From positions 1-34,133 of the forward strand of contig CANRJA010000019.1 in the NCBI GenBank assembly GCA_947630825.1: 34,133 bases of DNA, written 5' to 3'. The notes under the pieces are model-generated. The model made no database searches. It was given only the letters and a program-made list of their open reading frames with translations, and had not been told where the DNA came from. A program made the position numbers and the translations under genes. Shown here piece after piece: positions 1 through 34,133 of this stretch; positions within the stretch are counted from its first letter, which is position 1, and the number at the start of each line of letters is the position of its first letter. The DNA is from an uncultured Clostridia bacterium (GTDB lineage Bacteria > Bacillota > Clostridia > Oscillospirales > Ruminococcaceae).

Positions 1-92
1 TCTCTTTGTCTTCGTGTTCCATTGTTCAATTTTCAAGATGCTATTTTTAAGGACTTTTTTATCCTTTTTTTCTCCACTCGTTTTTCGAGTGC
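1..92 (-). other. Leader of a probable rRNA operon lying left of the window
   Basis: Read leftward from the promoter at 99-127, this stretch holds a hairpin (CACTCG / CGAGTG, 75-92) and then a segment around 12-42 containing TTGAAAATTGAACAA. That wording is typical of the leaders and spacers of clostridial rRNA operons. No rRNA gene itself is inside the window, so the assignment is an inference from the leader text and the strength of the promoter. A 62-codon rightward frame across this stretch looks accidental. The rest of the 230 bases is AT-rich with nothing else recognisable. Confidence 0.5.
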
Positions 93-98
93 CTGATT

Positions 99-127
99 AT
101 TATATCATGTCACTTTTGCTTTGTCAA
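99..127 (-). promoter_or_regulatory. Strong leftward sigma-A promoter, probably rRNA
   Basis: On the minus strand it reads TTGACA (122-127), a 17-base spacer and TATAAT (99-104): a perfect consensus promoter. It fires out of the left edge of the window, away from metK. Confidence 0.75.
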
Positions 128-269
128 GGGGTTTTTTCAAAAAAGTTTCAAAAAAATTTTAACCATTATTTTTTACAAATCAAGCCGGACTTTTTTCTCT
201 AATATTCGGCATAATAGCTATATAATTAATAATGTATAGGTTTATTAAATCAAAATATCTTGCTTTTTG

Positions 270-298
270 TTGACATATAAGTAAAGTAGTTGTATAAT
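270..298 (+). promoter_or_regulatory. metK promoter
   Basis: TTGACA (270-275), a 17-base spacer and TATAAT (293-298). Transcription would start near 305, just before the first stem of the SAM riboswitch, so the aptamer sits at the 5' end of the mRNA. Confidence 0.85.
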
Positions 299-309
299 AA
301 ACCTACAAC

Positions 310-407
310 CTTATCAAGAGCGGCGGAGGAAACAGGTCCTGTGAAGCCCGGCAACCTAATTTTTATTAAGGTGCTAATTCCTGCGGTAATAAATCCGAAA
401 GATGAGG
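310..407 (+). ncRNA. SAM-I riboswitch (S-box) aptamer
   Basis: The S-box core is clear: CTTATCAAGAG at 310-320, GGCGGAGG at 322-329, a GAAGCCCGGCAACC segment at 343-356, AAGGTGCTAATTCCTGC at 368-384, and GAAAGATGAG at 397-406 closing the P1 stem with CTTATC. SAM-I aptamers bind S-adenosylmethionine and turn off downstream genes. Here the controlled gene is metK, the SAM-producing enzyme, so this is direct feedback. The expression platform is the terminator at 426-453. Confidence 0.95.
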
Positions 408-425
408 AATTTAGATGATAAATTC

Positions 426-453
426 AAGCGTTTCGGTTTTGAAGCGCTTTTTT
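426..453 (+). terminator. Riboswitch-controlled intrinsic terminator of metK
   Basis: Stem AAGCGTTTC / GAAGCGCTT with loop GGTTTT, followed by a T run. It lies between the SAM aptamer and the metK start. It should form when SAM is bound, while an alternative pairing with the 3' side of P1 would prevent it when SAM is scarce. Confidence 0.85.
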
Positions 454-480
454 GTTTATTAAAATTTGGAGGAATTTAAA

Positions 481-1659
481 ATGTCAAGAAATCTTTTTAC
501 TTCTGAATCTGTAACAGAAGGGCATCCTGATAAAATATGCGACCAGATTTCAGATGCAATCTTAGACGCAATGCTTGAACAAGACCCTTATTCAAGAGTT
601 GCCTGTGAAACAGTTGCAACAACAGGAATGATAATGTGTATGGGCGAAATAACGACAAAAGCACAGGTCGATATACCGGAGATAGTCAGACAGACAGTAA
701 ATGAAATAGGATACGATAACGACTACTACGGCTTTAACGGCAACACCTGTGCTGTTATTACAACTATAGACAAGCAGTCACCCGATATAGCCCAGGGTGT
801 TGACAACGCTTTGGAAGGCCGCGAACAGAATTTAAATGATATCGGCGCAGGAGATCAGGGTATGATGTTCGGTTATGCCTGCAATGAAACTCCCGAGCTA
901 ATGCCTATGCCTATTTCTCTGGCGCACAGGCTTGCCCAAAAGCTGACTGAAGTCAGAAAAAACGGAACTCTCCCCTACCTCCGTCCTGATGGAAAAACTC
1001 AGGTAACAGTTGAATACGAAAACAACAAGCCAAAGAGAATAGATGCTGTTGTTGTTTCTTCTCAGCACGATGAAAACATAACGCTTGAACAAATAAGAAA
1101 AGACGTTATCAAATATGTTGTAAAGGCTGTTATACCAAGTGAACTTCTTGACGATAAAACACAGTATTTTGTAAATCCCACAGGAAGATTTGTTATAGGC
1201 GGTCCTCATGGTGACAGCGGACTTACCGGAAGAAAAATCATTATAGATACCTACGGCGGAATGGGACGTCACGGCGGCGGCGCTTTCTCAGGAAAAGACC
1301 CCACAAAGGTCGACCGCTCGGCGGCTTATATGGCAAGATATGTTGCCAAAAACATTGTTGCCGCAGGTCTTGCCGATAAGTGCGAGGTTCAGCTTGCATA
1401 CGCTATCGGCGTTGCGTCTCCTGTTTCGGTTATGATTGATATTAATACATTTGGTACAAGCAGCCTAGACCCAAATAAACTAAGCGAAGCTGTAAGAAAG
1501 GTTTTTGACTTACGTCCGTCGGCTATTATTGAAACGCTCGGACTTCGCAAGCCTATTTATAAAAAGCTCGCAGCATACGGTCATATGGGACGTGAAGATT
1601 TAGACGTTGCATGGGAGAAAACAGACAAAGTCGAAGAACTAAAAAGGATAGTTTTGTAA
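481..1659 (+). CDS. metK: S-adenosylmethionine synthetase (methionine adenosyltransferase)
   Basis: Makes S-adenosylmethionine from methionine and ATP in the cytosol, releasing phosphate and diphosphate. The 392-residue protein has the usual family length. It begins [18 protein letters not shown], the conserved N-terminus with the ATP-site histidine, has the GAGDQG motif in the first third, and carries the glycine-rich [15 protein letters not shown] loop in the second half. The frame is open from a TTG at 466, but GGAGG at 468-472 lies inside that extension and is correctly spaced for ATG 481, so 481 is the start. It is a single-gene transcript, controlled by the upstream SAM-I riboswitch, and ends at a strong hairpin shared with the convergent gpsA. 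Confidence 0.97.
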
Positions 1660-1712
1660 CTATTTATACTTTTATATTTGGTGCATTTTATATTCATTAA
1701 AGCATTTCTTAA

Positions 1713-1746
1713 AAAAGGTTGCCTGTTATCAGGCAACCTTTTTTAT
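1713..1746. terminator. Bidirectional terminator between metK and gpsA
   Basis: Near-perfect stem AAAGGTTGCCTG / CAGGCAACCTTT with a TTAT loop, A-rich on the left and T-rich on the right. It can end metK rightward and the gpsA operon leftward. Confidence 0.9.
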
Positions 1747-2744
1747 AAAACTATTCTCTCATTCTCACTGGATTTCGGTCTTGTCATAAGCTCTTTTAAC
1801 GCAGCGTCGACCTGCTTACCCTCAAACAAAACTGCGTAAAGCTGTTCGGTTATCGGCATCTCGACCCCCTGAGCCTTTGCAAGTGCATAAGCGGTTTTCG
1901 TACAGTAATAACCCTCGACCGTTCCTACTGTTCTTACCGCCTCTTCAGGAGTTTGACCTTTTCCTATCAATATGCCTGCACGTCGGTTTCTCGAGTGCAT
2001 ACTGGTACAGGTCACAATCAAATCACCTATTCCTGTCAGTCCTGCAAATGTACTGGTATTTGCCCCTAAAGATGCCCCCAGACGAGCTATCTCGCTGATA
2101 CCTCTCGTCATAAGAGCCGCCTTTGTGTTATCTCCAAAGCCCATACCGTCGCAGATTCCTGCCGCAAGCGCAATAATATTTTTCAGCGAACCCCCTATCT
2201 CACAGCCGATAATATCGTCATTAATATATATTCTTAGAACCTCACTCGACATAGTTTCCTGAATGTACTTTGCCGCATCGTGATCCTTTGACGAGACTAC
2301 GACCGTTGTAGGAATACCCTTTGCAAGCTCTTCAGCATGAGAAGGTCCCGTAAGTACAATCACTCTGTTTTTATCAAAGACTTCAGAAACAACAACGCTC
2401 ATTCGCTTTAGCGTACCGTTTTCTAAACCCTTTGACGTGTTTACAATATAGGTTTTTTCACTCATATAAGGCTTAGCCGTCTCACAAGTTGCCCTTACAA
2501 ACGAAGATGGAATACCCACAATAGCTATATCCTTGCCGCTTACGCAGGAAATATCGGTAGTCAATTTAACGCTTTTAGGAATTATAGTTCCGGGAAGCTT
2601 TGCTTTAAGTTCACCCGTTCTTTCTATGGTATCTATTTCATCTTTGAACTTTGACCATACCGTCACATTGTGACCCAGCCTGTCACACATAACAGCAAGT
2701 GAAAGCCCAAATCCTCCAGAACCCAGAATAACTATATCAGCCAT
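1743..2744 (-). CDS. gpsA: Glycerol-3-phosphate dehydrogenase (NAD(P)+)
   Basis: Reduces dihydroxyacetone phosphate to sn-glycerol 3-phosphate, the backbone for phospholipids, in the cytosol. The 333 residues match the family. The N-terminus MADIVILGSGGFGLSLA is the Rossmann GxGxxG nucleotide-binding loop. Further hallmarks are the NTSKGLE segment, the LTGPSHAEE motif, and the GSLKNIIALAAGICDG motif carrying the catalytic lysine. It starts 30 bases after plsY ends, so it is the last gene of a leftward der-plsY-gpsA unit. Its product is the substrate of PlsY next door. An RBS (GGAGG) precedes the ATG. Confidence 0.96.
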   Translation of the reverse strand: MADIVILGSGGFGLSLAVMCDRLGHNVTVWSKFKDEIDTIERTGELKAKLPGTIIPKSVKLTTDISCVSGKDIAIVGIPSSFVRATCETAKPYMSEKTYIVNTSKGLENGTLKRMSVVVSEVFDKNRVIVLTGPSHAEELAKGIPTTVVVSSKDHDAAKYIQETMSSEVLRIYINDDIIGCEIGGSLKNIIALAAGICDGMGFGDNTKAALMTRGISEIARLGASLGANTSTFAGLTGIGDLIVTCTSMHSRNRRAGILIGKGQTPEEAVRTVGTVEGYYCTKTAYALAKAQGVEMPITEQLYAVLFEGKQVDAALKELMTRPKSSENERIVL

Positions 2745-2774
2745 ATTGATCCTCCGTCATATTTAATATTAATA

Positions 2775-3431
2775 CTATCTCTTACTTTTAAAACTAAGCT
2801 TATTTTCCTCGTGGTTTTTAAGCCTTAATATGTTGGCTTTATGCTTGTATATTATCAATACAGACAATAAAACCGCAAACAAAACATTTATCCACACTCC
2901 ATCATATCCCCGAACTGCCTGTAAAATACCAGTAACAAATGGATAACATATCATAGATACTATTGACCCTAAGGAAACATATCTTGTGATTGATACAATT
3001 ATAATAAACACAGCTAAGCACAAAATAGTTGTAACAGGGTCAACAGCAAGCATAGTAGTACAAGCAGTCAGAACACCCTTTCCGCCCTTAAAACCGTAAT
3101 ACAGCGGAAAAATATGACCAAGCACAACGCAAACCCCTGCAACATACCCAATAAACAGACTGTCTCCGAAGAACAAAACGCCCAGAATGTCAGTTACGAT
3201 AAGCCGTGCCAGAACTACCGCAATAACGCCCTTGAACAAATCGCATAAAAGAGTTATCAAAGCAGGTATTTTACCGTATACCCGCAAAACATTAGTAAGT
3301 CCTGCACTTTTACTTCCGTATTTTCTTATATCGTCGTGCTTGAGAAGCCTGCAAACTATCAGCGCAGAGTTAAAGCTACCAAACAAATATGAAGCTATTG
3401 CTGTGACTGCAATACATAAAAATCTTACCAT
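2775..3431 (-). CDS. plsY: Glycerol-3-phosphate acyltransferase (acyl-phosphate dependent)
   Basis: An integral membrane enzyme that transfers an acyl group from acyl-phosphate to glycerol 3-phosphate, the first step of phosphatidic acid synthesis in most Gram-positives. The 218 residues contain several hydrophobic segments. The three PlsY signatures can be seen: GSFNSALI near the N-terminus, GSKSAGLTNVLR around residues 40-51, and GHIFPLYYGFKGGKGV in the middle. The second signature differs from the more common GSGNxGATN form. The C-terminal tail is basic. It is flanked by der (15 bases upstream) and gpsA, which supplies the acceptor. Confidence 0.93.
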   Translation of the reverse strand: MVRFLCIAVTAIASYLFGSFNSALIVCRLLKHDDIRKYGSKSAGLTNVLRVYGKIPALITLLCDLFKGVIAVVLARLIVTDILGVLFFGDSLFIGYVAGVCVVLGHIFPLYYGFKGGKGVLTACTTMLAVDPVTTILCLAVFIIIVSITRYVSLGSIVSMICYPFVTGILQAVRGYDGVWINVLFAVLLSVLIIYKHKANILRLKNHEENKLSFKSKR

Positions 3432-3446
3432 AAATAATCACCCAAG

Positions 3447-4778
3447 TTATTTTGTATCGTTTACTCCCCGCTCTCTGACAATAAATCTTACAGGCGTTCC
3501 CTCAAGACCAAAGGTTTCACGTATTTGGTTTTCCAAATACCTTTGATATGAAAAGTGGAAAAGCTCAGCTTTATTTACAAAAGTAACAAACGTAGGAGGC
3601 TTGGTCGTAGGCTGTGTCATATAGTAAATCTTCAGCCTTTTTCCCTTATCAGACGGCGGCTGAACTCTGCTTGTTGCGTAAGCTAAAACGTCGTTTAGCT
3701 TTCCTGTTGAAATTCTAATTGAATTTTTCTCAGCAACATATTTAATAATGTCAAACAGCTTATCTAACCTCTGACCTGTTTTTGCTGAAATAAACACAAA
3801 CGGAACATACGACATAAAACTGAAATCATTTTTCAGCTTGTTTGTGTATTCAGACATAGTATTTGTATCTTTCTCGACAGCGTCCCATTTGTTGATAGCT
3901 ACAACGCACGCCTTACCCTGCTCGTGGGCATAGCCGGCAACCTTAGAATCCTGTTCGGTAAAACCGACGGTAGCGTCTATCACGATAACCGCAACGTCTG
4001 CTCTGTCGACCGCCATATAAGCTCTGAGAACACTGTATTTCTCAATACTTTCTAAAACCTTCGACTTTCTCCTGATGCCTGCCGTATCAATAAAAACAAA
4101 CTTGCCCTTTTCGTTTTCAACTAATGTGTCGGTCGCATCTCTGGTTGTACCTGCAATGTCTAAAACGATAAGCCTTTCTTCTCCGCATATCCTATTTATA
4201 ATTGAGGATTTTCCGGCATTCGGCTTTCCTATAACGGCTACTTTTATAGTATCACTGTCATCTTCACCATCATCAGTATCGGGAAAATATTTAATTACCT
4301 CATCAAGCAGTTCGCCAGTGCCGTGTCCGTGAACTGAAGATACCGCTATCGGGTCTCCTATTCCAAGATTGTAAAACTCATAAATTTCAGGGGGAGGATC
4401 TCCGATACTGTCGCATTTATTTACACAAAGAACAACGGGCTTTCCCGACTTCATAAGCATAGCCGCTACGTCATAGTCATTTGCAGTTACACCTGTTCTT
4501 ACATCGGTAATAAAAATAATTACATCTGCGCTAGTTATTGCAACCTCTGCCTGACGCTTCATCTGATTGAGAATAATATCGTCTGTTTTGGGTTCGATAC
4601 CGCCTGTATCTACAAGCATAAACTGCTTGCCGCACCATTCGCATTTTGAGTAAATCCTGTCTCTGGTAACACCGGGTGTATCATCAACAATGGACAGCTT
4701 TTGCCCTATCAGCTTATTAAATAATGTAGATTTTCCAACATTAGGTCTGCCGACGATAGCGGCTACAGGTAATGCCAT
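3447..4778 (-). CDS. der: Ribosome-associated GTPase Der (EngA)
   Basis: A double-GTPase factor for 50S subunit assembly. The 443-residue protein has the typical layout. G domain 1 has GRPNVGKST at residues 10-18, DTPGVTRDR, DTGG and NKCD. G domain 2 has GKPNAGKSS, AGTTRDA, DTAGI and NKWD. A C-terminal KH-like domain includes the segment PPTFVTFVNKAELFHFSY. The linker between the G domains is acidic (DTDDGEDDSD). It is the first gene of the leftward der-plsY-gpsA unit. Only about 34 bases separate it from the rpmF terminator, so it probably depends on read-through or on a weak promoter I could not recognise. Confidence 0.96.
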   Translation of the reverse strand: MALPVAAIVGRPNVGKSTLFNKLIGQKLSIVDDTPGVTRDRIYSKCEWCGKQFMLVDTGGIEPKTDDIILNQMKRQAEVAITSADVIIFITDVRTGVTANDYDVAAMLMKSGKPVVLCVNKCDSIGDPPPEIYEFYNLGIGDPIAVSSVHGHGTGELLDEVIKYFPDTDDGEDDSDTIKVAVIGKPNAGKSSIINRICGEERLIVLDIAGTTRDATDTLVENEKGKFVFIDTAGIRRKSKVLESIEKYSVLRAYMAVDRADVAVIVIDATVGFTEQDSKVAGYAHEQGKACVVAINKWDAVEKDTNTMSEYTNKLKNDFSFMSYVPFVFISAKTGQRLDKLFDIIKYVAEKNSIRISTGKLNDVLAYATSRVQPPSDKGKRLKIYYMTQPTTKPPTFVTFVNKAELFHFSYQRYLENQIRETFGLEGTPVRFIVRERGVNDTK

Positions 4779-4805
4779 AAATCTTTATCCTCCAATAAAT
4801 TATTA

Positions 4806-4846
4806 CAAGAAAAAAGCAGAGAAGGAATAACTCCACCTCTGCTTTA
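4806..4846 (-). terminator. Terminator downstream of rpmF
   Basis: Inverted repeat AAAGCAGAG (4813-4821) / CTCTGCTTT (4837-4845). Read leftward, it is followed by a run of T. It ends the DUF177-rpmF transcript, perhaps partially, because der begins 34 bases further on. Confidence 0.8.
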
Positions 4847-4855
4847 CAAAGATGC

Positions 4856-5050
4856 TTACTTAGCAGCATCGCTGCTTTTTTTGATAACCTCTACACCCTT
4901 ATAAAATCCGCAATTTTTACAAACTTTATGTGGAGCTGTAAGCTCACCGCAATTAGAACATCTGCTTAATGCCGGTGCGTCTAATTTCCAAACAGCAGAA
5001 CGTCTCTTATCACGTCTGGCTTTGGATACCTTTCTCTTTGGTACTGCCAT
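4856..5050 (-). CDS. rpmF: 50S ribosomal protein L32
   Basis: Small basic ribosomal protein of 64 residues. It begins MAVPKRKVSKARRDKRR, the classic L32 N-terminus. It has a CSNCG...CKNCG zinc-ribbon pair, so this is the zinc-binding (C+) form. A paralogue without cysteines is not seen in the window. It lies 48 bases downstream of the DUF177 gene, the conserved bacterial arrangement, and ends at its own terminator. Confidence 0.97.
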   Translation of the reverse strand: MAVPKRKVSKARRDKRRSAVWKLDAPALSRCSNCGELTAPHKVCKNCGFYKGVEVIKKSSDAAK

Positions 5051-5098
5051 TGTGGCACCTCCTCTTAGGATATTTTTAATTAAGTATTGTTGCGGCTA

Positions 5099-5548
5099 TT
5101 AACTCTTTGAGCATTCGCAAGAAGCTTCATTTAGGTTTTGTCCGCATATGAAGCATAAGCCCTTGCAGTCTTCCTTACATAAAATCTTTGAAGGCAGCTG
5201 CAACAATAAATCAGAAATAGCCAACTCGTCCAAGTCAAGAACCATATTTTCGCACACAATATGCTCGTCATCCTCATTTTGAGAATTACGAACTATAGTA
5301 TGCTCAAAATCATAATCGTATTCCCGCTCGAACATCTTAAGACATCTGTCACAAACGTGATTCAAAACAAAACTTGTATAAAATTTCAGCGTTACAATTC
5401 CCGCTCTGTTTTCGACTTCTCCGTTTATAGATACAGGTGTTTTGAATGAAACCGCCTTGTAGCCGTCAAGCTCCTCAAGCGGTATTTTATAATCAATTTC
5501 CTTGCGTTCACCAACTATATCGAACAGCTGCTTCAGTTGAATTTTCAT
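5099..5548 (-). CDS. DUF177 / YceD family protein
   Basis: 149-residue YceD-type protein, the usual partner encoded just upstream of rpmF. The family has been linked to 23S rRNA accumulation and ribosome assembly, but its biochemical role is not settled. The sequence has the central CDRCL motif and a C-terminal cysteine cluster (CKEDCKGLCFICG...CECS) that suggests a bound metal. The promoter at 5576-5604 directly precedes it, so it leads the two-gene rpmF transcript. Confidence 0.88.
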   Translation of the reverse strand: MKIQLKQLFDIVGERKEIDYKIPLEELDGYKAVSFKTPVSINGEVENRAGIVTLKFYTSFVLNHVCDRCLKMFEREYDYDFEHTIVRNSQNEDDEHIVCENMVLDLDELAISDLLLQLPSKILCKEDCKGLCFICGQNLNEASCECSKS

Positions 5549-5575
5549 TCTAACACCTCAAACATCATAAATTAC

Positions 5576-5604
5576 ATTATAACTATTATAATTTACATTG
5601 TCAA
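5576..5604 (-). promoter_or_regulatory. Promoter of the DUF177-rpmF unit
   Basis: Minus strand TTGACA (5599-5604), a 17-base spacer and TATAAT (5576-5581): a perfect consensus promoter, as expected for a ribosomal protein transcript. Confidence 0.85.
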
Positions 5605-5645
5605 TAGTTTTTATGTAATTTTAAAACAAACTAATGCTTTAAGGC

Positions 5646-6047
5646 TTACATAAACGCCTTTACTCTGTCAGGAAGCTCCTGTGCGTCAGTAGAAACTGTG
5701 AAAACTATATTTACATTTTCAGCGTGAGCGTTCAGCTTTTCAAACATAGCGCCAAGCTCATCATAATCTCTTCCGCCTATTTTCAGAATACCATCAATAA
5801 AAACCTCCTGGATATCATAATTTCCTGCCAGCATACCCATAACAAATCCGTAGAATGTATCATAGCTGTCAATAGCATATTCTTCTGCATCAACAAGTCT
5901 TACGCTGTGAGGAAGATCGTATGTCAGTTTCATTCCCTTTTCAATACAAACAACATTACCTGTTGCTTTATTTGAAGCCTCGGTAATTTTGTCAACCAAG
6001 ATTTTTGTTTTTCCTGTACCTTTTTTTCCTGTTATAATGCTGATCAT
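5646..6047 (-). CDS. Small P-loop protein of unknown function
   Basis: 133 residues. A Walker A loop GKKGTGKT sits at residues 7-14, immediately at the N-terminus. A hydrophobic strand ending in acidic residues (IQEVFIDG) could serve as Walker B, and a second hydrophobic strand (VNIVFTVST) follows. There is no signal peptide or membrane segment. I do not recognise a named family. It could be a compact NTP-binding protein, and nothing in the context fixes a role. It lies 93 bases downstream of pgi in the same direction. Two tight hairpins in the gap (6064-6103) sit directly before its ribosome binding site, so its expression may be uncoupled from pgi. Confidence 0.75.
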   Translation of the reverse strand: MISIITGKKGTGKTKILVDKITEASNKATGNVVCIEKGMKLTYDLPHSVRLVDAEEYAIDSYDTFYGFVMGMLAGNYDIQEVFIDGILKIGGRDYDELGAMFEKLNAHAENVNIVFTVSTDAQELPDRVKAFM

Positions 6048-6063
6048 AACAACACTCCGTTCC

Positions 6064-6103
6064 GCCCATTAGGGCAATTTATTTTAACGGACAGACCTGT
6101 CCG
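6064..6103. repeat. Two adjacent inverted repeats upstream of the P-loop gene
   Basis: CGGACAG-AC-CTGTCCG (6088-6103) is a compact two-sided palindrome of operator size. GCCC-ATTA-GGGC (6064-6075) is a second small hairpin. Neither is followed by a convincing T run, so an operator or mRNA 5' structure is more likely than a terminator. Confidence 0.5.
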
Positions 6104-6140
6104 AAAATGGATTACATTAAATATAGTATAAGCCCTCGAC

Positions 6141-7472
6141 CTACTTCAATTTTTCCTCAAGCTCCGCTTTCTGATCCTCATAACCCGGTTTTCCCAAAAG
6201 AGCGAACATATTCTTTTTATAGCTCTCAACACCCGGCTGATTAAACGGGTTTACTCCCAAAACATATCCCGAAACAGCACAAGCCTTCTCAAAGAAATAT
6301 ACCATCTCACCGAAGTTCTCCTCGTCAAGCTCATCGACTTCTATAACTACGTTAGGTACTCCGCCGTCAGTATGAGCCAAAATAGTACCCTCTAAAGCCT
6401 TTCTGTTTACGTCAGACATATTCTGATTTGTAAGAAAGTTCAAACCGTCTAAGTTTTCAGCGTCCTCCTCCAAGAATAGATCCTGCTTAGGCTTCTTTAC
6501 ATCAACTACTGTCTCAAACATTATCCTTGAGCCGTCCTGAATAAACTGACCGAGTGAGTGAAGATCTGTCGAAAAAGTAGCAGATGACGGGAATATACCC
6601 TTATTATCCTTGCCCTCACTCTCGCCGTAAAGCTGTTTCCACCACTCTGCCATCATTGTAAAGCTAGGCTCATAAGAAACAAGCATTTCAACCGACTTGC
6701 CCTTTCTGTTCAGAATATTTCTTACAGCCGCATACTTGTAGCAGTCGTTATTGTCGTCCTTTGAATATTTATCCATACCCTTCTTTGCGCCTGCCATTAT
6801 CTTATCAATATCACAGCCGGCAACCGCAATCGGCAGTAAGCCTACAGCCGTAAGCACTGAAAATCTTCCGCCGATATCGTCTGCTATAACAAAAGTTTCA
6901 TAGCCCTCTTTATCGGAAAGCTCTTTTAAAGTTCCCCTCTTAGCGTCGGTAGTTGCAAAAATTCTGTTCTTTGCCTCTTCCTTGCCGTACTTATCTTCAA
7001 CCAGCTTTTTGAAAATTCTAAAAGCGAGAGCTGGTTCTGTTGTAGTTCCAGACTTTGAGATAACATTAACGCAAATATCCTTGCCTTCGCAAATTGAAAG
7101 AATCTCCTTAAGATATGTCGGGTTTATATTGTTTCCGACAAAGTATATATCAGGAGTATCCTTCTTTAAGTTATTGTAAAAAGGTGACTTCAATAGCTCA
7201 ATAGCGGCTCTTGCGCCCAAATATGAGCCTCCAATACCGATAACTATAAGGATATCAGCCTTTTCTTTTATCCTCTTAGCCGCAGCTTTAATTCTTTCAA
7301 ATTCGTCTTTATCATAATTCTCAGGAAGGTCTACCCAGCCTAAAAAATCGTTACCCAGACCGTTTCTATTCTCAATAATATTATGCGCTTCGCTTATTTG
7401 CGCTTTCATTGCTTCCATTTCGTGCTCGGCAATAAAATTACCAAGATACTTTGTGTTTAATCTAATTGACAC
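6141..7472 (-). CDS. pgi: Glucose-6-phosphate isomerase
   Basis: Interconverts glucose 6-phosphate and fructose 6-phosphate in glycolysis and gluconeogenesis. The 443 residues match the short Gram-positive form. Seen in the sequence: [12 protein letters not shown] near residue 80, the sugar-phosphate loop [12 protein letters not shown], the [17 protein letters not shown] signature near the middle, and the C-terminal [14 protein letters not shown] segment with the active-site lysine. Its own promoter is likely at 7506-7534. It is followed by a small P-loop gene. Confidence 0.97.
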
Positions 7473-7505
7473 TTTCCAAATTCCTTTCTAGTTTTAGCTA
7501 ATTAC

Positions 7506-7534
7506 ATTTTACTATAAAACAAGTTATTTTTCAA
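7506..7534 (-). promoter_or_regulatory. Probable pgi promoter
   Basis: Minus strand TTGAAA (7529-7534), a 17-base spacer and TAAAAT (7506-7511), about 30 bases before the pgi start. One mismatch in each box. Confidence 0.6.
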
Positions 7535-7594
7535 GTGCTCTTTTTGCAACTTTATGTAACAATTAAGTTTTTGTGCAATAGATACAATTTTTAA

Positions 7595-8812
7595 TTAATT
7601 TCTTAGTAAACTTAACAAAAGTTTACTAAACGCGCCTGCTATGTTTATTCGTTTTACTTCATTCTTTGTATATATATTGCGTTTCAATAATTCCTTTGAG
7701 CCCATTTTAAATACAATCTCTCCTACCTTTGTATTCTTAGCGACCGGAGCCTCCAGCTTGCTCATTCTATCACAAGTGACGCTGATATCCCCCGCTGTTC
7801 CTCTTTTTATTACTATTCTTGCAGTTCCGTCTACATAGGTATCAGCCTTTAACTCAAATCCGTGGGTCACATCAATGGGTTCTAAAGCGTCCTTTGGTAT
7901 CTCAGGAGCATAAATATCATAACCTTCAAAGCCAAAATCGAGCATTTCCTGTGCGTCAATCGCTCTGCTGTCGCCATCTTTAGTTTTAAGAGCAACCGCT
8001 ATCAAACTTAGCTCGTTTCTTGTTGCCGAAGCAACAATGCAGTTTCCCGATTTATCAGAAGCGCACGCCTTAAGACCGCTTATTCCCTTATACTTTTTAA
8101 CAAGAGTATTGAGATTGACAAGCTCTGCCTTTCCACCTCTTACGCTGTCCATCCATTTGGTAAAAAAACCTTTTAGGTTTTTATGCTTTAAAAGCTCTGC
8201 TGACAAAATCGCTATATCCTTTGCGGTTGAAATATTAGACTCGCTTATTCCTGTGCAGTCGACAAATTTTGTGTTTTTCATTCCCAGTGATTTTGCTCGG
8301 TTGTTCATTGCCTTAACAAAAGACTTCTCGTTTCCTGCAATGCCCTCTGCCAGAACAACGCAGGCATCGTTTGCGTTTCCAATCGTAACAGACTTTAAAA
8401 GCTCTTTTACACTTATTTTTTCGCCCACATCCAGCCATATCTGCGAGCCTTGCTTAGAATTAGCCGCCGCAGACGTTATAAGCTTTTTATTAAGCGTGAA
8501 ATCCTTATCCGTTTTTAGCCTTTCTGCTGTGAGCAGTATGGTCATCAGCTTTGTAAGATATGAAACAGGCGCTTTTTCATTAGCTCCTTTTTTATAAATC
8601 ACAGTATTTGTAGATGCCTCAAACAGCACTGCTTTTTCAGCCGTTACCGATAACCCCGATTTCTTATGCTCGTTAGATATGTCAAGCGCTGTCGCTGTTA
8701 CTTCATTTACTGTTTTATAGCTGCTTGCGCCGTCGGCATACGCTTTTGTAAAGAACAGAGACAAGGTTACTATACACAGCAGAATGGCAGTTAGATTTTT
8801 GATTACTTTCAT
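7595..8812 (-). CDS. D-alanyl-D-alanine carboxypeptidase family protein with altered active-site motifs
   Basis: Secreted low-molecular-weight PBP (peptidase S11, DacA/DacF type) by overall sequence. It has a signal peptide ending near AYA-DG, an S11 domain, a PBP5 C-terminal domain and an amphipathic C-terminal helix that could anchor it to the membrane. Normally these enzymes trim the terminal D-Ala of peptidoglycan stems. All three catalytic motifs are changed (numbered from the ATG at 8818): SxxK reads YLTK (87-90, Tyr in place of the nucleophilic Ser, although a Ser stands one residue earlier), SxN reads NAN (148-150), and KTG reads KAC (250-252). I checked these codons in the DNA. It may be an inactive or repurposed homologue. 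Start: AAAGGGGAG is one base before ATG 8818 but seven before ATG 8812, so 8812 is preferred. An 11-bp hairpin (7603-7629) overlaps the last codons. Confidence 0.88.
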   Translation of the reverse strand: MKVIKNLTAILLCIVTLSLFFTKAYADGASSYKTVNEVTATALDISNEHKKSGLSVTAEKAVLFEASTNTVIYKKGANEKAPVSYLTKLMTILLTAERLKTDKDFTLNKKLITSAAANSKQGSQIWLDVGEKISVKELLKSVTIGNANDACVVLAEGIAGNEKSFVKAMNNRAKSLGMKNTKFVDCTGISESNISTAKDIAILSAELLKHKNLKGFFTKWMDSVRGGKAELVNLNTLVKKYKGISGLKACASDKSGNCIVASATRNELSLIAVALKTKDGDSRAIDAQEMLDFGFEGYDIYAPEIPKDALEPIDVTHGFELKADTYVDGTARIVIKRGTAGDISVTCDRMSKLEAPVAKNTKVGEIVFKMGSKELLKRNIYTKNEVKRINIAGAFSKLLLSLLRN

Positions 8813-8894
8813 TTCCATACTCCCCTTTATCTTTTGCTATATTTTATTAATATTGCTTAATTAATTTTATGCTAAAGACAAGGGTTTATGCTTT

Positions 8895-8990
8895 TAGAGG
8901 CTAGAGGTTAGAGGCAAGAGGCAAGACCAGCGTGACGCTGGTTGCTCTGCTGCCCTATTAGAGACTAGATGCAAGAGGCAAGAGGCAAGA
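8895..8990. repeat. Seven-base tandem repeats flanking a GC-rich hairpin (copy A)
   Basis: Degenerate AGAGGCA/AGAGGTT heptamers (8895-8925 and 8966-8990) flank a hairpin ACCAGCG-TGA-CGCTGGT (8926-8942) and a TTGCTCTGCTGCC segment. The same layout returns, inverted, at 25179-25300. It lies between the carboxypeptidase homologue and the terminator of the secreted protein gene. No coding sequence is present. Confidence 0.75.
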
Positions 8991-8991
8991 T

Positions 8992-9027
8992 AAAACCGCC
9001 CAGACATATTTTTGTCTGGGCGGTTTT
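8992..9027 (-). terminator. Terminator of the secreted protein gene
   Basis: Stem AAAACCGCCCAGACA / TGTCTGGGCGGTTTT with a short AT loop, just downstream of the leftward gene ending at 9057. The flanking A and T runs would let it work in both directions. Confidence 0.9.
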
Positions 9028-9056
9028 ACGTAACTACATAGATTTATTTTAGGAAT

Positions 9057-10400
9057 TTACTTCACTTTTTTCTTAACAACCTTGCTCCATTTACCGTAAC
9101 TTGTATTGCCGTTTACAGTCTTATATGCTCTGACTTTTACAAAATACTTCTTTCCTGATTTTAGTTTCTTAAGAATTACCTTGTTCTTCTTGATATTCTT
9201 TTTAACCTTTGCATTTTTCATACCTTTCTTTAAAGAATATTTTACTTCATACTTAACTCCGCTTATTTTTTTCCAAGATACTTTTAGCTGTTTCTCTTTA
9301 ATTGGCTTTACCTTCAGCCTTTTGACCTGTGTCTTTTTGATAGCTTTAATATTACCTGCAATTACTGATGAAACATCTACATAAGTCATTTTAAGCTTTT
9401 TATAAGTATCTGCATTTGAAGGTACAACCAATCCAGGTGACCATGTACTATGGTCAAACTTATTCCTTTTAAATACTGTCAGTTTTGAAAAATCAACATT
9501 CTTAACCTCAGACTTTTTTAACTCTATTATATCAGTTATATGCCTTGCTGTTTTGGCTTCCGGAAACTTCCACACAGAATTATATGACATAATTAAATTG
9601 TTATCAAAGTCTTTAACCATTCCATTGTTTACAAATGTTTCACAAGTATACTTACTGCCGTAAATACAATTTACCAAAAGCATATTGTTTTTGAAAAACT
9701 CTGCTTTTTTCCCTGTAAAACCGCAAGCAGTGTAGTCCTTATAATTATTAATTACAAAGTAATAATTTTTTCTTGTACCAATTTTATAGTCTACACTAAA
9801 AGAGTCATCTATTTTTACTTTGCTTGTATAATTCAGTATATTTATCATTTTCAATGTAATATTTTCATCAGGAGTTGTATTTGGCTCGGAATTTGAGGTG
9901 GCGTTAGAATAATTAAGAGTAACATTTACTGTTATTTTTGAAAAATCTACACCTGATACTTTAGACTTTTTTAATTCAATCAAATTTATATCATACGCAA
10001 CCACAGGCATCCTTATATATGATATATTATATTTATAATTGAATTTAATAGTTCCATCTGCACCTTTTGTTATTGTAGGATTTTCATATCCGCCTCTGCC
10101 GCCGTTATAACTGTTAAGCCAATTAACAAACAGGATATTATCATTGAAAAATTCCTTGTTATAACCTTTTATAAGTCCCTTACTTTTAAGCACTTTGTAT
10201 TCGTCATAATTTTCAATACAGCTATAATAAGATGAACCACTTTCTGGGTATTCAATATCCAATACACCACATACAGAGTGGCAAAAATCCCACTTACTGT
10301 TAAAGCTTAAAGCAGTATCAGCAGTTGTAATAAATGCCGTCAATGAAACAGAAGTAATCAACATAACAACCGAAGCTATTATACATAATAATTTTTTCAT
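9057..10400 (-). CDS. Secreted protein with two repeated domains and an Fn3-like C-terminus
   Basis: 447 residues with a clear signal peptide (MKKLLCIIASVVMLITSVSL and on to about residue 27). Two related blocks follow, roughly residues 35-165 and 195-320. Each contains a FF(N/K)(D/N)N(I/M)L(F/L)VN segment and, about 65-75 residues later, an (L/I)IELKKS(K/E)V..VDFSK(I/L)TV segment, so the region looks like an internal duplication. The last 90 residues are lysine-rich and resemble a fibronectin type III fold (KQLKVSWKKISGVKYEVKY ... KKYFVKVRAYKTVNG). No catalytic motif or anchor is visible, so it is probably released or held to the wall by charge. Function unknown. It is monocistronic, with a good promoter at 10488-10516 and a strong terminator. 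Confidence 0.8.
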   Translation of the reverse strand: MKKLLCIIASVVMLITSVSLTAFITTADTALSFNSKWDFCHSVCGVLDIEYPESGSSYYSCIENYDEYKVLKSKGLIKGYNKEFFNDNILFVNWLNSYNGGRGGYENPTITKGADGTIKFNYKYNISYIRMPVVAYDINLIELKKSKVSGVDFSKITVNVTLNYSNATSNSEPNTTPDENITLKMINILNYTSKVKIDDSFSVDYKIGTRKNYYFVINNYKDYTACGFTGKKAEFFKNNMLLVNCIYGSKYTCETFVNNGMVKDFDNNLIMSYNSVWKFPEAKTARHITDIIELKKSEVKNVDFSKLTVFKRNKFDHSTWSPGLVVPSNADTYKKLKMTYVDVSSVIAGNIKAIKKTQVKRLKVKPIKEKQLKVSWKKISGVKYEVKYSLKKGMKNAKVKKNIKKNKVILKKLKSGKKYFVKVRAYKTVNGNTSYGKWSKVVKKKVK

Positions 10401-10487
10401 AATAAATCTCCTTTTGTTTTAAATTTGTCTATATCATTTATTATATATCCTATATATTTAAGATTATAAAATTTTATTTGCAATTAT

Positions 10488-10516
10488 AATATATTACTAA
10501 ATAAAAAATTTGTCAA
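10488..10516 (-). promoter_or_regulatory. Promoter of the secreted protein gene
   Basis: Minus strand TTGACA (10511-10516), a 17-base spacer and TATATT (10488-10493). It gives an AT-rich leader of about 80 bases before the ATG at 10400. Confidence 0.7.
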
Positions 10517-10569
10517 GTTAAATTTTAATTATAGATAGTAAGTTTAAAGTTCTTGTCACTTTGTTTATA

Positions 10570-10600
10570 AAAAGAAAACGGTATGCAAAAGCCATACCGT
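10570..10600 (-). terminator. Terminator of the HPr-like gene
   Basis: ACGGTATG (10578-10585) / CATACCGT (10593-10600). Read leftward, it is followed by TTTTCTTTTT. It lies 32 bases beyond the stop codon. Confidence 0.8.
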
Positions 10601-10632
10601 AAATTTTACTAAGTATTAAAATTTAGTTTTGC

Positions 10633-10863
10633 TTATTTAACTACAAACTTTGAGATTTGCGCAAACAATGCCTGTGAATCATCTGTGTGTGCGACAAGCT
10701 CAATAGCGTTTGTCAGATCCAGACTGAAAATACCCATGATAGACTTTGCGTCTACAGCATATCTGCCCGAAATCAAATCAACGTCAAAGTCACACGATGA
10801 AACTGCGCTTACAAACTCCTTAACATCTGAAATTGATTGCAATAAAACTTTTGCTTTTGTCAT
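10633..10863 (-). CDS. HPr-family protein lacking the phospho-histidine
   Basis: 76 residues with the size and C-terminal half of the PTS phosphocarrier HPr, including VDAKSIMGIFSLDL (residues 37-50), which carries the Ser of the HPr Ser-46 site (S41 here). The active-site segment that should read HGLHARPA near residues 12-19 is replaced by SISDVKEF, with no histidine. It therefore cannot accept phosphate from enzyme I in the normal way. Such HPr-like proteins are common in Clostridia. A regulatory role like that of Crh, through the serine, is possible but not shown. It has its own promoter and terminator. Confidence 0.85.
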   Translation of the reverse strand: MTKAKVLLQSISDVKEFVSAVSSCDFDVDLISGRYAVDAKSIMGIFSLDLTNAIELVAHTDDSQALFAQISKFVVK

Positions 10864-10948
10864 AATAAATTCCTCCCTAATAAATGTTTTGTTGTTGAAA
10901 ACCCTTAGGAATTCAGAGAATTATTCCTCTATTTAACTCTCTAACTAA

Positions 10949-10976
10949 AATATAACATATTATTTTTAATTGTCAA
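10949..10976 (-). promoter_or_regulatory. Promoter of the HPr-like gene
   Basis: Minus strand TTGACA (10971-10976), a 16-base spacer and TATATT (10949-10954). The leader of about 85 bases contains a small inverted repeat, AGGAAT / ATTCCT. Confidence 0.7.
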
Positions 10977-10983
10977 GGGGTAT

Positions 10984-11012
10984 TTGAAAAAAATAAGTAA
11001 ATATAGTATAAT
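10984..11012 (+). promoter_or_regulatory. Promoter of mtaB-purL
   Basis: TTGAAA (10984-10989), a 17-base spacer and TATAAT (11007-11012), only seven bases from the divergent -35 box of the HPr-like gene. No purine riboswitch or other structured leader is evident in the 78 bases before the ATG. Confidence 0.7.
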
Positions 11013-11089
11013 GTTCAAGTAAAATAAAACGCTCAAAATCTATTTAGTAATGTGTAAACTTTTTTAGTTTCTACTATGGAGTAAATAAA

Positions 11090-12481
11090 ATGAAAATATA
11101 TTATTATACCCTCGGCTGCAAAGTCAACCACTACGAAACCGAAGCCTTAAAAGAATGTCTTGAACAGTCAGGTAATATAAGCGCCAAATCAATTGTCGAG
11201 GCTGATGTTGCAATAGTGAACTCCTGCACAGTGACAGGACAAGCAAATGTAAAATGCAGACAGATACTTCACAAGATAAGAAAGCAAAATAAAAACTGCA
11301 TACTTATCCTCACCGGCTGTTTTCCCCAGGCTTTTGAAGAGGAAGTAAAATCATTTGATTTTTGCGATATTATATGCGGCTCTGCAAATAAGATGAGTAT
11401 ACCCAAAATGCTTAATGATTATCTGTCTGATGATAATGCCGATGAAAACGGTAAAAGAAAGCAGATTATTAGTATTGAGAAACACTCAAAGACAAATAAA
11501 ATTGAAAATATGAGCATTAACGGTTATGAAGATAAAACAAGGGCAAATGTTAAAATTCAAGACGGCTGCGACCAGTATTGTTCATACTGCATTATACCCT
11601 ATGCAAGAGGGCATATTCGTTCAAAGAGCCTGGATGAAATCAGAAAAGAGATTATAAGCCTGTCTAAAAGCGGACACAAGGAAGTCGTGCTTGTAGGTAT
11701 TAATCTTTGCTGTTACGGCAAGGATTTGAGTAATAGCAAAAGCATAAGGCTTATTGATGCTGTCGAGACAGCTTGCTCGGTTGAGGGTATAGAGCGTGTA
11801 AGGCTCGGCTCGATTGAACCTGAAATGATTTCTGACGAGGATATAGAGAGAATGTCAAGCCTTAATAAGCTTTGCCCTCAGTTTCACCTGTCACTTCAAA
11901 GCGGGTGTGACAAGACTTTAAAAGAAATGAACAGAAAGTATACGGCTTTTGAATACGAAACTCTTTGCAAAAAACTTAGAAAAGCCTTTCCCGACTGCGC
12001 TATAACTACTGATATTATGGTAGGTTTTCCGGGCGAAAGCGATGAAGATTTTTTAAAGTCTCTGAGCTTTGTAGAAAAAATGAAATTTTCAAAGGTACAT
12101 ATATTTCCCTATTCAATGAGAGAAGGTACAGCAGCCGCTAAACGCACCGACCAAATTGACGGAAAGACTAAAGAGAAACGTGCTAAATCTATGGAGGCTG
12201 TATGTGTAAAGTCGTCAGAGGAGTTTTTAAAAGCTCAAGTTGGCAAGGTTTACCCTGTTTTATTTGAAAAAGAGAAGTCTTTGGATTTTTACGAAGGTCA
12301 TACTCCGAATTATATAAATGTAAAAATTCCGAGAAAAAACCTTAAAAAACCTCAAAACAGTTTGCGAAAACAGATATTATATGTTAAAATAGAAAAGGCT
12401 GAAAAAGGCTGCTGTATCGGCAGCTTTGCCGATGATTTAACAATACAAAATCTATCTGAAAACAAATATAAGGAGCTGTGA
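11090..12481 (+). CDS. mtaB: tRNA t6A37 methylthiotransferase MtaB
   Basis: Radical-SAM enzyme that adds a methylthio group to N6-threonylcarbamoyladenosine at position 37 of ANN-decoding tRNAs, giving ms2t6A. The 463 residues show the methylthiotransferase layout. The N-terminal UPF0004 domain has cluster cysteines C10, C46 and C77, and the start MKIYYYTLGCKVNHYE is typical of the MtaB branch. The radical-SAM CxxxCxxC is at C160, C164 and C167 (CDQYCSYC). A C-terminal TRAM-like region follows. RimO and MiaB are less likely given the TLGCKVN N-terminus. Its stop codon lies 2 bases before the purL ATG, so the two are co-transcribed. Confidence 0.92.
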   Translation: MKIYYYTLGCKVNHYETEALKECLEQSGNISAKSIVEADVAIVNSCTVTGQANVKCRQILHKIRKQNKNCILILTGCFPQAFEEEVKSFDFCDIICGSANKMSIPKMLNDYLSDDNADENGKRKQIISIEKHSKTNKIENMSINGYEDKTRANVKIQDGCDQYCSYCIIPYARGHIRSKSLDEIRKEIISLSKSGHKEVVLVGINLCCYGKDLSNSKSIRLIDAVETACSVEGIERVRLGSIEPEMISDEDIERMSSLNKLCPQFHLSLQSGCDKTLKEMNRKYTAFEYETLCKKLRKAFPDCAITTDIMVGFPGESDEDFLKSLSFVEKMKFSKVHIFPYSMREGTAAAKRTDQIDGKTKEKRAKSMEAVCVKSSEEFLKAQVGKVYPVLFEKEKSLDFYEGHTPNYINVKIPRKNLKKPQNSLRKQILYVKIEKAEKGCCIGSFADDLTIQNLSENKYKEL

Positions 12482-12483
12482 TT

Positions 12484-15400
12484 ATGCCAGTTTATCGAAT
12501 TTATGTTGAAAAGAAGCCAAGCTACGCTTCACAGGCTGAAAATCTTCTCAGCGGAATAAAATCGGTTTTAAAAATCCCTGAATTGACAGGGATAAGAGTT
12601 ATAAACCGCTATGACGCTGAGGGTATGTCGGAGGAAGAGTTTAAAAAATGTATACCTGTTGTATTCTCCGAGCCTGCAGTTGATGTTACTTATAATGAGC
12701 TACCTAAACTTATGAATAATGAAAATATTATTGCTGTTGAATATCTTCCAGGACAGTTTGACCAAAGAGCAGACTCCTGCGCTCAGTGCATTTCCCTTCT
12801 TACCGGAGGCAACCGTCCGACTGTCAGATCGGCTACTATATATATATTGCAGGGAGATATTTCAGAAAAAGATATTAACGAAGTTAAAAACTATTTAATC
12901 AATCCTGTTGAAAGCCGTGAAGCGTCTCTAAAGCCTGTTGAAACACTGGATATCAAATATGATATTCCTGAAAGGGTCATTACCATCGAGGGCTTTATCT
13001 ATTCAAACGACACTGAGCTTAAATCTCTTATGACCACTTTAGGTCTTGCAATGGATTTTGACGACATAAAATTCTGTCAGGATTATTTTAAAAACACAGA
13101 AAAGAGAAACCCAACTATTACTGAAATTCGTATGATAGACACATACTGGTCCGACCACTGCCGCCACACTACATTTTCTACAATCATCGATAAAGCTGAT
13201 ATTAAAACCCCTTACATAAATGAAACCTTTAAAGATTATTTAAAAACAAGAAAAAAGATTTATGGGGACAGAAAAGACAAGCCTATTACTCTTATGGACC
13301 TTGCGGTTATAGGTGCTAAAAAGCTGAGAAGCGAAGGTCTTTTAAACGAACTTGACGAAAGTGAAGAAATAAACGCCTGCTCGGTTAAGATAAAGGTTGA
13401 AGTTGACGGCAAAAACGAGGATTGGCTGTTGATGTTCAAAAACGAGACGCACAACCACCCTACCGAGATCGAACCCTTCGGAGGTGCTGCTACCTGTCTT
13501 GGCGGAGCGATAAGAGATCCGCTGTCGGGACGCTCATATGTATACCAGGCAATGAGAGTTACAGGAGCTTCAAACCCTCTTGTGCCTTTTGAAGACACCG
13601 TAACAGGAAAGCTCCCGCAAAGAAAAATTACAGTCGGCGCGGCTAACGGATACTCGTCTTACGGAAATCAGATAGGACTTGCTACAGGTCACGTCAGCGA
13701 AATATATCACCCCGGATATGTTGCTAAAAGAATGGAGATAGGTGCGGTTATCGGCGCTGCTCCGGCGGAAAACGTGCGCCGTGAACGCCCAGAGCCAAAC
13801 GACCTTGTTATTCTTCTTGGCGGCAAAACAGGTCGTGACGGCTGCGGAGGAGCAACAGGTTCTTCTAAATCTCACACTTTGGATTCTCTTGAAACCTGCG
13901 GAGCAGAGGTTCAAAAAGGTAACGCCCCTGAGGAAAGAAAACTTCAAAGACTTTTCAGAAAGCCTGAAGTTACAAAAATGATCAAGAGATGCAACGACTT
14001 CGGCGCAGGCGGAGTTTCGGTAGCTATAGGCGAGCTTACCGACGGTTTGGAGATAAATCTCGACGCTGTAACCAAAAAATACGACGGTCTTGACGGTACA
14101 GAGCTTGCTATTTCGGAATCGCAAGAGAGAATGGCTGTTGTTATTTCAAAAAGTGATGTTGATAAGTTCTTAGCCGAAGCTGAAAAGGAAAATCTTGAGG
14201 CTACCGTCGTTGCCCATGTAACAAACGACAGACGTCTGAAAATGAACTGGAAGGGCAACGAGATTGTCAATCTGTCAAGGGATTTCTTAAATTCAAACGG
14301 TGCTGAAAAACACACAAAAATCACAGTTTCAGACCCATATATAGTAACCGGCGGTAACATAGATAACAGCCCTGAAAAATGGGAGGCAATGATTTCGAAC
14401 CTGAATATATGCTCCCAAAAAGGACTCGTTGAGAGGTTTGACTCAACCATCGGCGCAGGTACTATACTTATGCCTTACGGCGGAAAATACCAGAACACAC
14501 CTACTCAGGCAATGGCAGCTAAAATACCTGTTCTTCACGGAGAAACGACAACCGCTTCTATTATGGGCTGGGGATACGATCCTTTCCTTTCTGAAAAGAG
14601 TCCCTACCACGGTGCGATCTCAGCTGTTGTTGAATCTATAGCAAAGGTCGTTGCAACAGGCGGAGACCATAAAAAGTGCTGGCTGACATTCCAGGAGTAT
14701 TTTGAAAGAACTCAAAACGATCCAAAACGCTGGGGTAAGCCTCTTGCGGCGCTTCTTGGAGCATACAAGGCTCAGACAGAGCTTGGCTGCGCTTCAATCG
14801 GAGGTAAGGATTCAATGAGCGGAACATTTGAGAAAATCGACGTTCCACCAACTTTGGTTTCCTTCGCTGTTTCAATTTCTGATTCCTGCGACGTAACTTC
14901 TCAGGAGTTTAAAGAAGTCGGCTCAAAGGTTATTTATCTCGCACCTAAATATGATGAGAATGGAATTGTTGACTTTGAAAGCGTAAAAAGCATTTTTGAA
15001 AAGGTTGAAAATTTCATTAGAGAGGAACAGGCTTTGTCTTGCTGGGCTGTATCTTTCGGTGGCGTTTCAGAAGCAGTTGCCAAGATGAGCTTTGGCAACA
15101 AGATTGGCTTTAAGTTTACAGGCGATGTTACTCCTAAGGAGCTGTTTACTCCATGCTACGGTGCTATTGTTATCGAGTTAAAGAGTAATGTTGAAACCGA
15201 TGAGAGGGTTATCGGTGAAACAATCGACGAATACAAAATCTACACTCCCGATTATGAGCTTGACTTAGATAGACTTCAAGAGCTTTGGGAAAACAAGCTG
15301 GAGCCTGTGTTCCCTGCTAAAATTGACAATGACCACGGCGTTGTAGATAAGTTTTCATACAAATCGGAGAAAAAAATCAAACCTATTGCCCATATTGCAA

Positions 15401-16200
15401 AGCCGAGAGTTTTGATTCCGGTATTTCCGGGTACTAACTGCGAATACGACACCGCCAGAGCTTTTGAAAGAGCGGGAGCTATTCCTGAGGTTTTTGTTAT
15501 TAAAAACTACTCTGCCGAAGCAATTTCAGAATCGGTAAACGAGGTCGAAAAACTTATACGGCAATCTCAGATCATTATGCTTCCCGGCGGATTCAGCGGC
15601 GGCGACGAGCCTGACGGAAGCGGTAAGTTTATAACTTCTTTCTTCAGAAATCCTCGTCTCACTCAGGCTGTTCACGAGTTTTTGAAATACAGAGACGGTC
15701 TTATGCTGGGTATCTGCAACGGTTTCCAGGCGCTTATAAAGCTGGGTCTTGTGCCTTATGGTGAAATTGTAGATATGCGTGACGACTCTCCTACCCTAAC
15801 ATTCAATACTATAGCACGTCACCAGTCAAAGATGGTAAACACAAGAATCGCTTCAAACAAGTCTCCGTGGCTTGCAAATTGTAACGTAGGCGACATTCAC
15901 ACTGTTGCTATTTCACACGGTGAGGGCAGGTTTGTCGCAAGCGAGGAGGAAATTGCAAGTCTTGCGGCTAACGGACAGATAGCAACTCAGTATGTAGATT
16001 TTGCAAACCGCCCGACAATGAATATTCACTGCAACCCTAATACTTCAATGTCTGCAATTGAGGGTATCACCTCGCCTGACGGCAGAGTCTTAGGCAAAAT
16101 GGGACATTCGGAAAGAATCGGAAATGATGTTTCAAAGAATGTTCCGGGAAATAAAGACCAGAAGATTTTTGAAAGCGGAGTTAAATATTTTACCGACTAA
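12484..16200 (+). CDS. purL: Phosphoribosylformylglycinamidine synthase, single-chain (PurL with glutaminase domain)
   Basis: Converts FGAR, glutamine and ATP to FGAM in de novo purine synthesis. The 1238-residue chain holds all parts in one polypeptide: an N-terminal PurS-like region, the synthase domains with DTYWSDHCRHTTF and ETHNHPTEIEPFGGAATCLGG, and a C-terminal class I glutaminase (PVFPGTNCEYDTARAF, nucleophile C1078 in GICNGFQ, then the SHGEG segment). It resembles the large PurL type found in Clostridia and Streptococcus, so separate purS and purQ genes are not expected. Start: AGGAG at 12471-12475 suits ATG 12484. GTG 12478, in the same frame, is too close. No other pur gene is in the window. 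Confidence 0.96.
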   Translation: MPVYRIYVEKKPSYASQAENLLSGIKSVLKIPELTGIRVINRYDAEGMSEEEFKKCIPVVFSEPAVDVTYNELPKLMNNENIIAVEYLPGQFDQRADSCAQCISLLTGGNRPTVRSATIYILQGDISEKDINEVKNYLINPVESREASLKPVETLDIKYDIPERVITIEGFIYSNDTELKSLMTTLGLAMDFDDIKFCQDYFKNTEKRNPTITEIRMIDTYWSDHCRHTTFSTIIDKADIKTPYINETFKDYLKTRKKIYGDRKDKPITLMDLAVIGAKKLRSEGLLNELDESEEINACSVKIKVEVDGKNEDWLLMFKNETHNHPTEIEPFGGAATCLGGAIRDPLSGRSYVYQAMRVTGASNPLVPFEDTVTGKLPQRKITVGAANGYSSYGNQIGLATGHVSEIYHPGYVAKRMEIGAVIGAAPAENVRRERPEPNDLVILLGGKTGRDGCGGATGSSKSHTLDSLETCGAEVQKGNAPEERKLQRLFRKPEVTKMIKRCNDFGAGGVSVAIGELTDGLEINLDAVTKKYDGLDGTELAISESQERMAVVISKSDVDKFLAEAEKENLEATVVAHVTNDRRLKMNWKGNEIVNLSRDFLNSNGAEKHTKITVSDPYIVTGGNIDNSPEKWEAMISNLNICSQKGLVERFDSTIGAGTILMPYGGKYQNTPTQAMAAKIPVLHGETTTASIMGWGYDPFLSEKSPYHGAISAVVESIAKVVATGGDHKKCWLTFQEYFERTQNDPKRWGKPLAALLGAYKAQTELGCASIGGKDSMSGTFEKIDVPPTLVSFAVSISDSCDVTSQEFKEVGSKVIYLAPKYDENGIVDFESVKSIFEKVENFIREEQALSCWAVSFGGVSEAVAKMSFGNKIGFKFTGDVTPKELFTPCYGAIVIELKSNVETDERVIGETIDEYKIYTPDYELDLDRLQELWENKLEPVFPAKIDNDHGVVDKFSYKSEKKIKPIAHIAKPRVLIPVFPGTNCEYDTARAFERAGAIPEVFVIKNYSAEAISESVNEVEKLIRQSQIIMLPGGFSGGDEPDGSGKFITSFFRNPRLTQAVHEFLKYRDGLMLGICNGFQALIKLGLVPYGEIVDMRDDSPTLTFNTIARHQSKMVNTRIASNKSPWLANCNVGDIHTVAISHGEGRFVASEEEIASLAANGQIATQYVDFANRPTMNIHCNPNTSMSAIEGITSPDGRVLGKMGHSERIGNDVSKNVPGNKDQKIFESGVKYFTD

Positions 16201-16218
16201 TTTGTTCATAAATATTAA

Positions 16219-16262
16219 AACACCTTATGAAAGATTTGTTCTTTCACAAGGTGTTATTTTTT
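16219..16262 (+). terminator. Terminator of mtaB-purL
   Basis: Stem AACACCTT-TGAAAGA / TCTTTCA-AAGGTGTT (16219-16255) with a small bulge, followed by a run of T. The convergent gene ends just beyond it. Confidence 0.88.
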
Positions 16263-17008
16263 TACCGTCTTTTTCTCGAATTTCTCATTTCACGGCGTTT
16301 TAAAACATCATTTTTAATTCTAATCTCTTTTTGGCTTTCACGCTCGTTTTCTACCATAATTCCTAGTCTTTTAATTCTATTTCGGCAAGAGAACGACACA
16401 GCGATTATACCAAACAATGTAAAAAATAATAAAACCTGAAATATTGATTCCCACAGCTCATAGGTTTTCTTTTCATTACTCAGCCTTGAAACAATGACGT
16501 CTCTTAGCATTTTCTGTGAGTCGCTTATATATTTTACACAGGATGTATACTCGTTGCTTGATATATACTGCCTTGCTTTTTTCTGATTTGCCTCTTGTAT
16601 CATTTTGTTTAAAGCGTTCTGCTCAGCAGTAGCAATATATTTCTCCCAAGCATTATCTATCTGCGTTAAAATATCTTTCTCGCTATCCTCAAGACCTATT
16701 GCAGTAAGCATATTTTTCGCATTATTCATATCGCCGGTTGCGACATTCTCTTTCATATATTCTGAATAATAATCAACATTTGAAGAATCAACATATAAGT
16801 ACAGCATATTTGTTCTATTCAGAAAGCTTGAATAATACTGATTTGCATACTTTATCATATCGTTAAGCTTATTGCCAGCCGACATAGCGGCTCTGCTGAA
16901 AAAAAGATACAAAAGTAAAATCAGTAAACTTAGAAAGCATAAAAAAATCATAAAAGGTATCTTACTGAACGATATCATTTTCTTATTTAGCTTTGGCAAA
17001 GAAATCAA
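16262..17008 (-). CDS. Two-TM membrane protein with an extracytoplasmic helical domain
   Basis: 248 residues. A hydrophobic segment near residues 16-37 and another near 190-210 flank about 150 mostly helical residues with no cysteines. A strongly basic cytoplasmic tail (KRREMRNSRKRR at the end) follows. The layout is that of a four-helix-bundle sensor module, as in the input part of chemoreceptors or histidine kinases, but no output domain is attached. I do not recognise a named family. The start is uncertain: the longest frame opens at TTG 17008, very close to AAAGGA. TTG 16999 and ATG 16978 are alternatives. It has its own consensus promoter, back to back with that of the cohesin-like gene. 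Confidence 0.7.
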   Translation of the reverse strand: MISLPKLNKKMISFSKIPFMIFLCFLSLLILLLYLFFSRAAMSAGNKLNDMIKYANQYYSSFLNRTNMLYLYVDSSNVDYYSEYMKENVATGDMNNAKNMLTAIGLEDSEKDILTQIDNAWEKYIATAEQNALNKMIQEANQKKARQYISSNEYTSCVKYISDSQKMLRDVIVSRLSNEKKTYELWESIFQVLLFFTLFGIIAVSFSCRNRIKRLGIMVENERESQKEIRIKNDVLKRREMRNSRKRR

Positions 17009-17077
17009 TTCCTTTCGTAAGGCAAAATTAAAGGGCTTTATAATAAATTATATATATATTATTTTCATATCATTACA

Positions 17078-17106
17078 ATTATACTTTATTCGACTGCTTG
17101 TGTCAA
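17078..17106 (-). promoter_or_regulatory. Promoter of the two-TM protein gene
   Basis: Minus strand TTGACA (17101-17106), a 17-base spacer and TATAAT (17078-17083): perfect consensus. The -35 box is nine bases from the divergent -35 box at 17116. Confidence 0.8.
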
Positions 17107-17115
17107 TTAATAATA

Positions 17116-17144
17116 TTGACAAACCCTCGGCTATTTAATATACT
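17116..17144 (+). promoter_or_regulatory. Promoter of the cohesin-like gene
   Basis: TTGACA (17116-17121), a 17-base spacer and TATACT (17139-17144). It is followed by a leader of about 60 bases and a GGAG ribosome binding site before ATG 17211. Confidence 0.78.
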
Positions 17145-17210
17145 TAATCAAACGAAGTAAACTAAATCTAAATGTGAAATTATATTTTCACACAAGAAAA
17201 GGAGCTTAAT

Positions 17211-17918
17211 ATGAAAAAGATTTTTGCAATCATAACTTTCATAACACTCAGCATATTGTCATCATTTTCAGCTTTGGCTGACGATGAGATCAGGTTTACG
17301 CTTTCTGCTGAAAAGCCTGAAAACAACACGGCTGAAGTGGTTTTAGTATGCGACCGAAACCCGGGAATTTCAGAGGGTGAATTCAACATACTTTACAATT
17401 CCTCAATCATCAGCCTCAGCGGTTACGACTTTGCAATTGACGGCTTTTCGACAGAGGAATTTGCCGATGAAGGGCGAATGAATGTCAAGTTCAGCAAGAG
17501 TGATAACGATTTAAGCGCCGGCGGAAAGATATGCTCGCTGATGTTTGATATAAAAAACTCAGATGAAAAGCTTGCAGGCGTTACCATTGAGTTCGCTTCT
17601 CTTAAAGACAGCGACGGCAACGAGCTTAGCCGACTTGTTGAATCCTGCGAAATTTCAATCCCCGAAGGAATTGAGGAAAACTCAGACGAAAGCTCAGATT
17701 CTAAAAGTGATATAAACGAGGATAATGCCAAATCAGAAACCGATGACAAATTAACCGAATCTGAAAACACCGACAGCGAAGCCGATGAAGCAATATCAAA
17801 CTCTGTTGAAAGTGAAAGCGATATTGCAGGAACTGTTTTACTGATAATCGGCGGAATAATGATATTAGTTGGTTTAAGCGTGTTATTTTTGAATTTCAAA
17901 GCTAAAAACAAAAAATAA
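17211..17918 (+). CDS. Membrane-anchored cohesin-like surface protein
   Basis: 235 residues: signal peptide (1 to about 24, ending ALA-DD), one beta-rich domain (about 25-155), a linker rich in Ser, Asp and Glu (about 155-205), a single TM helix (LLIIGGIMILVGLSVLFL) and a short basic tail. The extracellular domain has the cohesin pattern: VVLVCDRNPGISEGEFNILYN, then GKICSLMFDIKN and the late strand VTIEFASLKDSDG. Cohesins bind dockerin modules of cellulosome or amylosome enzymes in ruminococci and clostridia. Here one such module is tied to the membrane rather than to a sortase signal. A general carbohydrate-recognition or structural role is an alternative. No dockerin protein is seen nearby. 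Confidence 0.65.
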   Translation: MKKIFAIITFITLSILSSFSALADDEIRFTLSAEKPENNTAEVVLVCDRNPGISEGEFNILYNSSIISLSGYDFAIDGFSTEEFADEGRMNVKFSKSDNDLSAGGKICSLMFDIKNSDEKLAGVTIEFASLKDSDGNELSRLVESCEISIPEGIEENSDESSDSKSDINEDNAKSETDDKLTESENTDSEADEAISNSVESESDIAGTVLLIIGGIMILVGLSVLFLNFKAKNKK

Positions 17919-17930
17919 GTCTTGAGTATG

Positions 17931-17975
17931 AAAAAACCTCTCAGTGAAGATTATTCTTCTATGAGAGGTTTTATT
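17931..17975. terminator. Bidirectional terminator between the cohesin-like gene and dapL
   Basis: AAAACCTCTCA (17933-17943) / TGAGAGGTTTT with an AT-rich loop. It has A on the left and T on the right, and sits between two convergent stop codons. Confidence 0.85.
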
Positions 17976-17984
17976 ATTTTATTA

Positions 17985-19187
17985 TTAAAACTTTAGCCTT
18001 TTGATTCTTTCAACCGCTTCTTTTGTCTTTTCCCTGTCGCCGAAAGCCGTAAGTCTGAAATAGCCCTCGCCGTTCTTTCCAAAGCCTGCTCCGGGCGTTC
18101 CAACTACGTTTGCCTCATTCAAAAGCTTATCAAAGAACTCCCAGCTTCCCATATTATTCGGGCATTTAAGCCAGATATATGGTGAATTCTTACCGCCTGT
18201 GTAGTAAATTCCCAGCTCATCGAGTGCATTGGCTATGATTTTTGCATTCTCCTGATAGTAGCTTAAATTCTCTTTTATCTGCTTTTGTCCTTCTTCTGAA
18301 AATACAGCGGCCGCTCCGCACTGAACAGGATATGAAACTCCGTTAAACTTTGTTGCCTGACGTCTGTACCACGTATCGTAAACTGATACGTCCTCGTCAG
18401 ACTTATTCTTCATTTTAAGTTCTTTAGGAATTATGGTGTATCCGCATCTTGTTCCTGTAAATCCTGCTGTCTTTGAAAGAGAACAAAACTCAATAGCGCA
18501 CTCTTTAGCGCCCTCGACCTCATAAATACTGCAAGGAATATCGTCCTCTGTAATAAATGCCTCATATGCAGCGTCATATAAGATAATTGCATTCTGACCT
18601 TTGGCATATTTAATCCACTCACTTAGCTGTTCTTTTGTATAAGCCGAGCCGGTAGGATTATTAGGCGAACACAGGTATATCAAATCTGCTTTTATGCTCT
18701 TATTTGGCATTGCGGCAAAGCCGTTTTCTTCGGTCGAATCTGCATACAGAATTTTTCTTCCGCTGATTATGTTTGTATCAACATAAACAGGATAAACAGG
18801 GTCTGTTACCAGAACCGTATTGTCTTTATCAAAAATATCTACGATATTTCCGCAGTCTGATTTTGCACCATCAGAAACAAACACCTCATTCGGAGAAATA
18901 TCTACATTGTTCTTTGTCTTATAATAATCAGCAATAGCCTTTCTCAAAAACTCATACCCGTCATAGTCAGGATAACCTTTAAAGGTCTCCTTATTTGCAA
19001 GTTCATCAACACCCTTGTGCATTGCCTCAATTACAGCAGGAGCTAAAGGCAAAGTAACATCGCCAATGCCAAGCCTGATAACATCTGCCTCAGGGTGTGC
19101 CTTTGTGTAATCATTAACCCTTTTTGCAATCTCCGCAAACAGATAATTTGCAACAAGGTTGTTAAAGTTGTCATTCATTAAAGCCAT
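17985..19187 (-). CDS. dapL: LL-diaminopimelate aminotransferase
   Basis: PLP enzyme that makes LL-2,6-diaminopimelate from tetrahydrodipicolinate and glutamate in one step, bypassing the succinyl or acetyl route of lysine and peptidoglycan precursor synthesis. It is 400 residues, the usual length. Motifs seen: IRLGIGDVTLPL near residue 37, YPVYVDTN, CSPNNPTGSAY (173-183), YDAAYEAF, and SLSKTAGFTGTRCGY with the PLP lysine K239. The frame stays open upstream to 19238, but AAAGGG ten bases before ATG 19187 and the family N-terminus place the start at 19187. It directly follows carB/dapF by 26 bases. Its product is the substrate of the DapF domain of that gene. Confidence 0.95.
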   Translation of the reverse strand: MALMNDNFNNLVANYLFAEIAKRVNDYTKAHPEADVIRLGIGDVTLPLAPAVIEAMHKGVDELANKETFKGYPDYDGYEFLRKAIADYYKTKNNVDISPNEVFVSDGAKSDCGNIVDIFDKDNTVLVTDPVYPVYVDTNIISGRKILYADSTEENGFAAMPNKSIKADLIYLCSPNNPTGSAYTKEQLSEWIKYAKGQNAIILYDAAYEAFITEDDIPCSIYEVEGAKECAIEFCSLSKTAGFTGTRCGYTIIPKELKMKNKSDEDVSVYDTWYRRQATKFNGVSYPVQCGAAAVFSEEGQKQIKENLSYYQENAKIIANALDELGIYYTGGKNSPYIWLKCPNNMGSWEFFDKLLNEANVVGTPGAGFGKNGEGYFRLTAFGDREKTKEAVERIKRLKF

Positions 19188-19213
19188 TTTATTTATTCCC
19201 TTTCCAGTAAATT

Positions 19214-22200
19214 TTATATAATAACCGTTCCCGTACATACCGTTACAGCCTCGCCTGTCATATAAACGGTTCCGTCGTCTGTGTATCTGATAATCAAATC
19301 TCCGCCGCGCAGCTTAACAGTTATATCGGTATTTCTCTCGCAATAGCCGTTGAGAATAGCCGCAACAGCAGCCGCACATGCTCCTGTTCCGCAAGCCCAA
19401 GTCTCACCTGAACCTCTCTCCCACACCCTCATCTTGAGAGTTTTCTTGTCAATAACCTGAATAAACTCTGCGTTTACTCTCTCTGGGAAAAGCTCGTTTC
19501 TCTCAAACTTAGGTCCTACCTCCTCCAGTGGGAAAGTATCTACATTGTTTATAAATGTCACACAGTGAGGATTTCCCATTGAAACGCAGGTGATATTATA
19601 ATCCTCTCCGCCGATGTTTACCGTTCTGTCGATAATGCTGTCGCCGCTTAATGCAACTGGTATCTTCTTAGGATCAAGCTCTGCCTTGCCCATTGTAACC
19701 TTTGCACCAACTACTTCGCCGTAGTGTCTTTGAAGCTCAACGTGAATAATTCCGCTCAGAGTTTCAATATCCATCTCGTCCTTGTCGACAAGACCGTTAT
19801 CTCTCATAAACTTGGCAACACAGCGTATTCCGTTTCCGCACATCTTGCCCTCAGACCCGTCGAGATTGAACATTCTCATCTTAGCGTCAGCGACCTTTGA
19901 ACGTCTTATAAGTATAACTCCATCTCCGCCGATACCAAAATGTCTGTCTGACAGACGTATGCTCAGTCCCTCAGGATTGTCAAGACGCTGGTCAAAGCAG
20001 TTAAAATAAATATAATCGTTTCCACAGCCGTGCATCTTGGAAAATTCAAGCTTCTGTTTTTCTTTTCTCATATCATTTATGTCTACAAGCTCGGTAGATA
20101 GCTCTGAATACTTGCTCTTTAGGCTTGAAGCAATAGCATTAGCCGTGTCGATAGACGTCAAACAAGGAATGTTTCTGTCAACCGTTTTTCTTCTTATCTT
20201 AACGCTGTCACGCTCGGGATTTCTTCCCTTTGATGATGTAGATATAACATAGTGAATCTTTCCGCTTTCGATAAGCTTTAAGGTGTTGTTCTCTCCCTCG
20301 TGTATCTTATCAACAACTATAGACTTTATGCCGTTTTGCTCTAAGGTTTTTGCCGTTCCCCTTGTAGCATAGATCTCAAAGCCCAGATCCTGAAACGCCT
20401 TTGCAGTCTCTGCAATTTCCGGCTTATCCGAGTCTCTTACCGTTATAAACACACCGCCCTCTTTCTCAAGAGTATAACCTGCTGCTATAAGTCCCTTATA
20501 GAGCGATTCCTCAAGAGTATTTGCAACAGCCAGAACCTCTCCTGTAGACTTCATCTCAGGCCCTAAATGGTTGTCAACGTCTATCAGCTTTTCAAAGCTG
20601 AACACCGGTACTTTTACCGCAATATACGGAGAATTCGGATAAAGTCCTGTACCATAACCCATATCGCTGAGCTTTTCACCCAGCATAGCCCTTGTTGCAA
20701 GCTCAACCATAGGTACTCCCGTGACCTTTGATATATACGGAATAGTTCTTGACGAACGTGGGTTTACCTCGATAACATAAAGCTCGTCGTGATAAATTAG
20801 GTACTGAATATTTACAAGACCCTTTGTTTTTAGTGATACCGCCAGCTTTTTAGAACAGTCAACAATTCTGTCCATCAGCTTGTCGGAAACATTCCACGCA
20901 GGGTACACCGCAATAGAGTCTCCTGAGTGAACTCCAGCTCTCTCGATATGCTCCATTATTCCCGGAATGAGGATATTCTCACCGTCGCATATAGCGTCTA
21001 CCTCTATTTCAGGCCCCATTAGGTATTTATCAATAAGTATCGGGTTTTCAATCTCCTGTGCGAGAATTATCGCCATATACTCTTTTATATCGTCGTCGTT
21101 GAAGGCTATGATCATATTCTGTCCGCCCAGAACATAAGACGGTCTCATAAGAACAGGATAATGTATCCTATTAGCGACCTCTAAGGCTTCCTTTGTGGTC
21201 ATAACAGTAAATCCCTGAGGACGCTTTATCTTGTGCTCCTCTAAAAGCTCGTCAAATCTCTCTCTGTCTTCGGCGGCATCAATGCTGTCAGGAGGCGTTC
21301 CCAGAATATTAACGCCGTTTTCAGCCATATGCTTTGTCAGCTTGATAGCCGTCTGACCGCCAAACGCAACAACAACACCGTATGGTTTTTCTACATTGAT
21401 AATGTTCATAACATCTTCGTTAGTCAGCGGCTCAAAGTAAAGCCTGTCGGCAGTGTCAAAGTCAGTTGAAACGGTTTCAGGATTGTTGTTTACGATTACA
21501 ACGTCAAAGCCCTGCCTCTTTAGCGCCCAAACGCATTGAACAGACGCATAGTCAAACTCAATTCCCTGTCCGATTCTGATAGGTCCCGAACCGAAGACTA
21601 TAACCGTTTTTGTATCTCCCTCTTTTGAAGAATTTATAAACTGCCCTGCCTCGTCGTCCTCATCAAATGTAGAATAGAAATACGGAGTCTGTGCGGCAAA
21701 TTCAGCAGCGCAGGTGTCAACCATTTTAAATGACGCATACTTCTTTTGCTCTATAGTACAGCCTGATATTTCTTCTATTACCTTGTCAAGATACCCGAGC
21801 TTCTTTGCCTTTAAATAAAGCCCGTTTGTCAAAACACCTTTTCTGAGCTCCTTTTCAACATCTATCAGCTTCATCAGCTTATACAAGAACCACTCGTCTA
21901 TCTTGGTTATCTCGTGAATTTCGTCAACTGAAACTCCCCTTCTCATTGCCTCATAGACAACGAACAGTCTCTCATCATCACAGCTATGGAGCTTCTCTTT
22001 GATTTTCTCATCGCTCATTTCAATATGCTTTTCCGACAAAAGTGAGCTATGACCTATTTCAGCACCCCTTACAGCCTTCATAATAGCCTGCTCAAAGGTC
22101 GTGCCGATTGCCATTACTTCTCCTGTTGCCTTCATCTGAGTTCCCAAAGTTCTCTTAGCGTAAACAAACTTGTCAAAAGGCCATTTTGGGAGCTTAACTA

Positions 22201-23266
22201 CAACATAGTCTAGCGCAGGCTCAAAGCAAGCGTATGTCTTTCCTGTAACTGCGTTTTTAATTTCAGCCAAAGTGTATCCTATTGCGATTTTTGCCGCAAC
22301 CTTTGCAATTGGATATCCTGTTGCTTTTGATGCAAGAGCCGACGAACGTGATACTCTAGGGTTTACCTCGATAACTGCGTATTCAAAAGTATCGGGGTTT
22401 AAAGCAAACTGACAGTTACAGCCGCCTTCAACCTTTAGCGCGTCAATTATCTTCAATGCCGCCGAACGAAGCATTTGATACTCCTTATCTGCAAGAGTAA
22501 CAGTCGGTGCAATAACAATTGAATCACCGGTATGTACTCCAACAGGGTCGAAGTTCTCCATAGAGCAGACTGTTATTACATTTCCCTCTTTATCACGCAT
22601 AACCTCAAACTCTATCTCTTTCCAGCCGGCTATACATTTCTCAACCAAAACCTGAGTAATAGGCGAGAGATAAAGTCCGTTTCTTGCAATATCAATAAGC
22701 TCTTTTTCGTTGTTTACAATTCCACCGCCTGTTCCGCCAAGCGTGAATGCAGGACGTATTATTAGCGGATAACCTATACCCTCCTCATTTGCAAAGGCTA
22801 CGGCGTCCTCAACAGTGTTTACCACCTTAGACGGTATACACGGCTGACCTATAGACTCCATTGTGTCCTTGAACATCTGTCTGTCCTCAGCCTTGTCTAT
22901 AGTCTCAGGGTTTGCGCCCAATAGCTTTACGTTGTACTCGTCTAAAAAGCCTTCTTTTGCAAGCTCCATTGAAAGAGTAAGCCCCGTCTGTCCTCCCAAA
23001 GTTGAAAGAACACTGTCAGGTCTTTCCTTCTTGATTACCCTCTTTACCGTTTCAAGCGTCAGCGGTTCTATGTAAATCTTATCAGCCATCGCTTTGTCGG
23101 TCATTATAGTTGCAGGGTTTGAGTTTATAAGTATGACCTCAAGTCCCTCCTCCTTTAATGCACGGCATGCCTGAGTTCCCGCATAGTCAAACTCAGCCGC
23201 CTGACCGATAACTATAGGTCCCGAACCGATAACCAGAACTCTCTTTATATCTTTATTTAAAGGCAT
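19214..23266 (-). CDS. carB-dapF: Fused carbamoyl-phosphate synthase large subunit - diaminopimelate epimerase
   Basis: One continuous frame of 1350 codons. Residues 1 to about 1065 are a complete CarB: an ATP-grasp half starting VLVIGSGPIVIGQAAEFDYAG, an oligomerisation region, a second ATP-grasp half (VIVFGSGPIRIGQGIEFDYAS near 555), and the MGS-type allosteric domain to about 1050. Residues from about 1066 to 1350 are a complete DapF with FSKMHGCGNDY, catalytic cysteines C1143 (MCGNG) and C1292 (WACGTG), and the GNPHC motif. CarB makes carbamoyl phosphate for pyrimidines and arginine. DapF turns LL- into meso-diaminopimelate. The joint has only a short charged linker (MRKEKQK). An in-frame ATG at 20071 has no ribosome binding site ahead of it. 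carA precedes by 55 bases and dapL follows by 26. Confidence 0.95.
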   Translation of the reverse strand: MPLNKDIKRVLVIGSGPIVIGQAAEFDYAGTQACRALKEEGLEVILINSNPATIMTDKAMADKIYIEPLTLETVKRVIKKERPDSVLSTLGGQTGLTLSMELAKEGFLDEYNVKLLGANPETIDKAEDRQMFKDTMESIGQPCIPSKVVNTVEDAVAFANEEGIGYPLIIRPAFTLGGTGGGIVNNEKELIDIARNGLYLSPITQVLVEKCIAGWKEIEFEVMRDKEGNVITVCSMENFDPVGVHTGDSIVIAPTVTLADKEYQMLRSAALKIIDALKVEGGCNCQFALNPDTFEYAVIEVNPRVSRSSALASKATGYPIAKVAAKIAIGYTLAEIKNAVTGKTYACFEPALDYVVVKLPKWPFDKFVYAKRTLGTQMKATGEVMAIGTTFEQAIMKAVRGAEIGHSSLLSEKHIEMSDEKIKEKLHSCDDERLFVVYEAMRRGVSVDEIHEITKIDEWFLYKLMKLIDVEKELRKGVLTNGLYLKAKKLGYLDKVIEEISGCTIEQKKYASFKMVDTCAAEFAAQTPYFYSTFDEDDEAGQFINSSKEGDTKTVIVFGSGPIRIGQGIEFDYASVQCVWALKRQGFDVVIVNNNPETVSTDFDTADRLYFEPLTNEDVMNIINVEKPYGVVVAFGGQTAIKLTKHMAENGVNILGTPPDSIDAAEDRERFDELLEEHKIKRPQGFTVMTTKEALEVANRIHYPVLMRPSYVLGGQNMIIAFNDDDIKEYMAIILAQEIENPILIDKYLMGPEIEVDAICDGENILIPGIMEHIERAGVHSGDSIAVYPAWNVSDKLMDRIVDCSKKLAVSLKTKGLVNIQYLIYHDELYVIEVNPRSSRTIPYISKVTGVPMVELATRAMLGEKLSDMGYGTGLYPNSPYIAVKVPVFSFEKLIDVDNHLGPEMKSTGEVLAVANTLEESLYKGLIAAGYTLEKEGGVFITVRDSDKPEIAETAKAFQDLGFEIYATRGTAKTLEQNGIKSIVVDKIHEGENNTLKLIESGKIHYVISTSSKGRNPERDSVKIRRKTVDRNIPCLTSIDTANAIASSLKSKYSELSTELVDINDMRKEKQKLEFSKMHGCGNDYIYFNCFDQRLDNPEGLSIRLSDRHFGIGGDGVILIRRSKVADAKMRMFNLDGSEGKMCGNGIRCVAKFMRDNGLVDKDEMDIETLSGIIHVELQRHYGEVVGAKVTMGKAELDPKKIPVALSGDSIIDRTVNIGGEDYNITCVSMGNPHCVTFINNVDTFPLEEVGPKFERNELFPERVNAEFIQVIDKKTLKMRVWERGSGETWACGTGACAAAVAAILNGYCERNTDITVKLRGGDLIIRYTDDGTVYMTGEAVTVCTGTVII

Positions 23267-23321
23267 AGAAATTTTCCTTTCTAATTTAAGATTTTGATTT
23301 TCTTTATCCTTTATACTTTTT

Positions 23322-24404
23322 CTAATCCAATTTTCCCGTATTGATCAACCTTATAAACCTGTCGAACAAAAAGCCGGTATCAAGCGGTCCTCCGCAAGCC
23401 TCCGGGTGAAACTGTACCGAAAACGCAGGCATATTTTTATAATCCACACCCTCGCAGGTACCGTCGTTAGCGTTTGTAAAGCTGAGTGCCGCATTTTCTC
23501 CCAAACTATCATTAACAACCGCATAACCGTGATTCTGACTTGTTATATAAACCCTTCCTGTTTTCTCATCTTTAGCAGGCTGATTAGCGCCTCTGTGACC
23601 GTATTTAAGCTTCTCTGTCTTTGCCCCCTGAGACAAAGCTAAAAGCTGATGTCCGAGACATATTCCAAAGATAGGAATCTTTCTATCGCATATTTTCTTT
23701 ATCTCCTCTATTATTTCAATATTCTCCGCAGGGTCTCCCGGACCGTTTGAAAGCATAACGCCGTCGGGGTTAAGCTCAAATATTCTCTCAGCTTTAGTAT
23801 AGCTGGGCATTACTGTTACCTCACAGCCTCTCTTTACAAGCTCACGGCATATATTAGCCTTTGCTCCCAAATCAAGCAGACAAATTCTGTGCTTGACTTC
23901 ACCTTCGGGCTTGTATGTAGTTTCGCTGTCGCAGGTTGTGTTCTTTACAGCGTCAATGATCTTGTAGCTTTTAAGCTCGGTCAATCCGAAATCGGTAGTA
24001 CCCTCCATAAATATCTTGCCGTTCATTACTCCCGATTCTCGAACTATTTTCGTCAGGGCTCTTGTATCTATTCCGTAAAGACCTATAATTCCTTCTTTCT
24101 TTAAAAAAGTGTCAAGATCACCCTCACAACGAAAGTTGCTGGGCTCTTGACACCAATCTCTAACAATATAACCCTTAACAAAAGGATGCGCGCTTTCAAA
24201 ATCAGAAGGAATAACGCCGTAGTTTCCGATAAGAGGGAAAGTCTGAACAACAATCTGACCATAATAGCTTGGGTCTGTCAAAGTCTCCAAATATCCGGTC
24301 ATCGCTGTTGTAAAAACAATTTCCCCGACTGTCTCGCCGGTCTTGCCAAAGCTTTTACCCTCGAAAATTGTTCCGTTTTCTAACATTAGATACGCTTTCT
24401 GCAT
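23322..24404 (-). CDS. carA: Carbamoyl-phosphate synthase small (glutaminase) subunit
   Basis: Hydrolyses glutamine and passes ammonia to CarB for carbamoyl phosphate synthesis. It has 360 residues, the family norm. The N-terminal CarA domain (LENGTIFEGKSFGKTGETVGE) is followed by a class I amidotransferase domain with nucleophile C249 in GICLGHQ and the H333/E335 pair in QFHPEACGGP. It is the first gene of the carA-carB/dapF-dapL operon, with a GGGAGG ribosome binding site. No PyrR-type anti-antiterminator was recognised in the leader. The upstream leader instead holds a plain stem, TTTGCGG / CCGCAAA. Confidence 0.96.
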   Translation of the reverse strand: MQKAYLMLENGTIFEGKSFGKTGETVGEIVFTTAMTGYLETLTDPSYYGQIVVQTFPLIGNYGVIPSDFESAHPFVKGYIVRDWCQEPSNFRCEGDLDTFLKKEGIIGLYGIDTRALTKIVRESGVMNGKIFMEGTTDFGLTELKSYKIIDAVKNTTCDSETTYKPEGEVKHRICLLDLGAKANICRELVKRGCEVTVMPSYTKAERIFELNPDGVMLSNGPGDPAENIEIIEEIKKICDRKIPIFGICLGHQLLALSQGAKTEKLKYGHRGANQPAKDEKTGRVYITSQNHGYAVVNDSLGENAALSFTNANDGTCEGVDYKNMPAFSVQFHPEACGGPLDTGFLFDRFIRLINTGKLD

Positions 24405-24429
24405 CTTAATCCTCCCATTCCGTATTGTG

Positions 24430-24463
24430 TTTGCGGCTGCCTTACACTGTTTTTATCCGCAAA
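24430..24463 (-). promoter_or_regulatory. Hairpin in the carA leader
   Basis: TTTGCGG (24430-24436) / CCGCAAA (24457-24463) enclosing a 20-base loop, in the transcribed leader about 25 bases before carA. There is no T run, so it is not a terminator. Role unknown. Confidence 0.4.
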
Positions 24464-24521
24464 TCAAATGCAAAATACTGCGTTGTTTAATGAAAACCTC
24501 ATAGTTTTAGTTATCTAAATA

Positions 24522-24550
24522 AGTATACACTATTAAACTTCTTTTGTCTA
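24522..24550 (-). promoter_or_regulatory. Probable promoter of the carA operon
   Basis: Minus strand TAGACA (24545-24550), a 17-base spacer and TATACT (24522-24527). It lies in the gap after the regulator gene and gives a leader of about 110 bases to carA. Confidence 0.6.
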
Positions 24551-24561
24551 TGTCAAAACTA

Positions 24562-25131
24562 TTAATTTTCATAAATTTTTATAATTTCTATTGCAACCTC
24601 CCGTTTAGTGACCCTTTTATCCATCGCCTGCTTTTCCAAATACTTATGCGCTCGGTTTTCATCAAACCCCAAATACTGCATAAGCATAAACTTTGCTCTG
24701 TTTATAAGCTTCATTTCCTCAATTCGGTTGTGAAGCTTCTGATTCTCAAGCCTAAGTCCTGATAACCTGTTCCTTGACGCATTTATAAATCTTATCGCCT
24801 GTATAAATAAAGCCTTGTTGATAGGCTTTTGAATCGTCATTACTCCGATTGGCTCAACAGATTGGCTTACGCTCTCATAATGCTCGCTTTTTACTATCAT
24901 CAAACAGCTTGCGTTTGTCGATTCAACGCATATCTCAGCCAGATTATGACCGTATTCGTCACCCAGCGGAGCGTTTATTACAACTAAATCAAATTCTGCT
25001 TTAGATAGCAGTCTTTTAGCTTCAGATGAACTTTTAGCAATCGTTATCCTCGGCGTTGAAACACCTTTAAACATACCTGCAATCAAAGCTGTAGCCTTAT
25101 CTCCCGACGATACTATAAGAACACTCTCCAA
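24562..25131 (-). CDS. ANTAR-domain RNA-binding antiterminator with receiver-like domain
   Basis: 189 residues. The N-terminal 120 form a receiver-like fold (VLIVSSGD..., conserved lysine in TIQKPI), but the strand that should end in the phospho-aspartate reads LVVINAPLG, so that Asp is absent. A short coiled coil (LRLENQKLHNRIEEMK) leads into a C-terminal ANTAR domain with the signature AKFMLMQYLGFDENRAHKYLEKQAMDKR. ANTAR proteins bind paired RNA hairpins with six-base loops and prevent terminators from forming. The gene follows the glutamate synthase / GS-like operon. Likely targets are the leader terminators at 32336-32395 and 32739-32785. Start: TTG 25131 with GGGGG nine bases upstream. 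GTG 25122 is an alternative. Confidence 0.87.
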   Translation of the reverse strand: MESVLIVSSGDKATALIAGMFKGVSTPRITIAKSSSEAKRLLSKAEFDLVVINAPLGDEYGHNLAEICVESTNASCLMIVKSEHYESVSQSVEPIGVMTIQKPINKALFIQAIRFINASRNRLSGLRLENQKLHNRIEEMKLINRAKFMLMQYLGFDENRAHKYLEKQAMDKRVTKREVAIEIIKIYEN

Positions 25132-25178
25132 TCTGTTTCGCCCCCTCTCTCATTTTAGAATTAGTAATTATTATAACC

Positions 25179-25300
25179 CTTGTGCCACCGGCTGTTCGTC
25201 AGTCTTGCCTCTTGCATCTAACTTCTTTTCTCTGGTAAAGGCAGAGTGCCACCGGCGGCTCGCCGATCTTGCCTCTTGCCTCTAACCTCTTGCCTCTAGA
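25179..25300. repeat. Seven-base tandem repeats with GC-rich hairpin units (copy B)
   Basis: Read on the minus strand there are two tandem units. Each is a block of AGAGGCA-type heptamers followed by a GC-rich segment: CGGCGAGCCGCCGGTGGCAC in the first, TGACGAACAGCCGGTGGCAC in the second. The first GC block contains a hairpin, CGGCG-GCT-CGCCG (25253-25265). It matches copy A at 8895-8990 in layout and wording. The repeat starts on the TAG stop codon of the GS-like gene (25296-25298) and fills the gap before the ANTAR gene. Confidence 0.78.
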
Positions 25301-26612
25301 GGGTTAGAAAATAAACTCTCTCAAAAGCATCCTTATCGTCAGTATTGCTGTAATTCTCAAACTGCTGTTTCTTTGATTTTAAGAAGAAGTCAACGATTTC
25401 CTTCGGCATATATTTGTATAGAAAACCACTTTTCTCAGCGAGCTTTACAGCCTCGTCCAAATTACTTGGAAGAGTAGCTATACCTTTTAAGTCGCTTTCA
25501 TCTGCACGGCTTAAATTGATATTTACTGAGTCGCAAAGAGTTTCCTTTCGTTCAACGCCGTCGAGACAAGCATATATAAGCAAAGCTATTGCAAGATAAG
25601 GGTTGCAGGCGCAGTCGGGCGAACGCAAAATAACCCTCGCAGAATTATTCTTATCCATAGGTACTAAAATAAGCTGAGCATGGTTTTGGTGCGACCAAGT
25701 AAGATATTTAGGTGCAAGATATTCTCCAAATCTCTTAAAGCTATTTACCGTAGGGTTTAAAAATACCGTCATATCGGCAACTCTGTTTAAAATACCTGCA
25801 ACAGCACTGCTGCCCGAGCCTTGACTTTCATCTGAAAAGTTCTCAAAAAGCTCTTTGCCGTTTTTGGACATAGATATGCCAAAGTGAAGACCGTTTCCGC
25901 TTTTATCAGCAATAGGCTTTGGCATAAATGAAGCGTACAGCCCGTTTTTATCTGCCATATTCTTAACAACTGACTTAAAAGTCTGCAAGTTATCGGCGGC
26001 GTTTAGAGGATTGCTGTATTTAAAATAAACTTCGTTCTGTCCGGGTCCGTCCTCATGTCTTGAGGATTCAGGAATTATATCCATCTGCTCAAGCGTGAGA
26101 CAAATCTCACGGCGCACATTTTCTCCCCTGTCTATAGGTGATGCGTCTAAGAACCCTGCGTAATCATTAGGTACCTTTGTTGGGTTTCCGTCATCGTCGC
26201 ACTTAAACAGGTAAAATTCACAAGATGTACCGAATTTGAATGTGTATCCGAGCCTTTCAGCTTTTTTTACAGCGTTTCTCAAAATGGCTCTGCCGTCACC
26301 ACCGAACTCACTTCCGTCGATATTTTTTATATCGCAGTAAAGTCTTGCGACTCCGCCGTGCTGGGGTCTCCACGGAAGCAATGCAAGAGTATCGGGGTCA
26401 GGAAATAAAAGCAGATCCGAGCGGTTAAAGTTCATAAAGCCCTCGATATGAGAAGCATCAAATCTTATTCCGTCGGCAAAAGCGCGTCTAAGCTCACAGC
26501 TGTTAATAGATATGTTTTTCTGATTTCCAAACATATCCGAAAAAACCAGCTTGACAAACCTGACGTCATTTTCCTCGATAAACTGCAAAACATCTCTTTC
26601 GGTATATTTCAT
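25296..26612 (-). CDS. Glutamine synthetase type I-like protein with lost catalytic residues
   Basis: 438 residues, aligned by eye along the whole length with GSI (GlnA). Conserved features: FDASHIEGF (Asp of the beta-grasp domain), HEDGPGQNEV with both glutamates (E187, E194), GNGLH with H243, NPTVNSFKR, and RSPDCACNPYL. Key residues of active GSI are changed, by motif alignment with the enteric enzyme. The first Glu of PEPEFF is Ser130. The second His of GMHxH is Gly245. Both arginines of ARNRS are replaced (HQNHA, 308-312). IRIP reads ILVP. The Glu of RxExR is Ile328. Two of the three second-metal ligands would thus be missing. It may be a sensor or pseudo-enzyme, or act on another substrate. 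It ends in copy B of the heptamer repeats and precedes the ANTAR gene. Confidence 0.85.
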   Translation of the reverse strand: MKYTERDVLQFIEENDVRFVKLVFSDMFGNQKNISINSCELRRAFADGIRFDASHIEGFMNFNRSDLLLFPDPDTLALLPWRPQHGGVARLYCDIKNIDGSEFGGDGRAILRNAVKKAERLGYTFKFGTSCEFYLFKCDDDGNPTKVPNDYAGFLDASPIDRGENVRREICLTLEQMDIIPESSRHEDGPGQNEVYFKYSNPLNAADNLQTFKSVVKNMADKNGLYASFMPKPIADKSGNGLHFGISMSKNGKELFENFSDESQGSGSSAVAGILNRVADMTVFLNPTVNSFKRFGEYLAPKYLTWSHQNHAQLILVPMDKNNSARVILRSPDCACNPYLAIALLIYACLDGVERKETLCDSVNINLSRADESDLKGIATLPSNLDEAVKLAEKSGFLYKYMPKEIVDFFLKSKKQQFENYSNTDDKDAFERVYFLTL

Positions 26613-26633
26613 TTTTATTCCTCCTCGAAAATA

Positions 26634-26675
26634 AATTTAAGGAATATCAGACTTAGCTGAACTATTCCTTAAATT
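26634..26675 (-). repeat. Long hairpin between the GXGXG subunit and GS-like genes
   Basis: Perfect 13-base arms AATTTAAGGAATA (26634-26646) / TATTCCTTAAATT (26663-26675) with an inner TCAG / CTGA stem. It occupies almost the whole gap and is followed leftward by TTTATTTT. It may be a partial terminator or mRNA processing/stability element that sets the ratio of upstream to downstream genes. Its inner loop does not fit the ANTAR consensus. Confidence 0.65.
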
Positions 26676-26684
26676 ATACAATAT

Positions 26685-27407
26685 TTAGTTGGGTGTGTAA
26701 AGACGTTTGTATGGATTTTTTGTGTCCGGAGTGAGAACATAAAATTTGTGATCCATAACCTTAGCCTTATCAACTCCGAATTTCTTGCAGTATTCGCTTA
26801 CATATCCGTCTATTTCTTTGAGGTCTGCCTTTTGGGCAATCTCCGCCTTGACCTGCTTAGGCAAATCAGCCGGATAATTGTCCGTTCTTAAAAATATTTT
26901 TCCACCGTGCATTCCTGTTCCGCAGAAATACCCTACAATCTGCTCGTCTTCATATCCAAGTCCAAGAACTATGATATATCCGCCTGCCTGATACTCGCCT
27001 AAAAAGCTTCCTGCCTTTCCGCCTATAACTAGAACCGGCGTCTTATCCATATATGACTTCATATGAATACCTGCTCTGTAGCCTGCGTCGTCTCTGACGA
27101 AAATCTTTCCGCCTCTCATTGCATAGCCTGTTGCATCGCCCGACGAGCCGTTTATAGTTATTGTGCCGTCGTTCATTGTATCGCCTGTTGCGTCCTGAGC
27201 GCTTCCGTTTACAGTGATGTTACTGCCATCAAGATAAGCGCCAAGAGCATTTCCCGGAGTTCCGTTTATCACAACGTCTCCGCTTGAGCGTCCAGCACAT
27301 ATATATCTCTGCCCAAGACATTTATCAATCGTTATGGTTTTATCCTTGCAAGCCTTCAGCTTTTTATTTAAAAGCTGAAAATGCATATCTCCTGCCGTAA
27401 TATTCAT
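26685..27407 (-). CDS. Glutamate synthase GXGXG (C-terminal) domain protein
   Basis: 240 residues equivalent to the C-terminal beta-helix domain of the glutamate synthase large subunit, here as a separate polypeptide. The repeated G-rich turns are visible: GSSGDATGYAMRGGKIFVRDD, GYRAGIHMK and GGKAGSFLGEYQAGG. In full-length GltB this domain is structural and supports the ammonia channel between the amidotransferase and FMN sites. It is part of the split five-gene GOGAT set. Start: the frame opens at GTG 27419, one base after AAGGGAG. ATG 27407, 13 bases after it, gives the family-like start MNITAGDMHF and is preferred with moderate certainty. Confidence 0.9.
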   Translation of the reverse strand: MNITAGDMHFQLLNKKLKACKDKTITIDKCLGQRYICAGRSSGDVVINGTPGNALGAYLDGSNITVNGSAQDATGDTMNDGTITINGSSGDATGYAMRGGKIFVRDDAGYRAGIHMKSYMDKTPVLVIGGKAGSFLGEYQAGGYIIVLGLGYEDEQIVGYFCGTGMHGGKIFLRTDNYPADLPKQVKAEIAQKADLKEIDGYVSEYCKKFGVDKAKVMDHKFYVLTPDTKNPYKRLYTPN

Positions 27408-27447
27408 AAGTATATTCACGCTCCCTTAAGAGCTTTCCTCCTTTCAA

Positions 27448-28674
27448 TTACTTTGCCAAAAACTCTTTTCGGCTTTTTCTTGAAAACGCCATAAGCTGTG
27501 GCTTTTCCTTTATCAAATCAAAATCAATAGAGCTAAGCGGTGTGCGCTTTTTTATAAGACTTGTGTAAATTCCTGCCCTCTTTACATCACCTATCATTAT
27601 GTATCCTTTAAGTCGGTTTGACTTGTAAAACAGCTTCTTATAATTACAATCATCAGCGCATTCATAACTCTCTCCCTCATATGTTCCGGCAGTGATAATG
27701 TGAAGCCCGAAGAAGCCTATAGCGTTCATAGGAATAGCATTATCGTATGAAGCATCTCCGCCTGCCATATTTATGCCTGCCGTCTCACCCTGCATATATG
27801 CGTTAGGAAGTAAAGCCATAACCTTATCTGTATTGCTGGAAACATCATGCGACTCTGTACAGTCGCCTGCCGCATAAATATCCTTGATTGAAGTTCTGCA
27901 CTTATTGTCTGTAACGATTCCCTTATTCACCTTGCCACCTATATCTTTTATTAGAGATACGCATGGTCTAACTCCTACAGCAAGCACAAGAATATCAAAA
28001 TCAATATCAGTACCGCTTACAAGGGTTGCCTTATTTTTCTCAAACTTCTTTACGCTGTCGCTGAGATAGAATTTAACACCCTGTGATTCAATATGCTTGC
28101 GAACGACTTCCGAGCCGTTCGAATCAAGAATTGACGGCAGAATGCGGTCTGCTAAATCAACGACAGTTATGCTTTCCACCTTATCGTTTATGCCTTCAGC
28201 GCATTTAAGACCTATCAGTCCTGCTCCGACAATAAGCACCTTGCTCTGCGGTGTTATTGCCTTTTCAAGCTTGTGTGCGTCGTCCAGCGTCATAAAGCTG
28301 AATTTTTTCTTGACCTTGTCAAGTCCGTCCATAGGCGGAACAAAAGGCACAGAGCCTATTGCGACCAAAAGTTTTTCATATGGCACTTCCTTGCCGTCTG
28401 AAAGCAAAACCTTCTTTTCCTTTTTGTCAATAGAAACAACCGTCTTGCCCAGCATTTTCTTTACCTTGTTGTCTTTATAAAAGCTGTCGGGACGATATTT
28501 CATTCTCTGCTCATCGGTCTTACCGTATAAAAGATAAGAAATAAGCGGTCTTGAATATGTATGGTGAGGCTCAGACGCAATTAGTGTTATTTCTCCGTCC
28601 TTGTCAATACTTCTTATTCCCTCAACACAGCCGATACCACCTGCCGAGTTTCCGATAATTACATATTTGCTCAT
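27448..28674 (-). CDS. FAD/NAD(P)-dependent oxidoreductase of the glutamate synthase cluster
   Basis: 408-residue pyridine-nucleotide-disulphide oxidoreductase-type flavoprotein. FAD loop GNSAGGIGCVEGI sits at residues 8-20 (a GxSxGG variant), the NAD(P) loop is VLIVGAGLIGLKCAEG near 147-162, and the second FAD motif is IYAAGDCTE near 270. No redox-active CxxxxC pair is visible, as in NADH:rubredoxin or nitrite-reductase-type reductases. It probably passes electrons between NAD(P)H and the 4Fe-4S protein encoded 11 bases upstream, feeding the FMN synthase subunit. This role is inferred from context. Confidence 0.87.
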   Translation of the reverse strand: MSKYVIIGNSAGGIGCVEGIRSIDKDGEITLIASEPHHTYSRPLISYLLYGKTDEQRMKYRPDSFYKDNKVKKMLGKTVVSIDKKEKKVLLSDGKEVPYEKLLVAIGSVPFVPPMDGLDKVKKKFSFMTLDDAHKLEKAITPQSKVLIVGAGLIGLKCAEGINDKVESITVVDLADRILPSILDSNGSEVVRKHIESQGVKFYLSDSVKKFEKNKATLVSGTDIDFDILVLAVGVRPCVSLIKDIGGKVNKGIVTDNKCRTSIKDIYAAGDCTESHDVSSNTDKVMALLPNAYMQGETAGINMAGGDASYDNAIPMNAIGFFGLHIITAGTYEGESYECADDCNYKKLFYKSNRLKGYIMIGDVKRAGIYTSLIKKRTPLSSIDFDLIKEKPQLMAFSRKSRKEFLAK

Positions 28675-28685
28675 TTTACCGCCTC

Positions 28686-29117
28686 CTATTCTTTCTCTTC
28701 ATAAATTATCGCTCTGTTCGGACAGCCTTCAACACACGCAGGCTTTCCGTTAGAATTCTTCAAACAAAGCTCACACTTCTGAACAACTCCGTCATCAGAC
28801 GGCATTATCGCACCGTATGGGCAGGACAGAACACAGGTATAACAACCCACGCACTTATCTTTGTCGATCTCAATAACTCCGTCAACTACCGACAATGCTC
28901 CGGTTATACAGCCCTTAACGCACAGCGGTTCTTCGCAGTGGCGGCAGGAGACCGCAAATGATATTCCGTCCTTTTCCTCTATTTGTATTCTGGGATTGAT
29001 TTTAACATTCTTTAGTGCTTTTGCCATATCGTCTTCCCCTGAATTTGCAAAAGCACAATTATATTCACACAAATGGCACCCTAAACACCATTTTTCATCT
29101 ACGTAAATTCGCTTCAT
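28686..29117 (-). CDS. 4Fe-4S dicluster-type electron-transfer protein
   Basis: 143 residues of the HycB/CooF ferredoxin type. There are four cysteine groups: CLGCHLCEYNC near the N-terminus, CRHCEEPLCVKGC, CVGCYTCVLSCPYG, and CELCLKNSNGKPACVEGCP. Together they could hold up to four [4Fe-4S] clusters. No signal peptide, so it is cytosolic. It sits between the synthase subunit and the flavoprotein, and is the likely electron wire of the split glutamate synthase. Its ribosome binding site is GGAGGG. Confidence 0.9.
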   Translation of the reverse strand: MKRIYVDEKWCLGCHLCEYNCAFANSGEDDMAKALKNVKINPRIQIEEKDGISFAVSCRHCEEPLCVKGCITGALSVVDGVIEIDKDKCVGCYTCVLSCPYGAIMPSDDGVVQKCELCLKNSNGKPACVEGCPNRAIIYEEKE

Positions 29118-29140
29118 AAATCTACCCTCCGCTACATTAT

Positions 29141-29182
29141 AATTGATAATTGATAATTGACAATGGATAATGGATAATGGAT
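29141..29182. repeat. Seven-base tandem repeat AATTGAT/AATGGAT
   Basis: Six consecutive heptamers: AATTGAT twice, AATTGAC, then AATGGAT three times. A short inverted copy (ATCCATTG, about 29191-29198) follows. It differs in wording from the AGAGGCA heptamers elsewhere but has the same unit length. It lies in the 413-base gap upstream of the 4Fe-4S gene. Confidence 0.85.
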
Positions 29183-29231
29183 AATTTAATATCCATTGTA
29201 CTCTATTTCATTTCCATTCGTACAGCATAGT

Positions 29232-29530
29232 TTACCAAAATCAGCAAAACTATCGCCGCACAGTATTTCTCTTTTTACAGCCCGCCGTTTCTCAAACTAT
29301 AACCTTGTTCAAGCTTACCAAAATCAGCAGAACTAGCACCAGCACGTTTACAACATTTCTATTTGTACAGCCCGCCGTTACTCAAATTATGACCTTGTTC
29401 AAGCTTACCAAAATCAGCAGAACTAACGCCAGCACAGTTTATAACATTTCTCTTTGTACAGCCCGCCGTTACTCAAACTATAACCTTGTTCAAGCTTACC
29501 AAAGGCAGCAGAACCAACGGCGGCTCGCCG
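29232..29530. repeat. About 90-bp tandem repeat, three and a half copies
   Basis: Units begin TTACCAAAATCAGCA at 29232, 29315, 29405 and 29496 (spacings 83, 90 and 91). Each full unit includes TACAGCCCGCCGTTACTCAAAC and CCTTGTTCAAGC. The last unit is partial and runs into a hairpin AACGGC-GGCTC-GCCGTT (29516-29532) that touches the stop codon of the synthase gene. Read leftward, the TTCTGCTG..TTTGGTAAGC part of each unit resembles the segment following the hairpins in repeat copies A and B. The 90-base period keeps a rightward frame open, but this is a repeat artefact. Confidence 0.85.
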
Positions 29531-31036
29531 TTATTCGCCGGCGTGTTTTATACCGAGAATTTGTAACTCCTTTTCGGTTAAGCCAATACCTCTAAGCATA
29601 AGCCTGTTACCACGAAGTGACTCGATAGAGTTGATACCCATACCGCCCATTATCTCTTTGATTTCGTGGTTCCAAGCGGTAAGAAGATTAACAAGTCTCT
29701 TGTAACCTATATCAGGGTTAAGACGCCTTACCAAATCCTCTCGCTGGGTCGCAATACCCCAGTTACATCTTCCCTGCTGACAACTTCTGCATAGATGACA
29801 GCCAAGAGCTAAAAGTGCAGAAGTTCCAATATAAACTGCGTCTGCTCCAAGCGCAATAGCCTTTACAATATCAGCCGATGAACGAATTGAACCTCCGACA
29901 ACAATGGAAACCTTGTTTCTTATTCCCTCTTCACGAAGTCTTTGGTCAACGCTCGCCAGCGCAAGCTCAATAGGAATACCCACATTGTCTCTTATTCGGG
30001 TCGGTGCAGCACCTGTTCCTCCTCTGTAGCCGTCGATTGCGATAATATCAGCTCCGCCCCTCGCAATACCAGAAGCTATAGCCGCAACATTATGTACCGC
30101 CGCTATCTTTACAATGACAGGCTTTTTGTAATCAGACGCCTCTTTAAGCGAATATACAAGCTGTCTCAAATCCTCAATTGAGTAAATATCGTGGTGAGGC
30201 GCAGGAGAAATAGCGTCCGAACCCTTTGGTATCATTCTGGTCTTTGATATATCATCGCCGACCTTTATTCCAGGAAGGTGTCCGCCGATGCCCGGTTTTG
30301 CGCCCTGTCCCATTTTGATTTCAATAGCTGCTCCTGCGTTCAAATAATCCTTGTGAACGCCGAAACGTCCCGACGCAACCTGAACAATGGTATGCGGACC
30401 ATACTTGTAGAAATCCTTATGAAGTCCGCCCTCGCCTGTGTTATAGTAGGTTCCAAGCTCCTCTGCGGCTCTTGCAAGGCTCTCGTGAGCGTTGTAGCTT
30501 ATAGAACCGTAAGACATTGCCGAAAACATTATAGGAATATCAAGCTTCAGCTGCGGTGTTAAATTGTTCTTTATCTCGCCCTTTGAGTTAAATTCTACCT
30601 TCTCAGGCTTTGCACCTAAGAAAACTCTTGTCTCCATAGGCTCACGAAGCGGATCTATTGACGGGTTTGTTACCTGCGACGCATTTATAAGCATCTTATC
30701 CCAGTAAATAGGATAGTTCTTAGGATTACCCATTGAAGAGAGCAGAACTCCGCCTGTTCCTGCCTGCCTGTAAATCTCAGATATGTTCTCGCTCCTCCAG
30801 TTTGCGTTTTCTCTGAAAGTATGATTAGTCTTGACGATTTTCAGAGCCCTTGTCGGGCAAAGCGCTACGCATCTGTGACAGCATACGCACTTTGCATTAT
30901 CCGATACCATACAGTCCAAATCCTCGTCATATTTATGAACTTCGTTTGCACATTGACGTTCGCATACACGACAGCCTATGCATTTATCTTTATCCCTCAC
31001 AACTTCAAATTCGGGATATAAAAAATCTATCGCCAT
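29531..31036 (-). CDS. Glutamate synthase central FMN/ferredoxin subunit (archaeal-type)
   Basis: 501 residues. The N-terminus carries two ferredoxin-type cysteine groups (CIGCRVCERQC and CVCCHRCVALCPTRA). The rest is the FMN-binding TIM barrel of glutamate synthase: FSAMSYGSISYNAHESLARAA, GEGGLHKDF, IKMGQGAKPG, IDGYRGGTGAAPTR, and the 3Fe-4S loop region CHLCRSCQQGRCNWG. It converts 2-oxoglutarate plus channelled ammonia to glutamate using reduced ferredoxin-like donors. The domain is free-standing, so the amidotransferase and GXGXG parts come from separate genes. Start: GGAGG lies inside the first codons of the longer frame (ATG 31048) and is spaced correctly for ATG 31036. Confidence 0.93.
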   Translation of the reverse strand: MAIDFLYPEFEVVRDKDKCIGCRVCERQCANEVHKYDEDLDCMVSDNAKCVCCHRCVALCPTRALKIVKTNHTFRENANWRSENISEIYRQAGTGGVLLSSMGNPKNYPIYWDKMLINASQVTNPSIDPLREPMETRVFLGAKPEKVEFNSKGEIKNNLTPQLKLDIPIMFSAMSYGSISYNAHESLARAAEELGTYYNTGEGGLHKDFYKYGPHTIVQVASGRFGVHKDYLNAGAAIEIKMGQGAKPGIGGHLPGIKVGDDISKTRMIPKGSDAISPAPHHDIYSIEDLRQLVYSLKEASDYKKPVIVKIAAVHNVAAIASGIARGGADIIAIDGYRGGTGAAPTRIRDNVGIPIELALASVDQRLREEGIRNKVSIVVGGSIRSSADIVKAIALGADAVYIGTSALLALGCHLCRSCQQGRCNWGIATQREDLVRRLNPDIGYKRLVNLLTAWNHEIKEIMGGMGINSIESLRGNRLMLRGIGLTEKELQILGIKHAGE

Positions 31037-31050
31037 AATAACCTCCATTT

Positions 31051-31170
31051 AGAAGCCAGAAACCAGATGCAAGAAGTAAGAACTTCTTGTATCTATTAGA
31101 CTTCTAATATCTAGTTTTAAATTTGTAATATTTCTCATTAAGACTCTTGATTCTATGTTTCTTGTATCTA
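31051..31170. repeat. Degenerate heptamer repeats with hairpins (copy C)
   Basis: AGAAGCC/AGAAACC/AGATGCA/AGAAGTA heptamers run from 31051, then fold back: AGATGCAAGAAGT (31065-31077) pairs with ACTTCTTGTATCT (31082-31094), and TATTAGA-CT-TCTAATA follows at 31094-31109. The far end, read leftward, begins TAGATACAAGAAACATAG on the TAG stop codon of the amidotransferase gene. No promoter was evident. Confidence 0.65.
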
Positions 31171-32268
31171 AAGATTTGCCATCGCCTTTGGCTGTAAAGT
31201 AGCTATAACAGGTTCTCCGCCTTTAGGCGACCATATCTTATCTAGCTCAGGCTCGATAATTCTTATTGCGCACTCCTCGCTTGCCATATAAACCATATCG
31301 TCCTTTTCGCCGACTACCATTGAACGCAACTTTAACCTGTCGTTAAGAGCCATGAGCCCACCCTCAAAGCCGAGAATTATTGAAAACGGTCCTGTAATCA
31401 AAAGTCCCGGAAAAGCGTTTCTGAGATAATTGAGTTTATCTCTTTCCTTCTTAGGCATACTCTCTATCGTAGACCAAAAAGGCGCGGCAATTACATTTGC
31501 GGCGTCCTCTAATGACAGCTTTTGCTTTCTTAAAAGATAATCTATTATATATGTAATGACCTCTGTATCTGTCTGTAGCGTACACTTGTAACCGTACATC
31601 TCAATATCGCGTCTGTTTGCATCGTAGCTTGAAATCTCTCCATTATGTACTATAGAATAATCTAGCATTGCAAAGGGGTGAGCTCCTCCCCACCAGCCTG
31701 GAGTGTTTGTAGGGTATCTTCCGTGAGCGGTCCAAGCGTATCCCTCATACTCGTCTAATCTGAAATAGTCTCCGACATCCTCTGGAAAACCTACCGCTTT
31801 GAATACTCCCATATTCTTTCCGCATGAGAAAACATAAGCTCCCTCTATATTAGAGTTTATATTTATTACGCTTCTTGTAACAAACTCCTTTTCATCAAGC
31901 TGACTGTCAGTTAGCTTTGTCGGCAGCGGATTTACAAAATATCTCCAAATAAGCGGCTCAGCCGTTATGGTCTGATTTGGCTTAACTGGGATCTTAGACA
32001 AGTTGATAATGTCAAAATGCCTGTCTAAAAATCTTTCGCATTCCTCTCTTGATTTGTTTGAATCATAAAATACGTGAAAGGCGTAAAGGTCTTTATACTG
32101 CGGATATATACCGTATCCTGCAAAGCCTCCGCCCAAACCGTTTGAACGGTCGTGCATAGTCGCTATTGACTGGACGATTTTAGAGCCGTTGATTTTCTTC
32201 CCGCTTGTCGAAATCATTCCCGAAATCGCACAGCCCGACGGAATTCTTATCTCTCCCTCTTTAAGCAT
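31168..32268 (-). CDS. Glutamate synthase amidotransferase (class II glutaminase) subunit
   Basis: 366 residues, the N-terminal-nucleophile glutaminase part of glutamate synthase as a separate polypeptide. C13 in PSGCAISGMIS is the likely nucleophile, so the first 12 residues would be a propeptide removed to free it. Other class II features are HGRYPTNTPGWWGGAHPFAMLDYSIVHNGEISSY, then QTDTEV with the conserved Asp, and the late GPFSIILG strand. It releases ammonia from glutamine for the FMN subunit. It is the first gene of the nitrogen operon, with GGAGG ahead of the ATG. It is preceded by a long leader containing a terminator. Confidence 0.92.
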   Translation of the reverse strand: MLKEGEIRIPSGCAISGMISTSGKKINGSKIVQSIATMHDRSNGLGGGFAGYGIYPQYKDLYAFHVFYDSNKSREECERFLDRHFDIINLSKIPVKPNQTITAEPLIWRYFVNPLPTKLTDSQLDEKEFVTRSVININSNIEGAYVFSCGKNMGVFKAVGFPEDVGDYFRLDEYEGYAWTAHGRYPTNTPGWWGGAHPFAMLDYSIVHNGEISSYDANRRDIEMYGYKCTLQTDTEVITYIIDYLLRKQKLSLEDAANVIAAPFWSTIESMPKKERDKLNYLRNAFPGLLITGPFSIILGFEGGLMALNDRLKLRSMVVGEKDDMVYMASEECAIRIIEPELDKIWSPKGGEPVIATLQPKAMANL

Positions 32269-32335
32269 ACTGCTTCCTCCTGACTTATAAATTATATATA
32301 ATATTATTCAGTGTTAAATTAATTAAATCAAGCAC

Positions 32336-32395
32336 AAAAAAAGTATTCACAAAACAGCCGCAGTAAAACCTGCCGCTTAGTGAACACCATTGTCC
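32336..32395 (-). promoter_or_regulatory. Leader attenuator of the glutamate synthase operon
   Basis: Read leftward, GTGTTCAC pairs with GTGAATAC (32343-32387 overall, with an inner GCAG / CTGC stem), followed by seven T (32336-32342): an intrinsic terminator inside the leader, about 65 bases before the first gene. Just ahead, a small hairpin GGAC-AATGGT-GTTC (32382-32395) shares the GTTC of the terminator arm, so the two exclude each other. Its six-base loop has A at 1 and G at 4, the known ANTAR target pattern. Confidence 0.65.
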
Positions 32396-32424
32396 CGAAT
32401 ATTAACCTTTTTACTCTATTCCAC

Positions 32425-32453
32425 ATTCTATCACATCGCTATTTCCTTGTCAA
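32425..32453 (-). promoter_or_regulatory. Promoter of the glutamate synthase operon
   Basis: Minus strand TTGACA (32448-32453), a 17-base spacer and TAGAAT (32425-32430). Transcription would start near 32418, leaving a 150-base leader that includes the attenuator. Confidence 0.78.
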
Positions 32454-32532
32454 GCATTTTTGCAGAATTTTTTTATTATAATTCATTTTTTCTCAAATTA
32501 AAAGCAAAAACACGCTTATTTTTTTAATAATT

Positions 32533-32560
32533 TTGCAAGTTTGTTTAATTTGACTTGCAA
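32533..32560. promoter_or_regulatory. Operator-like inverted repeat between the divergent nitrogen operons
   Basis: TTGCAAGT - 12 bases - ACTTGCAA, perfect 8-base arms. Its right half overlaps a possible weak rightward promoter (TTGACT at 32550-32555, TATATT at 32574-32579). It could bind a dimeric regulator. It does not match the GlnR or TnrA site wording I know. Confidence 0.5.
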
Positions 32561-32699
32561 CTTATTCGTATACTATATTAATATAATACGATTTGAATTT
32601 ATTCTGTATGATTTGTTATTAAAAATTACTAAAACTTTATCTTTCAGGGCTTTTCCAATTGAATAAATATACAAATTTCAAGAAAAACTTAAAAAACAC

Positions 32700-32728
32700 T
32701 TGACAAATAAAAATAAAAAGAATATACT
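32700..32728 (+). promoter_or_regulatory. Promoter of glnN
   Basis: TTGACA (32700-32705), a 17-base spacer and TATACT (32723-32728). The start of transcription, about 32735-32737, is almost at the base of the attenuator hairpin. Confidence 0.82.
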
Positions 32729-32738
32729 AACAGTGTAA

Positions 32739-32785
32739 ACAGCAAAGGCGCTGTGGACAATTAATGTCCGCAGTGCCTTTTTATT
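32739..32785 (+). promoter_or_regulatory. Leader attenuator of glnN
   Basis: A 16-bp stem (32744-32759 with 32765-32780, two G-T wobbles, loop ATTAA) followed by TTATTTATAA forms a terminator-like hairpin in the leader. An alternative hairpin ACAGC-AAAGGC-GCTGT (32739-32754) uses most of the 5' arm, so both cannot form. Its hexaloop has A at 1 and G at 4, fitting ANTAR targets, and it resembles the AATGGT loop on the divergent side. Confidence 0.62.
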
Positions 32786-32817
32786 TATAATTTATAATTG
32801 AAATGGAGGAAATTCAA

Positions 32818-34133
32818 ATGAGCAACATTCCTGAACTTTTCGGCGAAGATGTTTTTAACCTTAAGGTTATGAAGCAAAGACTGCCGAAGGAAACATTCAA
32901 GGCTCTTAAGAAAACCATTGACAACGCTGAACCGTTAGACTTGTCCGTCGCAAATGTTGTGGCAAACGCAATGAAAGACTGGGCGGTAGAGAAAGGTGCA
33001 ACCCACTTTACTCACTGGTTCCAGCCGATGACAGGCTTAACTGCTGAAAAGCACGACAGCTTTATCTCACCTACTCCTGACGGCGGAGTGATTATGGAGT
33101 TAAGCGGAAAAGAGCTTATCAAAGGCGAACCAGACGCTTCATCATTCCCATCGGGCGGATTGAGAGCAACATTTGAGGCAAGAGGCTACACAGCGTGGGA
33201 TCCTACCTCATACGCATTTATCAAAGATGGTTCTCTTTGTATTCCTACAGCGTTCTGTTCATACACAGGAGAAGCGCTTGACAAGAAAACTCCGTTACTT
33301 CGTTCAATGGACGCCGTATCAAAATCAGCTCTTAAAATTCTTGATTTATTCGGCGTAAAGGCAAACAGAGTTTCATCTACTGTCGGACCTGAGCAGGAAT
33401 ATTTCCTTATTGAAAGAGAAGATTACGCTAAGAGAAAAGACCTCATTTACACAGGCAGAACACTATTCGGCGCTCCTGCTCCTAAAGGTCAGGAGCTAGA
33501 GGATCACTACTTCGGTTCTGTAAAGATGAGAGTTTCGGCATATATGAAGGATTTGGACGAGGAGCTTTGGAAGCTCGGAATCACAGCTAAGACAAAGCAC
33601 AACGAGGTTGCTCCTGCACAGCACGAGCTTGCTCCTATCTTCTCAACAACTAATATAGCGTCAGACCACAACCAGCTTACTATGGAGGCTATGAGAAAGA
33701 CTGCTAAAAAGCACGGCTTTAAATGTCTTCTCCACGAAAAGCCTTTCGCAGGCGTTAACGGCAGCGGCAAGCACAACAACTGGTCGCTTTCAACAGATAC
33801 AGGCATTAACCTTTTAGACCCAGGTAAGACACCTGCTGAAAACGCACAATTCCTGCTCTTTTTAACAGCGGTTATCAAGGCTGTAAACAAATATCAGGAT
33901 TTGCTCAGACTTTCAGTTGCAACAGCAGGAAACGACCACAGACTTGGCGCTAATGAAGCACCTCCTGCTATAATTTCGATTTTCTTAGGCGACGAGCTGA
34001 CAGCTATCCTGGACGCTATCTGCAACGATGTAGATTACGACAACGACGGCGTAGCCGATTTACAGATAGGCGTTGACGTTCTGCCGTCATTCCCTAAGGA
34101 TAACACCGACAGAAACAGAACCTCGCCTTTTGC
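32818..34133 (+). CDS. glnN: Glutamine synthetase type III, partial at window end
   Basis: ATP-dependent synthesis of glutamine from glutamate and ammonia. The frame starts at ATG 32818 after GGAGG and is still open at the last base, giving 438 codons of an expected 700 or so. The N-terminus ([20 protein letters not shown]) and the [20 protein letters not shown] block are specific to GSIII. The active-site motifs are intact: [35 protein letters not shown] and [14 protein letters not shown]. It is therefore probably the working glutamine synthetase of this locus, in contrast to the altered GSI-like protein at 25296-26612. It is controlled by its own promoter and leader attenuator and is divergent from the glutamate synthase operon. 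Confidence 0.96.

Follow-up and report, generated by a model that had tools for sequence, protein, structure and literature searches.

Two nitrogen-assimilation operons diverge from one intergenic region

The window, the 34,133-nt stretch of DNA analyzed here, comes from a 1.82 Mb, 94%-complete assembly. Near its right end, two nitrogen-assimilation operons diverge from a 534-nt intergenic region between 32268 and 32803, and profile matches identify the following genes:

24562..25131, minus strand: ANTAR protein, 189 aa (PF03861, 1.7e-17; PF00072, 2.4e-5, under its curated cut-off)
25296..26612, minus strand: GlnA-type glutamine synthetase, immediately before the ANTAR gene (PF00120, 7.4e-89)
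26685-27419, minus strand: GXGXG domain part of glutamate synthase (profile match)
27448-28674, minus strand: pyridine nucleotide oxidoreductase, glutamate synthase part (profile match)
28686-29117, minus strand: ferredoxin-like part of glutamate synthase (profile match)
29531..31048, minus strand: glutamate synthase central/FMN domain protein (PF01645, 5.1e-142)
31168..32268, minus strand: class-II glutamine amidotransferase domain of the split glutamate synthase, first gene behind the glutamate synthase (glt) leader (PF00310, 7.5e-13)
32803..34131, plus strand: glnN, type III glutamine synthetase, incomplete at the contig end (PF12437, 2e-82)

A first-pass annotation had described the gene at 24562-25131 as encoding an ANTAR protein and as the last gene of its operon; PF03861 bears out the ANTAR identity, and the place as last gene is not established, with carA beginning 157 nt further on along the same strand. 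Glutamate synthase is split into five genes (26685-32268, minus strand), with the amidotransferase and GXGXG proteins separate, an arrangement found in archaea. At 19214-23266 on the minus strand, one open frame encodes a CarB-DapF fusion (carbamoyl-phosphate synthase large chain and diaminopimelate epimerase) and is followed by an LL-diaminopimelate aminotransferase gene; full-length copies of the fusion occur in 8 loci of the genus and in a further 18 at 75-78% identity. A SAM riboswitch lies at 308-408 (plus strand, 82.3 bits). No ammonium transporter was matched in the 94%-complete assembly, which is no evidence of absence because the contig ends inside glnN and the transporter gene (amt) comes after glnN in L009 and L010.

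Each leader contains a predicted attenuator

The features of the two leaders, with start sites deduced from the promoter matches, are as follows:

32700..32728, plus strand: glnN promoter, TTGACA-17-TATACT (11/12 sigma-70 matches; predicted +1 near 32735)
32739..32754, plus strand: glnN hexaloop hairpin, ACAGC[AAAGGC]GCTGT (loop 32744-32749)
32744..32780, plus strand: predicted intrinsic terminator of the glnN leader (-26.7 kcal/mol; T-rich DNA after it)
32425..32453, minus strand: glutamate synthase operon promoter, TTGACA-17-TAGAAT (11/12 sigma-70 matches; predicted +1 near 32418)
32396..32408, minus strand: 13-nt block AGGTTAATATTCG, between the predicted +1 and the glt hexaloop
32382..32395, minus strand: glt hexaloop hairpin, GGAC[AATGGT]GTTC (loop 32391-32386)
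32342..32388, minus strand: predicted intrinsic terminator of the glt leader (-22.4 kcal/mol; T tract after it)

The first-pass annotation had proposed that each side carries a consensus promoter and a leader terminator, and that a hexaloop hairpin with A at loop position 1 and G at position 4 (A1/G4) overlaps the 5' arm of each terminator. Both proposals hold up: the promoters match at 11/12 positions, the terminators fold at -26.7 and -22.4 kcal/mol, and in the predicted folds hairpin and terminator share an arm and are mutually exclusive. The 5' arm of the glnN terminator consists of the hexaloop and the 3' arm of the hairpin. This hairpin is predicted to be firm alone, with five pairs and a hexaloop at -6.5 kcal/mol; a 22-nt glnN leader RNA is predicted to fold into it at that energy and a 48-nt RNA into the terminator at -27.3 kcal/mol. 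On its own the glt hairpin has little stability (-3.2 kcal/mol); in its predicted fold A1 pairs with U6, which leaves a tetraloop.

The whole window holds 108 terminator-like sites (41 on the plus strand, 67 on the minus strand). An A1/G4 hexaloop hairpin overlaps eight of them: the two leader terminators, which are much the strongest, and six weak ones (-8.0 to -11.1 kcal/mol). When the 534-nt intergenic region was shuffled 1000 times with dinucleotide composition preserved, any A1/G4 overlap appeared in one shuffle and two overlaps in none. Internal attenuators elsewhere in the operon were considered and rejected, the window scan having yielded no other strong match. Rfam gave no match at gathering score for the window intergenic region, nor for leaders from 7 relative loci; a permissive threshold gave two sub-threshold, chance-like matches. 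In the middle of the intergenic region (32533-32577), a dyad TTGCAAG...CTTGCAA with adjoining TATACTATA is kept in all nine genomes of the genus alignment described below and is a possible regulator site or distal promoter.

We also searched whole genomes with a promoter-plus-loop pattern, which needs a TTGAC start and a gap of at most 30 nt, so that other targets could escape it. The pattern occurs at 21 places in the source genome vs 11 for the pattern read backwards; only the glnN leader among the 21 has a terminator, and the glt leader turned up in its flank. No further leader appeared among the 30 places read of 63 pattern matches in two genus relatives.

The leader layout recurs in front of nitrogen genes of relatives

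A check of the hexaloop hairpins in relatives, called for by the first-pass annotation, was run on an alignment of nine intergenic regions (the window and eight genus relatives), and both hairpins are kept in all nine genomes. Both hexamers of the glnN promoter and A1 and G4 of the glnN loop are retained in 8/8 aligned relatives; the loop differs at position 6 alone, where either C or T is found, and a G-U pair occurs in the stem of one relative. The glt hairpin is identical in 8/8 relatives, and GGACAATGGTGTTCACT of the glt leader shows no change across the nine genomes. The block AGGTTAATATTCG is unchanged in eight of nine, with one change in L003; its spacing to the -10 box is 11-12 nt greater in three of the nine, and no structure was found for it in the genus leaders.

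The same leader precedes glnN, glt, glnA, ammonium transporter, CTP synthase and asparagine synthase genes in relatives. It heads glnN in Intestinibacter (L014) and in Clostridium cibarium (L029), glnA in L013, L014, L029, L030 and L034, and gltB in many Ruminococcus loci, where the leaders missed by a 4-pair rule have the same loop type on a stem of at least 3 pairs. Three further placements are:

L076:14985, minus strand: same leader type before CTP synthase
L067:12121, plus strand: same leader type before asparagine synthase
L009:553 and L010:326, minus strand: third leader, GTAC[AAAGAG]GTAC plus terminator, between glnN and an ammonium transporter gene (Pfam on L009 only)

In the source assembly, the third (amt) leader site of the genus relatives would fall beyond the contig end. 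Two of three tested ammonium transporters behind such leaders have a PII domain, and the third is truncated.

Some leaders are doubled at the terminator level: a first attenuator is followed by another, both having a hexaloop of their own, in L047, L051, L059, L060, L064 and L070 and in genomes G039, G051 and G055. In the six loci, the second hairpin, CATACAC[AACGGG or AAAGGG]GTGTATG, sits on its own terminator (minus strand, about 850-2400). Separately, Ruminococcus gltB leaders (L037, L041, L051, L052, L054, L055 and L057; ~2637-2641) have a second CAATGGCG stretch past the terminator and near the start codon, which might be a translation-level site.

Loop identity is fixed as stems and terminators change

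In the window and 76 loci, counted without L001 and L078, we found 247 hexaloop-terminator overlaps with any loop; A1/G4 accounts for 77 and the next class for 20. In 100 non-redundant promoter-bearing leaders for which only A1 and G4 were demanded, loop position 2 is A in all 100, position 5 is a purine in all 100 (G in 80, A in 20) and the closing pair is C-G in 99. Among A1/G4 overlaps without a promoter, A2 occurs in 15/22.

The terminator helix of the CAGC class covaries strongly (30 leaders in alignment A1, which takes 30 of 31 class-A stretches and leaves out L056), with 95.4% of cells paired and 60 changed on both sides, a result reached in 0/500 shuffles; loop changes are therefore matched in the terminator 3' arm. 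The hexaloop stem shows no covariation in these 30 leaders because it hardly varies within the class. Between genes and genera, stem and terminator sequences differ and the loop identity (AA-G with a C-G closing pair) is fixed.

The ANTAR protein has a degenerate receiver and keeps some EutV RNA-contact residues

The receiver domain of the ANTAR protein is degenerate, with Asn53 in place of the phospho-acceptor Asp; in 77 proteins of the group this position is Asn in 58, Tyr in 13, Asp in 5 and Ala in 1. With no Asp at this position in the window protein, a kinase is probably not the source of the signal. AmiR is activated without phosphorylation, and the phospho-acceptor Asp is not needed for the AmiR type. 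In 60 of 76 loci, a GlnA gene precedes the ANTAR gene by at most 450 nt, with loci cut short counted as misses, and the NitR gene also sits beside glnA in Clostridium saccharobutylicum. More speculatively, the ANTAR protein may have the neighboring glutamine synthetase as its partner, and this enzyme may itself be the signal.

Among solved ANTAR proteins, the sequence matches 1s8n, AmiR (1qo0), EutV (6wsh) and the NasR-type 4akk. Lys149, Glu160, Met172, Arg175, Tyr164, Arg168, Arg142 and Arg177 contact RNA in EutV, according to the portion of the structure paper used here (PMC8934654). The first four correspond to K147, E158, M170 and R173 in the window protein, kept in 77, 77, 77 and 76 of 77 proteins; Tyr164 and Arg168 are replaced by His and Glu, Arg142 mostly by Ile/Met and Arg177 mostly by Thr/Lys.

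The motif tracks the presence of an ANTAR gene

The ANTAR gene at the locus is the only ANTAR match in the 94%-complete assembly. Among 61 genomes, the source genome and 60 relatives, 45 have an ANTAR gene and 57 have glnN; the glnN set outside the genus comprises 42 genomes, one per genus, of which 30 carry an ANTAR gene (ANTAR+) and 12 do not (ANTAR-). Under strict rules, with about 900 nt before glnN scanned, the overlap turned up in 19/30 ANTAR+ vs 1/12 ANTAR- genomes, the single ANTAR- match lying ~860 nt upstream of glnN with no promoter visible. A relaxed scan, with T-tract and stem rules loosened and the distance limited to 320 nt in the same way for both groups, gave 25/30 vs 0/12 (one-sided Fisher 5.6e-7), the relaxation having followed a look at the data in which 17 of 27 matchless ANTAR+ regions and no ANTAR- region were read by eye and which showed that those two rules had cost some clear cases. 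Part of this contrast may reflect more leader terminators in general, because loops other than A1/G4 also overlap terminators upstream of glnN more often in ANTAR+ genomes (18/30 vs 3/12, p=0.04). Five of the 30 ANTAR+ genomes have no motif upstream of glnN; three of these (G022, G037 and G043) have it elsewhere, and in G035 and G056 it was seen neither upstream of glnN nor elsewhere.

A sequence model of the motif, R1, matched 28/45 ANTAR+ vs 0/16 ANTAR- genomes at E<=1e-4, a cut chosen once results were known, and 13/30 vs 0/16 outside the genus; at a loose cut of 0.05 it matched 36/45 vs 7/16. R1 matches all 15 genus genomes, every one of which has the ANTAR gene, at 1.6e-8 or better, as expected of a model whose source sequences included the window and seven from the genus. 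Because R1 recognizes the CAGC class only, the design itself should be at least as frequent among ANTAR+ genomes as the R1 matches.

R1 was also run on a wider draw from the order, 197 genomes of which at least 26 had been in the first set, and matched 33/114 ANTAR+ vs 3/83 ANTAR- genomes (Fisher 1.4e-6). The three ANTAR- matches are without hexaloop or promoter and resemble gene-end terminators, and a search of these three genomes with the window ANTAR protein as query, run without a positive control, gave no match. Five ANTAR+ matches of the wider draw were read: four have the hairpin behind a promoter, and a second G482 site has a broken closing pair.

Proposed mechanism

We propose, at a probability of about 0.82, that each operon is headed by a predicted attenuator and that the sole detected ANTAR protein grips the single A1/G4 hairpin at or near the 5' end of the leader and would thereby block the overlapping terminator. 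Comparison supports the first-pass proposal, in which the ANTAR protein of the locus governs both operons by attenuation: no other ANTAR gene was found in the 94%-complete assembly, motif and ANTAR gene occur together across genera, and the leader recurs in relatives. RNA polymerase would start at the consensus promoter, and the 5' hairpin would emerge before the terminator. Unaided, the terminator should win over the hairpin, and most transcripts would stop at roughly 50-85 nt when active ANTAR protein is missing. An ANTAR dimer bound to the hairpin would let polymerase pass into glnN and into the glutamate synthase-glnA-ANTAR operon, and read-through of the latter would raise the operon's own regulator. 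By analogy to NitR, the active ANTAR state may go with nitrogen limitation.

Leaders have one hexaloop as a rule

A point against this proposal is that a single hexaloop might not suffice for antitermination, because EutV, in the part of the eutP study drawn on here, needs an upstream hairpin (P1) for induction (PMC3369931). We gathered 121 leaders from the window and loci up to L197, de-duplicated at 70 nt, with a loop CAAnGnnG, a stem of at least 3 pairs and a promoter of at least 9/12 matches. L001, L078, L079-L097 and L198-L227 are left out of these and of the 100 leaders above, and L228 onward is also out of the 100; both sets were de-duplicated for identical stretches only, and their leaders are not phylogenetically independent.

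Loop base A1 lies a median of 15 nt past the -10 box, which therefore leaves no room for P1; it falls within 9-18 nt in 104/121, or about +4 to +13 if +1 is taken as 7 nt after the -10 box. Between predicted start and hairpin, the 121 leaders contain no A1/G4 hexaloop of at least 3 pairs (same-length control windows, 1), no G4 hexaloop of at least 4 pairs (controls, 1) and no hexaloop with any loop and at least 4 pairs (controls, 7). The glt leader is among the longer ones, with its hexaloop near a predicted +28, and is still without a second hexaloop hairpin. A P1 placed downstream, up to 25 nt past the terminator, was judged unlikely: A1/G4 hairpins occur there in 8/121 leaders and in 8/121 reversed controls. 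The eutP leaders of 30 loci, a thin positive control, gave one clear P2, in L198. Read by eye, this leader has P2 on the terminator and an upstream hairpin GATAC[GATGAT]GTGTC, whose loop begins with G; the A1/G4 rule missed it, and the any-loop test would accept it.

The remark in the first-pass annotation that each leader has one convincing hexaloop thus extends to the whole set, in which no leader has a second one upstream. That annotation had counted the missing second hairpin as a weakness of the ANTAR reading; the comparison shows instead that a single hairpin is the conserved design.

The leaders could nevertheless be classical dual-hexaloop targets whose P1 is hidden, for example in a longer RNA from an upstream promoter or as a degenerate loop. 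Such a reading would agree with the targets in the literature, which are dual in the portions consulted (PMC3369931, PMC8164766), and the genus leaders offer some candidates: a conserved element at 32550-32579 has a 10/12 promoter match, a distal A1/G4 hairpin with loop ATTGAA stands ~122-124 nt before the glnN hairpin in 4/9 genus leaders (five A-T or G-T pairs in L005, L006 and L009, three in L010), and a fifth, L007, has another distal A1/G4 hairpin. The P1 loop of L198 also shows that departure from A1 is possible. We consider a hidden P1 quite unlikely, given that an A1/G4 hexaloop of at least 3 pairs is missing from the 160 nt upstream of the glnN hairpin in four of the nine genus leaders, including that of the window, that none of the 121 leaders has one between predicted start and hairpin, and that downstream A1/G4 hairpins occur at the control rate.

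Other explanations and wider meaning

The attenuators could also answer to another factor, such as a glutamine- or ammonium-sensing RNA, another protein or an antisense RNA, with the hexaloop incidental. The fixed loop identity amid changing stem and terminator sequences, the way the motif follows the ANTAR gene and the absence of gathering-score Rfam matches from the intergenic region and from leaders at 7 relative loci make this very improbable, even though an antisense RNA has a part in NitR-related control in Clostridium, as far as the portions used of two papers report (PMC4676874, PMC6316151). That chance alone put ordinary terminators beside promoters in AT-rich intergenic DNA is scarcely credible: terminator-like sites are common in the window (108), but two overlaps arose in 0/1000 shuffles and the layout is conserved over many genera.

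Beyond attenuation by the ANTAR protein at this locus, we lean toward a broader reading, held with less confidence, in which these leaders form a separate and widespread class of ANTAR switch. In this class a single hexaloop at ~+10 would suffice for antitermination and P1 would be dispensable; it would serve the nitrogen regulon of the order, comprising glnN, glt, glnA, amt and the CTP and asparagine synthase genes, and the receiver may sense glutamine synthetase. ANTAR regulons in gut and rumen Clostridia would then include the main ammonium-assimilation genes. Two-hairpin models would not count these leaders, and such regulons are therefore probably under-annotated in gut and rumen Clostridia. 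The 121 natural leaders, without space for a second hairpin between predicted start and terminator, provide short test RNAs, those of the window being about 48-85 nt from predicted start to terminator end.

Comparison with known systems

The ANTAR targets described in the parts of the literature drawn on here are dual hairpins (PMC3369931, PMC8164766), and an actinobacterial ANTAR survey demanded dual stem-loops in manual curation (PMC8164766). EutV/EutW of Enterococcus faecalis are like the present system in the receiver-ANTAR protein, the A1/G4 hexaloops, the hairpin on the terminator 5' arm and the antitermination model (PMC3369931, PMC8934654). Their targets consist of P1 and P2, with loops beginning at +29 and +53 in E. 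faecalis eutP, where induction is lost upon P1 deletion (PMC3369931), whereas each leader here has one hexaloop, near a predicted +10 in glnN. EutV is activated by phosphorylation at Asp54 (PMC3369931, PMC8934654), where the window protein has Asn53. In the EutV-RNA structure, the dimer touches one hexaloop at a time; its authors, in the sections used here, regard a single hexaloop as the minimal binding motif, state that the dimer must contact each hexaloop to stop termination and leave the role of single hexaloops for further work (PMC8934654).

AmiR of Pseudomonas (PDB 1qo0) resembles the window protein in sequence (4.1e-8) and in a His at the position of EutV Tyr164; unlike it, AmiR controls an amidase operon, and its target is reported as dual-hairpin (PMC3369931). 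Closest in function is NitR of Clostridium saccharobutylicum, also an ANTAR regulator of GS/GOGAT genes, which the portion of a review used here credits with antitermination and with inducing these genes under nitrogen limitation (PMC6316151); a Clostridium thermocellum paper, in the part drawn on, makes a similar suggestion on ANTAR control of GS/GOGAT (PMC4676874). The dual-hexaloop ANTAR regulons predicted on glutamate and glutamine synthase genes concern the same gene functions (Ramesh 2012, PMC3369931), and the motif of that study, as given in the part used, is defined by two hairpins, so a single-hexaloop class would not meet its definition. We found no report of single-hexaloop ANTAR attenuators in the open literature searched, and an earlier one elsewhere is possible. 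ANTAR control of GS/GOGAT through NitR is already known; what appears to be new here is the 5'-terminal single-hexaloop architecture.
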